Shown: positions 1 through 64,000 of the stretch, in pieces
Numbering within the stretch: position 1 is the first letter of the stretch
Layout: each line of letters opens with the position of its first letter
Assembly (NCBI GenBank): GCA_018334165.1
Contig: JAGXTB010000245.1
Location: forward strand, 1-64,000
Reading direction: 5' to 3'
Length of the DNA stretch: 64,000 nucleotides
DNA from: Sphingomonadales bacterium
GTDB lineage: Bacteria > Pseudomonadota > Alphaproteobacteria > Sphingomonadales > Sphingomonadaceae
Notes under the pieces: generated by a model
Databases searched by the model: none
Told to the model about the DNA's origin: nothing
Seen by the model: the letters and a program-made list of their open reading frames with translations, nothing else
Translations under genes and position numbers: made by a program

Positions 1-42
1 CCGCCCACCGGTGTGGCGGGGCAAATAACATAAGTTCGGTAG

Positions 43-61
43 TGGTAGCGGAGGAGGGACT
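43..61. repeat. Left direct repeat of island (att-like; copy of tRNA-Met 3' end)
   Basis: TGGTAGCGGAGGAGGGACT is identical to 60514-60532, the 3' end of the tRNA gene. Confidence 0.85.
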
Positions 62-290
62 TACAAAGCAGACCTAACCATTTGATAATTATCCTAAGAT
101 TTATGATTGAGGGCCGAAATACCCCCATCGATACCCCGGAAAAGCTAATGCGATTAACCGCGCGAGATTTGCGATGCGCTGAATTTGGTCTTGCTGAGAG
201 CAACGCGGGTGAGTGGTTGCTTCCGCCACCTTTGGGGTTCTGCAAGTCTGATAAGCTCGTGAAGACCTCTTCACGCACATCTGCTTTGAG

Positions 291-1073
291 CTAGTAGACG
301 GTATAGCCGCCGTCGATGACTATCGAATCTCCAACATGATAGCTCGAATGGTCAGATGCCAGGTAAACCGCGATAGCGGCGAAGTCCTCCCCAGTCGCCC
401 AGCGACCTACCGGCGCGCGGCCGATAACTGCGCTGTTGAATTTGTCCCAGCCCTGCAACCGCTCGGTCAGATCGGAGCGCGTCCACCCTGGGAGGATGGA
501 ATTCACTCGGATACCCTTTGGTCCAAGCTCCACCGCCATTGCCCGGCTCAATGAAACCACTGCGCCCTTGCTCGCCCCATAGTGCTCATTCCGCGCGGCT
601 CCATGAATCGATGCCGTGGATGCGACGGATACCAGCGAACCGCCCCGATCTCCACTCTCGCCGCGTTTCAACATGTGTCTTGCTGTCTCACGCAGAGTAA
701 AAAAAACACCGTGTACGTTGACGCTCTCGATCCGCCGGAAGTCTTCCAGCGAAATGTCGAACATGTCTTTGCGCGGGATGCTCACGCCGGCATTTGCAAT
801 AGCCTGGTCAATACGCCCAAATTCGTCGATTATTGCACCGATACCGGCCTTGACTTCGTCTTCATTGGCTACATCGACGCGCCTGCAACGCACCGGGCCC
901 TGATATTCCTGCAGCTCTCGGATAGCGACCTGATTTTTCTCGGGTTTGTTGCCCCAGATGACAACGGTTGCACCGTGCATCGCCAGGCCCCGCGCCATGC
1001 CGAGACCGATGCCTCCGTTACCTCCTGTTACAAGGGCAACTTTGCCAGTCAGATCAAAGAGGCTAGCTTTCAT
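291..1073 (-). CDS. SDR family oxidoreductase
   Basis: KVALVTGGNGGIG Rossmann motif, YGASK catalytic motif; start probably MKASLF at 1073 rather than the track start at 1145. Confidence 0.9.
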   Translation of the reverse strand: MKASLFDLTGKVALVTGGNGGIGLGMARGLAMHGATVVIWGNKPEKNQVAIRELQEYQGPVRCRRVDVANEDEVKAGIGAIIDEFGRIDQAIANAGVSIPRKDMFDISLEDFRRIESVNVHGVFFTLRETARHMLKRGESGDRGGSLVSVASTASIHGAARNEHYGASKGAVVSLSRAMAVELGPKGIRVNSILPGWTRSDLTERLQGWDKFNSAVIGRAPVGRWATGEDFAAIAVYLASDHSSYHVGDSIVIDGGYTVY

Positions 1074-1233
1074 TCTTATATCCATGCATAACAACGAGCT
1101 ATACATCACAAATAGAGCTTCTGTCCCAACGCAAGGAAGCACCACGGCTTTTTTGGGCTCAAATGCGGAAGTCTTGTCGCAGATTCCCCAAGCTGACTTG
1201 CGCCGAAATCGCCATCGCCAAGATCGCCTAGCA

Positions 1234-1261
1234 AGGTGTCTGGGGCATTACCCAGACACCT
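1234..1261. other. Perfect 11-bp inverted repeat (hairpin) between TonB receptor and SDR genes
   Basis: AGGTGTCTGGG-GCATTA-CCCAGACACCT; no clear T-tract, so either a weak terminator or a binding site. Confidence 0.6.
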
Positions 1262-1385
1262 CACAAGGCCATCAAACTGCCATCATGAACGGACCAGACT
1301 CAACCTTTGATCGGCAAAAGTCAGGGAGCAAGTCATGTGGAACCCGCGATACCAGTTTCGTGAACATCAGGGTTGGCAGCTCTGA

Positions 1386-3665
1386 TCAGAACTTGACCCG
1401 CACTTGCACGCCGATCTCGCGCGGTTTCTCATCTGAAACTATCGACCCGCCCAAGGGCGACGCATAGCTGTATGACAGCCCATGCACGTTAAACAGATTG
1501 TGAGCGATCAGGGCCACTTCGAGATTACTCGGCTTGTATTCGATCCCGAAGCGGAGGTCCGTGCGCACCCGGCCAGGATCCGATCCGATAGTAGCCGCTG
1601 TGGAGTCGCTGATATACTGACGGGTACGGAACTCAAATTGCGCCGAAGCCGAGAATTGCACTTCGTCGCTCAGAGCGGTGGTGTAGTTGATGTCGCCAAT
1701 GCCGCTCCATTTGGGTGCGAGAATGAGGGACGGGATTGATCCCGCAACGGGCACCGTCTTCTTGACGTCGGCATAGGTGCCGGTAACTCCAAACCTCAGC
1801 CCCGTGAGGATCTCATAATCGATACCGAACTCAAAGCCTTCGCTGCGGATTTGATCGTTCCGGACGATGACAACGGTCGTAGGCAACCTGGTTGAGGTCT
1901 GGAAATCCTTGAGGTCGGTCCGGAACGCTGCGAGGTTGAAATGGCCAAGCGTTCCGATCTTCCACTTTACCCCAGCTTCGAAGGTTTTGGAAAATTCAGG
2001 CTTGAAAAAGGGATTCTCAAAGTACGCAGGATTGCCTGGAATGCCCGATGTCGGCGCCCCTTGATAGCCGAACCCTTTCGACGCGGTGGCGTAACTGGCA
2101 TAGATCTGCAAATCCGGGTTGACGAAATATTGGGCTTGCGCCGACCAGTCGAAGAAGTCCCGCGAATTGGTCACGGAGAACGGCGTAAACGGCAGGTTGC
2201 CCGAGAGTACGTTGGATCCGACAGGCAAACGCAATACGTTAACGCCATTAAATTCGCCGGTCTTTTTATAGTGTTCGTAACGAACCCCGCCCGTCAGCCA
2301 GAGACTGTCGACAGGTTTATAGGTAATTTGCGCAAAAATATCGGTTGATCTGGTCTTCTGAGTATAATCCCGGGAAAAAGCACCTCCCTGATTGCTTCCC
2401 GACGCTCCAGTCGCAGAATTGTAGGTCTGATCCGTGATTGAGGTGAAGCCCCAATTGTCATGCCAATAGTAAATTCCGGCCAATGCGGAAAGTGGGCCGG
2501 TTCCGTTGGTGGATATCCGCAGTTCCTGCGAGAACTGCTTGTTCCGATCATAACCTCCGGCAATTCGAGGAAGCTGCGCAAGACCCATCGCATCGATCAG
2601 ATTGTAATCATCATACTTCGAGTAGCCGGTCACAGCTGAGGCGGTCACCGGGCCAAGATCATAGCTCATGTTGGATACGAAGCGCCAAGCCTTCATCCGC
2701 GAGCCAGGCTCACTGAATCCAAAATAATTAATGGCAGGATTGTTGGCATCACCCGATCGCGGCGACGTGCGGACACTGTATGGAGCAATCCCAAACGACG
2801 GATCGCCGCGCAGCGCAGCGACACTCGCCGGAAGTGGACTGGTGACGGCACCATAGCGGAAGTATTGTCCGACGAGTTTCTGTTCGGTGTACTGGCCGTA
2901 AACATTCCATTCAAAGCCACCGTCAGACTTGTAGCGCAGTGCCACGCGGACGCCGTCGCGCTTTACGTTTGGCCAATCCGCACCGTTTAGCTCATTGTGG
3001 ATCCAGCCACCTTCGTTGCTGGTAAGTCCCGAAATTCGAACCGCGAGCGTGTCGGAAAGGGGCACGTTCACGACCGCATTAACGGTAGTCGTTCCCAGGT
3101 TGAATTCATGGTATGCCGATAACGAGCCGCCGAATTCGAAGTTGGGCCGGTTGGTCACCAGGGCTAGCGCGCCCATGCTGGTGCCCTTGCCAACAACAGC
3201 CCCTTGCGTGCCCTTGAGAAGCTCAACACGGTTCACGTCGAACAGTGCAGCGGAATACTCACGTCCATGCCCTGCATAAACGCCATCGACAAAAAAGCCT
3301 ACGGTCTGATCGAACGTGGCCGAAGAAGGGCTCGAGGCCAAACCGCGAACAACGGTTGCGATTGAACCTTGCGGAGCCTGCTGGATGCGGACACCCGGAA
3401 GTCCCGCAGTAATCTGCTCTATCGAAGTGACCGAACGCTGCTCAAGTTCAGTACCCGACGCAGTGGTGATGGTGACCGGTGCATTCTGGGCGCTCACATT
3501 GGTTTTAAGCGCAGTAACAACGATTTCCTCCGTACTCGTGGCGTCAGCGTCTGGAGCAGCGGCATCTGCAGCATTTGCTGGCGATACCACAGCAAGAGAA
3601 ACTGCAAGCGCGCCTGCGGCGACGCCAGCGCGCACTGAGATTTTACCCGTTTGGATTGCAGACAT
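1386..3665 (-). CDS. TonB-dependent receptor
   Basis: Signal peptide, plug domain (EEIVVTALKTN, VELLKGTQG), C-terminal beta-barrel ending in VKF. Confidence 0.93.
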   Translation of the reverse strand: MSAIQTGKISVRAGVAAGALAVSLAVVSPANAADAAAPDADATSTEEIVVTALKTNVSAQNAPVTITTASGTELEQRSVTSIEQITAGLPGVRIQQAPQGSIATVVRGLASSPSSATFDQTVGFFVDGVYAGHGREYSAALFDVNRVELLKGTQGAVVGKGTSMGALALVTNRPNFEFGGSLSAYHEFNLGTTTVNAVVNVPLSDTLAVRISGLTSNEGGWIHNELNGADWPNVKRDGVRVALRYKSDGGFEWNVYGQYTEQKLVGQYFRYGAVTSPLPASVAALRGDPSFGIAPYSVRTSPRSGDANNPAINYFGFSEPGSRMKAWRFVSNMSYDLGPVTASAVTGYSKYDDYNLIDAMGLAQLPRIAGGYDRNKQFSQELRISTNGTGPLSALAGIYYWHDNWGFTSITDQTYNSATGASGSNQGGAFSRDYTQKTRSTDIFAQITYKPVDSLWLTGGVRYEHYKKTGEFNGVNVLRLPVGSNVLSGNLPFTPFSVTNSRDFFDWSAQAQYFVNPDLQIYASYATASKGFGYQGAPTSGIPGNPAYFENPFFKPEFSKTFEAGVKWKIGTLGHFNLAAFRTDLKDFQTSTRLPTTVVIVRNDQIRSEGFEFGIDYEILTGLRFGVTGTYADVKKTVPVAGSIPSLILAPKWSGIGDINYTTALSDEVQFSASAQFEFRTRQYISDSTAATIGSDPGRVRTDLRFGIEYKPSNLEVALIAHNLFNVHGLSYSYASPLGGSIVSDEKPREIGVQVRVKF

Positions 3666-3710
3666 GAACTCTCTCCCTCTCAATTTTATTTAACAGAGGG
3701 AATATCCATA

Positions 3711-3762
3711 AATGGCGCGGGTGTCAATATGACAAAACAGGCGTAATGGCGTTCGCGTAATG
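3711..3762. promoter_or_regulatory. Two candidate TetR operator copies upstream of TonB receptor
   Basis: AATGGCGCGGGTGTCAAT (3711-3728) and AATGGCGTTCGCGTAATG (3745-3762) match the motif found at other promoters in the cluster. Confidence 0.5.
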
Positions 3763-3923
3763 TTCGTAAAGGCGGTAGTTCGGCTTCGCCGCGACGGGAC
3801 CGGTCCTTTGGTGTCGGAAACGCATGGGGCGCCCAAATTTTTTAGTCGAAGTCAAAGCGACGATCGACCCGCCACCTGCCCTCAACCAAGTCGCATAATG
3901 TTCCCAGCGCTAAGCGCCCGCAA

Positions 3924-5228
3924 TCAAGTTGAAGGCACGAAATTGGGTGCCTGAGCCGCTAGCTCTTCCCGCCGATAGAGGAACGACGCCCGAAAAAAGA
4001 ACAGGCAGGCGACGAGGGCCGATGGCGCAATACAAAGCAATCCAGTCTGCAACGCCAACGCCGGGTTGCTTCCCGTGCGAACCATATGGTCGCTAATTGC
4101 TCCAGCAATCACCGGCCCCAGAGACGATCCGAATCCGTTAATCCCAAAAAGGAGGACGGCGGTTGCCATCGACCTTTGAGCGTCCCCGACTCGAGCCTGC
4201 AGGGCAGTAAACGTTGGGCCCGCGTACATCGTGTAGAGAAGCGTCTCGACGCTGATTATTGCAAGCACAGTCGCGTAGCTCTCCGCCAGCAACCGCGCAA
4301 AAGTGAGCACAGTTATCAGCGGAAGCGCATATGCAAAGAGCCGCAAAGGACGCGATGGAACGCCGCGGCCGATCTTATCCGTAAGCCACCCACCCATTAG
4401 GGAACCTATGAATCCCGAAACGCCAAGCGTCAGTCCGAAGCCAAGCCCCACGTTACTCGCCGCAATCCCGTATTGCCGCATGATGTAGGCCGGAAACAAA
4501 GCATTTGACGCACCGATGCCCAGAAACATGATGCTGGCGCCTATCAGCAGATTGCGCAGGACCGGATCGGCGATGACATGCCTGGCCGTCGATGCGAAGG
4601 ACCCGGAAACGCCGGACGGTCCGCGCGGGGGCGCCATGGCATCCCGAACCGTGAGCAGCACCAAGAGACCCACCAGCACCCCCGGCAGGCCGAGCACGAT
4701 GAGTGCTATCCGCCAATCGAATAAATCGTTCAGAATGCCGCCGAGCGCCAGCCCGAACAAGATACCGAGCGGCGCCCCCGCCATGATAAGAGAATATGCT
4801 CGCCCGCGAGCGGCAGGCGGAAAATGAGCGGCGACAAGTGCGTGCGACGCGGGGGCCGCGCCTGATTCACCAAAGGCGACACCCACACGGCTTGCAGCGA
4901 GCGAATAGAAACCTGTCGCGAAGCCCCCAGCAGCTGTCAGCACGCTCCAGACCATGAGGCAGATTCCGATGATCTTTACCCTCGAAAAGCGGTCTGACAG
5001 GCGCGCAAGGGGAAAGCTGCCGATAGCATAAAAGAGTGTGAATAACCCACCCGTCAGCAAGCCGAGTTGCGTGTCGCTGAGATGAAGGTCATGCTTGATG
5101 GGTTCGGCGAGCATGACGAGCGCTTTTCGGTCCAGCATGGATATTACACCGACCAGCAGCAGCATCCATCCGACGTACCAGGCGTATCGCGACACTTCGG
5201 GTCGGGCGTTCACCATTTCATCCTCCAC
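3924..5228 (-). CDS. MFS transporter
   Basis: 434 aa, about 12 hydrophobic segments, MFS motif (PLARLSDRFSRVKII). Confidence 0.9.
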   Translation of the reverse strand: MEDEMVNARPEVSRYAWYVGWMLLLVGVISMLDRKALVMLAEPIKHDLHLSDTQLGLLTGGLFTLFYAIGSFPLARLSDRFSRVKIIGICLMVWSVLTAAGGFATGFYSLAASRVGVAFGESGAAPASHALVAAHFPPAARGRAYSLIMAGAPLGILFGLALGGILNDLFDWRIALIVLGLPGVLVGLLVLLTVRDAMAPPRGPSGVSGSFASTARHVIADPVLRNLLIGASIMFLGIGASNALFPAYIMRQYGIAASNVGLGFGLTLGVSGFIGSLMGGWLTDKIGRGVPSRPLRLFAYALPLITVLTFARLLAESYATVLAIISVETLLYTMYAGPTFTALQARVGDAQRSMATAVLLFGINGFGSSLGPVIAGAISDHMVRTGSNPALALQTGLLCIAPSALVACLFFFRASFLYRREELAAQAPNFVPST

Positions 5229-5292
5229 CGGTACCTGACTCCTTTATGAGGCAAGGCTCAACCGCCCGTGCTTTCAATCTCTGAAGGAAGAT

Positions 5293-5310
5293 ATTGGCAC
5301 TAACGCCATT
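5293..5310. promoter_or_regulatory. Candidate TetR operator upstream of MFS transporter
   Basis: ATTGGC-ACTAAC-GCCATT imperfect palindrome, same geometry as 6079-6096. Confidence 0.55.
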
Positions 5311-5405
5311 ATGACGCAAATGCAAAAATTGGAAATCAGCAGTGCACAGGAAAGCGCGCGGAATGGTCGCGAGAATGAGTCTCAGCCAAATGGTTACTGA
5401 TGCCG

Positions 5406-6044
5406 CTAGGCGCTCGTTCGTTCGGTCTCGATGCGTGCCACGATCTTGGGCAGATCCTCCATGCAGCTCTTTACATAGCCCGCAATATCGAACGACTGGT
5501 CCTGGCCCCAGAGGTCCAGCGCATCGGCGAAGAACTCTGTATAAAGCGTTGCCAATATCTTTGCGTGCCGCATCCGTATGGCCTCATCGCCATCGAGATG
5601 CGGCAGGATCGAGCTGATAATTGCATTGCGGGTCTGATTGCGAAGAATGACAAGCCTGTCCTTGAACTGTGGCGCCCGAATGGCCCGCAACATACGTTCG
5701 CGGCCCAGCCTGGTCGCGACAAACAATTCAAATTGATCGAGACGTGCATTGAAAATTGCAGTCGTCAGCGGCGCGGTCTTGAGACGGCGCTGAATGGCCT
5801 CCTCCATATATGATATGGCTTTCGGCACGTCTATGTAGATAACATCCGCCTTGCTTTCGAAGTAACGAAAGAACGTTCGCAGTGAAATATCAGAATTTTC
5901 GGCAATGGCTTCCACCGTAGTGTTCTCGAAACCGCCGTTTTCTGCGCCATTCGCCCTATAAAGCTCATCCGCAGCCCGAATAATATTAAGGCGCTGCTTC
6001 TCACGACGGCGTTCCGCCGGCGTCAATTGCTCATTCTCCACCAT
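5406..6044 (-). CDS. TetR/AcrR family transcriptional regulator
   Basis: N-terminal HTH (NTTVEAIAENSDISLRTFFRYFESK). Confidence 0.92.
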   Translation of the reverse strand: MVENEQLTPAERRREKQRLNIIRAADELYRANGAENGGFENTTVEAIAENSDISLRTFFRYFESKADVIYIDVPKAISYMEEAIQRRLKTAPLTTAIFNARLDQFELFVATRLGRERMLRAIRAPQFKDRLVILRNQTRNAIISSILPHLDGDEAIRMRHAKILATLYTEFFADALDLWGQDQSFDIAGYVKSCMEDLPKIVARIETERTSA

Positions 6045-6078
6045 AACGCGACTCCCCGATATTGCAGCCGTGTGCTAC

Positions 6079-6096
6079 AATGGCACGAGCGCCATT
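6079..6096. promoter_or_regulatory. Candidate TetR autoregulatory operator
   Basis: AATGGC-ACGAGC-GCCATT, perfect 6-6-6 palindrome about 35 bp upstream of the tetR start. Confidence 0.6.
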
Positions 6097-6223
6097 ATTG
6101 CATTCCGACAGGCATGACAACCACCGCGGCATATTCAATTGCCTTAGCAAGCAAGCTCATAAAAGATGGACCCCTCGCGCATGCACCGGGCCTCACTCAC
6201 GCAAATCTCGATGTTTATGGCAT

Positions 6224-7093
6224 TCACGCTTCGGGCTCGTCGGCGATGGAATTCACGAGTACACCAATGCCTTCGGCCTCCACTGTGCATACGTCGCCTG
6301 CCTTCATCCACAGCGGGGGTTTGCGGGCCATGCCCACGCCCGCGGGGGTACCTGTTACGATAACATCGCCCGGTTCCAGCGTAATCGCGGCGCTGAGCAG
6401 TTCAATCAAAGTCGGCACATCAAAGATCATGTCATCAGTAGAGGCGGACTGGACGACCCCACCGTTCAAGCGTGTTTCTAGTTTCAAACCCGCAATTGCT
6501 GGCGGCAGACAATCTGCGGTAACGAAAGCTGGACCAAACCCACCCGTGCCGTCGAAGGATTTGCCCATCGTCCATTGCGGCGATTTGAACTGATAGTCGC
6601 GGATGGAACCGTCATTGAAGACCGAATAGCCTGCAATATAATCAAGCGCTTCGGACGCCTTTACACGGCTGCACCTCTTGCCGATGATCGCTGCAATTTC
6701 CCCTTCAAAGTCGAGTTGCTCCGAAATTAGCGGACGAATGATCGATTGTCCCGAACCAACCAGACTGTTCGCCCAACGAGCGAAGACTGTCGGATAGGCG
6801 GGCGGCTCGAATCCGCTCTCGAGTGAGTGATCGGCATAGTTGAGGCCGATGCAGATGATCTTGCCTGGCTGCTGCAAAGGCGGAAGCAGCGTTGCACTGG
6901 CGAGGTCGATCTCCGGTGCCGCCGCTAGCACAGACGCAGCATTTGCCAGCGCAGATTCGCCAAGCCGGAGTAGTGTCAGTAAATCACCGGGATAGCGTTC
7001 GTCCCCCGAAGTGTATCCTCGGCAAGCGCCGTCGGTCCGTTCGATGGCAATCGCTTGAGAGCCATCGATTGAAAGGGTTAGAAAGCGTGTCAA
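6224..7093 (-). CDS. Fumarylacetoacetate hydrolase family protein
   Basis: KIICIGLNYADHSLESG, LDFEGEIAAIIGK, GDVIVTGTPAGVG motifs. Confidence 0.92.
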   Translation of the reverse strand: MTRFLTLSIDGSQAIAIERTDGACRGYTSGDERYPGDLLTLLRLGESALANAASVLAAAPEIDLASATLLPPLQQPGKIICIGLNYADHSLESGFEPPAYPTVFARWANSLVGSGQSIIRPLISEQLDFEGEIAAIIGKRCSRVKASEALDYIAGYSVFNDGSIRDYQFKSPQWTMGKSFDGTGGFGPAFVTADCLPPAIAGLKLETRLNGGVVQSASTDDMIFDVPTLIELLSAAITLEPGDVIVTGTPAGVGMARKPPLWMKAGDVCTVEAEGIGVLVNSIADEPEA

Positions 7094-7114
7094 ATCTATC
7101 TCCCAGCGAATATT

Positions 7115-8680
7115 TCAGGCGCGTGCGTCCCAAGTCGCCTTAGTAACGCCATCCTGGCGCAATTGATATTTCAGGATCTTACCGACGGGATTGCGCGGCA
7201 AGTCGTTGCGAAATTCGATGAAGCGGGGAACGGCGAAGCGCGGCATGCGTTCACTGGCCCAGCTCCACAACGCCCTCTCGTCAATTTTGGCCTCGGCTCG
7301 CAGTACGACCGTAAGTTTGATTTCATCTTCGCCTAATTCGGACGGCACCGCGTGGACCGCCGGAACTGCGACAGCTGGATGCTGCGAGAAGAGATTCTCG
7401 AGCTCGAACGAAGATACGTTCTCCCCGCTCTTGCGAAGGCGATCGTCCCCGCGATCGGCAAAATAAACATACCCATCCTCGTCCATGCGGACGAAATCAC
7501 CGCTGTGCCACCAAAGATTACGAGTTTTATCGGCGGACGCACCGCCATTGCGCCAATACCCGCTGCACATGACAAAGGGCGCTTTCGGCCGGTAGACGAG
7601 TTCACCAACCTCGCCTCGCGGAATTTCGCGGTCCCACTCGTCAACGACACGCAAGTCAAAGCTGTCGGTCGCTACGCCACAAGTGCCAGGTCGATAAGGC
7701 AGATCGCGAAGTGTGGTCAGGAATCCTCCTTCGCTCTGGCCGAGGGCACCGACATAGGTTTTCTGTATTCCGAAGCGCTCCTTTAGAAGCTCCTGAACGT
7801 CCACCGATGCCGCACCCGACAGGAACCTGACTTGCCCATGGCAGCGGGCAGCGGCTTCACAGTCGGGAGCCGTCGCGATTAAGGTCGCTGCCGTTCCCAA
7901 AGTCGGGACAAACTTGGCGCCGCTCGCTTCAATCTCGTCCCAAAATGTAGAAAGAGAGAAGCGCGGCGCGAAGTGGCCCTTTCCCGCAATGCTGATCGTG
8001 GAAATCAGATGTCCCGTTCCCGCAAGGTGAAACAGGGGAAGCGGCGTCCAAAGCGTTTCGGCGGCATCGCGCGGCACATTTTGCAGTCCGAGACGCGAGT
8101 AGTTGCAGAGATAATTATGGCTGATCACGCAGCCCTTCGACCGGCCGGTCGTGCCCGAGGTATAGATCAGGTGGCTCGGGTCGCCGGGCGCCGGTTCCCA
8201 TCCGTTAGGTGTATCGGAGTAATCCTGATATTCGTCGAACCGGCGATAGCTCCCGCCTGTCCCACGCACAATGACCACGGCCTCGCCAAGATCCACTGGT
8301 TTGGCTTCGAACGTCGCAAGCAATTCCTCGTCGACAAGGACGACTCGCGGCTCGCTGTCCGAAAGTTGATAGCGCAGCCATTCCCCCGTGTAGGAGGTAT
8401 TTACCGGTGCCCAGATCGCGCCCGCCTTGCTTGTACCAAACCAGGCGACGATAAAGCTCGTGCTGTTGAACATAAAGGCCGCGACCCGGTCGCCGGGAGC
8501 CACCCCAAGTTCGATCAAAAAGTTTGCGAAGCGTTCCGATTCCCGATCCAGATCTGGGTAGCTGATTTTTTCAGTTCCCGAAGCGAGGAAGCCATCGCCT
8601 CCGCCGGCTGCAGCTTTTCGCAGCAAAAGTATTGGAGAATGGAGCATCGTCTCGTGCCCGCGGAATACATCGCTTGTCAT
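7115..8680 (-). CDS. AMP-dependent acyl-CoA synthetase/ligase
   Basis: LIYTSGTTGRSKGCVISH AMP-binding motif, C-terminal LPRNPVGKILKYQLR. Confidence 0.93.
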   Translation of the reverse strand: MTSDVFRGHETMLHSPILLLRKAAAGGGDGFLASGTEKISYPDLDRESERFANFLIELGVAPGDRVAAFMFNSTSFIVAWFGTSKAGAIWAPVNTSYTGEWLRYQLSDSEPRVVLVDEELLATFEAKPVDLGEAVVIVRGTGGSYRRFDEYQDYSDTPNGWEPAPGDPSHLIYTSGTTGRSKGCVISHNYLCNYSRLGLQNVPRDAAETLWTPLPLFHLAGTGHLISTISIAGKGHFAPRFSLSTFWDEIEASGAKFVPTLGTAATLIATAPDCEAAARCHGQVRFLSGAASVDVQELLKERFGIQKTYVGALGQSEGGFLTTLRDLPYRPGTCGVATDSFDLRVVDEWDREIPRGEVGELVYRPKAPFVMCSGYWRNGGASADKTRNLWWHSGDFVRMDEDGYVYFADRGDDRLRKSGENVSSFELENLFSQHPAVAVPAVHAVPSELGEDEIKLTVVLRAEAKIDERALWSWASERMPRFAVPRFIEFRNDLPRNPVGKILKYQLRQDGVTKATWDARA

Positions 8681-8809
8681 CTGCCTACTCCATAAACTTC
8701 ATGATCATCAGCTTTTTTCCACGCCGGAATCTCGCTCCCGATTACTTCTGGAGCAGATCGCTATAGGCCCGATTCTATTCCTGCTTCGAAGGGCCTTGCC
8801 GACCTCCTG

Positions 8810-9904
8810 TCAGTTCGCCTGAATATCGAGCAAGGTCCGCAAACCGCGACCAGCCGCCATGTCTTCAAACGCAGCGTTGATTTCGAACAGCGGGCGATGC
8901 GCGGTGATCAGCTTGTCGATCGGCAGGCGACCCTGCGCGAAAAGCTCGAGAAAGCGCGGCAGATCCCTCTGCGGGTGACAGTTTCCAAGAATGCAGCCGA
9001 ACATCTGCTTTTGCGCCATGACGAAGGCGCTGGTCGGAAGCACCGCTGTGCCGCCTGCACCCGGGACGCCGATAAGGACAATACGAGCGGCTGGCCGCGT
9101 CGCCGCAAGTGCCAATTCGACGGTGTTTGCAATCGAAACCAGATCAAAAGCATGATCGGCGCCGCGTCCTGCGGTCAACCGTTTGATTTCATCCGCGACA
9201 TCGCCGGAAGCGGAATCAAATACGTGAGTAGCCCCGAGCGAGAGTGCTTGTTCGCGCCGCTGGGCGAGCGGATCGACAACAGCGATGATACTCGCCCTGC
9301 CCAGAACAGCGCCCTGCACAACGCTCATCCCGACCGAACCCGCCCCGATTATAAGGACCGATTCCCCAGGTTGTAGCTTCGCAATGTTCGTTACCGCGCC
9401 AACTCCCGTTTGAACCGCGCAGCCGACCACTGCGGCGACATCCAGCGGGGTGTCTTGCGCAATCGGGACTGAACCGTTTACGTCGACTAGGACATATTCG
9501 GCAAAGGCACCCAGGTTGAAGCCGCGCATGACCGGTTTGCCGCGCCAGGTTACCCGTGGCCCTCGTGAAGCAGTCGCCTGTGCCTTTTCGCAAAGTACCG
9601 GATTGCCTCGTGTACATTGGTAGCATTGGCCGCAAGGCGCCCGCATCGTAAGGATCACCGCCTGCCCCACCTCGCGCTCGGTCACCCCTGGGCCCAGCTC
9701 GGCGATCACGCCCGCTGCTTCATGTCCGAGCAACGCTGGCAGCGGATAGTCCGGCGCTTTGCCTTCCCAGATCGTGTAATCCGAATGACACACGCCGCAG
9801 TGCGAAATTTTGACCAGGACCTCCCCTTCACGAGGCGAGTCGATTTCGACGTCGTCGACAACTTCGAACGGTGCGCCGAAGCGCGTAAGCAGGGCAGCCT
9901 TCAT
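8810..9904 (-). CDS. Zinc-dependent alcohol dehydrogenase
   Basis: GVCHSD, GHEAAGVI, structural-Zn cysteines (CGQCYQCTRGNPVLC), VLIIGAGSVG. Confidence 0.93.
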   Translation of the reverse strand: MKAALLTRFGAPFEVVDDVEIDSPREGEVLVKISHCGVCHSDYTIWEGKAPDYPLPALLGHEAAGVIAELGPGVTEREVGQAVILTMRAPCGQCYQCTRGNPVLCEKAQATASRGPRVTWRGKPVMRGFNLGAFAEYVLVDVNGSVPIAQDTPLDVAAVVGCAVQTGVGAVTNIAKLQPGESVLIIGAGSVGMSVVQGAVLGRASIIAVVDPLAQRREQALSLGATHVFDSASGDVADEIKRLTAGRGADHAFDLVSIANTVELALAATRPAARIVLIGVPGAGGTAVLPTSAFVMAQKQMFGCILGNCHPQRDLPRFLELFAQGRLPIDKLITAHRPLFEINAAFEDMAAGRGLRTLLDIQAN

Positions 9905-11310
9905 TTTACCTCCGACAGAATTTTGCGATTTGAAAAATCATCGAAGCCCCATGGTCCAAGCTCGTACCCGAACCCACTCGCCTTGACGCCGCCGAACGGA
10001 ATCTGAGGATCCGGAGGAAACCCATGATGGTTAGCAAAGAGGTTGCCAGCATCGAGCTTCGTAACAAGGGCCGCAGCCCGGGCCGGATCGGCCGACCATA
10101 CCGAACCGCCAAGCCCGACATCGACCGCATTTGCTTCAGCTATCACCGCGCATTCGTCGCTGAACGGTAGCACCGGCAAGACCGGTCCAAATTGCTCCTC
10201 GCGCACTAACCTGGCATCGCGGGCGAGTCCGGTCACAATCGTGGGCCGGATGAAATGCCCGGGAAGGTCGGGATGGCCGTCTCCGCCGTGGACCGTCGCG
10301 CCATTCGCCCGGCTGTCGGCGATCAGGTCCTGGACCACGTCGTACTGCAGCCGGTTCTGGAGTGGGCCCATCTGCACACACTCGTCGAGGCCGTTTCCCA
10401 CGATGGCTGCATCGGCGAGTGCCTTCAGCCGGTCGACGACGGCATCGAAATGGCGTTCGTGTACATAGAGCCGCTTAATCGCCACGCAAATCTGACCCGA
10501 ATTTCCAAAGGAGCTACGAAACACGTTCGCCGCGACCTTGTCGGGGTCGATGTCGTCGAGCAGGATTGCCGCGTCATTGCCGCCAAGCTCAAGCGTCAGC
10601 CGCTTGAGGGTCTCCGCCGCCCCGCGCATGACATGGCGGCCGGTCGCGACCGAGCCGGTGAGCGAAATCTTGCTGATGCCGGGGTGCGCGACAAGCGCGG
10701 CACCAACGTCAGCGAAACCAGTGACGCTGTTGATGACCCCCGCCGGGACAATGTCCGCAATCAGTTCGAGGTAGCGAAGGGTTGCCAACGGAGTTGTCGG
10801 GGCAGGTTTGATGACGACCGTATTCCCCGCCGCCAGGGCGGGAGCAAGTTTCATGTGCAGGACGCCGATCGGGACATTCCATGGGATGATCAGGCCGACG
10901 ACCCCAAGCGGCGCGCGCACGGCACTCGCTCGCTGAAACTCGCCGTCCTTGAAAATTTCCTCTTCGGGCCGCCAGGCAGCGAAATGCCGCAGCATGCGCG
11001 CCGCTCCCATGAATTCGCCGATTGCATTTGCAAGCGGCCGCCCGTGCTCCAGCGTCAACAGGTGCCCGAGTTCCGCCGCGTTTGCCTCGATTCGATCGGC
11101 CATGCGGGCCATCACTGCGCCGCGGGCCTCAAGGTCAGCGCCCCAGGCTGTAGAAGCCTTGAGCGCGGCAATAACCGCGAGGTCGACATCAGCGGGGCTC
11201 GAAAGCGGCGCCCGGCCAACTGGCGTCAGTGTCGCCGGATTTTCGACATCGTAGCTGTTGGCACCGGGCGCCATTTCTCCGCCGATCAGGTTTCGGTACG
11301 AGTCGATCAT
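9901..11310 (-). CDS. NAD(P)-dependent aldehyde dehydrogenase
   Basis: LELGGNDAAILL, FGNSGQICVA catalytic Cys motif; overlaps ADH start by 4 nt. Confidence 0.93.
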   Translation of the reverse strand: MIDSYRNLIGGEMAPGANSYDVENPATLTPVGRAPLSSPADVDLAVIAALKASTAWGADLEARGAVMARMADRIEANAAELGHLLTLEHGRPLANAIGEFMGAARMLRHFAAWRPEEEIFKDGEFQRASAVRAPLGVVGLIIPWNVPIGVLHMKLAPALAAGNTVVIKPAPTTPLATLRYLELIADIVPAGVINSVTGFADVGAALVAHPGISKISLTGSVATGRHVMRGAAETLKRLTLELGGNDAAILLDDIDPDKVAANVFRSSFGNSGQICVAIKRLYVHERHFDAVVDRLKALADAAIVGNGLDECVQMGPLQNRLQYDVVQDLIADSRANGATVHGGDGHPDLPGHFIRPTIVTGLARDARLVREEQFGPVLPVLPFSDECAVIAEANAVDVGLGGSVWSADPARAAALVTKLDAGNLFANHHGFPPDPQIPFGGVKASGFGYELGPWGFDDFSNRKILSEVK

Positions 11311-12575
11311 TTGCCGGTATCCCTTCCGAGCCTTGCGGGAAGCGACCGCGGCGCGCGAACGACTGTTTTCGCCCAGACCGCCTTGCCGGGTTCATAATCG
11401 GGGAATTTCTGCAGAAAGCCGTTGACCGCGAGCTTTGTCTCACTGCGTGCCAGCGATCGCCCCAGACAAAAATGCGGTCCGAAGCCGAAAGCGAGATTGG
11501 GCTTGCCCGTGCGAGTCACATCGAATCGATCAGGATCCTCGTAGCGTACTGGGTCGCGATTTGCCGTCGGCAGTGCGACGGTCGTGATCCCGCCTCGCGG
11601 GATAAGATAGCCTTCTATTTCTACATCCTCGACTGCGACCCGAAAGGTCGTGCGCATGACGGGTCCGTCCAAGCGTAGAAACTCTTCGATCGCGACATCG
11701 ATAAGCGATGGGTCATCGACCAGCATCTGGCGCTGCTCCGGCTCATTTCCCAGCCGAAGCAATGTCGCGCCAATCAAGCCAACTGTGGTCTCATGACCGG
11801 CAACCAGAAGAAGGAAAGCCATGGCCTGTAACTCGTCGTCGGTCAGAGCGTCCGTTTCCTCCTGGGCCAGAGCCATAGCGGTGAGCAGGTCGTCAGAGGT
11901 CTCGCCTTCGGAAATGCGCACGCGCACCTGCTGGATAAGCTCAGCCAGATATTCATTTAGAAGGCGCGCGCCCTCAGCCTGAGTGACAGGCGCCTCGGCA
12001 ATGATGTGCGGGGTGCTTGCGGCTGTAGCCCAGATGCGGAAGCTTTCCTTGTCCTGGGGTGGAACGCCAAGAATGATGCAAATCAGGTTGATCGCGATTG
12101 GATAGGCGTAGTCGGCGATCAAGTCGGCCTCCTCACGGCCTGAAAGCGCGTCGAGTTGCGTGCGGATCTGTCGTTCGATGTCCGCTTCGAGCGCCTTGAT
12201 GCGGGCGGGCTGGAAAGCTTGCGACACCAGCTTTCGCAGCCGGGTATGATCTGGCGCATCGGTATTCAGGAGGTTTCTGCGCGCCGACCCCGAGAGGACG
12301 AACCCTGCCTCCGGACCAGATTTGCCGCTCGCAGAGATCGCTTCAGCCATGCGTGCCTGGTCTTTGCTGAACCGACTGTCGTTCAATACGGCAACCGCAT
12401 TCGAATACCCAGTGACGTGGTAATTGATGAGCCCGCGCCGCTTTATTGCGACAACCGGGCCAAGATGCTGTAGCTCCCCGAACCGCGGATACGGATTTTC
12501 CATGGCTTCGAGCGCGTTTTCGGGATCGTCTGCTTCTTCGACAAGCGGCGGCATCTTGGCAGTTAACACTGTCAT
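11307..12575 (-). CDS. Cytochrome P450
   Basis: AGHETT I-helix, FGFGPHFCLGRSLAR heme-binding motif. Confidence 0.95.
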   Translation of the reverse strand: MTVLTAKMPPLVEEADDPENALEAMENPYPRFGELQHLGPVVAIKRRGLINYHVTGYSNAVAVLNDSRFSKDQARMAEAISASGKSGPEAGFVLSGSARRNLLNTDAPDHTRLRKLVSQAFQPARIKALEADIERQIRTQLDALSGREEADLIADYAYPIAINLICIILGVPPQDKESFRIWATAASTPHIIAEAPVTQAEGARLLNEYLAELIQQVRVRISEGETSDDLLTAMALAQEETDALTDDELQAMAFLLLVAGHETTVGLIGATLLRLGNEPEQRQMLVDDPSLIDVAIEEFLRLDGPVMRTTFRVAVEDVEIEGYLIPRGGITTVALPTANRDPVRYEDPDRFDVTRTGKPNLAFGFGPHFCLGRSLARSETKLAVNGFLQKFPDYEPGKAVWAKTVVRAPRSLPARLGRDTGK

Positions 12576-12596
12576 TTCGGCAAATTCCTCTTTTCT

Positions 12597-13724
12597 TCAG
12601 GCGTCGAATTTCTCGAAGATCTGCACCGTACAAACCGAGCCCGCGCCGAGCATGTGGCAGAGGCCAATTCTGTCGTCGGTTTCGCGGAAGCGTCGCAGCG
12701 TTTCGACGACCTGGAGCACGCCAGTCGGACCGCCCGGGTGCCCCCGCGCAATCAGACCGCCATCGGTTGAAAACTCCGGCAGGCCGAATGCCTTGCGCGA
12801 GCCGGGTCCGAAAGCGCCTTGTTCGACAAGCCCCTCCGTCTCGCCCGGCAAGGAAAAGCCGAGCAATTCCATATAGACCAGTTCCTCGATCGCGAAGGCG
12901 TCATGGACCTGCACCACGTCAACCTCAGCGGGCTTCAGACCACTCGACAGGTAAGCTGCATCGGCAGTCGACCGGGTCATTGATGCGGGCCCTGTGATGG
13001 CACCATCGAAGATGTGGTAATCCTCGTACTGTTCTGACTGGAACTCGCTCGCGCGCACTTTCGCGACGGTCCGCCGACCAGTTTGGAGTTTGGCGAGACC
13101 TTCGCTCGAAGCAACGATCACCGCAGCTGCACCAAGGCACCACGGTGTTGACATCATCGCAGTGAGTGGTGCCGCGACGACCTTGCTTGAAAGGACTTCC
13201 TCGACGGTCACCTCATGATCGGACTGCCGTGCCGCGAACCGATTGGACCGCGCATAGTTCCAGTTCTTCGCGGCAATCATGGCTAGATGTTCAGGCTTGG
13301 TCCCCGCGTCATGCATGCGCCGCATGGCCCATTGGGCAAATAGAGTAACCGGCGGCTGATAGCCCTGCGCGGCAAGCGAATTTTCGGCGCGGTCGGGAAC
13401 ATCATAGCCGACGACCAAGACAAGATCATGACGCCCGGACTCGACCGCCATTATGGCCGAATGAATAGCCGACGACCCGCTCGCGGAGGCATTGATGACC
13501 TGCTGGACCGGGATTCCGGTAAGACCAAGCTGCTTTGCAACAAACGCCGCGCGCGGTGATGTCGGATGTGCAGAGCCGGCGATAAAGGCGTCGATATCGG
13601 CATAAGTGCAGCCGGCATCTTCGAGCGCCGCAACCGCAGCCTCGCGTGCTACCGATCTTCCGGTTCCCTCGGCATACTTCCCGACGGGCACCATTCCGCC
13701 TCCGGCTATGAAAACCTCACGCAT
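12597..13724 (-). CDS. Thiolase-superfamily / lipid-transfer (Ltp2-like) protein lacking the usual nucleophilic Cys
   Basis: Thiolase fold (VHDAFAIEE, GGLIARGHPGGPTG); VINASASGSS where thiolases have ...NNCATGS; start MREVFIAGGG. Confidence 0.8.
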   Translation of the reverse strand: MREVFIAGGGMVPVGKYAEGTGRSVAREAAVAALEDAGCTYADIDAFIAGSAHPTSPRAAFVAKQLGLTGIPVQQVINASASGSSAIHSAIMAVESGRHDLVLVVGYDVPDRAENSLAAQGYQPPVTLFAQWAMRRMHDAGTKPEHLAMIAAKNWNYARSNRFAARQSDHEVTVEEVLSSKVVAAPLTAMMSTPWCLGAAAVIVASSEGLAKLQTGRRTVAKVRASEFQSEQYEDYHIFDGAITGPASMTRSTADAAYLSSGLKPAEVDVVQVHDAFAIEELVYMELLGFSLPGETEGLVEQGAFGPGSRKAFGLPEFSTDGGLIARGHPGGPTGVLQVVETLRRFRETDDRIGLCHMLGAGSVCTVQIFEKFDA

Positions 13725-14064
13725 GGGTAAATCTCCAGCTATCCGGCTTGCCTTCCACACCCGGAACGATTTCAAGTCTGCAGCGGTCGCCAAGTGTGTA
13801 TTCGCCGGGCGAAAGCGTTGCGAGTATCCGGACCTTGGAAGGCAGATCGACCTGACCGTAGACAGCCGGCCCCATCGCGGTGAAGGAAGAGAGCACACCC
13901 TCGGAATCGAGCGGGACGACATCGAGCCGCCTCAGTCGCCCATCGACAGAGAGCGGCCGCGGGGGAAAGTAGGTCTGGCCGGTTTCAGGATCGAAGCTGC
14001 CGTAAAGTGACGGCGGATCGACCGAGAAGGCTGGTGGAAGGGTAAAAGCTTCGTTCATGGTCAT
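13717..14064 (-). CDS. DUF35 / OB-fold acyl-CoA-associated protein
   Basis: Small OB-fold protein overlapping the thiolase-like gene; VLSSFTAMGPAVYG pattern. Confidence 0.7.
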   Translation of the reverse strand: MTMNEAFTLPPAFSVDPPSLYGSFDPETGQTYFPPRPLSVDGRLRRLDVVPLDSEGVLSSFTAMGPAVYGQVDLPSKVRILATLSPGEYTLGDRCRLEIVPGVEGKPDSWRFTHA

Positions 14065-14852
14065 CCCCGCTTAGGTCGTTCGATAAATCGGTTGGTGATC
14101 CGGATGCGCGGCTCGCCACTCTCATCGGCGATTTCGCTGACAATATCGGCGAAGCGCATCGTGCCGCCTTCGCGGTGCGGCTTGGCCGTCCGATTGGCAT
14201 AAGCGGTTGAGACCGTGAAACTGTCGCCCTGCTGCGGTAGCGCGCCAAAGACGTCGGTTTGTGTCGTTCCGTGCAGCATGCGATCGTAAGAAAAGCCCAG
14301 CGCCTGGACGATACTTCCCTTCGCCGGACTCCAACGGCCCGAGTTGAGCATGAACGAAAGCGGCAATTTCACTTCGGCCCAGCGATTACCTGCAACCGCT
14401 TCAACGAACAGCCTGAGCGCGCCCTCTTCGATCACCCATGGATATGGATCGATCACCTGCTCCCAATCGTTGGGCCGATCATAGACCGGGGGCTCGTGAT
14501 CGAGCCGCGCCGTCACCCGGCGCACGCCATCGCCGGAGAGGACGCCTTCGACGCCTAGATCGTCGCGCGACCAATCCAGAGAGAGCGACTCTCCAATCAT
14601 GACCGGACGCTCGAAGCGGACGGACATGCTCCGATAGTCGGCAAGCGGCGCCAGCAGATATTCGCAATGGGCGGCAAGCCAACCGCCATGCACCAGCACG
14701 CGCGCAAAACCGGCGCGCTCCGCGGCAGCCTGATCATAATGGAGTGGATTATAGTCCCCGCTCGCCCCGGCATAACGCACGGTCGTCTGGAGATCGCGCG
14801 CGGCGATCTCGAATCTGCCGCGATCATCAGACACTCGCCGTATCCTTTTCAC
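14061..14852 (-). CDS. MaoC/FAS1-like hotdog dehydratase (double hotdog)
   Basis: YAGASGDYNPLHYDQAAAERAGFARVLVHGGW hydratase motif. Confidence 0.8.
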   Translation of the reverse strand: MKRIRRVSDDRGRFEIAARDLQTTVRYAGASGDYNPLHYDQAAAERAGFARVLVHGGWLAAHCEYLLAPLADYRSMSVRFERPVMIGESLSLDWSRDDLGVEGVLSGDGVRRVTARLDHEPPVYDRPNDWEQVIDPYPWVIEEGALRLFVEAVAGNRWAEVKLPLSFMLNSGRWSPAKGSIVQALGFSYDRMLHGTTQTDVFGALPQQGDSFTVSTAYANRTAKPHREGGTMRFADIVSEIADESGEPRIRITNRFIERPKRG

Positions 14853-15783
14853 GGGCCTTTTCAGCCTGCGTCTTGGCCAACGCCGGGATTGCCGCAGAGA
14901 TATCGGATGCGGCAGCGTCGAGCGCCTCGAAAGTCCACTGCCTGTCGCCGGCGCTGAAGCTTTCGCCGATCTCCCACGGTCGATAGACGTCGACTTTGTC
15001 GCCAGCCACGCCGAAAACCGCTCCTGAGGGAACCGGGCAACCTTCGGCCGTCAGCCACATGACGAATGGCGCGACATTGCTTGGGCTTGCAAAGTCAAAG
15101 GTTCCGGCCTCGACCTCTTGGCCTACGCTCTGCTTCGCGTGCGGCGTACTTCCTGTCAGGCGGGTCCGCGCTCCCGGCGCGATAGCGTAGCATCGAACGC
15201 CATAATTGGCATTAAGCTCGCGATGGCAAAGCAAGGCAAAAGTTGCGAGTCCGGCCTTGGCGCTCGCGTAATTGGTCTGCCCGGCGGCACCATGGAGGCC
15301 CGAAATGCTGCTTGTGGAAATCAGAACGCGGTCGCTGGGGCCGTTGGCCTTGGCTTGCGCGCGCCAGTAGACCGCCGCGTGGTGCGACATGCAGTAATGA
15401 CCGCGCAAATGGACCCGGATGGTGAGGTCCCATTCCTCGGGCGACATATTGACGAGCATGCGATCACGCAAAATGCCCGCATTGTTGACTAGCACATGGA
15501 GGTCGCCGAAAGTTTCGATCGCGCGGCGGACCATCTTGCCCGTTGCTTCGAAATCACTGACATCGCTGTGATCAGCGATAGCCTCGCCGCCTTCGGCGAT
15601 GATCTGGGCAACCACTTCTTGCGCCGGCGTTTCTTCGCTCGCTTCGCCGTGCAGGCCTGAGCCCAGGTCATTGACGACGACCTTGGCACCTTCGCGCGCC
15701 GCGAGAAGTGCGTACTCGCGTCCGATCCCACGGCCCGCGCCGGTAATTATCATCACCCGGCCAGCCAAACGCTTGCTATTCAT
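14827..15783 (-). CDS. SDR family oxidoreductase (17-beta-HSD4/MFE-2-like)
   Basis: VMIITGAGRGIGREYALLAAREGAKVVVNDLG, YASAKAG. Confidence 0.85.
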   Translation of the reverse strand: MNSKRLAGRVMIITGAGRGIGREYALLAAREGAKVVVNDLGSGLHGEASEETPAQEVVAQIIAEGGEAIADHSDVSDFEATGKMVRRAIETFGDLHVLVNNAGILRDRMLVNMSPEEWDLTIRVHLRGHYCMSHHAAVYWRAQAKANGPSDRVLISTSSISGLHGAAGQTNYASAKAGLATFALLCHRELNANYGVRCYAIAPGARTRLTGSTPHAKQSVGQEVEAGTFDFASPSNVAPFVMWLTAEGCPVPSGAVFGVAGDKVDVYRPWEIGESFSAGDRQWTFEALDAAASDISAAIPALAKTQAEKAREKDTASV

Positions 15784-15822
15784 GATCAGTCCTTCCTAGT
15801 TCGATCGAAGTTGACGGAGCCC

Positions 15823-16677
15823 TCAGTCAGCGCCGGTGAGTTGCCGTCGGACCCAATTGTCGATGAGTGGCACATAAAGGTCGGTGTGATAGAGCATCAG
15901 CTGGTGCGTACCGTTGGGTACGATATTGAGCTCTTTGGGTCCGCCGATGACCTCGAACGCCTCGCTCACGAATTTTGCGGGCACAATCGGATCCGCCTCA
16001 CCTGCGGTAACCAGGAGCGGCTTGCGGTTCGCGGATGCGGGAATTGGCGGCTGATAGGTGTATATCGAGCGCATGCTAGCATAGCCGTACGACCAGGCGC
16101 GGAGCGGGTCCTGCATCTTCTTGGCAAGGATATCCGGATCGTCTTTGGCGTAATTCTTGTTCCAGTCGAGCAAGGTGACGAGATCGAAGCGTTCGGAATC
16201 GCCGACCTGCGCCTCGTGCACCTCGGCTTCCGGCGCATTGAGGTCGGCATAGAGCTTGCCGCCGACATCGCCGCGTGGCGGAACTTCGTGAAGCACAGCC
16301 ATCCCCATCAGGATACCGCCGGCGATTGCATCCGAGGTTGCCAGCGAGTGAAATGCCGGCCCCGCTCCCTGACTTGAACCAAGCACAAAGACTGGCTTTC
16401 CGGGATGCCGCTCTTGAATTGCCCGGGCAGCAACATCCATGTCGGCGAGCCATTCCGAAAAGCGGAAGTTGCCCTTTTCGTTTTTGGTCTTCCCATGTCC
16501 GGGCAAGTCCATGGAGTAGATATTGACCCCGCGCTCGGCGAGCGGGTAGCAAAAGACGTCATAGGTACTTCCGTTCCCGCCGATGCCATGTACAATCAGC
16601 AACGAATAGTCGGCCTCGCCGCTGCTCTCGTAGAAATAGGCGTGGACATGATCGAACCAGATTTCTTCGCGCATCAT
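15823..16677 (-). CDS. Alpha/beta hydrolase
   Basis: VHGIGGNGSTYD, VLGSSQGAG nucleophile elbow, NGTHQLM. Confidence 0.85.
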   Translation of the reverse strand: MMREEIWFDHVHAYFYESSGEADYSLLIVHGIGGNGSTYDVFCYPLAERGVNIYSMDLPGHGKTKNEKGNFRFSEWLADMDVAARAIQERHPGKPVFVLGSSQGAGPAFHSLATSDAIAGGILMGMAVLHEVPPRGDVGGKLYADLNAPEAEVHEAQVGDSERFDLVTLLDWNKNYAKDDPDILAKKMQDPLRAWSYGYASMRSIYTYQPPIPASANRKPLLVTAGEADPIVPAKFVSEAFEVIGGPKELNIVPNGTHQLMLYHTDLYVPLIDNWVRRQLTGAD

Positions 16678-17912
16678 CGATCCTCTTCGATCACACCGGC
16701 GGCGACCATCGCGGACCGGCGGCTCAACTCAATCCCGAATTCTTCGAGAACCTTGTGGGTGTCCGCTCCAAGACCAGGAAGGCGCCGCTCTTGATCCGCA
16801 TCCGCAAGCGGAAAGCGGACGAGCGGCAAATCTCCAACTTCCGACTGTGCGGTAACGAACATGTGACGGTGCGCCGCCTGCGGATGGTCGATGACCTCGG
16901 CCATCGTGCGGACCTTTCCGTAAGGTATTCCCGACGCAGAAAGCTTTTCGATCCAATAGTCGCGCGGTTTCAAGCGGATCGCATCCTCGACCAGCTTCTC
17001 GGCGAGCGCGCGATTCTCTCGGCGAAGCGCGATGGACGCGATGCGCGGATCGTCGATCCATTCTGGCCGTCCAACCACCTTTTCGCAGAACAGTCGCCAT
17101 TGGCGGTCGTCGGCGACCGCAAGGGAAACATAGCAGTCATCCTTTGCGAGATAGGGGCCGTAAGGACAGATATACTGGTGCCGCATCCCGGCCAAAGGTG
17201 GCTCGCTCGCCGAATGCCAGGCATGGTGCGGAAAATACCCCAGCCACAGCAATGCTGCGTCGAGCATGGCGACATCAAGAAAGCGTCCCTCGCCGGTTCG
17301 CTCACGTTCAAGCAGCGCGCTCTGGATACCGATAATCGCATTTGAACCAGCGATCAGATCGGTGATGGGCAGTCCGACCTTAGCCGGCATCCCCGGATAT
17401 CCGTTCGATAGAAGAATGCCGCTCTCACCCTGCAGCGTCAGATCATACGATTTGACGCCGCCATAGGGACCGTCGGGGCCGAAGCCCGAGAGACTGCAGT
17501 AAATTAGGCGTGGGAAGAGCGAGCGAAGTTCACCATGCCCGAGACCAAGGCGGCCCGCAGCCCCCGGCGCCAGATTTTCGACGAAGACGTCGACTTGCCC
17601 GGCGATCTCGCGTAGCGCCTCGCGGCCCTCAGGCGCGGTGAGGTCAATCGCCAAGGATTTCTTGTGCGCATTGACCCACACGAACCCCGTCGACAGCCCC
17701 TTGGCATCTGCATCCCATCCGCGTACCACGTCGCCGCTGCCAAGACGCTCGATCTTTATGATTTCCGCACCGAGTTCGCCGAGGACAAATGTGCAATAGG
17801 GCATCGCCACGGCCTGCTCGAGAGCAAGTACCTTGACACCGGATAGGGGACGGAAGGCGGCGGTCACCGGATGCTCAGCTGCGTTCGGGAAAGAGTTGCA
17901 GGCTGGGTGCAT
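16674..17912 (-). CDS. CaiB/BaiF (family III) CoA-transferase
   Basis: LGAEIIKIERLGSGDVVRGW, FVENLAPGAAGRLGLG, YCSLSGFG. Confidence 0.9.
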   Translation of the reverse strand: MHPACNSFPNAAEHPVTAAFRPLSGVKVLALEQAVAMPYCTFVLGELGAEIIKIERLGSGDVVRGWDADAKGLSTGFVWVNAHKKSLAIDLTAPEGREALREIAGQVDVFVENLAPGAAGRLGLGHGELRSLFPRLIYCSLSGFGPDGPYGGVKSYDLTLQGESGILLSNGYPGMPAKVGLPITDLIAGSNAIIGIQSALLERERTGEGRFLDVAMLDAALLWLGYFPHHAWHSASEPPLAGMRHQYICPYGPYLAKDDCYVSLAVADDRQWRLFCEKVVGRPEWIDDPRIASIALRRENRALAEKLVEDAIRLKPRDYWIEKLSASGIPYGKVRTMAEVIDHPQAAHRHMFVTAQSEVGDLPLVRFPLADADQERRLPGLGADTHKVLEEFGIELSRRSAMVAAGVIEEDR

Positions 17913-18375
17913 CGGCCTTTTTCCAGACCATTACCGAGCGCTGGAATTCGAGGACGACCTTTCCGTTCTGGTTGATTCCGCGCGTCTGCACCGTGACCAC
18001 GCCCTGGTGAGGGCGCGACTTCGAACTGCGGACTTCGATCACTTCGGTCTCGGCATATATGGTGTCGCCAGGAAAGACCGGGTTGGGCAGTTTGACCCAG
18101 TCCCAACCCAGCGCGAAGCCGTTTTCGCTGACATCGGCGACAGCAAGGCCCGCCACGATTGAAAAGGTGAGCGCGCTATTCACGAGCGGCTTCCGGAATT
18201 CGGTCTTCGCGGCATAGTCAGCGTTGAAATGGATTTGGTTCGTGTTGTTGGTGATCATCGTAAACTGGATATTATCCGTCATCGTGATCGTGCGACCGAT
18301 GCGAGCGCGATAAATGTCGCCCACCTCGAAATCCTCGAAAAAGCGGCCTTGCCAGCCAGGCTTCACAGTTCCCAT
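17875..18375 (-). CDS. MaoC-family hydratase, mesaconyl/itaconyl-CoA hydratase-like
   Basis: WQGRFFEDFEVGDIYRARIGRT, NTNQIHFNADYAA, SKSRPHQGVVTVQTRGINQNG. Confidence 0.8.
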   Translation of the reverse strand: MGTVKPGWQGRFFEDFEVGDIYRARIGRTITMTDNIQFTMITNNTNQIHFNADYAAKTEFRKPLVNSALTFSIVAGLAVADVSENGFALGWDWVKLPNPVFPGDTIYAETEVIEVRSSKSRPHQGVVTVQTRGINQNGKVVLEFQRSVMVWKKADAPSLQLFPERS

Positions 18376-18404
18376 TGTCGTACCCCTTGAAAAATTTCTC
18401 TGAC

Positions 18405-19280
18405 TTACTCGGCTGCGGCCTCGAGCAGGCGGAGCGCGCGGAGAACGATCGGCTTGTCGACAAGCTGGCCACCCACTGCGACCGACGCATCGCCGCGCGC
18501 TTCCGCCTCGTTGAACGCGTCGGCCACTTTTTGTGCGTAAGCGAGCTCGGCTGCAGTCGGCGAAAATTGCTCGTTAAGCATCTCGATCTGGCGCGGATTG
18601 AAGGTCGATTTCGAAGTGAAGCCGAGCCGGCGTGCCTGAACGGCATCCGCTAGTAGCCCATCGGGATCCTCCAGATTAGGAAATACCCCGTCGATGCTGA
18701 GTACACGCGCCGCAGCGGCTGCATTGACGATCGCGGCGCGGGCATAAAGAAGCTCGCTCGCCTCGGCGATCCGATTGGCTGGAAGACCGAGGTCGAGCGC
18801 ATAGTCCTCTGCACCAAAGATCAGACCGATGACGCGCTCGTGTGCACGCGCTATTTCGCCCGCTCGCTGCAACGAGTTGGCGCTTTCAATTGCAGCCAGG
18901 ATACGCACTTGCCCCTTGGGAATCTTCCGCGCGAACTCGAGCGTTTCGAGCATTGCCGCAGCACGATGCACATCCTCGGCCGATTCCACCTTGGTCAGGC
19001 AAATGCCATCCAGGCCGGATCCGGCTACTGCGTAGATGTCCTCGACCGTCAAGTCCGTCGAAGGCGCATTGACCCGGACATAGCGCAACGGGCCGTCCCA
19101 CGGTTCCTTCTTCAGGGTTTCAGCGACCATCGTCCGTGCGAGCGGTTTGTTCGGCCAGACCACACCGTCTTCGAGGTCGAACATGACGACATCGGCACCG
19201 GAGACTTGTGACTTGTCGAGAAAGCGCTGTTTGTCGCCGGGGACGAACATCCACGAACGCAGGGGCTTTGACTTGCTCAT
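18405..19280 (-). CDS. HpcH/HpaI/CitE family CoA-ester lyase
   Basis: RSWMFVPGDKQRFLDKS, DLEDGV, AAIESA. Confidence 0.88.
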   Translation of the reverse strand: MSKSKPLRSWMFVPGDKQRFLDKSQVSGADVVMFDLEDGVVWPNKPLARTMVAETLKKEPWDGPLRYVRVNAPSTDLTVEDIYAVAGSGLDGICLTKVESAEDVHRAAAMLETLEFARKIPKGQVRILAAIESANSLQRAGEIARAHERVIGLIFGAEDYALDLGLPANRIAEASELLYARAAIVNAAAAARVLSIDGVFPNLEDPDGLLADAVQARRLGFTSKSTFNPRQIEMLNEQFSPTAAELAYAQKVADAFNEAEARGDASVAVGGQLVDKPIVLRALRLLEAAAE

Positions 19281-19301
19281 CGCTTGGACTTTCTTTTTTC
19301 C

Positions 19302-20387
19302 TCAACCGCCCGCGATATTGCGAAAGGCGTCAGTCGGCTGGAGTGGTTCGAAGGCGTCGACGCTGACACCCGTCAGCTCGCGACGCATGCTTGTGGTCCG
19401 CGTCGCCTGGAAGGCGTCCCGGTCACCCTGCTTGCTACCGTGCATAATAGCCTGTGGCAGATGGAGTAGAATCCCGTCAGGACGCATCTTGTCTGCGTGA
19501 ATAAAAACTGCCTCGTCGCAGTCGATGTTACGGTGGTTCGAAGGCAGTTCCTCGGCTGTCAGGTCGGTGACCGCAGTCTGGGGCAGGAAGGTGACGATGA
19601 GAGCCGTGTCAGTCTCGAAAGTACACCAGGCGGTCGGCGCTAGATGAATACGATCTGACATGATCGGGATAATGTCGCGGATATTGATCTTGAAGGGGAA
19701 GAGATCGCCCTTCCACCCAACTAGGTCGATCGGGCAGTTGGACAGGAAGAGCGACGTGTGGCCCGCCGAGTGCTTGACGCGCAGTTCCCACTCATCCTGC
19801 GCCGGCCAACCATAATCTTTCACATCGGGGATCGTGATGATGGCGGGATCAAACGGCGCATGTCTGCCGATCTGCGCGTGCTCTGTGAAACGCACCGGGA
19901 GACGCGACTCGACGACATAGAAAATGCCTTCGGCGTCGGCCGGCAGATGACGAAAGGTCGTCCCCCGAGGTAGCAGTATATAGTCGCCGGGCTCATAGTC
20001 GATTGGACCGAATTCTGTAGCGAAAACCCCGGTACCGCGATGCACGAAGTAGAGGAGATCGCCGACAGCATTGCGGTAGCAATAGGGCATTGGCACGCAG
20101 CGCCGTGAAATGCCGATCTTGAGGTCGGAATTGACGAGCAATGGCTCGAAATCGCCGCGCGCGTCGTCGAGGTCACTCGTCGCGAGTTGAGTTACGGTTC
20201 CAACCCTTACGCGCGTGTCACCCTCGACCCGCAATAGCTCCGAAGGAGAAGCGCCATGATATAGCATCGCGGTCGGCCCAACAAAGCCAGCGCGCCCAAA
20301 GAGCTCCTCGTGGAACGTTCCGATCGTGCCAACACGCGCCTGACGCGCAGTCCGACCTTTGACAACATGAATCCAACTCGGTTTCAT
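19302..20387 (-). CDS. Homogentisate 1,2-dioxygenase-like ring-cleavage enzyme
   Basis: DLLYFVHRGTG, EPGDYILLPRGT, NHRNIDCDEAVFIH; shorter (361 aa) than classical HmgA. Confidence 0.78.
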   Translation of the reverse strand: MKPSWIHVVKGRTARQARVGTIGTFHEELFGRAGFVGPTAMLYHGASPSELLRVEGDTRVRVGTVTQLATSDLDDARGDFEPLLVNSDLKIGISRRCVPMPYCYRNAVGDLLYFVHRGTGVFATEFGPIDYEPGDYILLPRGTTFRHLPADAEGIFYVVESRLPVRFTEHAQIGRHAPFDPAIITIPDVKDYGWPAQDEWELRVKHSAGHTSLFLSNCPIDLVGWKGDLFPFKINIRDIIPIMSDRIHLAPTAWCTFETDTALIVTFLPQTAVTDLTAEELPSNHRNIDCDEAVFIHADKMRPDGILLHLPQAIMHGSKQGDRDAFQATRTTSMRRELTGVSVDAFEPLQPTDAFRNIAGG

Positions 20388-20391
20388 CGCT

Positions 20392-21633
20392 TCACTCCAC
20401 AGTTAGGGACTGGGGCGCACCCGCCGGGTGGTACCAGGAGCGCACGGCGGTCAGCATGCTGGCTTCGAGCATCCAGGCGCGCGCGCGGGGAGGATCGGCG
20501 GCGAGTTCGAGCATACGCTGGAGGGTGCGACTGATCGCTGCCTCGTCCTGCGAGCCGATTTCGACCGAATTGCGATGCGAAATCTTTTGCACTTCATTGA
20601 CTGCGGCATTTCGCCGGCGCGCAGCCCACGCGTCGAGTTCTGAATCGGGCAACAATCTATCCGCCACGCCCGGGAGAACGCGCATGAGATCAAAGGCGTC
20701 GTGAATTCCGCTGTTGAGCCCCATGCCGCCATGAGGGCTGTTGATGTGGGCCGCGTCGCCCAGAAGCAGGATACGCCTGCGGCGAAATGTATCGGCGGCG
20801 CGTTGATGGACCCGAAACACCTGACGCTCAGTGGCTGGCGGCATGTCGCGATCACCGAACACGCTGCGAATGCAGGCATCGACGAACGCATCGCCCACCG
20901 CCTCGCGGTCCGATATTTCATCAGGCACCTTAAATGACACGCGCCAGAGGTCGGGAATCTTGAGCAGCATGCCGGGCGCGCTGTCAGAATCCGCAATGTA
21001 ATTGACCCAGCAGATGTCTGGATACCATTCCTTCAACGGTGCATCGAGGCTTAGCAGCAACTGGCGTGTCGGATAAGTAAGACCTTCGAAGCCCAGTCCC
21101 ATTTCCTGGCGGACGATGCTGTTCGCACCGTCCGTTCCCAGCAGCCAGCCGCATACAATCTCATCGGTTCTGCCGTATGCCGAAGGCCGCATGTCCTCGA
21201 CCGTGATGACCGGGAATTCGCCTGTCTCACTGACCTTACGCACCGCCTGCGCAAAGCGGATTTCGACATTTGGATAGTTCCGCTTGAGGTGATCATAAAT
21301 GATCGCCGAATATTTGTACTGCTCGAGTTGCAGGCGGAACGGGAACTCGGTGACATCTGAGAGCGCCGAAAAGTCGAACTCAGCGACGCGACCACGCGAC
21401 CAGTCGCGGATCTGATAGAGATCAGCCACGAGACCCTGCTCAAGCATGTCGTCCACCACCCCCATTTCCTTGGCCATTTCAAGTGTCGGGGCGTGAAACG
21501 TAGAAGCGCGCCAGTCGGTATGCAGCCCTGGGTCGCGCTCGAGAATGAGTACCGATTTGCCGGCCCTACCAAGGAGCAGCGCCGCTGTCAGGCCAACCGG
21601 GCCTGCGCCGACGATTACAAAATCAGATGCCAT
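20392..21633 (-). CDS. FAD-dependent aromatic monooxygenase (MhpA/PheA-like)
   Basis: VIVGAGPVGLTAALLLGRAGKSVLILERD, LLLGDAAHINSPHGGMGLNSGIHDA. Confidence 0.92.
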   Translation of the reverse strand: MASDFVIVGAGPVGLTAALLLGRAGKSVLILERDPGLHTDWRASTFHAPTLEMAKEMGVVDDMLEQGLVADLYQIRDWSRGRVAEFDFSALSDVTEFPFRLQLEQYKYSAIIYDHLKRNYPNVEIRFAQAVRKVSETGEFPVITVEDMRPSAYGRTDEIVCGWLLGTDGANSIVRQEMGLGFEGLTYPTRQLLLSLDAPLKEWYPDICWVNYIADSDSAPGMLLKIPDLWRVSFKVPDEISDREAVGDAFVDACIRSVFGDRDMPPATERQVFRVHQRAADTFRRRRILLLGDAAHINSPHGGMGLNSGIHDAFDLMRVLPGVADRLLPDSELDAWAARRRNAAVNEVQKISHRNSVEIGSQDEAAISRTLQRMLELAADPPRARAWMLEASMLTAVRSWYHPAGAPQSLTVE

Positions 21634-21703
21634 GACCCCTCCTAAACTTAAGATCTGCGCCGCTCGATTCGCCTGCGCTTTCGTTGCGTCCTTTCTGATA
21701 CTA

Positions 21704-21721
21704 AATGGCACACGTGTCAAT
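21704..21721. promoter_or_regulatory. Candidate TetR operator upstream of FAD monooxygenase
   Basis: AATGGCACACGTGTCAAT, about 70 bp upstream of the start codon. Confidence 0.4.
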
Positions 21722-21757
21722 ATGCTTATCCTGACACTAATGCATTCACGGCATTTG

Positions 21758-22867
21758 TTACGGAGACGTGCCTGCGATCTCTGCCACGAGCCTGTCGCGC
21801 CAGTATCGGCTGCTGCCGCCGATTAAGGCGAGGTGCGCCGCGCGCCGGTAGTAGAGATGGCAGTCGGCTTCCCAGGTAAAGCCGATCCCGCCGTGCACCT
21901 GGATATTTTCGCGCGAGGCCAATTCTGACGCCGCAATTGCGCTCAGCCGCGCGCCGGCGGCGGCTCGCGTGAGGTCGGGCGCGCGGCTTTCCAGAGCCCA
22001 AGCTGCAAAATATGCATGGGAGCGAGCGAGCTGGTTCTGGATGAATATCTCGGCAAGCTTGTGCTTGATCGCTTGGAAGCCGCCAATCGGGCGACCAAAG
22101 GCCCGGCGCTCCTTTGCATAGGCTACGGCCATCTCGAGCGCTCGCTCAGCACCACCGAGTTGCTCGAACGCGAGGGGCACCACAGACCGGTCGAGCAACT
22201 TACGGAATGCGTCCCACCCATTATCGGCGCCGGGCAGCGCCTCGGCAGTTGCCTGATCGAACCGCAGCGCGGCGTAGCCCTTGCTCTGGTCGAGCCCAGG
22301 CAGTGACCGCCTGTCGCACCCTTCGAGATCAACCACATAAAGGGCAACGCCTTCGGGACCGTTGGCGAGCACGATTGCTGCGTTAGCCGCGATGCCATCG
22401 GCCACGGGCAGTTTCTCGCCAGACATCGCGGTGCCGTCGAAGGTTGTCATTAGAGGCCGCTCACACCCAAGATCGCCTGGCCCTTCAGACACGGCAAGGC
22501 AGCCCACAATCTCACCGCGGGCCACCAAGGGTAGCCACCGGGCCTTCTGCTCCTCAGATCCGAACTCCATGATGGCGGAAGCAAACAGGTAAACCGTGGA
22601 GCTGAAGGGAACTGCGGCGAGTGCACGCCCAAGTTCCTCGGCAATCAGGCATAGCTCGAGCTGACTTAGGCCAAGCCCCCCGTAGACCTCGGGGATCGTG
22701 ACACCGAGCCAGCCTTGCGCCGCTATCAAATCCCACAGCGCCTGGTCATAGCCCGGCCCTGCGTCGCGCTGAAGTTCGCGGACGTGATCGGTATTCGCGT
22801 GGCGGGTAAGAAAGCGCGCGAATTCGTCGCGCAGCGCCTTCTGGTCATCGGAAAAATCAAGGTCCAT
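21758..22867 (-). CDS. Acyl-CoA dehydrogenase (paired subunit)
   Basis: LDFSDDQKALRDEFARFL, GWLGVTIPEVYGGLGLS, ENIQVHGGIGFTWE. Confidence 0.9.
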   Translation of the reverse strand: MDLDFSDDQKALRDEFARFLTRHANTDHVRELQRDAGPGYDQALWDLIAAQGWLGVTIPEVYGGLGLSQLELCLIAEELGRALAAVPFSSTVYLFASAIMEFGSEEQKARWLPLVARGEIVGCLAVSEGPGDLGCERPLMTTFDGTAMSGEKLPVADGIAANAAIVLANGPEGVALYVVDLEGCDRRSLPGLDQSKGYAALRFDQATAEALPGADNGWDAFRKLLDRSVVPLAFEQLGGAERALEMAVAYAKERRAFGRPIGGFQAIKHKLAEIFIQNQLARSHAYFAAWALESRAPDLTRAAAGARLSAIAASELASRENIQVHGGIGFTWEADCHLYYRRAAHLALIGGSSRYWRDRLVAEIAGTSP

Positions 22868-22876
22868 GATAAGCTC

Positions 22877-24076
22877 TCAGTTCAACGCGGCATCGAAGGG
22901 ACGCTCGCGGTCCGGCTGGACTTCCGGCGGCAACCCGAGAACGCGCTCGGCGATGATGTTTTTCATAATCTCGTCGGTTCCGCCCGCAATGCGCGAGCCG
23001 GGACTGGTCAAGAAGTGATTGCGGAACTGTGCAGCCGCCGAACCAGCGTCGCTGGCGAGCCCAAACGGGCCCATCACTTCTAGCGCGAGGGTAGCGCAGT
23101 CCATCATGTAACGGGTCCCGACCACCTTGTTGATCGACATTTCGGGTCCGGGCGAATTGCCCCGGGCGAGCGCTGTGATAGTGCGGTTGCGCGTGTGCCG
23201 AAGGCCTTCGGCCATCAGATATAGATCAGCCAGGCTCGCTCTAAAGTCTCCTTCAGACAGGAAGTCATCGCCCCCAACTTGGCGCTCCTTTGCATAGGCA
23301 AGCAAATCCTGCCAGCCGGGTCCCGACGTGCCACCGACCGCATAGCGCTCGTGCGCAAGCGTGGTGACCGCTACCTTCCAGCCTTCTCCGATCGCACCGA
23401 GACGCTGCGCGTCCGGAATTCGCACCGCATCCAAGAAAACCTCATTGAAGCCCGCGACCCCGTTCATTCGCGTGATCGGAACAATCTCGATCCCTGGGGA
23501 CTTCATGTCGATCCAGAACATGGTGAGGCCCTTGTGCTTCGGGACCGAAAAGTCGGACCGGCACAGGATGATCCCGAAGTCGGCCAGATGAGCTTTCGAA
23601 GTCCAGACCTTTTGGCCTGAGACAAGCCAATCGCCAGTTCCATCACCCGCGCTGAGGGCCTTCGTCCGAACGGCAGCCAAGTCGGACCCAGCGCCGGGCT
23701 CCGAAAAGAGCTGGCACCAGATCTGCTCGCCGCGAAGCGCCGGAGCGACAAAGCGCCGCTTTGTTTCATCATCTGCAGCAAACATCAATGTCGGGATGCA
23801 CATCCCAAGACCGATCATGAAAAGATTCTCCGGCGTCGTCCCGATTGCTTCTTCCTCGGTGAAGATAATCTGTTCGATCTGGCTTCCGCCGGGGCCTCCC
23901 CAATCTTTGGGCCAAGTGATGCAGGCGAAGCCAGCGGCTGCCTTTCTGGCCTGCCAAGCGCGCGCCGCGCCGACTGGATCAGCGTCGATTTCTTCAGCAG
24001 ATATGCGATTTTGCTCCAGCCACTGGCGCACTTTGGCGCGGTATGCGGCTTCCTGAGGACTGTCGGAAAAATCCAT
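22877..24076 (-). CDS. Acyl-CoA dehydrogenase (paired subunit)
   Basis: CQLFSEPGAGSDLAAVRTKA, GQKVWTSKAHLAD, SRIAGGTDEIMKNIIAERVLGLP. Confidence 0.92.
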   Translation of the reverse strand: MDFSDSPQEAAYRAKVRQWLEQNRISAEEIDADPVGAARAWQARKAAAGFACITWPKDWGGPGGSQIEQIIFTEEEAIGTTPENLFMIGLGMCIPTLMFAADDETKRRFVAPALRGEQIWCQLFSEPGAGSDLAAVRTKALSAGDGTGDWLVSGQKVWTSKAHLADFGIILCRSDFSVPKHKGLTMFWIDMKSPGIEIVPITRMNGVAGFNEVFLDAVRIPDAQRLGAIGEGWKVAVTTLAHERYAVGGTSGPGWQDLLAYAKERQVGGDDFLSEGDFRASLADLYLMAEGLRHTRNRTITALARGNSPGPEMSINKVVGTRYMMDCATLALEVMGPFGLASDAGSAAAQFRNHFLTSPGSRIAGGTDEIMKNIIAERVLGLPPEVQPDRERPFDAALN

Positions 24077-24130
24077 CGGTCGTTCTCTTTGTCTGGTCGC
24101 CGTTCAAGGCGTTAATGCCATGCCTGCCAG

Positions 24131-24148
24131 CATGGCGTGTATGTCATT
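24131..24148. promoter_or_regulatory. Weak candidate TetR operator upstream of acyl-CoA dehydrogenase pair
   Basis: CATGGCGTGTATGTCATT, partial match, about 55 bp upstream of the first gene of the run. Confidence 0.3.
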
Positions 24149-24602
24149 TGAGCGCTAATAAGCATAACGGCTTTGACACCGCAATGCCGAAATGTCAGTC
24201 ATGCCAACCCGGCACCAATGCAGGTTGTTGATTGCGAGATGCATCAGGCCATTCCGTCAATGTGCTGCCGAACGTGATGAAGTTCGAACTACGGCCGGGC
24301 GGGATCATTGGACAAAGCCATCTTTGCTTCTCGCTTGGCCAACCGCCGGATTTCGGGGCGATTGGCTTCGAGAGCGCGATCAAGCAGATTTGTGGCTAGA
24401 ACTGATCAACATCCTGGCGCAGTCGCGCGCAAAGTCCATGAGGCCGAACTTGCCGACGGATGAGGCAGCCGAACACCGCAATCGAGATAGCTCGCCGCCT
24501 CCGAGCGGATGATGTCTGACCCATTTAAGACCCGCACCCGCCTGGTCGCCACCTTGGGGATACCGGAGATAAGTCGCGCAGGCTGTGCGCCAAACGAAAG
24601 AG

Positions 24603-24821
24603 TCACTGGAATGCGTGCTGCCGCATCCAATCTTCAATCTCGCTTTCAATCCAGACCGTGCACCGCGCTCCAAGCGACCGAGACTTCGGAAACCTGCCTT
24701 CGCTCATGCGCTGGTAAATCGCCGAGCGCTTCAATTTTACGCGTTGCTCGACATCCGGCAAGCGCAGAAACGTGATCGGTGGCTGCTGGGTTATGATCCG
24801 AGGCTGACTATCTGCTGACAT
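24603..24821 (-). CDS. AlpA-like helix-turn-helix regulator
   Basis: FLRLPDVEQRVKLKRSAIYQRMSEGRFPKSRSLG...WIESEIEDWM. Confidence 0.75.
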   Translation of the reverse strand: MSADSQPRIITQQPPITFLRLPDVEQRVKLKRSAIYQRMSEGRFPKSRSLGARCTVWIESEIEDWMRQHAFQ

Positions 24822-24823
24822 GG

Positions 24824-25297
24824 CTAGCCACCTGATGCTGGCATGTTGAAACGCTCGGCGATGGAATCTCCGCGCCGATTGATATCTGCGATGTGCTGAG
24901 TGAGCGTGCGGGCAAGCAGTTTGGCAGTGCCGTTGGCCCACCGCGGACGAAGGTCATCGACGTTCTCGCCGATCTGCGCCAGGATCTCGAGCGGCGCACG
25001 CTTGAACAGTTCGGTCAAAAAACGAGCGGGTCCTGTTCCTGAGCGCGCCAGAGCAAAGTCTTCCCCAACAAGCATAACCAGCAACAGGGTTTCCTCACCG
25101 GCAAGATCAGCCGCCTCTAAGATAAGAAGTGCTTCGTCCAGGTAAATCGGGCGATCACCGGACAAGGTGCGGCGCAGGGTATCGCGCTTGATGCCGGCCA
25201 AACGGGCAATCTCGGAGATCGACTTGCCGCTTTCCATGACAGCACGTCCGAGCAGGCGCGCGATACGGCCAGGAAGGTCAATTTGGGAATTGCTCAC
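24824..25297 (-). CDS. HTH-type (XRE-like) regulator
   Basis: KSISEIARLAGIKRDTLRRTLSGDRPIYLDE. Confidence 0.65.
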   Translation of the reverse strand: MSNSQIDLPGRIARLLGRAVMESGKSISEIARLAGIKRDTLRRTLSGDRPIYLDEALLILEAADLAGEETLLLVMLVGEDFALARSGTGPARFLTELFKRAPLEILAQIGENVDDLRPRWANGTAKLLARTLTQHIADINRRGDSIAERFNMPASGG

Positions 25298-25649
25298 GAC
25301 AGCCTCGACTCGATTGCTTGAGGCTTAAGCTACGTCCATCGCCTACCTGTAGGAAAGCGAAAAGAACAAACAAAGAACCAATAGGAATTCCCGAACGGGA
25401 TGCGAATCAATCTGTGTGATTCAATGCGTCGCAAATGCGCATTTTTGAGCAGTCGTTGCGCAACGCTACACCGAACTCGCGCAAACGCGTCGCTCCTCCG
25501 CGCAATACGCCGGTGAAAGCGTTCCTGGCGAGCGATTCCTCTCAAAATTTAGGCTGAGGATGGTCTTCCCCATTTCCTACAGCCGAACTTCTCCGCACTG
25601 AGAACAGACAGCGAACAACCGCTGCAACACTAAAGCGGAGAACACGTCC

Positions 25650-25976
25650 ATGAATGCCCCTGCCCTCCCCTTGATCGGCGGAAACCGCCTCGGCAAGATC
25701 GCCAACTTCGCGCTGCCAGTTGCCGTTGCGGCGCTTGCCGCCAGTGCGGCCTACGCCGGCGCTGACACCACCTTCGCCCCGGCCCTCGCCAAGTTCACTG
25801 ATTTCCTGGAAGGCTCAGGCGGCAAGATCATCACCGTTTTGAGCCTCGCCGGCGGCCTGATCGGGCTCGCTTCGGGCCGCTTCACCCTCGCGCAGATCGC
25901 CGTCCCGGTCGGGGTGGGGATCGGCGTCGGCACCGGCGTGCCGATTGTCACTTCGGTTGTCACCGCGGTCATCTGA
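25650..25976 (+). CDS. traA: TraA-type pilin
   Basis: Small protein with leader ending AYA and two hydrophobic segments, upstream of traL/traB remnants. Confidence 0.6.
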   Translation: MNAPALPLIGGNRLGKIANFALPVAVAALAASAAYAGADTTFAPALAKFTDFLEGSGGKIITVLSLAGGLIGLASGRFTLAQIAVPVGVGIGVGTGVPIVTSVVTAVI

Positions 25977-26006
25977 ACCGGGTGTCACAGGAGGGCGCGC
26001 GTCATC

Positions 26007-26136
26007 ATGAGCGACAGGTATATCGTGCCAAGGCGGCTCCGCAGGCGTGCTCGCGGTGTCGATCGCGCGGGCCACACTCGAGCCCGATGCCAGCACCACG
26101 GCCTATCTCGTCGGCCCGAACGGGGAGCAAGGTCAT
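26007..26136 (+). pseudogene. traL 5' remnant fused to the 3' end of another T4SS gene (traE/traK region)
   Basis: MSDRYIVPRRL TraL-like start, then a frame change into ...VLAVSIARATLEPDASTTAYLVGPNGEQGHD* directly before traB. Confidence 0.5.
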
Positions 26137-26730
26137 GACTGATCAGGCATTCGAAAACGCCAAGGGCAGTGAGCAGCAGCCCCGCGAGGTCCATGAGCCG
26201 GTCAGCGCCGGGCAGCTCAATGAGCGCACCGCCAAGCGCCAGCGGATGCTGCTCGCCGGGATCGCAACCGTGATCCTCGCTGGCACCAGCTGGATCATCT
26301 TCGGCAGCGATCATTCGAAAAAGGCTCACACTGAAGGCGAAGCCGAGACGATCGAGACCGCAAGCCTGGTCAATCGCAACCTGTCGCAGCGCGAATTTAC
26401 CACCGTCTACGGCAATCAGCTGAGTGCGGTCACGCGCGAGCAAAAGGCCCTCAAGGAAGGGGCGGTCATGCGTCCCGAGATGGAAGCCGAACTTGCCGCG
26501 CTGAAAGCCGAGAACCAGGCGATGCGCACCGACGGCCAGGCGGCGATCGACGCAATCTCGGCCGAAAACACCCAGCTCCAGAACCAGCTTCAGAGCCAGG
26601 CTAGCACGCCCGCCCCCAATGCCGCGGCCATGCCTGCCTACGGCCCCCGCGCTGGCGGTTATGACGCGCGGGGACCTGCAGCCACTCCGCCGCAAGCCGG
26701 ATCCATGGCTCCTGGCGGGGCTGGTGCCGA
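26137..26730 (+). pseudogene. traB: traB N-terminal fragment
   Basis: Single TM (RMLLAGIATVILAGTSWIIFG) plus coiled coil (AELAALKAENQAM...ENTQLQNQLQ); runs into antisense traC at about 26715-26740. Confidence 0.65.
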
Positions 26731-28845
26731 CCCGCCTTTGAGCATCGACCAGGCCTCGTCGATCAGCAGCAGCTTGCGGACCGAACGCGGGCTGCGGGTC
26801 ATCGCCTGGCTGGTCATGAACATGATGGCCGACAGCACCACCGAGCGCAGCTCCTCGCGGGTGGCGAGATCGGACATCTCGAACACGGTGAAGTCCGCCT
26901 CGAGATCGAGACTCGCCTGGCCCTCGAAGAACCGGGCGTAAGTGCCCCCAGCGGTGAACGGCCCGAGCGAGGTCGCAAGGTCCGCGGCGGTCTCGTTCTC
27001 CATTGCGGCGAGGCACGCGCCGACGTTGGTCACGCTGGCGCTGGACTGGTGCTCGGACCAGACCAGATTGACCGCGCGGTCGATCAGCCCGCGCTCGGTA
27101 TCTGTGAGCTTGGCGGAATGCCGTGCCATCTGCCCGACAATCGCTTTGACCATCGCGAAGCAGTCGAGCCGGTAGTCCTCGTCGTCCGCAGCGCGGGCCG
27201 CGTCGATCATCGAGAACGGATTGAGGCAGAACCCCGAGGCGAGGGTGAACTCGATAAACCGGCCGCCCTGGAGCTTGACCGAATGCTCGAAGCTGCGCCC
27301 GTCGTCGATCACCACGACCTTGGCCCCGGCGCCGCGCAGCGCGGCACACATTTCCTGGAGCAGCACCGACTTTCCCGAACCCGACTTGCCGCAGATCGCG
27401 ACGTTGTGGTTGCCCGCTTCGTTCTCGAACGGCGACCAGTAGAAGGGCTGGCCGCGCCGCCCGACGAAAAGCAGGTGCGGCACCGGCCCACCGAGATACT
27501 CGCCCTGCAGCGGAGCGATGTTCGCCGCTGTCGTCGAGAGCAGGGTCTTGAAGCGCTTGAGACGCTCCATGTCGGCCCCGAGCCCGTCGGCAAGGGTCAG
27601 CGGCATGGCCGCCAGGAGCCCCTGGATCTGGAGATAGCGTTCGTCCGATAGGTCCCAGCCTGCGGCCTTGTAGATCGATTTGACCGCGCGCTCATGGCGG
27701 TCGCCCTGGCCCAGCGGCGACCAGGTGGTGATCCCGTAGAACACCCGGACCAGGCGGCGGCCTTCCTGGAGTTCGGCCTGGACGTGTTGCCACTCGGCCG
27801 ATTGCTCGGCGAGGCGCGGCAGGAACCGCGCACTGCGGGTCTGGGAAAGACTGGTAGTGCGCATGAATTTGAACCCGGCCTTCGCGGCAGCGGCCTCCTG
27901 GTCGGGATAGACGAGGCAGAGCATGGTCGCCGCCGGGCAGGGGAACCTTAGCTTGTCGGTGAACAGATCGCCAATCAGCCGCGCGCATTCGTGCGGCGCC
28001 CAGCGCGGCGGCATGTTACGCACCGCGAAATGGCGCACGTCGAAGCGGTCGGGATAGACCGCGCCGATCTCGGGCACGCCCTGGTTGTGAACCCCGGTTG
28101 GCCGAAACCTTTCGGTCCCGAGCTCGATCCGGTCTTCGTGGACCAGGAGCTCGATGTCGCGACGGATCGCCTGATTGGCGATGGGATCATTGGGGTTGTA
28201 GGGGACCGCATCATCCTGCGGCGCGGTGGTTGGCGAGGTCAGATCGTCGAGCAGCGCGATCAGGTGGTGCGGCTCGTATTCGATCACGCCGAGGTTCAAG
28301 GACTTCAGCATCGCGATCAGCCCTTCGCGGGCGTGGCTCAGTTCCTCATTGCTGATGGATTTGGACGCAGGTACACCTAAGGAAATCACCACCTGGTGCG
28401 CGCGGGCATGGAACGGCGCGTCGCTGGCGCCCGATTTCCAGACCATCGAATAGAGCTTCTTGGCGCGGTGGCGGGCGATTGCCTCGTAGACCCCGCCCTG
28501 TTCGTAGCGCGGGGCAAACCACGGCGCGACGATCCGGCTGATCCGGGGGCTTGCGAGATGGAGGATCTGGAGGCAGGCGCCTGCCGGCAGGCCTTCGGAA
28601 AAGAACGCCCCGAGGATCTCGCCGGTGCGCTCGTCGGCGCCGATCAGCGGAGTTACCCCGAGCACGAACCCTTTTGAGCGGGCATTGACGTAGAGCCGGC
28701 TTGCCGGATCGTAGACCCGGTAGGGCAGCCAGTCCGACAGCATGTCGAGCATAAGCATGGGGCGCCCCACCTCGGTCTGCTCGGCATCACCGAGCAGACC
28801 TGCAAGAAGCCGGTCCCGCAGTGCCCGCAGTGACAGTGCCATCAC
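26731..28845 (-). pseudogene. traC: traC (VirB4-like ATPase), inverted, 3' end missing
   Basis: NVAICGKSGSGKSVLLQEM Walker A, KLLLIDEAWSML Walker B; reading ends directly after Walker B in antisense traB. Confidence 0.8.
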
Positions 28846-29130
28846 TTGGGCTCCTTCTTCGGCGCGGTGTCGGTTTTGTGCTTGAGCGCCTTGGCCTTTT
28901 CGATCGCAGCCGCGCTTGGCCAGATGCGGTGCCTTTCCTCCAAAGGCCGAGGGGCCCGAACATGCGGGGTGGGGGACATGTCGGACCCCTCGGCTGCCGA
29001 CGTGGCCGGAACGGGCGTGGTCACGTCGGTCTGGGCCTCGCCGCCCGGGGAGGGGAGGGCAAGCGGCGAGGATGGCAGGAAAGGATTGGCAGGTACGGCA
29101 GGTCCACTGTCTTCGGGAGACAGGGGCATA
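28842..29130 (-). CDS. Small proline-rich hypothetical protein overlapping traC start
   Basis: MPLSPEDSGPAVPANPF...KTDTAPKKEPK; overlaps the traC start. Confidence 0.4.
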
Positions 29131-29139
29131 GGGTTATCG

Positions 29140-29546
29140 CCTTTGCTTCGCTGTCGATGCCAGCCCAGGCGCTGCGCCAGATGATGGACGATGTCACCCG
29201 CGCCGGCGGCGTGGTGGTGTTTCGCGGGCTCACCAAGGGCTCGGCCAAAGTCATGACCGGGGCGCTCGGCAAGGTGCTGGGGCCAGGTGAACGCATGGAC
29301 GGGGTTGGGATCGACCCGCGCCTGTTCCGCGCCTTCCAAGTCAGCGAAGTCCCCGCCTACGTCGTCACCGCGACCGACTTCGATCTGTGCTCAGGCTTCG
29401 ACTGCACCAGCGGCGTGCCGCCCTTCGACCGACTGAACGGGAACGTCACGGCCGAATACGCACTGCGCACTTTTGCGACCGGCGGCGGCCCCGGCGCTCG
29501 GATCGCTGCGCAGCACCTCGCCCGCCTCACGGGAGACCAGCCATGA
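29140..29546 (+). pseudogene. trbC: trbC C-terminal fragment
   Basis: LRQMMDDVTRAGGVVVFRGLTKGS...GIDPRLFRAFQVSEVPAYVVT (type-F TrbC thioredoxin-like region); no proper N-terminus. Confidence 0.65.
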
Positions 29547-31312
29547 GCCGCTTCGCCCTTGCCTTCATTTTGGCAACTGCCTTGCCCTGCATCGCCCAGG
29601 CCCAGACTACCACCGACGCCGCGAAAGCCGACGGAAAAGCCTTTGGCAAGGACATCGGGGCGGTCGCACAAAGTGCCGCGACCACCCAGCCCAACGCTGA
29701 CCGCGTACCGGGCTACTCCGGCACGCCCAGCCAGTCGGGTTACTTTGACGATCCCCAGGCGATGGAGCTTCATGCAGCGAGCCAGGCAAGCGCGAACACT
29801 GGCTATCAAACCATGCGGGACTCGAGTGCGAGGCGGGCGACATTCAACAAGGTCGACCTCGACGCAGCGATCGCCCGGTCGAAGACGATCAGCGAAGACC
29901 CGCTTTCCTACACCAGCGGGATGGCGGTCGGCGGCACGCAGGGCCGCTGCGTGCCGCTTCCACCCACGAGCGGCACCGCCGTGCGCTACAAGGCAACTTG
30001 CAACACGGGCTACACCGTCGAGAGCAGCACCCAAAGCTGCACGGTGACACTGCAGGCCAGTGTCGCGACAGTCACCGATTACCTCTATTACTGCTCGAAG
30101 TTCGATCTTGAATGCACCGCATTCCAGCTTCCGACCTGCACCCAGACAGGCAGCCATCCTGGCCCTTGCCTGCAGGGTTATCGGGAAGGCAACCGGTTCA
30201 TTTGCACCGAACCTGGCGATCCCATCGCCGAATTTACCTGTTCGGCTCCGGTTGCCGGACAATCGCCGATTAGTGTCACAACCCGCAATGTGCTCACCAC
30301 CAGCAAGGATGTGAGCCAGTGCGCCAGCCTCGCGGCCGACAGCAACTGCTCCAGTCCAACCGAGACCTGCACCGATAGCGATCCAACCACCCGGATCGTG
30401 GACGGCGTGGCAATTACCCAGCCCTGCTGGGCCTGGCGCCGTGATTACCAGTGCAACCGCTACAGCCCGGCGCAGGACTGCGACACGCTCGCAGCCACGC
30501 CCGGCTGCACGCTGACCCAGGATTACTGCATCACTGACGAAGTGCCCTGCCGTACCTTCGAGCGGGTCTACGACTGCCCGGTCCCCGACCAGCCCCAGGA
30601 CCCCAATCAGTTCATCTGCGACGGCGATGTCTATTGCATCGACGGAAGCTGCGAGACGATCGAGCGAACACCGAACGACGAGTTCAAGGACGCAGTCGTT
30701 GCCCTGAATTCGATGGACCAGGCCCGCCGCGAGTTCGATCCTGACAATCTCACCTTGTTCAAGGGCACGCGGGAGACCTGCTCGTCCAAGGTCTTCGGGA
30801 TCCTCAACTGCTGCAAGGGCAAGGGTTTCCCGCTGATCCCGGGGATCCAGCTGCTCGTCGCGCTGGGCTGCAGCCGCGAGGAAATGCTGCTCCACGAGAA
30901 GGACGCGCAAGGCCTATGCGCTTATGTCGGGACCTATTGCTCGTCTTCGTTCCTCGGGGTCTTCCAACTAAGCCCCAAGGGCCAAGCCCTTCAGCGGAAG
31001 TTCGTCGAATCCTACGCGGGCAGTATCAAATCCGAGGTCGAAAGCGAACTCGTCCTGCCCCCAGTTGCGCCTATCGGCAGTCCTTCAGTGAGCACGCCCG
31101 CCAGCGTTCGTGCCACGGCCCCGCTCAGGGCGATCTCTCCGGCTGGCGGCCTACCGCAAGGACCCGATCCATTGACCGTCCATGACGAGGTTACGCGACA
31201 ACAAGGAGCAGGCCATCAGCGGATTTCGGGGCAACGCTCAGATCTCCAGCGGGCTACGGACCCTGCCAAAGGTGCAAGTGCTGAAGCCGCAGATGATGTG
31301 AAAGAATGGTAG
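29543..31312 (+). CDS. traN: TraN-like conjugation mating-pair protein, C-terminus possibly chimeric
   Basis: Signal peptide, Cys-rich repeats, KVFGILNCCKGKGFPLIPGIQLLVALGCSREEMLLHEKDAQGLCAYVGTYCS; unrelated-looking tail after about 30960. Confidence 0.7.
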   Translation: MSRFALAFILATALPCIAQAQTTTDAAKADGKAFGKDIGAVAQSAATTQPNADRVPGYSGTPSQSGYFDDPQAMELHAASQASANTGYQTMRDSSARRATFNKVDLDAAIARSKTISEDPLSYTSGMAVGGTQGRCVPLPPTSGTAVRYKATCNTGYTVESSTQSCTVTLQASVATVTDYLYYCSKFDLECTAFQLPTCTQTGSHPGPCLQGYREGNRFICTEPGDPIAEFTCSAPVAGQSPISVTTRNVLTTSKDVSQCASLAADSNCSSPTETCTDSDPTTRIVDGVAITQPCWAWRRDYQCNRYSPAQDCDTLAATPGCTLTQDYCITDEVPCRTFERVYDCPVPDQPQDPNQFICDGDVYCIDGSCETIERTPNDEFKDAVVALNSMDQARREFDPDNLTLFKGTRETCSSKVFGILNCCKGKGFPLIPGIQLLVALGCSREEMLLHEKDAQGLCAYVGTYCSSSFLGVFQLSPKGQALQRKFVESYAGSIKSEVESELVLPPVAPIGSPSVSTPASVRATAPLRAISPAGGLPQGPDPLTVHDEVTRQQGAGHQRISGQRSDLQRATDPAKGASAEAADDVKEW

Positions 31313-31323
31313 GTTGTGATTGC

Positions 31324-31554
31324 TCACCAGAGTCCAAATGAGGCACCTGCAAGGAACGCAAACACACAGGCGATCACAGTGAGCACACCAATCGTTATGC
31401 GGCGGTTCAAGGGGTCAGCCCAGGCCTTCCGAATCCGGTATTCGGTCAGACGGTTCTCGGCAAGCGCGCGATCAAGCTCGGCAAAGCCCTCCCATTTCTC
31501 AGGAACTGGTTCGCTACCGCGCTTGAAGTCGAAATCGGTCATGATGGCGTTCAT
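31324..31554 (-). CDS. Small membrane protein
   Basis: MNAIMTDFDFKRGSEP... with C-terminal hydrophobic segment ITIGVLTVIACVFAFLAGASFGLW. Confidence 0.45.
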   Translation of the reverse strand: MNAIMTDFDFKRGSEPVPEKWEGFAELDRALAENRLTEYRIRKAWADPLNRRITIGVLTVIACVFAFLAGASFGLW

Positions 31555-32259
31555 TGATCTGCTCCTTTGGAACATAGCAGAAACTTGGAAATCGAGAAGA
31601 CGAAAAGACTCGGGAACGGTCGCATTCTTCGGCGCCAATCCAAAGCACACTCCCCTCCCTCACTAGTGGGGGGCGGCTGCCCACTAATGGCGGATACGAT
31701 GCAGTGCGTCAGGCTCGCACCGCGAGCCAGCAAGGAACGGCACCCTTGCAAGGCTCGACGCAGCAGAACGCCAGGTGCGCGGGACTGGGCGCCAGCAGGC
31801 GTTTGGCAAGGAGAGCCGCAAGCGTGCCAGCGGGTCAGCGACAAGCAGGCCGCACCCTGGTCCGAGCCTGCGAGGCCAGAGTGCGACCATTAGGCATTCC
31901 CGCTCCGCATCGATGTCCGACTGTTCAGAACTTTCGGGCAGTCCAGGCTCGCGCTGAGAACGAGGGAAACTGCCCGTCATTCAGCCTATAGCGCATTTGC
32001 TGCGGAAGCAGAGGGGCGCAGCGTGCCGATGTGCTAAGGACAGGGCTGGCGACCGCAAACCGTAAGCCCTCGCTCAGCGGCATGATGATCAGCGGCGATT
32101 GCCACAGAGGTGTATTGAGCGAGCGAAAGTATTGGCAGCGTGCTCGTAAATCACCTTCTGATTGCGCGTCGTAGCGGCTACATCGTCACTTATGAATCAT
32201 GCCCCCTTCTTCCAACCGCAATGCATGGCACGTCGCGCCGTGCGCGGATGTGCGTGACC

Positions 32260-33429
32260 ATGGGGGCACCAATTTATCTCGACGGCTTTGCGACCTTGCC
32301 GCTCGCCCCGGAGGCGCGCAGTGCCATCCTGTCGGCCTGGGAACAGCCCGGTAATGCCGGCTCACCCAACGCGGCGGGAGAACGCGCCGCGAGCATCATC
32401 TCCAAGGGGCGGGCCGAAGTCGCTGCGCTGATTGGGGCGGCGCCTGGTGAAATCATTTTCACCTCCGGAGCGACCGAAGCCAATAATCTGGCGCTCTTGG
32501 GGGCTGTGCAGAATGCATCCACCCGCGATCCCACCCGGAAGAAGATCATCGTTACAGCGGTAGAGCATAAGGCAGTGCTGGAGCCGGCGCGGATGCTAGA
32601 GAAACAGGGATTTTCGGTCAGCGTCGCGCCGGTCGACAGAGACGGCCGGCTCGATCTCGCCGCTTTCGAAGCCTTGCTCAGTGATGATCTGTTGATCGCG
32701 TCGGTGATGCTAGTCAACAATGAGACCGGGGTCATCCAACCGGTCGCCGAGGCTGCTGCCTTGGTCCATGCAGTGGGCGGGCTGATGCACAGTGACGCCG
32801 CGCAGGCGGCGGGGAAGATAGCAGTCGACGTGCTTGACCTCGATGTCGACTATCTCAGCCTGTCGGCGCACAAATGCTATGGTCCGATGGGCGTCGGTGC
32901 GCTCTATGTTGGGGCCCATGCACCTAAGCCCACGCCGTTGGTGCATGGTGGTGGCCAGCAAGATGCGGTTCGTCCCGGTACTGAGCCGGTGGCGTTGATC
33001 GCAGGCTTCGGGGCTGCCGCCAAGGTCGCGCGTTCCCGCCTTGAGGGTGATGATTGCCACGAGCGGATGCTCATATGCAGGCTACTTGAGAGGCTCGCAT
33101 CGTTACAATTGCGTTTCCGACGGATCACCGGAGATGTCGCAGTCGTTCCCGGCAGTGCCGCACTCCAGCTTGCCGACGTCGATGCCGATCAATTGTGTGC
33201 CACGGTTGCCCGTGATGTTTCGCTCTCCACAGGATCGGCGTGCACATCCGGTCAAATCAAACAGTCACATGTCCTTGAAGCAATTGGAATTTCCGAAGAT
33301 GATGCGCGCCACGTCATCCGGATTTTCTGCCATCGCTATCAAAGTATCGATGAGATAGAGGCGGCGGCTGACCGCATTGTAGCCGCCGCAGACCAATCTC
33401 GGCTTGCTGCTGGAGAGGTTCGCCAGTAG
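32260..33429 (+). CDS. sspA: Cysteine desulfurase (SspA/DndA/NifS-like)
   Basis: IIFTSGATEANNLAL, SLSAHKCYGPMGVGALY PLP-Lys motif, LSTGSACTSGQ active-site Cys; first gene of the Ssp-like operon. Confidence 0.85.
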   Translation: MGAPIYLDGFATLPLAPEARSAILSAWEQPGNAGSPNAAGERAASIISKGRAEVAALIGAAPGEIIFTSGATEANNLALLGAVQNASTRDPTRKKIIVTAVEHKAVLEPARMLEKQGFSVSVAPVDRDGRLDLAAFEALLSDDLLIASVMLVNNETGVIQPVAEAAALVHAVGGLMHSDAAQAAGKIAVDVLDLDVDYLSLSAHKCYGPMGVGALYVGAHAPKPTPLVHGGGQQDAVRPGTEPVALIAGFGAAAKVARSRLEGDDCHERMLICRLLERLASLQLRFRRITGDVAVVPGSAALQLADVDADQLCATVARDVSLSTGSACTSGQIKQSHVLEAIGISEDDARHVIRIFCHRYQSIDEIEAAADRIVAAADQSRLAAGEVRQ

Positions 33430-33438
33430 CATTCACGT

Positions 33439-34359
33439 ATGAGGCGAGGAACAGTAACATTTGATTCGAAAGGGCAGTTTGCGGGCCATGAGACTTTCCC
33501 GCTCCGCCTTCTTTGGCTGAAAAAGGCGTTCGACGCAGTGGGCGATCACGCCGACGCGAGAACATTCCAAGAACAAGGAGCTATCGCACGCTTCGGCGTC
33601 GGCCGCAATATGGCCGCCTCAATGCGATATTGGGCACTGGCAACGGGCTTCTTCAACGAGATGGATCGGGTTATCACCCCCACCCCGCTCGGCCGCGCCA
33701 TCCTCGCCGATGATGGCCTCGACCCGTATCTCGAACAAGCCGCAACGATTTGGCTAGCGCATTGGCGTGTGGCCTCCACGCCCGACATGACAACGACGGC
33801 TTATTATGCCTTTAATCACCTCAGTGCGATCGAGTTCGATCCTGCCATGCTGGTCGAAGAATTGTTCTCGCTTGTCGAGGACAATGGTTGGCGGGCGACG
33901 CGCGGGACCCTTAAGCGCGACATCGAAGTTTTCCTGCGTAGCTATGTCCGGCGCGGCGACAGCCTCAATGAAGATGCGGCTGAGCCGCTGCTGGCCGAAC
34001 TCGCGATCATTCGGGAAGCGCGGCTCGGAGGTTGGTATGAGTTTGTGCGTGGCCCCAAACCTAGCCTGCACGACGCAATCTTCGCCTATGCGCTTGGCGA
34101 TTATTGGGAGCGGTCAGGGGGATCGACCACGCTGACCGCGGAGCAGATTTGCTATGCGGCGGGCTCACCGGGCCGTGTGTTCAAGCTCGACGAAGACAGC
34201 GTGGTTACGCGCCTGATGCGCCTTGATGACCTGACCGACGGCGCGTGGCAATGGGTTGACACTGCAGGTCTGCGCCAAATCCAGCGGACGGGCGCGTTTG
34301 ATGCGATGACCACGCTCAACCTTGCTTACCCCCGATCAAGCCTGAGGGCGGCCGCATGA
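33439..34359 (+). CDS. sspB: DUF4007 protein (SspB-like)
   Basis: GQFAGHETFPLRLLWLKKAFDAV, DUF4007 signature, between the desulfurase and ATPase genes. Confidence 0.82.
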   Translation: MRRGTVTFDSKGQFAGHETFPLRLLWLKKAFDAVGDHADARTFQEQGAIARFGVGRNMAASMRYWALATGFFNEMDRVITPTPLGRAILADDGLDPYLEQAATIWLAHWRVASTPDMTTTAYYAFNHLSAIEFDPAMLVEELFSLVEDNGWRATRGTLKRDIEVFLRSYVRRGDSLNEDAAEPLLAELAIIREARLGGWYEFVRGPKPSLHDAIFAYALGDYWERSGGSTTLTAEQICYAAGSPGRVFKLDEDSVVTRLMRLDDLTDGAWQWVDTAGLRQIQRTGAFDAMTTLNLAYPRSSLRAAA

Positions 34360-37300
34360 CCAAGCTCGCTTCGATGGTGACAATCGACCGCCGGTTCGCG
34401 CGTTCGGCACGTCTCGATGCTGACCTCAATGGCACACCCCCGCTGGTTGGCTATGTTCTGCAAGCAAGCGTCGCCAAGGCTCTGACGACACTCGCTGACA
34501 GCCAATGCGATAGCCACCAAGGCGCTTACACCTGGACCGGACCATATGGCGGCGGTAAGTCCAGCGCCGCACTGCTCGTTGCCAATCTGGTCGCTGGTAC
34601 CAAAGGCAATCGCAAAATCGCGCGCGATATTGCCGGTGAAGCCCTTACCCGGCTTTATGTCGAAGCGTTTCCCGAACCCAAAGGGCGCTGGAGGATTGTC
34701 GCGGTTACCGGCAGCCGGACCCGCTTGCGCGACGCCATTGTCGAAGCTGCGACCCTCGCGCTCGACTGGAGCTCGGCGCAAGCCGCTGACTATGGCGCAA
34801 GCGACGACGCCCTGATTGCCGCGCTGATTGCTGGTGGCGAAGCTACGTCGAGCGGCACGCTGCTGATCCTTGACGAACTCGGCAAGCTGCTCGAGCATGA
34901 GGCGCTTGAAGGCGGCGATGTGCATTTGCTGCAGGATCTCGCCGAGCGCGCGACACGCAGTAAAGGCCGACTCGTCGTCATCGGCATTCTGCACCAGTCG
35001 TTTGAGCAATATGCCGCGCGCGCAGCGCGAGATGCACGTCAGGAATGGGCCAAAGTTCAAGGCCGTTTCCAGGACATCGCCTTCCTCTCCGGGGCCGATG
35101 AGACGGTGGCGCTTTTGGGTCGGGCAATTACGGCTGAACATCCAGCCGATGCTGTCGAGCGCGCTGAGTTAGTAGCCGAGGCAGTCGCTAAGCGCAGGCC
35201 GACGGAAGTTGGAGTTCTCACCAAGGCACTAACCGATACGTGGCCGCTCAACCCCGTCAGCGCCTTGTTGCTCGGACCGATCTCTCGTGCGCGCTTTGCG
35301 CAGAATGAACGCAGCGTATTCGGGTTTTTGAGCTCGGCCGAGCCGTCGGGCTTCCAGGAGTTTCTCGAGCATGCCGACGAGGGCAGCGGCACCTACGATC
35401 CTGCGATGCTATGGGATTATATGGCCGCCAATTTCGGCATGTCGCTCGCTGCCGGAAATGACGGCAGTCGCTTCAGCCTCGCCTATGAGGCGATCGAGCG
35501 AGCCAGCGCAAAGGGCCAAGGCCTGCATGTTGCGCTGACCAAGTCGGCGGCTATCATCGAATTCTTTCGTAACGGCTCTGGCCTTGCCCTCGCGGATGAT
35601 TTTCTTGAAGCAGCTGTGCCGGGCGCAACGCCCAAGGCGATCAAAACGGCAATCAAGGATCTGCTCGATTGGGCGATCCTAATCCGTCAGCCCCGGCTTG
35701 GCGGCTATGCGCTGTTTGCTGGCAGCGATTTTGATCTCGATGAAGCGATAGGCCGCGCAGTGGCGCCGGTCGATTCACTCCAGCTCGAGGGCATTCCGCA
35801 GCGGGTGGGTTTCGGCTTTGCCGCCGCCAAGCGGCATTATTTCATGACGGGCGCCCTGCGGACCTTCGAAATCGCGCTTCAGGTGGTGACGCCCGACGAC
35901 GACGTCGATGGCCTCGTCGAACGCATTCTGGCGCGCCCGCAACGAGGAAGCGGTCTAATGCTGTTGTTGCTGAGCGATGGCACGTTGCCGCGCCAGGCGA
36001 CCGACGCGCTCACCAAAGCGACTGCGAAGGCGCTTAATGCGAGTGGGCGCGTCATTGCGCTCGGCAGTGCCAGCGAGAGCTTCGCGCTGCGCAACGCTGC
36101 GGCCGAGCTTATGGCAGTCGAACGCGTCTTTCGCGAACATCCGCAACTCGAAGGCGATCGCATCGCCCGGCGCGAGATCGCCGCGCGGCAGTCGCGTTGC
36201 ATCGACGAATTGCATCGCAAGCTCGAAGCGGCACTGGAAGGCGCCAAATGGTATCTTTCGCCGTCCCCGGGTAAGTCGCATTGCGAACCGCTTGCGGTCA
36301 TTGCCAGCATGCTGGCCGATGCCGGCTTTGCCAAAGCGCCGATCCTCAAGAGCGAATTGCTCCAGCGCGACAAACCTTCGTCCAGTGCCATGGCGGCGCT
36401 GCGTGACTTGGCTCATGCGATGGTCGGCGGACTTGAGCTCAAGCAGCTCGGCATGAAGCAATATCCTGCCGAGCTGGGTCTCTATCTCACTGTGCTCAAG
36501 CCGTTCGGGCTGCACCGGGAAATCGAGTCGGGCCGTTTCGATTTTTCCGGCCCGGATGACAGCCTCGAAGGCAATTCACTGCGGCCGGCCTGGGGCGTGC
36601 TGGACCAAGCTGGCGACGAACCGCTCGACATAGTCTACGCACGTTGGTCCGCGCCTCCATTTGGCATTAAGGGCGGAGTCATGCCGGCGCTTGCGTTGGC
36701 ATATATGCTCGCCAACCGGGATACGGTGGCAGTCTATATCGACGGAGTCTATCAGACGGTGATCGACGATGTTGTTGTCGACCGGCTGCTGCAAAAGCCC
36801 GGCAGCTTCCGTTTGCGGCGCATTGATCGCTCGATACGCGAAATGGCGTTTCTTAGCGGGCTCGCCAAGTTGCTGAAGGTCACGGAGAGCAGCGCATCGC
36901 TGCCAATCGCTGCTGCTATTTTCCAGCGTTTCGAAGCATTACCCAATTTTGCCAAACGTACCTTGCGGATTGATGCCGACGCTAAAAGCATTCGCGGCGT
37001 TGTGATGAAGGCCGACGATCCCGAGCGGCTGTTGTTCGATGATCTCCCCGCTGCGCTCGGCGATCGGCTATCGCCGGATGTGATCCACAACGCCATCATT
37101 GCGGCCGAGGCAAGCTATCCGGCGCTGCTCGATGAACTGCGCGTGGCGCTTGGGCGCGCACTCGGCATCGATCATCGGGATTTTGGCGGCATCGCCGAAC
37201 GCACACAGCTGATCCGCGGCATGACCAACGACTATAATTTCGACGCCTTCGCCGATCGCGCGGCGGCAATCGAACAGGGCACCGGGGATATCGAGAGCTT

Positions 37301-37664
37301 GGTCAGTGTGCTGCTGCACCGCCCTGCGCGAAACTGGTCGGACCGTGACCGCGAAGAGGCGCTGACTGAAATTGCACGCTATGGCCGACGCTTTCGCGAA
37401 CTCGAAGCGCTAGCGGTAGTTCGTGACCGCCGCACGCATAGCGAGGCGTTGGCGCTAGTGGTCGGCCTCGATCCCCTTGCTCCCCCGCTGATGCGCAGCT
37501 TCATTCTCACCGATCAGGAAAAGACGGCGGCTGCGGGCATGGCGGACAAGCTCGTTGCGGCGCTCCGCGCGGACAAAAGAGGCAGTCGCTTGCAGCTGGC
37601 GGCGCTGGCACGCGCTGTGGCTACACTTGCCGCTGAAACTGAGGATGAGGCGGAAGCGACATGA
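34356..37664 (+). CDS. sspC: Large P-loop ATPase (SspC-like)
   Basis: TGPYGGGKSSAALLVA Walker A, TLLILDELGKLLE Walker B; 1102 aa, overlaps sspB and sspD. Confidence 0.82.
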   Translation: MTKLASMVTIDRRFARSARLDADLNGTPPLVGYVLQASVAKALTTLADSQCDSHQGAYTWTGPYGGGKSSAALLVANLVAGTKGNRKIARDIAGEALTRLYVEAFPEPKGRWRIVAVTGSRTRLRDAIVEAATLALDWSSAQAADYGASDDALIAALIAGGEATSSGTLLILDELGKLLEHEALEGGDVHLLQDLAERATRSKGRLVVIGILHQSFEQYAARAARDARQEWAKVQGRFQDIAFLSGADETVALLGRAITAEHPADAVERAELVAEAVAKRRPTEVGVLTKALTDTWPLNPVSALLLGPISRARFAQNERSVFGFLSSAEPSGFQEFLEHADEGSGTYDPAMLWDYMAANFGMSLAAGNDGSRFSLAYEAIERASAKGQGLHVALTKSAAIIEFFRNGSGLALADDFLEAAVPGATPKAIKTAIKDLLDWAILIRQPRLGGYALFAGSDFDLDEAIGRAVAPVDSLQLEGIPQRVGFGFAAAKRHYFMTGALRTFEIALQVVTPDDDVDGLVERILARPQRGSGLMLLLLSDGTLPRQATDALTKATAKALNASGRVIALGSASESFALRNAAAELMAVERVFREHPQLEGDRIARREIAARQSRCIDELHRKLEAALEGAKWYLSPSPGKSHCEPLAVIASMLADAGFAKAPILKSELLQRDKPSSSAMAALRDLAHAMVGGLELKQLGMKQYPAELGLYLTVLKPFGLHREIESGRFDFSGPDDSLEGNSLRPAWGVLDQAGDEPLDIVYARWSAPPFGIKGGVMPALALAYMLANRDTVAVYIDGVYQTVIDDVVVDRLLQKPGSFRLRRIDRSIREMAFLSGLAKLLKVTESSASLPIAAAIFQRFEALPNFAKRTLRIDADAKSIRGVVMKADDPERLLFDDLPAALGDRLSPDVIHNAIIAAEASYPALLDELRVALGRALGIDHRDFGGIAERTQLIRGMTNDYNFDAFADRAAAIEQGTGDIESLVSVLLHRPARNWSDRDREEALTEIARYGRRFRELEALAVVRDRRTHSEALALVVGLDPLAPPLMRSFILTDQEKTAAAGMADKLVAALRADKRGSRLQLAALARAVATLAAETEDEAEAT

Positions 37665-38500
37665 CGAACGAACGCCATATTCTCGGGATTTCGGGCGGTC
37701 GCGACAGTGCCTCGCTCGCTGTCTACATGCGGCAATACCATCCGCACTTGCCGCTTGAATATTTCTTCACCGACACGGGCAAGGAGCTACCGGAGGTTTA
37801 TAGTTTTCTGGACAAGCTCGAGGGCTTTCTAGGCAAGCCGATACAGCGGCTTAATCCCGACCGCGATTTCGATTTCTGGCTCGACGAATATGGCAATTTC
37901 CTGCCTTCGCCACGCACACGCTGGTGCACCAGGCAGCTCAAATTGCGCCCACTCGAACATTGGCTAAAAGAGGATCTCGAAGCCGGCACCACGATCCATA
38001 GCTATGTCGCGATTCGTGCCGACGAGCCGAGCCGGGAAGGCTATCAGGCGACCCACCCCAATATGCGCGTACATTTTCCATTGCGTGATGCTGGAATAGA
38101 CCGCGCAGGCGTACTCGAGATCCTTGACCAGTCGGATGTCGGCGAGCCAGAATATTATAAGTGGCGATCGCGTTCGGGCTGCACCTTCTGCTTCTATCAG
38201 CAGAAAATCGAATGGGTGCGGCTCGCCGAGAACCACCCCGACCGCTTCGCCGAGGCGATCGATTATGAGAAGTCTGCGCTCAAGGACGGCTCGCCGTTTA
38301 CCTGGAGCCAAGGCGAAAGCCTGACCGAACTGATCGCACCCGACCGCGTCGACCAGATCAAAGCGGATTATGAAAAGCGCCGTGAGCGCCTCCGCCGCAA
38401 TCGCCGGACCAATCCGCTTTCGGCCAACACCGCTGAGACGATCGACGATGTCTATGGCATCGACGAAGGCTCGAGCAGTTGTGTCATCTGCCACAAATGA
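37661..38500 (+). CDS. sspD: PAPS reductase / ATP-pyrophosphatase (SspD/DndC-like)
   Basis: ILGISGGRDSASLAVYM PP-loop, FFTDTGKELPEVYSFL, RWCTRQLKLRPLE, C-terminal CTFC and CVIC. Confidence 0.88.
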   Translation: MTNERHILGISGGRDSASLAVYMRQYHPHLPLEYFFTDTGKELPEVYSFLDKLEGFLGKPIQRLNPDRDFDFWLDEYGNFLPSPRTRWCTRQLKLRPLEHWLKEDLEAGTTIHSYVAIRADEPSREGYQATHPNMRVHFPLRDAGIDRAGVLEILDQSDVGEPEYYKWRSRSGCTFCFYQQKIEWVRLAENHPDRFAEAIDYEKSALKDGSPFTWSQGESLTELIAPDRVDQIKADYEKRRERLRRNRRTNPLSANTAETIDDVYGIDEGSSSCVICHK

Positions 38501-38509
38501 GCTGAAGCT

Positions 38510-39397
38510 TCATCCGACGATGGCGGCATCAATTTCGATAGCAAAGGCGGTTCCGTCTGCTGGCCTCACATTTGATCGGTGATGAAGAGCTCGGAAGATC
38601 GGCTCAAACAATGCGTCGGGCCCTCGCCAGTCGTCGCGTGAGAGCACACCGGTCGGATGACTTCGATTGACAACGAACCAGAAGACAGATGCCAATTGAA
38701 AAACATCAGACGAAGCATCAATCGCATCATCCCGACCGATACTTCGGTTATTGGCTTCAGGTGACATCCAGAACCGGGGCCCGACTACCTCCCAATCGGG
38801 CGTCATGCGCTCTTCCTGCGGCAACCCGAGCATGTCGCAAAGACCATAGTCGCTCAGCACCCAGCGATCGCCCACGACTAAAATGTTGTCGGGTTTGATA
38901 TCACGATGGATCGCTTTGGTGTGAAGCTCACCGAGTCCCTCCGCCAAGCCGCGAAATTGAGCGAGAAAAATTTCCTTCGGTACATCTGCACGCCTGACTA
39001 GGTCGGTGAGGGCCTCCGTGGCGAGGATCATTACGATGAACGGCACAGACTTTTCCCCGCCGCCTCGACCGCGTTGGCGCCGCAGTTCTCCCACCACGTC
39101 GCCTGAATCCTGATACACGATCAAGTGCTCGTGCTTCAGATCCGCAAGCAGCGCGCGTTCGCGCGCAAATCGCATCCGGCGATGCTGCCGCAGATCGAGC
39201 AGGAATTTTATCGCATACTCCGTGCCATCGTTGAGATCGACGCACTTGTGGACGACGCCATTGCCGCCAGCCGCGATGCGTTCGCCGATCTCGTAGAGCC
39301 GACCTGATTCAGCCCGGATTTCATCGGGAATGACAACTGTCTCGCGCGGTGCCTGATCGCCCCGCCCACCAAATAGCTCCGCCATGTCAGGTTGCAT
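38510..39397 (-). CDS. Serine/threonine protein kinase
   Basis: IGERIAAGGNGVVHKC, EYAIKFL, IHRDIKPDNILV, SDYG; start MQPDMAELFGG overlaps the stop of the DUF262 gene. Confidence 0.88.
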   Translation of the reverse strand: MQPDMAELFGGRGDQAPRETVVIPDEIRAESGRLYEIGERIAAGGNGVVHKCVDLNDGTEYAIKFLLDLRQHRRMRFARERALLADLKHEHLIVYQDSGDVVGELRRQRGRGGGEKSVPFIVMILATEALTDLVRRADVPKEIFLAQFRGLAEGLGELHTKAIHRDIKPDNILVVGDRWVLSDYGLCDMLGLPQEERMTPDWEVVGPRFWMSPEANNRSIGRDDAIDASSDVFQLASVFWFVVNRSHPTGVLSRDDWRGPDALFEPIFRALHHRSNVRPADGTAFAIEIDAAIVG

Positions 39398-40631
39398 CGC
39401 CGCAGCCGAGGACACGCCAGCATGCGTTTGAGAGCTGGAATACGGTTGCGTCAGGGCGCCAGTCGAGCGCGAGCTCATATTCGCCATGGTCGTTGAACGA
39501 CTCTCCACACGCTACGCAATGGTCGAACAACTTCCCGTCAGCGCTGTGATCGAGCTGCGTTGCCATGACTTCGAGAACTTCATGTACAGAATTGTCTGGA
39601 CGGCGAGAGCGATAAGTACCCGACATGATACCTATTAGAAAGTTTTTCCGCCAAGAACGACTGCCGATAGTGTTGGCCTGAGACACGCATTTTATTGCAT
39701 ACTCGCTTAGTACGTCAATTTCGGACTCAGGAGCGATGTGCTCATCGAGGATTCGTAAGTCACCGCGCAGCGGATCGAGATCCTGGTCCTCGAGCTTATG
39801 TCCACTCTTTTGAAATTCGTGGATAGTTAAAAAGAGAGAGTAAAAGTCAGATTTTTGCTTGAAGCGGGTCTTGGCAAGGACAAGCTTTCCCGCCACGAAG
39901 ATTTTCTGAAAATCGGCCAGAACAGCGTCGAACTGAGTGCGAACCGCCATCTCGGCGACCTTGTCCCACGCAGCATACCGTGTGTAAAAATAGTCAAGAT
40001 CGCCCTTTTTGTCCTGCGGACCCTCGAGCATCCCAGCAAGTATCTCGGAAACGAACTCCACATCTCCCATTCGCCGGCGCTGCGCCACCGTGAATATGCG
40101 GGCCTCATCAAGATACTCATTTAGCGAGAGCTCAGTCGCTAACTCCAAAAAACGACCAGGGAAATCAGCCCTACGCAACTCCTGCTTGTTTAGAGGTAGG
40201 GAGTATTTGTTGACCCGAGAATATACTTCGCGAACCTCTTCCTCCGTAAAACCGACGGCTTCATTATAATCGATCTTGTATTGAAGTATGGCGTCTTGGA
40301 CATCGTCTGGAAGCTCCGAAAAATTCAACCCCTGGAACGGTCCATTATACGGCTCGTCGAGGGCGAACTCATCGCGCAAAAATGCAAGAATGGCGGATAT
40401 TCGTTGCTGTCCATCGATTACCTGCCGATGCGTGTGCCCTTTCCTGACCTCATTCCACAGGAACATCTTCGGCATTGGCACTTCACGCAGGATGGTGTCG
40501 ATCAACATGATCCTAGCGGCTGGATGCCAGACCTCTTTGCGCTGAAAGGAGGGCCGAAGCTCGAGACGTCCGAGCTCGTTCCAATCTCGAAGATCTGAAA
40601 TTGGATGCGGGCTAGAGTTCCACTTGGCCAC
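39387..40631 (-). CDS. DUF262-domain protein with cysteine-pair C-terminus (SspE-N-like)
   Basis: LRPSFQRKEVW, HRQVIDGQQRISAIL DUF262 core, C-terminal HCVACGESF...NACWRVLGC; no obvious DUF1524. Confidence 0.85.
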   Translation of the reverse strand: MAKWNSSPHPISDLRDWNELGRLELRPSFQRKEVWHPAARIMLIDTILREVPMPKMFLWNEVRKGHTHRQVIDGQQRISAILAFLRDEFALDEPYNGPFQGLNFSELPDDVQDAILQYKIDYNEAVGFTEEEVREVYSRVNKYSLPLNKQELRRADFPGRFLELATELSLNEYLDEARIFTVAQRRRMGDVEFVSEILAGMLEGPQDKKGDLDYFYTRYAAWDKVAEMAVRTQFDAVLADFQKIFVAGKLVLAKTRFKQKSDFYSLFLTIHEFQKSGHKLEDQDLDPLRGDLRILDEHIAPESEIDVLSEYAIKCVSQANTIGSRSWRKNFLIGIMSGTYRSRRPDNSVHEVLEVMATQLDHSADGKLFDHCVACGESFNDHGEYELALDWRPDATVFQLSNACWRVLGCGDAT

Positions 40632-40645
40632 GATACCTCAACCTT

Positions 40646-43600
40646 TCATGATTTCTGACTGCGTTCGCTTGCGATGATGGCGTCGACGGCTGCATCGATA
40701 TCATCATCAGAAAGGAACGGTGCTTGGGCATAAATTATCGCCGGCTCCCCACTCAGCCGCGCGGCTAGATGCCCCAAACCCAGCAGCTGTTCTGCACCTT
40801 TCACACCAAGCGCGATCTCGGATGTTCCGACGCTGGCAACCTTCAGGATCAGCCGGTTGCCGAGATTATCACGCAACTGCATCGGCATGACATTGGCGTC
40901 GGGCCGCTGTGCCGCAAAAATGAGGTGCATGCCGGCGGCGCGCGCTTTGACGCCCAGGCGTGAGACATTCGAGGTCACTGCAGACTTGTAGTCTTCGGTC
41001 AGCATCCACTCGGCGAACTCGTCATGGACCAGGAACACGCACGGCAGCCGTTCGGAGGGCGCGGCCTTGGTGTTGAACGACCGGATGTCGCGCGCGCCAT
41101 GTGCGCGAAACAGCTCGTAGCGCCGCTCCATCTCGGCAACGAGGCCTTCCATCACCTCGACGGCTCGGGTCTGGTTGACGATGACCCCGCCCTGGAGGTG
41201 CGGCAAGCGTTCGACCGCCGCATAATCAACGCCCATTTTAGGGTCGATCAGATAGATATGGGCGAGCTGACTTGAGTTCGTCGCGGCAATGTCGAGCAAC
41301 AGTGCCTGGATCAACACCGACTTGCCCGAACCCGTCGCGCCAGCGACGAGCGTGTGCGGCTCATGCTGCTGTCCGCCGGCAAAGGGGCCGCCGAGGTTGA
41401 GATACAGGATCTCGCCATCAAGCTCCTTGAGCCCGAGAACGAACGACGTGTTCACCCCGGCCGCGTTGCGATTGATCTCGCGCCGACCCCACACATCCCA
41501 GAGCGACACCAGCTGCCGTTGCGGGCGGGCGACGCCAACCACGATCTCACCGGGCAGGGGTGAGACCGAAATCAGCCTTAATCCATGCGTCGTGAGCAAC
41601 GCCGACTGGCGCGCTTCGATGTCTTCGACGCGGAGACGATCCGACCCCATGAAGCGGATGAGCGCTGCGTTTGGCGTCAGGCGCGTTGCAGTGATCTTGG
41701 CCTGAAGATTATAGTTGAGCAGTGCCGAGCGCAGCTTCTGCGCTGTCGCCTCAAGCCAGGTCTGCGCCTCGGCCGACTCTTCATGCGCCGCTTCGGCACG
41801 TGACTGGATGAGTGCTTCAATCCCCGTGCCGGTGACGGGTGCGACTGGCTGAGACGTCTGTTGCGCGGCAATCGCAGATTCAGCTTGGGTCTGCGGGGCC
41901 GAAACAGGTTCCTCTGAAACTAGGGACGCGTTGACTGCCAGATGCGCTGCGAATGGCTCGCCCGCTGCCCCGACTGGTTGCGGAGGACTCGGAACCGATG
42001 GCGTGCCGGAAGCCTCGGTGTCCGCTGACGCACCCCCGCTACCTTGTTCCTTGGGCTCCGGCTCCTCGCTGGCTATGCCGCCTTCGGGATCACCGTCATC
42101 ATCGTCCTCATCATAATCATGGGCGATCGGCTTGCTCGCTGGGCCGCTAGTATCGCCGACCTCAATTGTCTTGGTCCACTCGACACGCGGTGCCGGTTCT
42201 TGGAAGTTCGGCGTATCCCAGCTGTGACTCTGTCCAAGACCCGCGCGAATCGGGCCGAGTGGCGTGCGCGCCTGATAGGCCTTGATCAGCTGACGTAGGC
42301 CTTCGCGGGTAAAGCTCTCCTGCAAGCCACCCTTGATTCCGGTCAGCAATTCCTGATCGCCGTGCGAGCTTCCATCGCCGGCGGGTCCGGAGATGAATAT
42401 GTGCGAATAGCCACGCAAATCTATTGGCACCGCGCCACGACGGATGCCGTCGCGCACCCTTTCAAGGAGATTGGGTTGACCAAGCGCCGCAGTACCGTCG
42501 AGTAGTAGATCGGCGATCCGCGAGAGCCAAAGATCGCGATCGAGGCGACCCGGGTCGCCGAACAAGGCGTCGTCGATCCGCGCCACCGTTTGCCGGAGCT
42601 GGCTGCGTGACTTGCGACAAGCTTCGGCCGCACCCGACTGGTCGACATATTTGGCTTCGGTGACGATCGCGCGAAGCTGCGGTTTGCCCTCGGCATCGGT
42701 CGAGAGGCTCAGGCCGAGAATATCGGCAATGCCCTCTTCTTTCTGGCCAAGCCATTCGGCATAGTCGTCGAGCAGGAACCAAGCGACTGCCGCTGCCCCA
42801 CCCATTTCTTCGGCTATCAGGGCGCGGCTCAATACCAGACCGATCAGCTCGCCGGCCGATACACCACGTTTGGCAGCTCGCAGGACGATATCGCCGGAGA
42901 TGGCGTTTGCATCCTCAATCATGCGCTTTGCAAGCGCCGCCATTTGGGCGTCGTCGAGTCCGAGCGAAAGCTCGGTCAGCCGTCGCAGCACTAGGACATG
43001 CAGGATGCGCAGTTCAGAAGTCGAAGAGACGACCATGTTGCGCCCATGGGTACGCTGGCGCCGATAGCGGATGACATTGATGCCCTGCGCGGCGAGCTGC
43101 CGCTTATCGAGTAGATCGTCATAGGTCGCGACCCATTCGGCGAGCCCATGCACTTCCTCGAACATCGCCTTGAGGCCGCCGTCCTGGAACGAGATTTGGC
43201 GCGCGGGCAGATAATGCTCGTCGGGCGCATGAGACTGACGCCGAACGATGTTGGCAACGGCATCGACATAGGCCCAGCCGGCATCTGGCTGGCGCGGACA
43301 TGTGAGATAGCTTGTGGCCTTGAGTTCGTCTTCGGAGGTGACACGGCGGTAAGACCATCGCGCCGGAACATGCTCAAGCAGGCTCGGATTGTCGGCAATC
43401 GCCGGCACCGGAAACCATTGCTCACGTGCCTGTCGTGAAACGACATCGTGCAGGAAGGCGACATCGATCTCGCGCGTCCCGCTGCCGCTTGTCGTTCCAC
43501 TGTCGAGCATGACGCCAATGCGCAGTTTTGACATAAAGTTGCGTGAGGTCTCGCTCACCACCACCGCATCGGGATCGCCTTCGGTGCGCTCGAGCAGCTC

Positions 43601-46108
43601 GGTGTAAACTCGCGAAAGACGCGAGCGGTCGCGGTGACGCACCAACACATTGCAGTGCATCTCATCCTGATCCTGGACGGAACCCAGCGCATTGACGGTA
43701 GCTAGTGGCAGTCCTGCCGCATCGCAATTGTAGAGCATGATGCTGAGGTTCGAGCGCTCATGCGGCTGCAAGTCGAGATAGCGTTGAAGCAGGCTGCGGA
43801 TCTGCCTGGCAGCCTCGACTGGATCGACGTCGGTGGTGGCTTCGGACGGATCGCGCACCGGTCGCTCAACCAGGCTGTATTCGTTCACTGTGCTGGTCTC
43901 GGCCAACAGGATCGCTTCGCTGCCGTCATAACCAACCGCGACCTCCGGGAAAAGCGGATGGGCGAGCTCGTCGCGTAAGTCTGAAAAGAACAGACGGGGA
44001 TCGCCGAAATTAACATCGACGTCCGAGAGAAGATAGTCGGCAAGACCAGCGACTGAGCGCATCTTCGACGCACTCGCGGCAAGCCGCAGCGGGTGCCAAG
44101 GGGCAACAATCGCTGACGGTCCGCCACCTAATATGCGGACGGTACCGATACTGAGCAGCGGCTCCCACAAGTCCCGGCGATTGAGGTCGCCGACTGCGTG
44201 CGCGAGCAAGGCGCCAAGCAACGCGCCATACGCGTCGGCCTGCGCGATCAGCGTGCCCGAGGCGTAGCCCGAGCTTTGCAGCGCGGTGAGCGCCTGCCCA
44301 TAGAGTTCGGCGAAATGTGTCCAGGCGGCTTCGATTGCCGCGAAACCAATGGCGTCGATCTGCCCACCGTCCCGGGCAGCTTTCAACGCCTTGGGAAATA
44401 GCTTGGCGATGTCATCGCCGGCGTTAGTGCGTGGTACCAATGTGCCTGCATCCTGGCCAAAGGCAGGCTGCAAAGTGCCGACATCAGTGAGCGACACGGC
44501 CTGCAGGGCGCCCTTGCGGCTGACCGGCAGACGCGCGACGTGGCTGCGCACGAAGGGTCGCTTAAGCAGCCGCCCGATGTCCTTGGGCAATTCAAGCCCG
44601 ATTACGCCAGGCTCGGCAGACCAGATGAGCTGCACTGTCGCGCGCTCACTACCGACGGACAAGGCAACATCGAATTTGATCTGAATCGCGCCGCGCGCGG
44701 TCGATTCGTTCCGCCGGTACTTCTTCTGCCGCGCTTTCGCGCGATCAAGTAGCTCTTCATATTCGAAGAGGTGCGGCACATCCCATTCGACCGCCAAGCC
44801 AATCAGGTCCTTGAGGCCGCGATAGCGGAGACCGAAAGACAGCCCGACATCAGCGTTGAGGTCGAGGAATTGGTTGCGAGTTCGCCGCGACGATTTGATT
44901 ACCAGCCTACGCGATCCGCCGATAAGATTGACTTGCCCGAACAGCCGTTCGATCGCGCGCAAAAGCCCTTCAAGGAAATCCGTGCACTCGATCGGGCGGC
45001 CGAAAATGAACCGCTCCCATTTGACGCGCAGAGACTTGTCCTGCCCAAGCTCGTCGCGATGTGCCTCAAAGAAATCGCGGTCATCGTCACGCGTCTCCTT
45101 GAGCGACCGGGTCCTAAGCGTCGCCAGATAGTCTTGATCAGCCGTGCTCAGCCGGTCCGGCAGCGTGAAGTCGAAGAAGTTGATCGTCTCTTGGGCGAAC
45201 GATGTCTTCTTGAGCTTAATGCCCGAGAAGAGCTGAAGAACGCTCTGCCCTTCCCATTCAAAGCTCGCCAACGCTTCGGCCTCAGGCCCCCAACCGGGCG
45301 CAGTGTCGATGAAGGCATCGATCGTCGCATGGACTTCCGCCGGGATATCTTCGCGCACCTCGTCGAACTGGCTACGCAGTTCCTCGCTCTCGATGATCTG
45401 CCGATTGGGGCGCTGCTTGACCAGCAGCGGCTTGCGGTCAGACACCAGCTTCTCGAACAGCTTTTTCCAGCGCCGAGGCTGCTCGCGATCCTTGTCGCCA
45501 AGCGCCATGAAAAAGCCACTGTCACGAGGTAGACGCAGAGCCGGCAGGGCCCATCCCAACGCCGCCGCAACCGGTACCGCCTCGTTCTCGATCCGCTCGC
45601 GCGTCATTGCGACATAGGTGCCGACTTGATGCAGCGTCCAATCGTCGGCGCTGTTCAAGCCTTTGAGGGCTGCCTTCCAACCGACGATCTGACCTTCGCT
45701 CAAACCCAGCCCGGCTGCGGCAGCGTCGACCCAGGGCCCAGATTCCTCGGTGAGCTGCTTTGCCCCGATCAGCGTTACGTCGCCAAGCGATGCACCCTGA
45801 TCATCGTCGGTGTTCGCCAGCAGCATCGCAGGCTGGTCACAGGCTGAGTTTCGGACGCGCACGGTGCGCTCATCGGTGATGACTGTTTCGGGCAACCCGA
45901 ATGGTCCCACCAGATCGCGCGGCAGTGCAATCAACAGCTTGCTTGCAGTAGCAGGCTCGGCAAGCAACGCACGCGTGATCGCCGCAACTTGTTCGCCCGT
46001 CAATCGGTCTAGCAGATACCGCGCAAGTTCATCGTCGGGCGTTAAAGCCTCGAGGCGCAAGCGAATGGAGGTCGCGCCGGCGGCGCCGATCAGATCTGAC
46101 GGGGTCAC
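40646..46108 (-). CDS. sspH: Giant FtsK/HerA-type translocase-containing protein (SspH/DptH-like)
   Basis: About 1820 aa; C-terminal HTLVAGATGSGKSVLIQALLLDIAATN, IYLIDPKMGVDY, FLVHDEFAEWM; GTG start overlaps the sspG stop. Confidence 0.75.
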   Translation of the reverse strand: MTPSDLIGAAGATSIRLRLEALTPDDELARYLLDRLTGEQVAAITRALLAEPATASKLLIALPRDLVGPFGLPETVITDERTVRVRNSACDQPAMLLANTDDDQGASLGDVTLIGAKQLTEESGPWVDAAAAGLGLSEGQIVGWKAALKGLNSADDWTLHQVGTYVAMTRERIENEAVPVAAALGWALPALRLPRDSGFFMALGDKDREQPRRWKKLFEKLVSDRKPLLVKQRPNRQIIESEELRSQFDEVREDIPAEVHATIDAFIDTAPGWGPEAEALASFEWEGQSVLQLFSGIKLKKTSFAQETINFFDFTLPDRLSTADQDYLATLRTRSLKETRDDDRDFFEAHRDELGQDKSLRVKWERFIFGRPIECTDFLEGLLRAIERLFGQVNLIGGSRRLVIKSSRRTRNQFLDLNADVGLSFGLRYRGLKDLIGLAVEWDVPHLFEYEELLDRAKARQKKYRRNESTARGAIQIKFDVALSVGSERATVQLIWSAEPGVIGLELPKDIGRLLKRPFVRSHVARLPVSRKGALQAVSLTDVGTLQPAFGQDAGTLVPRTNAGDDIAKLFPKALKAARDGGQIDAIGFAAIEAAWTHFAELYGQALTALQSSGYASGTLIAQADAYGALLGALLAHAVGDLNRRDLWEPLLSIGTVRILGGGPSAIVAPWHPLRLAASASKMRSVAGLADYLLSDVDVNFGDPRLFFSDLRDELAHPLFPEVAVGYDGSEAILLAETSTVNEYSLVERPVRDPSEATTDVDPVEAARQIRSLLQRYLDLQPHERSNLSIMLYNCDAAGLPLATVNALGSVQDQDEMHCNVLVRHRDRSRLSRVYTELLERTEGDPDAVVVSETSRNFMSKLRIGVMLDSGTTSGSGTREIDVAFLHDVVSRQAREQWFPVPAIADNPSLLEHVPARWSYRRVTSEDELKATSYLTCPRQPDAGWAYVDAVANIVRRQSHAPDEHYLPARQISFQDGGLKAMFEEVHGLAEWVATYDDLLDKRQLAAQGINVIRYRRQRTHGRNMVVSSTSELRILHVLVLRRLTELSLGLDDAQMAALAKRMIEDANAISGDIVLRAAKRGVSAGELIGLVLSRALIAEEMGGAAAVAWFLLDDYAEWLGQKEEGIADILGLSLSTDAEGKPQLRAIVTEAKYVDQSGAAEACRKSRSQLRQTVARIDDALFGDPGRLDRDLWLSRIADLLLDGTAALGQPNLLERVRDGIRRGAVPIDLRGYSHIFISGPAGDGSSHGDQELLTGIKGGLQESFTREGLRQLIKAYQARTPLGPIRAGLGQSHSWDTPNFQEPAPRVEWTKTIEVGDTSGPASKPIAHDYDEDDDDGDPEGGIASEEPEPKEQGSGGASADTEASGTPSVPSPPQPVGAAGEPFAAHLAVNASLVSEEPVSAPQTQAESAIAAQQTSQPVAPVTGTGIEALIQSRAEAAHEESAEAQTWLEATAQKLRSALLNYNLQAKITATRLTPNAALIRFMGSDRLRVEDIEARQSALLTTHGLRLISVSPLPGEIVVGVARPQRQLVSLWDVWGRREINRNAAGVNTSFVLGLKELDGEILYLNLGGPFAGGQQHEPHTLVAGATGSGKSVLIQALLLDIAATNSSQLAHIYLIDPKMGVDYAAVERLPHLQGGVIVNQTRAVEVMEGLVAEMERRYELFRAHGARDIRSFNTKAAPSERLPCVFLVHDEFAEWMLTEDYKSAVTSNVSRLGVKARAAGMHLIFAAQRPDANVMPMQLRDNLGNRLILKVASVGTSEIALGVKGAEQLLGLGHLAARLSGEPAIIYAQAPFLSDDDIDAAVDAIIASERSQKS

Positions 46109-47652
46109 GTGGCTTGGGCTCGCTGGAAGGGGTTTTCGACATAGGCGCAACTATCGGAGAGCCGCTTCAAGAGCCCGAGGCTGGCAAGTCGCTCTTCCAA
46201 GCGGTGCGCGTTGTCGGAAAAATCCTCTTGGTCGGCGGTGCCGGAATCAATGAATTGGCGCGCCTGCGCGTCACCGATCACAAAGCCATAACGCTCGTGA
46301 ATGCGCACCAGAAAATCCTTGAACTCGAGGCGTTCGCTTACACAGGCGATGACAAGCGTTTTGAGAAGTCGGTCGGTCGGGGCGTACCGGACCCGGCGGC
46401 TCGATCGGCGAGACGACAGGCCGATCACGCGGGCCCAGCTCATGTGGATCTTGCCCACATGCTGTTTGTGGCGAACGGTTGCGCGCTCGACAAGCGCATC
46501 GACAAGAGCCCGCGGTTCGGCCGAGAGTTCATCATCATCGCCATCGGGCCAGCCAAATTCCTGCTTCAATATGTCGATGGCGTTGAGCGTGGGATCGTCC
46601 GAGGCCAACGCTTCGGTCCAAGCGCCGGTCTCGGTAACTCGTCGCACGAAGCGTTCGATTGCCTGCTGCGGCAGCATGTTGTTGTGCTGGTAGCTATCGG
46701 CCGAGAGGTCACGCACCACCGATTTACGGGGAGAAACGATCTCGCACACCAGGCTGATCGGCGGTCGGTCGAGCAGCTCGCGCGCACGGTCGAGCTGATA
46801 TAAAATGAGATTCAGGCCCGTCATTGTGACGAGATGCGGGATCGCGTCATGCGCCGGGATTGGCAGATTCAGGATCGCCAGCCAGTCAGTGGCCAATCGG
46901 TCGAAGGTTGGATGGCTTGAGCAAGGCAGATAAGCGCCGGCGCGTTCCTGCTTGGCTAGCTGCTGCTCGCCCTGCAAGGCATGCGCCATACTGTCATAGG
47001 GTGCCGGGCTTTCGAGGAAGCGACTGACCAGCAGTCCACGCAAGGCATCGGTATGCTGGCTGCGGCTCAGCATCAAATAGAGGAGTTCGCCGGATCGCGC
47101 GAAAAAGCGGCGGTCGTTCGAGACGCTGCCGCTCGGCTTGACGTTCACATCCTCGTACAGCGCGTGTGGACCGAAGGGAAAAACAAACTTCGAACTCCAG
47201 CGCTTGTTGCTCGTCCCTTCGATCGCCGAGCCTTGGAGAAAGCTCAGTACGGCGGCAAAATCGTCGAAATTCTCGAACCGGTCGCGCAGATAGGCGAAGT
47301 CAGGCCGCTCGATACCACCAGCGCTCTCGGCCATTCTTTCGAGCCACATCGCCCAGGCCGCTTCGTCCGATCGCGCCTCTGCGCGCACCGTCATGATATG
47401 CGGGTTGTTGAAGACGAGATTGCGCAGCCGCAATTGCAGCTGCGGTTTGTACGACAGGCTGTTGAGGCGCTCCTCCTTGAGCGCTCGACCCTCTCGGTGT
47501 TCGGCGAGCAGAACCGTCATGAATTCGAGGAAAATCAGCCAGGGCCCCTGCTCGTCGTGCAAACGATGGCCCCAGATCGCCTCGTCGATCCAGAATGCCG
47601 GACCTGCACGATCTTCAAATTCGATAGGGCGGGCCAGGATTTCCATTGTCAT
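46105..47652 (-). CDS. sspG: SspG/DptG-like protein of the phosphorothioate-linked restriction operon
   Basis: Positional: between the SspF- and SspH-like genes, 4-nt overlaps on both sides. Confidence 0.6.
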   Translation of the reverse strand: MTMEILARPIEFEDRAGPAFWIDEAIWGHRLHDEQGPWLIFLEFMTVLLAEHREGRALKEERLNSLSYKPQLQLRLRNLVFNNPHIMTVRAEARSDEAAWAMWLERMAESAGGIERPDFAYLRDRFENFDDFAAVLSFLQGSAIEGTSNKRWSSKFVFPFGPHALYEDVNVKPSGSVSNDRRFFARSGELLYLMLSRSQHTDALRGLLVSRFLESPAPYDSMAHALQGEQQLAKQERAGAYLPCSSHPTFDRLATDWLAILNLPIPAHDAIPHLVTMTGLNLILYQLDRARELLDRPPISLVCEIVSPRKSVVRDLSADSYQHNNMLPQQAIERFVRRVTETGAWTEALASDDPTLNAIDILKQEFGWPDGDDDELSAEPRALVDALVERATVRHKQHVGKIHMSWARVIGLSSRRSSRRVRYAPTDRLLKTLVIACVSERLEFKDFLVRIHERYGFVIGDAQARQFIDSGTADQEDFSDNAHRLEERLASLGLLKRLSDSCAYVENPFQRAQAT

Positions 47653-49610
47653 ACCCGCACGATCACCCGGCGCGGCTGGGCGCGACCATCGGGATTGAGT
47701 TCGATGAAGCGCAGGACCAGCTCACCAGCAGGCGATTCCTCCTCGCCGTCGAGCTTGCGCCGATTTTCGGTCTCGCGCAGCAGCCGCGCCTTAAAGGCCA
47801 GCAAATCCTCATGGCATTCGAGCGAGAAGCTGCTCGGCAGCGCGCCTTCGGCGACGCGGCCAAGAAATTCGAAGCGCGTCGGCGACAAGGACAGGAAAAC
47901 CGGGGCAATCTCACTGCCTCGCACCAGCTTGACCGACACGCCAAAGCCGCCACTTTGGTCGGCTACGATGCTGACTTCTTCGCCGCCCGAGCGCGGGACC
48001 GAAATCAGCTCGTCGAGGAGCGGGCTACGCTTCGACTGCGAGTAGCTGCCCGAGGTCGCCAGCACGAGCTCATCCTGGTTCTGCACTAGCATTCCGGTGA
48101 AAATGCGATTGAGACCGCGCACCACCATGTTCAGGGCCGACCGCGGCACGGCCTGCCGCGCCGCAATCTTTTCGGCAACCTCAAGATAGAGGCCGGCGTA
48201 GCGGAACACGGTCAGGTCCCAGAGATCATAATCATCTGCTTTAGCGTCGGGCATCGTGAAGAACAGACGCTGACGCTGCGCGCGCAGCACTCCAAGAAAA
48301 CTCGAACGATCGCCATCATCGGCGCCTTCGAGATAGCTGCGCTGCGCCGTCGCATAGGCAGGCGTCGCGCCATAGACTGGATCGCCCAGTACCAGCGCGG
48401 CATAGTCGGCGGAGTAAGCCGGATCGTCAGCTCCATAAACCAGGAGATTGTCGACCCGGTTGCTGGTCTCAGCGCCGATGCCGAAGGCGTTGAGTTTGCG
48501 AAACAGCTCGGTCTTCTCGGCCTTGCTGGCTTTCAGATTCTCGCCAAAGACATTACGGTAGATGCTCGCAAGGTCGGACTTGCCGGACGCCTGGATCGCC
48601 GTGACATCGTTGCAGCTCATCAAGCCGTCGCGCGCGTCTGGATGTCCGAGAATCGCATTTGAGACCAGCGCCAGCAGCTGCCGCACCGGGAAATGGCTAC
48701 CATTTCGTTCGCTGAGCTCGATCAACTCCGTTAGTCGGCGTTTGAACAGATCGTCCTGATCCTCACCGATAAGCCGGCTGCGATTTTCGAAGATTGGGCA
48801 TTTGCCGTCGCCGCTGGCGTCGCAACTCTCACAACCTGCCCAGCCCTCATGGCCGGTTACCTCGTTGATGATGGCCATCGCCATATCGGCGGCCGGCGAC
48901 CGGCTGAGATCGGTCAGGTTGAGCGCAATGCCGGCGTCCGAGCTGACGCTGGTCACTAGCAAGTCTTCGACCACCTTCCCGACGCGCACCACTTCGGGCG
49001 TGGATGGTGCGGATTTGAGCTTCTCGAGAAGCTGGCCGTGATTGGCTGCGAACAGGTAGAAAGTTTGGGTTCCCGGATCGCCGACGTCACGCGCGAACTC
49101 GACGATCAGCTCATCGCTCTCATCGTCGCGCAGCTCGCTCAAATCCTTGACGATAACGAGCGTCCGTACTCCGACGGCGAGGCGCTGGATCTTGTCGCCG
49201 TGGTTCCAAGTGGTGACGTCTCCGCCTAGTTCCGTCCAAACTTCGCGGCAATGATAGGTTTTGCCATCGCCAGCGGTGCCGGTAATGATGTGCGAAACGG
49301 GCGTGTCGCCCTGGAACATCGCGACGAGTTCGTCGCGAAGCGGCGCAGGTAGTGTGATCGGACGGATCTTGTGGCGCCGCAATGCTCGCTGAATCGACTC
49401 ATCGTACATGTTGTCGTTGGTCGGAATCGGCCCGTAGTTCCGAAGAAAACGCACCCATGCTGCGGTGGTTGGATTCGCCAACAAGCCCTGCCCCCAAAAG
49501 TTTCCGAAATAGGCACACCCTGTGCGAATCGGTCTACGACGTTCGTAACTTAGCGCCAGTAATCGGAAACTACCGATAACATCGAAATTCTGAAAACAAA
49601 TGGTGCTCAA
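47649..49610 (-). CDS. sspF: P-loop ATPase (SspF/DptF-like)
   Basis: IITGTAGDGKTYHCREVW Walker A, CESCDASGDGKCPIF Cys cluster, first gene of the minus operon. Confidence 0.7.
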   Translation of the reverse strand: MSTICFQNFDVIGSFRLLALSYERRRPIRTGCAYFGNFWGQGLLANPTTAAWVRFLRNYGPIPTNDNMYDESIQRALRRHKIRPITLPAPLRDELVAMFQGDTPVSHIITGTAGDGKTYHCREVWTELGGDVTTWNHGDKIQRLAVGVRTLVIVKDLSELRDDESDELIVEFARDVGDPGTQTFYLFAANHGQLLEKLKSAPSTPEVVRVGKVVEDLLVTSVSSDAGIALNLTDLSRSPAADMAMAIINEVTGHEGWAGCESCDASGDGKCPIFENRSRLIGEDQDDLFKRRLTELIELSERNGSHFPVRQLLALVSNAILGHPDARDGLMSCNDVTAIQASGKSDLASIYRNVFGENLKASKAEKTELFRKLNAFGIGAETSNRVDNLLVYGADDPAYSADYAALVLGDPVYGATPAYATAQRSYLEGADDGDRSSFLGVLRAQRQRLFFTMPDAKADDYDLWDLTVFRYAGLYLEVAEKIAARQAVPRSALNMVVRGLNRIFTGMLVQNQDELVLATSGSYSQSKRSPLLDELISVPRSGGEEVSIVADQSGGFGVSVKLVRGSEIAPVFLSLSPTRFEFLGRVAEGALPSSFSLECHEDLLAFKARLLRETENRRKLDGEEESPAGELVLRFIELNPDGRAQPRRVIVRV

Positions 49611-49800
49611 TCCTGCCTGAAAAGCGCCTCACGTAGAGAATGGCAGGGCGGTAGGCTGCTTTGTACACCCATAAGAAACCAGGAAAGTTTTTCAATCGAG
49701 ATCGGCAGCCGCCCAGTCAGGCGCTCAGCTACAAGGGCGGCAGCCGACCAGACCCTGGCATTCCAGCATCGGGGATGCACTCCGACGCTTCCTACCACAG

Positions 49801-50040
49801 CTATGTTTGCGGAACTTGCCGTCCCAGATAGCGCCTCACCCGATCACAAGTCTTAGCCCTTGGTAGGCGGCCAGATCTCAGATCCTCCACGAACCGCGGG
49901 TCGCCAACTGCAAGCCGGCCAAATTTGCTCGGTGGCATCCGGTGTTGCGCAAGGTAGGTCTCGATCTGATCCAGAAGCTCCATCAGCGTCCGACTCACTT
50001 TAGGCTTGTGTTCTTGGTATGTTCCGTATAGGGCGCCCAT
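49801..50040 (-). CDS. Small HTH-like regulator divergent from S24 repressor
   Basis: LDQIETYLAQHRMPPSKFGRLAVGDPRFVEDLRSGR HTH-like. Confidence 0.6.
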   Translation of the reverse strand: MGALYGTYQEHKPKVSRTLMELLDQIETYLAQHRMPPSKFGRLAVGDPRFVEDLRSGRLPRAKTCDRVRRYLGRQVPQT

Positions 50041-50067
50041 CCTAGAGTCTAGGATTTTTTCCTATAC
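50026..50067. promoter_or_regulatory. Nested palindromes in divergent promoter (candidate repressor operators)
   Basis: CCTAGA-G-TCTAGG (50041-50053) inside GTATAGG (50026-50032)...CCTATAC (50061-50067). Confidence 0.5.
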
Positions 50068-50090
50068 AGGCAGCTTTGGAACCGAGAGAC

Positions 50091-50735
50091 ATGGACGAGG
50101 CACGCGAAGCGCTCGACCGCCTGATCCTTGAACGGCGGGTCAATTATTCCGGGATTTCCCGGCTGTTGGGGCGCAACACTTCTTATATCCAGCAGTATCT
50201 CAAGAAGGGCAGTCCGCGGCATCTCGACGAGCGGGATCGCGGCATCCTCGCCCGATTCTTCGGAGTCGATGAAGCGACCCTTGGCGGCCCCTCCCGCCGC
50301 TCGGGACCGGTTATCGACCTCGTTCAGGTGCCGATCCTCGATGTCGAGGCGTCAGCCGGTCACGGCGCCCTCGCCGAGATGGAAGCCAAGAGCGCGCAGT
50401 TCGGGTTCGATCCGAACTGGCTGCGCAAGCTTACCGCCAGCAAAAGCCCGAGCCTCTCGATCATTGGAGTGCGTGGAGATTCGATGGAGCCGACACTGAG
50501 CGACGGCGACGATGTCTTGGTCGACCTCGGCGACAATCAGACGCGGTTGCGCGACGGGATCTATGTCCTGCGCATGGATGATGCGCTGGCGGTGAAGCGC
50601 ATTGCAATCGAGCCGCAGGGGCGCAAGGTTTCGGTAGTAAGCGACAATTCCGCCTACCCGACCTGGAACGGCCTCGATCGCCGGACGGTGAACATCGTCG
50701 GCCGGGTGCTTTGGTTCGGGCGAAAGTTGCAGTAG
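50091..50735 (+). CDS. S24 family (LexA/CI-like) repressor/peptidase
   Basis: N-terminal HTH, GVRGDSMEPTLSDGDDVLVD Ser motif, DALAVKRI Lys motif. Confidence 0.88.
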   Translation: MDEAREALDRLILERRVNYSGISRLLGRNTSYIQQYLKKGSPRHLDERDRGILARFFGVDEATLGGPSRRSGPVIDLVQVPILDVEASAGHGALAEMEAKSAQFGFDPNWLRKLTASKSPSLSIIGVRGDSMEPTLSDGDDVLVDLGDNQTRLRDGIYVLRMDDALAVKRIAIEPQGRKVSVVSDNSAYPTWNGLDRRTVNIVGRVLWFGRKLQ

Positions 50736-50745
50736 CTACAATCAA

Positions 50746-51174
50746 ATGAGTCTGCTTGCCCTCGCCGCTGCCGTCGTCAGCGCAGGCCAAACCTTCGCCT
50801 GCACCCCGACCCACGTCTACGATGGCGACGGCCCGATCTGGTGTGCCGAAGGGCCGCATGTCCGCATCGCCGGGATCGCAGCAAAGGAGATGGATGAGAC
50901 CTGCCGCGATAATCAGCCCTGCCCCGCCGCGAGCGCGGTCCAGGCGCGCGATGCGCTGGTGAACCTATTTGGCGGCGCGCGTGGGGCGATCAGCACCGGC
51001 CACGTGATTGTGCGCGGCCCGACCATGAATTGCCTTTCTGAAGGTTCGGCGGGCGGTAGCCGCACGGCGGCCTGGTGCACCCTGCCCTCGGGCCAGGATC
51101 TCTCCTGTACGATGGTGGCGACCGGTACGGTGCTCAGGTGGGATCGCTATTGGCGGGGCCATCGGTGCCGCTGA
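50746..51174 (+). CDS. Staphylococcal nuclease-like (thermonuclease family) protein
   Basis: THVYDGDGPIWCAEGPHVRIAGIAAKEMD, TGTVLRWDRYWRGHRC. Confidence 0.65.
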   Translation: MSLLALAAAVVSAGQTFACTPTHVYDGDGPIWCAEGPHVRIAGIAAKEMDETCRDNQPCPAASAVQARDALVNLFGGARGAISTGHVIVRGPTMNCLSEGSAGGSRTAAWCTLPSGQDLSCTMVATGTVLRWDRYWRGHRCR

Positions 51175-51368
51175 GCGACTGGGAAGTCTGGGCCTGCGCC
51201 AACACTGTGCTTACAACCCATGGGGATAAGGCCGCTTCCCATGTCGCCGAGCAGATCGGCGAGCTCGTTCTCATAGAGGACGACAAAGGCATCCGCACTT
51301 GGCAGAAGATCGCAGTGTGTATGAACGCTCTGATGGCTCATCCCTCTGTGACCGAACAACTGCAATAG
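51165..51368 (+). CDS. DUF6961-like small protein
   Basis: VPLSDWEVWACANTVLTTHGDKAASHVAEQIGELVLIEDDKGIRTWQKIA. Confidence 0.55.
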   Translation: MPLSDWEVWACANTVLTTHGDKAASHVAEQIGELVLIEDDKGIRTWQKIAVCMNALMAHPSVTEQLQ

Positions 51369-51621
51369 GACTGAATTATGAATTTGAATGTGGCTATTGG
51401 GATGCTCCGGAACGAGACCCTCTGACGAGTAATTGGCTTTGGATTCCGCATGATCGAAAAGCCAATTGATTGCCCTCATCGCGACCACTTTAATTCACAG
51501 TTCGACAAAGCAGTTGCTGACAAAGGGTTGCTGCCGCTAACTAAAAACCTTTTCCGGTTTGGGTTCCAAATTGAAGTGGACCCACTTTTATGGATCGGCC
51601 ATATCTAAGACCAGCTTGGCG

Positions 51622-52917
51622 ATGACTACTATGGGACAGGAGAAACGGAGCTTGGCGCGTCGGAGCAGACCAAAAAATGCTGGGTTCATTGAGACGCTTC
51701 GTGATCCCGGCGACTATCTAGTCACTCCCGATTCCAAGACCGGCCGACCAGGCTTGTTTGAGGCATTCTCCGAAAATGACGAGCCACTGATCGTCAAGGA
51801 ATGGAAGCGGGCTACAAACAAGGATGACGCCGACCTCCAGGAAATCTGGCATCATGAACTGCGCCAGCTGCACCGTCTGGGCGGTTATCCCAATGCCGTC
51901 GAGACGATCGCTCCGCTGCACTCGGCGGGTATCGATGCTAAAGGATTTTATCTCGCACTTGGGCCCGGAGAGCGCCGTCCGCTTCAGTTGCTTATCGATC
52001 GCGCGCCGGGCGGCCATTGGCTACGCCAGTATCGGTCGCCAGGTTCGCGCGCGCGCATCTGGCGGAATCTCAAGCGGGTGGCCACGGGGTTGGAGACACT
52101 TCACGCCCAGGGCCTGCTGCACCGCAATCTCGATGGCTGGTCGGTCCTCACGACCGGCTCGAACGAGCCGGACTTCCTACTCACCGGTTTTGAATGGTCG
52201 ATGCGCATCATGGGGGCGACCACCACGCCGCGCCGACGTGCGGCCGCGACGGGTGGGACCGATTCGTTTGGCCGGGACTGGGGCCAATTCGGCAACCTCG
52301 CAGCAGAGCTGCTCGGTGCGGACCGCAAAAAGCTCGCCGACAAGAGCATCATACCATCGGCGGTCGCCGATCATCTTTCGGCGAGCGAAGTACGTCTATT
52401 GCGCGAACTCCTCCATATCGACGCGCTCGACCGCCTCGACGGCGAAGTCGTCGCAGAGCGCATCGATGAGATCATCGGGTCGCTAGGAGCGGAAGCGGCC
52501 GGACGCGATGCCAAACTCCATATCGTGTTCCGTCTCGCGCCCGGCGCGCCGATCACTGATCGCATCCGCCGTGAGGATCCGGACATTGAAGCCGATGATC
52601 TGATTGCGCAGTTCGAATGGATTCGCGCCGATCTCGCGGAGACACCGCTCCTCCTGTTCTTGCGCACCGCGGAAGAAGGCAGCGAAGGGCGCCTCGTGCT
52701 GCGGGGGCATCGTCTTTGCTACTCGCTCAAACCTTATCAGATGAATCGCGATTCCTCATCGAGCTGGGACTTCGCGATGTGCGAAAGCGTCGAGAAGGAC
52801 GCACCGGTTCCGTATAATCTGCTCGGTCAGCAGCCTGTTCCCGTCGAGATGCTTGAGCTGATGACGCAGCGCGAGGCGCGCGAACGGTTCCCGCGGCTGC
52901 GGGGCAAGCTGCGCAGC
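51622..52917 (+). pseudogene. Kinase-fold protein with degenerate catalytic motifs, 3' truncated
   Basis: LIVKEWKR, GLLHRNLDGWSVL (HRN for HRD), LLTGFEW for DFG; ends abruptly at an antisense ParB fragment. Confidence 0.7.
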
Positions 52918-53370
52918 CCCGGACCGTACCCGAGAGTACCATGCGGCGGATCGAGTCCGGGTTCGGCGCGTAGTAGCCGGTCGAGACCTGCTCGAAGACC
53001 CTGGCCTGGATCGCCTGATCGGATGTGGCGCCATAGGCCTTGGCCAAATCGAGAGTGATCTCGCCAGATGCCAGCGCCTCGAACACTTGCGGAGCAAGCC
53101 CGGCAAGGCGCAACCGACCTTCGACGAAACGGATCGTCAGACCGAACCGGCGCGCAACATCCTCGACCGAAGCCCCGCCATCGATCAGCGACGCAAAGGC
53201 CTGGGCCTCGTCTGCCGGGTTCATTGCGAGGCGGTGGAAGTTCTCGGCAAGACTGGTTTCGATTGCGCTTTCGGCGCTGTCTTCGAGCACCAGACAGGTC
53301 ACTTCGTGGTCCTTGGGCAGGACTTTTTCTTCGGCGAGGCTTGCCATCGCCTTGCGGCGACGCTCATGCG
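52917..53370 (-). pseudogene. ParB/RepB-like protein internal fragment
   Basis: CLVLEDSAESAIETSLAENFHRLAMNPADEAQAFASLIDGGASVEDVARRFG. Confidence 0.75.
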
Positions 53371-53627
53371 CAATGCGCTGGCCTACGTCCCCAAGGGACA
53401 GAACACGGTCGTTGCCGCCGCCATCCGTCAGGTCTTCCTCCAGCCCGATCATGCCGCTGCGACACAGGTCTGGCGTCAGGTTGCCGACCAGCTGCGCGCC
53501 CGCTGGCCGAAGCTTGGCACCTGCATGGATGAAGCCGAGCATGACGTGCTGGCCTACATGACCTTCCCCGAGCAGCACCGGGTCAAGCTCCACAGCACCA
53601 ATCCGCTGGAGCGCCTGAACAAGGTGT
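53366..53627 (+). mobile_element. IS256-family (mutator) transposase fragment
   Basis: RNALAYVPKGQNTVVAAAIRQVF...HDVLAYMTFPEQHRVKLHSTNPLERLNK, truncated at the IS3-family element. Confidence 0.85.
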
Positions 53628-53709
53628 CCGCCGTCAGCACCCATGGCACAGATTTGAGGTTGTGATTTAAGGAGGGTTGAGGCTTCGTCGCAGTGACGAA
53701 GGAACGAAG

Positions 53710-54096
53710 ATGAAGCCTCAACCCTCCTTGAAAAAATCGTCGGCGAAGCCCCCTGCCGAGCGGGTGGTGAAGGATATCCGGCGGGCAACCCGGCGGCACT
53801 TCTCGGCCGAAGACAAGATCCGCATCGTGCTCGAAGGCCTGCGCGGCGAGGACAGCATTGCCGAGCTGTGCCGCAAGGAAGGCATTGCACAGAGCCTGTA
53901 TTACACCTGGTCGAAGGAGTTCATGGAGGCCGGCAAGCGCCGGCTTGCCGGTGATACAGCCCGTGCCGCGACCACTGGCGAGGTGCAGGAACTGCGCCGC
54001 GAGGCCCGCGCCCTGAAGGAATGCGTTGCCGACCTGACACTCGAAAACCGTCTGCTGAAAAAAAGCATGATCGCGGATGGGGGCGACGACGAATGA
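53710..54096 (+). CDS. IS3-family transposase OrfA
   Basis: RRHFSAEDKIRIVLEGLRGEDSIAELCRKEGI HTH plus coiled coil. Confidence 0.9.
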   Translation: MKPQPSLKKSSAKPPAERVVKDIRRATRRHFSAEDKIRIVLEGLRGEDSIAELCRKEGIAQSLYYTWSKEFMEAGKRRLAGDTARAATTGEVQELRREARALKECVADLTLENRLLKKSMIADGGDDE

Positions 54097-55073
54097 GGTA
54101 TCCCGCATTCGAGAAGCTCGAGATCATCCGGATCGTCGAGCAGTCGCATCTGCCCGCCAAGCGAACGCTTGACCAGCTCGGCATCGCCCGCCGGACCTTC
54201 TACCGCTGGTACGATCGCTATCTCGAAGGCGGCCCGGAAGCGTTGGAAGATCGGCCATCGGCACCGAGCCGCGTGTGGAACCGGATCCCGCCTGACATCC
54301 ATGATCAGATCATCGAACTGGCGCTGGAGCAGTCCGAGCTGAGCCCACGAGAGCTGGCCGTGCGCTTTACCGACGAAAGGCGTTACTTCGTGTCGGAAGC
54401 CACGGTTTACCGCCTGCTGAAGGCACACGACCTGATCACCAGCCCGGCCTACGTCGTGATCAAGGCTGCCGATCAGTTTCACACCAAGACCACCCGGCCG
54501 AACGAGATGTGGCAGACTGACTTTACCTACTTCAAGATCATCGGGTGGGGCTGGATGTACCTGTCGACCGTGCTCGACGACTTCTCGCGCTACATCATCG
54601 CCTGGAAGCTGTGTACCAACATGCGCGCCGAGGACGTCACCGGCACGCTGGACCTCGCCCTCAAGGCCTCGGGCTGCGACAGCGCCACGGTGCTGCACAA
54701 GCCCAGGCTGCTGTCGGATAATGGCCCCAGCTACATCGCGGGCGAACTGGCTGAATACATCGAAGCCCGGAAGATGAGCCATGTGCGCGGGGCCCCACTG
54801 CACCCTCAGACTCAGGGCAAGATCGAGCGCTGGCACCAAACCCTGAAAAACCGCATCCTGCTGGAAAACTACTTCCTGCCCGGCGACCTCGAGGCCCAGA
54901 TCGAGGCCTTCGTCGAGCACTACAACCACCAGCGTTATCACGAGAGCCTCAGCAACGTGACGCCCGCCGATGCCTACTTCGGCAGGGCTCCCGCCATCAT
55001 CAAACAGCGCGAAAGGATCAAGCGACAGACCATCGAATATCGGCGCTTGCAACACCGCAAGCTCGCCGCCTAA
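54093..55073 (+). CDS. IS3-family transposase OrfB (DDE integrase core)
   Basis: MWQTDFTYFKIIGWGWMYLSTVLDD, SDNGPSYIAGEL, HPQTQGKIERWHQTLK; ATGA overlap with OrfA. Confidence 0.93.
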   Translation: MRYPAFEKLEIIRIVEQSHLPAKRTLDQLGIARRTFYRWYDRYLEGGPEALEDRPSAPSRVWNRIPPDIHDQIIELALEQSELSPRELAVRFTDERRYFVSEATVYRLLKAHDLITSPAYVVIKAADQFHTKTTRPNEMWQTDFTYFKIIGWGWMYLSTVLDDFSRYIIAWKLCTNMRAEDVTGTLDLALKASGCDSATVLHKPRLLSDNGPSYIAGELAEYIEARKMSHVRGAPLHPQTQGKIERWHQTLKNRILLENYFLPGDLEAQIEAFVEHYNHQRYHESLSNVTPADAYFGRAPAIIKQRERIKRQTIEYRRLQHRKLAA

Positions 55074-55146
55074 CATCAAACCCCAGACGAGGCCCGCACT
55101 CCGCTAATCTACGCCGCGATCTGCGCCAAATGTTCTGACGACGGAC

Positions 55147-55906
55147 ACTTGGACAGCGACTTGGCAACGCGCTCTTCATAGAACGCAGCTTCAGCCCGTG
55201 CGCGTTCGTGGAAGGAGCGGCCATCGGCACCGGTCTTGGCGAACGCGGTGCGCGAGAACACTGCCGCGAAGACGCGCAGGGCATGGTCGCGCGCAATGTT
55301 ATCGATACTTGTTTGGTCGCGGACATCGAGCGCAAGTGCGCCAGCGAGATCGACCTCCAGAAACTCTTCACTGACTGAACGCGCGCCCGCCCAGTAAAGC
55401 CGCCAGCGTGAGCCATTGGTGAGGATGCCCCAACGCAAACCATGCTCGCTGTTGTCACCGATGCGACGGAGATAGCGCAGCATCTGGGTGGAGGGCGCGA
55501 CCGCATCTTCGCGTCCCACCGCACGATCCAGCGGCCTTGCCCAGCGCTTGCTCTCGACAACCGCAGCGCCATGTTCGTAGCGACGCCATTCCTCTGGCTG
55601 GGCGTTGGCGCGATCCTTGGCGCCATCGTCAATGAACAACAGACCATCGGGAACGTCGAGTCTGCCACCAGCAGAGAGATTCTGTTGTCTCAGGCTCTCC
55701 GACCAACCCAATTCGGCAAGAATTGGCCAGATGAAATCATCTTCCGTCTGGCTTTCGTTCGGCGATGATTCTCGCGGGAACCGGTCCGCGATGGCGATCA
55801 GGGCAGATCGAAGCGCACCAACATCAACCGCCCGGTATTCGGTCGATTGCCGGATGGCTTCTTCAAGATAATCAGTCGTTAGGAACGATCCGGCGAACAA
55901 TTGCAT
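55147..55906 (-). pseudogene. N-terminal fragment of a type IIG-like restriction/methylase protein
   Basis: QTEDDFIWPILAELGW...GRLDVPDGLLFIDDG...AVVESKRWARPLD...MLRYLRR; open frame runs into the IS terminus. Confidence 0.6.
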
Positions 55907-55964
55907 TGGTATCGACTAGCAGCCAATTTCGTGTGGTTCCACGAAAGGTTTTCCACCAGTGCGC

Positions 55965-56192
55965 CTATGAGCTGCTTTCGGCTTCGAACGCCCGCTTGCC
56001 CTTGCGCTTCCACAGCACCAGCGCCTGCTCCCGTTCCTCGCCACGCAGCTTGGCAGCAACCGTGAGGAACGCGCCGTAGATCGTGGCTCGATCATCGTCG
56101 GCGAGTTCGACCAGCCCGGCCTTCACCACCAGGCCGCCCAGTTCGATCAGTTGTCGCGTGCGTTCGCGTCGTTTGACTTGCCATTCGCGCAT
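55965..56192 (-). CDS. traD: Conjugal transfer protein TraD (small, Ti-type)
   Basis: RERTRQLIELGGLVVKAGL. Confidence 0.8.
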   Translation of the reverse strand: MREWQVKRRERTRQLIELGGLVVKAGLVELADDDRATIYGAFLTVAAKLRGEEREQALVLWKRKGKRAFEAESSS

Positions 56193-56214
56193 ATCGGTTC
56201 GCGCCCTTCGTGCC

Positions 56215-56520
56215 TCAAGCCGATGCCGAGCCGCCGTCAAGCGGGAGAGCGCCATTCGGCTGGCCTTGAGTTCCGTCGCCACGCTTGCGCGCCTTGCCCT
56301 GAAAGAAGGCCGTGCCCCGCTTGCGCCACGCCTCCTTCCTTTGAGCGTCACTGGTTTCAGCAATGACCAGCAGCGCACCGGCCAGCGTTTCCGCGTCGGT
56401 GGCATCGGCTCCCGTGGCGATCACCAGTTCGCCGAGTTGCTGCACGCGGCGTTCCTTCAGTTGCTTAGCCTTGTCGGCAAGCGCCTTCAGCTCCGAATCA
56501 AAGTCACGTGGTTTACGCAT
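56215..56520 (-). CDS. traC: Conjugal transfer protein TraC (small, Ti-type)
   Basis: KLEKRRVQQLGELV-type protein (ELKALADKAKQLKERRVQQLGELVIATGAD), next to traD and divergent from the relaxase. Confidence 0.78.
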   Translation of the reverse strand: MRKPRDFDSELKALADKAKQLKERRVQQLGELVIATGADATDAETLAGALLVIAETSDAQRKEAWRKRGTAFFQGKARKRGDGTQGQPNGALPLDGGSASA

Positions 56521-56632
56521 CGAAGTTCTCCATTGAGAGGTGATGCGCTGATGATAATATCGATGCTCTCCCAATGCTGTAGAGTCGTCGAGACGGCCTG
56601 ATACTGGATAGTCCCGAGCAGGATTTTATCAT

Positions 56633-56667
56633 GGGAGGGCGCGCTTATACGTCGTGCCGACGTGGCG
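56633..56667 (+). other. oriT: Candidate oriT (Q/Ti-type nic region)
   Basis: GGGAGGGCGCGCTTATACGTCGTGCCGACGTGGCG; nic-like GGGCGC..TTATACGTCG plus ACGTCG-TGC-CGACGT hairpin, between traC and traA. Confidence 0.75.
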
Positions 56668-56692
56668 CTCATGGCGTAGATGGATTGCCGTC

Positions 56693-59578
56693 ATGGCGAT
56701 CTTCCACCTTTCCGTTAAAGTCATCAGCCGGTCGAGCGGGCGCAGCGCCGTGGCCGCAGCAGCTTATCGCGGAGCCGAGCGTTTGCACGACGAACGGCTC
56801 GACCGCGACCATGACTTCACCAACAAGGACGGCGTCGTCCATTCCGAAGTGCTGCTGCCGGAAGGCGCGCCGGAGGAATTCGCCGACCGCGAAAAGCTCT
56901 GGAACACGGTCGAGGCCGCCGAGAAGCGCAAGGACGCGCAGCTTGCCCGCGAGGTTGAATTCGCCATTCCGCGGGAGCTGACCAGGGAACAGGGCATCGA
57001 GTTGGCGCGCGAATTCGCCGAGGCCGAATTTGTCGAAAAGGGCATGATCGCCGACCTCAATGTCCATTGGGACATTGGCGCGGACGGCCAGCCAAAGCCG
57101 CACGCCCATGTCATGCTCACCATGCGCGAGGTTGGCAAAGACGGGTTCGGCGCGAAGGTGCGCGAGTGGAACAAGGCCGAACTGGTCGAGCAATGGCGCG
57201 AACGCTGGGCCGAGCATGTGAACCAGCGCCTGGCAGAACTCGATATCGACGCGCGGATCGATCATCGCAGCCTTGAGGCACAAGGCATTGCGCTGGAGCC
57301 GCAGGACAAGATTGGCCCCGCCGCATCACGCATGGGCGTGCGCGGACTTGAGGCCGAACGGATCAAAGAACATCGCGCTGTCGCGCAGCGCAATGGCGAG
57401 CGGATCATCGCCAATCCCGCTGTAGCGCTCGACGCGATCACCCACACCCAGGCCACGTTCACGAACCGCGACCTTGCCATGTTCGTGCACCGTCACAGCG
57501 ACGGAAAGGAGCAGTTCGATCTGGCCATGAGCGCGGTTCGCGGATCATCCGACCTTGTCGCACTGGGCAAGGACGGACACGGCGAAGAGCGGTTCACATC
57601 GCGCCAGATGATTGAGACCGAGCAGCGGCTTGGCCGCGCTTCGGAATTGCTGGCAGAGCACGAGCGACATGGCGTCAAAGGCAATGGCAAGGAAGGAGCG
57701 CTGGCGCGGGCAGCGGAGCGCGGCCTTGCGCTTTCCGGCGAGCAACGCGCAGCATTCGAGCATGTCACCGATGGGCGCGGCCTCAGTGTCATTGTCGGCT
57801 ATGCCGGGACCGGCAAGAGTGCGATGCTGGGCGTCGCGCGCGAGGCTTGGGAAAGCGCTGGCTATACCGTTCGCGGTGTCGCCCTTTCCGGCATTGCCGC
57901 CGAGGGGCTGGAGCATGGTTCAGGCATTGCATCGCGCACCATCGCGAGCCTTGAACACCAGTGGGGCCAAGGCCGCGAATTGCTCACGTCGCGCGACGTG
58001 CTGGTCATCGACGAGGCAGGCATGGTCGGCACGCGCCAGATGGAGCGCGTGCTCTCCCATGCCGCCGATGCAGGCGCGAAGGTTGTCCTGGTTGGCGACC
58101 CGCAGCAGCTTCAGGCCATCGAAGCCGGAGCGGCCTTTCGTGCGATCCACGAACGGCGCGGCGGCGTCGAAATCAGCGAGGTACGCCGCCAGCACGAAGG
58201 CTGGCAGAAGGATGCCACCCGGCATCTCGCTACCGGGCGCACAGGCCTTGCCATTCAGGCCTATGGCGAACGGGGTATGGTCAACGCCGCCGAGACGCGG
58301 GAGGATGCACGCGGCGAACTGATCGAGCGTTGGGACCGCGACCGGCAGGCCAACCCTGACGATACGCGCATCATCCTCACCCACACCAATGACGAGGTGC
58401 GCGAACTCAATGACGCCGCGCGCGGAAAACTGCGCGCCAGTGGCGAGCTGGGCGACGACGTGACCATCCGCGCCGAACGGGGCGAGCGTCAGTTCGCCAG
58501 CGGCGACCGCATCATGTTCCTGCGCAATGAGCGGGGTCTGGGCGTCAAGAATGGCACCCTTGGCACCGTCGAACAGGTGACGCCGCAACGCATGGCCGTG
58601 CGCACCGACGATGGTCGCAGTGTCGCCTTCGACACCAAGGATTATGCGAACATCGATCACGGCTACGCCGCAACGATCCACAAGGCGCAGGGCATGACCG
58701 TGGACCGCGCCCATGTGCTGGCGACGCCGGGCATGGACAGCCATAGTGCCTATGTCGCGATGTCTCGCCACCGTGACGGCCTTGCCCTGCATTATGGCCG
58801 CGACGACTTCGCCGATCAGTCGAAACTTGTCCGCACTCTGAGCCGCGAGCGCGGCAAGGATATGGCCAGCGACTACAAGCCAGAGCAGCGGTTCGCCGAG
58901 CGGCGCGGCATTACCTTCCGCGAACGTATCGTGGAAATGGCCCGTCAGTTGCCGGAGCGCGCTAAGTCGATCTTCGACGGTTTCCGCCCGCAGGCCAACC
59001 GGCTCGAAGCGCTGCCGACCGATCAGGCTGGCCTTCCAAATCAGCGCCGCGCCGTCGAACGCTATGCCCGTGCCGCCGCAGACATCGGGCAGATGCGCGA
59101 ACAGGGATTGCCGGTCCTGCCCCACCAGCGCGACGCGCTGGAGAAGGCCGGGAAGGCACTCGACGCGATCCGGCCCCATGGTACAGCCGACCTTGCCAGC
59201 GCCTTGCAGCGCCACCCCTCGCTCGCCCGAGATGCCGCCGATGGTCGCAGTCAGGGAGCGATGCGGGCGATGCAGCTTGAAGCAGAAATCCGCGTCGATC
59301 CCGCGCAGCGCGCCGACCGCTTTGTCAGCGACTGGCAGCGGCTGGGGCAAGCACGGCAAGCGATGCAGCGCGATGGCGACACCAATGGCGCGCAGAGGCT
59401 CACCAACCGCATGACGGACATGGCGAAGGGGCTGGAGCGCGACGCGCAGGTCGAATCCCTGCTGCGCGGTCGCACCCGCGAGCTTGGCATCAAGACAGAA
59501 CTCGGTCGCGATCTGGCCCGCGACCTTGCCGCTTCCATCTCGATGGAGCGGAGCCGGTCAATCGGCATGGGCCTGTAG
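56693..59578 (+). CDS. traA: Ti-type conjugative relaxase TraA (MobA/MobL plus helicase)
   Basis: MAIFHLSVKVISRSSGRSAVAAAAYRG, NVHWDIGADGQPKPHAHVMLTMR His motif, VIVGYAGTGKSAML Walker A. Confidence 0.93.
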   Translation: MAIFHLSVKVISRSSGRSAVAAAAYRGAERLHDERLDRDHDFTNKDGVVHSEVLLPEGAPEEFADREKLWNTVEAAEKRKDAQLAREVEFAIPRELTREQGIELAREFAEAEFVEKGMIADLNVHWDIGADGQPKPHAHVMLTMREVGKDGFGAKVREWNKAELVEQWRERWAEHVNQRLAELDIDARIDHRSLEAQGIALEPQDKIGPAASRMGVRGLEAERIKEHRAVAQRNGERIIANPAVALDAITHTQATFTNRDLAMFVHRHSDGKEQFDLAMSAVRGSSDLVALGKDGHGEERFTSRQMIETEQRLGRASELLAEHERHGVKGNGKEGALARAAERGLALSGEQRAAFEHVTDGRGLSVIVGYAGTGKSAMLGVAREAWESAGYTVRGVALSGIAAEGLEHGSGIASRTIASLEHQWGQGRELLTSRDVLVIDEAGMVGTRQMERVLSHAADAGAKVVLVGDPQQLQAIEAGAAFRAIHERRGGVEISEVRRQHEGWQKDATRHLATGRTGLAIQAYGERGMVNAAETREDARGELIERWDRDRQANPDDTRIILTHTNDEVRELNDAARGKLRASGELGDDVTIRAERGERQFASGDRIMFLRNERGLGVKNGTLGTVEQVTPQRMAVRTDDGRSVAFDTKDYANIDHGYAATIHKAQGMTVDRAHVLATPGMDSHSAYVAMSRHRDGLALHYGRDDFADQSKLVRTLSRERGKDMASDYKPEQRFAERRGITFRERIVEMARQLPERAKSIFDGFRPQANRLEALPTDQAGLPNQRRAVERYARAAADIGQMREQGLPVLPHQRDALEKAGKALDAIRPHGTADLASALQRHPSLARDAADGRSQGAMRAMQLEAEIRVDPAQRADRFVSDWQRLGQARQAMQRDGDTNGAQRLTNRMTDMAKGLERDAQVESLLRGRTRELGIKTELGRDLARDLAASISMERSRSIGMGL

Positions 59579-59588
59579 GAGAAGCGTA

Positions 59589-60413
59589 ATGGATACCGAT
59601 GATGATGACGTAGAATTGACCTTGGACCTTGAGCCGGAGCCGGACCCCGTTCCCGACGCGCCCGTTCCGGAGGCCGCAGGCGACCCCGCCGCCGAGGCGT
59701 TTGCCCGCCTTGAAGGTGAATTGGCTTTGATGCGCCGTGCGGTTCAGCACCTTGCCGCCGAGCGCGCCGACATTGTTATTCCCGACTACGGCGCGACTCT
59801 CACCGACATGGCCAAGCGAATGGGCGCGATCAGCGAGAGCCTGAAGGGCATGGCGCGCCATCCCGCATTGCAGATGACCCCTGACAGCATTGGCAATCAG
59901 ATCGCCGCCGCAGCCGAAGCCGCGCGACGCAGCGATCAGGACAGGATAAGCCAGGCTCGGAGCGACTTGAACCAAGCTACGCAGGAAATGCGCAACGTCA
60001 CGGCTCATGCGCGCACTGCCGCCGAGCAGCGGCAGCAGCTCTACCAGGTGGCAGGCGGAGCCTTGCTTGCAGGCATCCTGCTTTGGTCCTTTCTTCCTGG
60101 CACCATTGCCCGTGTCATGCCGGAAAGCTGGCACTGGCCCGAGCGCATGGCAGCGCGGATGGTTGGCGCATCCTCCCGCTGGGACGCGGGTGCACAGCTG
60201 ATGCAGAGCGACAGCCCCGAGGCATGGAATGCGCTGGTACGGGCCGCTGACATCCAGCGCGACAACCGCGATGCCATTGACGCTTGCCGGAAGACCGCTG
60301 CAACGTCGCAACAGCCAGTGCGATGCACCGTCAAGATTCGTCAAAGCAGTCAAGAAGGGGAAACAGCCGCAACGCAGGTGGAGGCCGCGACACGATCCCA
60401 GAAAGGGGCATAA
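59589..60413 (+). CDS. DUF6118-like mobilisation-associated membrane protein
   Basis: Acidic N-terminus, coiled coil, single TM (AGGALLAGILLWSFLPGTIA), directly after the relaxase. Confidence 0.6.
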   Translation: MDTDDDDVELTLDLEPEPDPVPDAPVPEAAGDPAAEAFARLEGELALMRRAVQHLAAERADIVIPDYGATLTDMAKRMGAISESLKGMARHPALQMTPDSIGNQIAAAAEAARRSDQDRISQARSDLNQATQEMRNVTAHARTAAEQRQQLYQVAGGALLAGILLWSFLPGTIARVMPESWHWPERMAARMVGASSRWDAGAQLMQSDSPEAWNALVRAADIQRDNRDAIDACRKTAATSQQPVRCTVKIRQSSQEGETAATQVEAATRSQKGA

Positions 60414-60513
60414 CAGCCCATTCCGACCTGCACAAAATGTGGGAACGAATGTGGTTTCGATTTTCCGGAAAAGTCATTTTATCGTTTGAAAACAAAGCAA
60501 TAAATGACTTGAA

Positions 60514-60532
60514 TGGTAGCGGAGGAGGGACT
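60514..60532. repeat. Right direct repeat of island (att site within tRNA-Met 3' end)
   Basis: Identical 19 bp to 43-61. Confidence 0.85.
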
Positions 60533-60590
60533 CGAACCCCCGACACGCGGATTATGATTCCGCTGCTCTAACCAGCTGAGCTACTCCGCC
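60514..60590 (-). tRNA. tRNA-Met (CAU), elongator
   Basis: GGCGGAGTAGCTCAGCTGGTTAGAGCAGCGGAATCATAATCCGCGTGTCGGGGGTTCGAGTCCCTCCTCCGCTACCA; cloverleaf arms and encoded CCA. Confidence 0.95.
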
Positions 60591-60655
60591 ATACCAAGGC
60601 AGTGCCCGGCTATCGCCTGGGCAGGCGGCGCACATAAGGTGCGCTTTGGGCCGGG

Positions 60656-61204
60656 TCAAGCACTGTGTTTGCCCCGGAACTTCCAGACGCCGACCGCCTC
60701 CCAGTGGGGATTGCGGTAGATGTGCAAACCCAGCCCGGTGAAGGCGAAATCGCGCAGGCTGAGGCGCGGTGCCAGCTGCTGTTGCAGCGCCAGTGCGGTC
60801 TTGCGATCGACCTTGTTCTGGATCGTGATGTGCAGCAGCTTGCCGCCTTGGTCTTGCTTGGTCAGCATGTCCCAGAAGTGTTCGGCAATCATGTCGCGCA
60901 CTGCGAGCATTTGTGAGGAGCGGATCGCCAGCGCGGTCCCCTGCCCCAGATCCATCAGTCCGTTTACTTGAGCGCGCGGCGGCGCAAACTCTCCGGCCAT
61001 GCGCGCCAGGAAGCGCGGCAGTTCATCGCGCAGCGAGGGCGCGAAGGAATGAAACAGCGTGACATGGGCCTTCAGCCAATTGCGCTCGGGCGGAAAGTGC
61101 TCGGCCCTCAGACCATTGGACCATGCGAAGATGTCTTCGGGCAATTCGGCCGTGACGATGAACGGCGCGGGCGGTGTCCGCAAAGGGGCAGGCGAGGGAT
61201 CCAT
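60656..61204 (-). CDS. 2'-5' RNA ligase / LigT-like phosphoesterase family protein
   Basis: HVTLFHSF and HITIQNK (two H-x-[ST] motifs). Confidence 0.8.
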   Translation of the reverse strand: MDPSPAPLRTPPAPFIVTAELPEDIFAWSNGLRAEHFPPERNWLKAHVTLFHSFAPSLRDELPRFLARMAGEFAPPRAQVNGLMDLGQGTALAIRSSQMLAVRDMIAEHFWDMLTKQDQGGKLLHITIQNKVDRKTALALQQQLAPRLSLRDFAFTGLGLHIYRNPHWEAVGVWKFRGKHSA

Positions 61205-61344
61205 TGCCCTTCTCTAACGCAAAGACCTGGCAACGGCCAAGCCAGAGGCGCTTGTACTGTTTCTAAGGATCAAGAAAGTTAATCGCGCGCTTGAATTCCC
61301 GGTTGGCGCGACGCAAGCTCTGCACCGGAAGAGGAGACCCCGTG

Positions 61345-64000
<2,656 letters not shown>

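Follow-up and report, generated by a model that had tools for sequence, protein, structure and literature searches.

Defence based on phosphorothioate (PT), a sulfur mark that a bacterium places on its own DNA, has so far been described as a modification system joined to a DNA-cutting module. SspE and DndI sense the PT mark with a P-x-Y-Q pocket (PMC11662687, PMC13251355) and use their DUF262 NTPase as an allosteric switch (PMC13251355, PMC11662687); DndI, the DUF262 effector of the dndFGHI operon, works alone with the modification genes (PMC11662687). Kinases also occur in such settings: some DndF proteins carry a fused Ser/Thr/Tyr kinase domain (PMC10853773), and KKP and Stk2 are toxic anti-phage kinases (PMC11341870). 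The published SspFGH paper names neither a kinase nor a DUF262 protein, and our search of open-licence papers (preprints lay outside it) returned no description of a DUF262 protein paired with a kinase in a PT system.

Here, we analyzed such a pair in a stretch of 64,000 nucleotides from a Sphingomonadales bacterium (the window), whose assembly comprises 3.09 Mb in 247 contigs and is 94% complete. F-type conjugation genes, TraN among them, are present in the window, which is thus probably plasmid DNA; a tRNA-Met gene (CAT) lies at 60514-60590 on the minus strand. All seven components of the SspABCD-SspFGH PT defence were matched in it by PADLOC. The modification genes run rightward over 32140-38500, namely the cysteine desulfurase SspA (32140..33429, plus strand, 2.2e-111), the DUF4007 protein SspB (33439..34359, plus, 8.5e-104), the ATPase SspC (34356..37664, plus, E 0) and SspD of the PAPS-reductase family (37661..38500, plus, 1.1e-133). 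Running leftward over 49610-38510 are SspF (47649..49610, minus, 2.4e-244), SspG (46105..47652, minus, 3.6e-218) and the FtsK-like SspH (40646..46150, minus, E 0), followed by the DUF262 and kinase genes as the last two of the operon. The gap between SspH and the DUF262 gene is 14 bp, and the kinase gene converges on SspD with 9 bp between their ends.

Both open reading frames of the pair lie where the preliminary description had placed them. The DUF262 (GmrSD_N) protein (39387..40631, minus strand) has 414 aa, a ParB-like fold and, as was originally proposed, no nuclease domain: GmrSD_N was the only Pfam domain found in it (6.9e-20), and GmrSD_C/DUF1524 was found by Pfam neither in the protein nor anywhere in the host assembly. 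Among 13 other pair-bearing genomes or records, GmrSD_C gave two matches only, both away from the pair; the protein therefore agrees with neither SspE nor a split GmrSD. A GmrSD with its DUF1524 supplied in trans was discarded for want of GmrSD_C in the host's own assembly. The nucleotide-pocket motif DGQQR (residues 73-77; 40401..40415, minus) is present, with D73-R77 invariant in 16 sequences, as are P27, F29, Q30 and R31 of a P-x-F-Q-R motif (residues 27-31; 40539..40553, minus). The latter occupies the site of the PT-sensing P-x-Y-Q patch of SspE and DndI, with phenylalanine for tyrosine in 16/16 sequences. It was not usable as proof of PT sensing, since the same PFQR occurs in a 362-aa DUF262 relative (L041) beside which no Ssp genes were detected.

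The protein can be described as a core equivalent to a DUF262 type that is common and about 360 aa long, to which L041 belongs, extended by a tail of about 65 aa that is absent from L041. The tail (C372-x2-C375 ... C403 ... C410; 39402..39518, minus) is specific to the family, and the cysteine pair noticed at the outset proved to be real and conserved, C372 being found in 16/16 sequences and C375 in 15/16. In divergent members it reads CPxC...W...FQxSN...(V/I)HxxC, a Cys2-His-Cys pattern resembling half a LIM or treble-clef finger. The group to which the window belongs has lost the histidine, usually with a cysteine four residues earlier (C403) in its place, and a few family members lack a complete ligand set. 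Of the two suggestions made for this region, a zinc ribbon or a degenerate HNH, the first came close, as the tail is probably a zinc finger for which zinc binding is likely, judging from the residue pattern. The second did not hold: there is no GmrSD_C match and no catalytic-type histidine conserved family-wide in the tail, and a degenerate HNH or DUF1524 was rejected on both counts. A Pfam search with the isolated tail, at E values up to 5, gave no significant family. A frameshifted nuclease C-terminus, conceivable from an out-of-frame HNH-like 'ACPRLRRCN', was dismissed because homologues conserve the in-frame tail. Presence of the tail coincides with that of the kinase: no kinase match was obtained at 32 more distantly related DUF262 loci, most of them judged on 1.5-kb flanks only. 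In the phage collection, the DUF262 matches were all partial.

The second gene encodes a Hanks-type Ser/Thr kinase (38510..39385, minus strand; Pfam Pkinase 6.5e-22) of 291 aa when counted from the ATG at 39385, a start assigned by homology. Its domain is PknB-like, with a mean pLDDT of 81 in the structure model, and it has the Gly-rich loop, AIK lysine, HRD and DFG-type aspartate of Hanks-type enzymes. The motifs GGNGVV, AIKF, HRDIKPDN (catalytic loop, 38885..38908, minus), SDYG and SPE are all kept, and unbroken homologues conserve them, apart from DFG/DLG and APE variants, HRDIKP-x-N occurring in every one of them. In agreement with the initial reading of these motifs, the kinase is predicted to be catalytically active. 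The host assembly has no other Pkinase match, and hence there is no apparent host Ser/Thr kinase network for this kinase to join. The kinase start had been placed inside the DUF262 gene, and an in-frame ATG does exist there, at 39397 within GATGCAACCTGA. However, six close relatives of the kinase begin with MA(x)LFxG, which corresponds here to the ATG at 39385-39383, one base past the DUF262 stop. Given this shared N-terminus, the start is probably 39385, outside the DUF262 gene, the two genes still being tightly coupled. The coupling itself is borne out elsewhere, as the two genes are adjoining or overlapping at nearly every locus.

How does the pair compare with the systems already described? 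With SspE and DndI it shares a DUF262 domain with DGQQR and the linkage to PT modification genes, and DndI, like the window pair, is encoded in the operon of an FGH module (PMC11662687). Unlike them, it has no DUF1524/HNH in cis or in the genome, it carries phenylalanine for the PT-sensing tyrosine, and it has a kinase partner. A PDB sequence search with the DUF262 protein gave no meaningful chain match, SspE and DndI included; the AlphaFold2 model (mean pLDDT 84) found its closest PDB folds in BrxU, a GmrSD-family enzyme, and then in ParB proteins; and the best PADLOC match was NsnA of Menshen (2.2e-37), over residues 7-261 only. The earlier label 'SspE-like' is therefore weak, and membership of SspE was rejected for the lack of a PDB sequence match, of DUF1524 and of the tyrosine. 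DndI remains the closest functional analogue, with a separate kinase here in place of its nuclease domain. Menshen (NsnA), PD-T4-2 and Dazbog also have a DUF262 protein without DUF1524 that works with a partner (PMC10952713). The partner in the window, however, is a kinase where Menshen has an OLD-type nuclease, and the window pair adds a probable zinc-finger tail and a linkage to PT; neither NsnB nor NsnC lies beside the DUF262 protein, whose neighbours are SspH, the kinase and SspD.

On the kinase side, kinase-fused DndF and PglW of BREX type 2 likewise join a Ser/Thr/Tyr kinase to PT or BREX-type defence (PMC10853773, PMC12839542). In those systems, however, the kinase forms one domain within a large polypeptide that also includes NERD and pseudokinase parts, whereas the window kinase is a separate, single-domain protein paired with DUF262. 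In MADS (MAD6 kinase, MAD7, MAD8) a kinase adjoins SspG/SspH-like proteins, as it does here, but in the window the modification is PT and the partner of the kinase is DUF262; the window kinase scores 46 bits against MAD6, where the equivalog cut-off is 460. At their C-termini, SspG matches MAD7 and SspH matches MAD8 (window 40646-47652), which suggests that the MADS and Ssp FGH modules are related. KKP and Stk2 resemble the window pair in that a Hanks-type kinase may be the effector (PMC11341870); unlike KKP, the window pair has a DUF262 partner, with no second kinase in the assembly and no phosphatase among the adjoining genes.

We compared 16 pair loci, the window's own and further ones, from Pseudomonadota, Cyanobacteriota, Bacillota and Elusimicrobiota. 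Searches of genome contigs, plasmids and whole genomes returned full-length relatives of the pair in Alphaproteobacteria, another Pseudomonadota group (G060), Paenibacillus, Elusimicrobiota and Pseudanabaena. Over 14 loci, the distances of the DUF262 protein and the kinase correlate at 0.95 (partial correlation 0.93 given SspD), those of the pair and SspB, C or D at 0.57-0.68, and those of SspB, C and D among themselves at 0.95-0.99. Purifying selection on both genes of the pair is strong (dN/dS about 0.03-0.07), and full-length homologues of the pair occur in many loci, so that the observation is not a product of chance.

Every pair locus examined carries Ssp modification genes (SspC and SspD being divergent in L038), and the linkage to the PT system proposed at the start is thus supported. 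The order and orientation of the pair relative to SspABCD vary, and the two genes are always together. In the plasmid collection, a DUF262 match of at least 45% identity over nearly the whole query was found in 5 records, the same 5 that have a kinase match of at least 39%; all 5 have SspD, which occurs overall in 83/72,556 records. These observations bear on the view that the pair is an ordinary independent defence cassette residing in Ssp islands and making no use of PT. Defence genes do cluster in islands, and by PADLOC the DUF262 core is nearer to Menshen NsnA, and the kinase nearer to PD-T4-6/MAD6, than to PT proteins. Nevertheless, SspD- or SspC-type genes stand at every pair locus examined, in distant phyla and in several gene orders, whereas hitchhiking would be expected to yield some pair loci devoid of Ssp. 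We consider this the least probable of the readings weighed here, with a small chance of being right.

The companion nuclease module, by contrast, varies. SspFGH accompanies the pair in the window and in L033, L034, L035 (same contig as L055), L036, L045/L056, L046 and L054; genes of the PbeA/C type do so in L032, L038, L040 (PbeA seen) and L053/L075; and a helicase-HATPase-PLD set in L037, L039 and L052. Only two related Asticcacaulis plasmids (L043, L044) have the pair with no recognised nuclease module, and a gene for a DndB-like 775-aa protein is present in them. Conversely, 30 of the 33 plasmid records with SspG have no pair (3/33 have it), and in L070, L071 and L072, close relatives of the window locus, SspD directly abuts SspH where the pair would sit. 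The pair was accordingly discarded as a required part of SspFGH, and the preliminary idea that it serves the SspFGH complex was not supported. The abutting SspD and SspH genes of these relatives, and another two-gene unit (675 and 784 aa) in the SspD-SspH junction of a Polaromonas plasmid (L074:12844-17222), point to this junction as an accessory slot.

A comparison with S. macrogoltabida is informative in this respect. Its SspBCD are 97-99% and its SspFGH 91-95% identical to those of the window, while its DUF262 protein and kinase are only about 48% and about 53% identical: the pair has been exchanged as a cassette. Furthermore, its DUF262 gene is in three pieces as a result of two insertions of mobile elements (L045:16001-21065, L056:8584-8694): residues 1-337, residues 335-399 after about 3.9 kb and, about another 34 kb along the coordinates of the circular record, the end, which lies before the kinase. 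The kinase, SspABCD and SspFGH are nonetheless all open. In Rhizobium sp. C1 (L036) it is the kinase frame that is broken, possibly through a sequencing error, with DUF262 and SspFGH intact. Since one host has lost the DUF262 half and the other the kinase half, neither would be needed alongside SspFGH, and an obligatory brake is disfavored. Altogether, the genomic comparisons depict the DUF262 protein and the kinase as one facultative unit, inherited together and co-evolving, that is bound to the PT modification genes whichever nuclease is present.

The main rival to our interpretation is that the pair is a regulator of SspBCD or of the nuclease, the kinase phosphorylating SspB/C/D or nuclease subunits so as to license, brake or time PT modification or cutting, for instance as the plasmid becomes established in a new host. 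The constant company of SspABCD suits this explanation, and so does the toxicity of SspFGH in the absence of PT (PMC8092258), which would make a control device useful. Phosphorylation as a means of control has a parallel in a phage Ser/Thr/Tyr kinase that disables DndFGH, according to work cited in PMC11662687, and a DGQHR/DndB-like protein, a known type of regulator, takes the accessory place in some other Ssp loci. However, SspABCD-SspFGH functions in E. coli without the pair (PMC8092258), most SspFGH loci do without it, and in S. macrogoltabida SspABCD and SspFGH are intact next to a split DUF262 gene. In addition, pairs about 50% identical go with Ssp proteins 91-99% identical, which gives no sign of tight co-evolution with Ssp. 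On balance we regard a regulatory role as rather unlikely.

The same broken gene weighs against a backup of the toxin-antitoxin kind, in which a toxic kinase silenced by DUF262 would, as in KKP, be freed upon an attack on the defence. In S. macrogoltabida an intact kinase reading frame lies beside the shattered DUF262 gene, although that kinase may be unexpressed. Tight gene coupling, the co-evolution of the two proteins, the absence of any other Pkinase gene from the host assembly and the precedent of KKP as a toxic kinase (PMC11341870) speak for it; the antitoxin-first gene order proves little alone. We think this improbable.

Our preferred explanation, to which we assign somewhat less than an even chance, is that the pair is a facultative DUF262-sensor/kinase module on the SspABCD PT system, an extra signalling arm beside the nuclease. 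Most likely the pair is such a further signalling effector and does not belong to the SspFGH machine. In this mechanism, the NTPase pocket of the DUF262 protein would read either an infection cue or the state of the DNA (with or without the PT mark), nucleotide turnover would change the shape of the protein, the zinc-finger tail would relay this change to the bound kinase, and the kinase would phosphorylate host, phage or Ssp proteins so that the infection is stopped. By analogy with DndI in the dndFGHI operon, the pair could thus be an extra arm beside the nuclease. Points against this explanation are the phenylalanine at the PT-sensing site, in a PFQR shared with L041, and the presence of a nuclease module at nearly all pair loci, which leaves autonomy of the pair no more than a possibility. 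A more specific form of this explanation, which we put forward tentatively and hold to be doubtful, is a PT-dependent phosphosignalling module in which the nuclease-less DUF262 protein reads PT and activates the kinase via the tail, as a second SspABCD effector that acts by phosphorylation and can be plugged in beside any nuclease. The recurrence of the pair with PT marking across four phyla, whatever the nuclease, suggests an undescribed, phosphorylation-based arm of immunity. If this is true, a phosphorylation pathway also takes its input from the PT mark, and on the host side the pair would mirror the phage kinases by which PT defences are disabled. Two genes plus SspBCD would make a small, testable system for DUF262 switches wired to non-nuclease outputs.

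The survey of Ssp loci brought up further associations. A DGQHR/DndB-like protein of about 417 aa is encoded in pair-less Ssp loci (L065, L067, L072, L073) and is possibly an alternative accessory gene; DGQHR/DndB was found in 0/16 loci with the pair versus 4 of about 12 without it, a small and non-random sample in which mutual exclusion is suggestive only. At the two Asticcacaulis Ssp loci with the pair, the DndB-like 775-aa protein is accompanied by a 219-aa protein (L043:24730-27718, L044:24701-27689). A helicase, a MORC-like HATPase (MzaB-like) and a PLD protein (DrmC-like) are encoded beside SspABCD in L058, L061, L067, L069 (helicase and HATPase seen) and L073 as well as in L037, L039 and L052, and apparently form a further nuclease-type Ssp module besides SspE and SspFGH. 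PbeA/PbeC(/PbeD)-type genes have been described with Dnd genes in archaea; here they were found with bacterial SspABCD in L032, L038, L040 (only PbeA seen), L053/L075, L063 and L065. Finally, in Sinorhizobium americanum (L071:22154-24056) a SIR2-family gene lies by another DUF262 gene, just beyond SspF.
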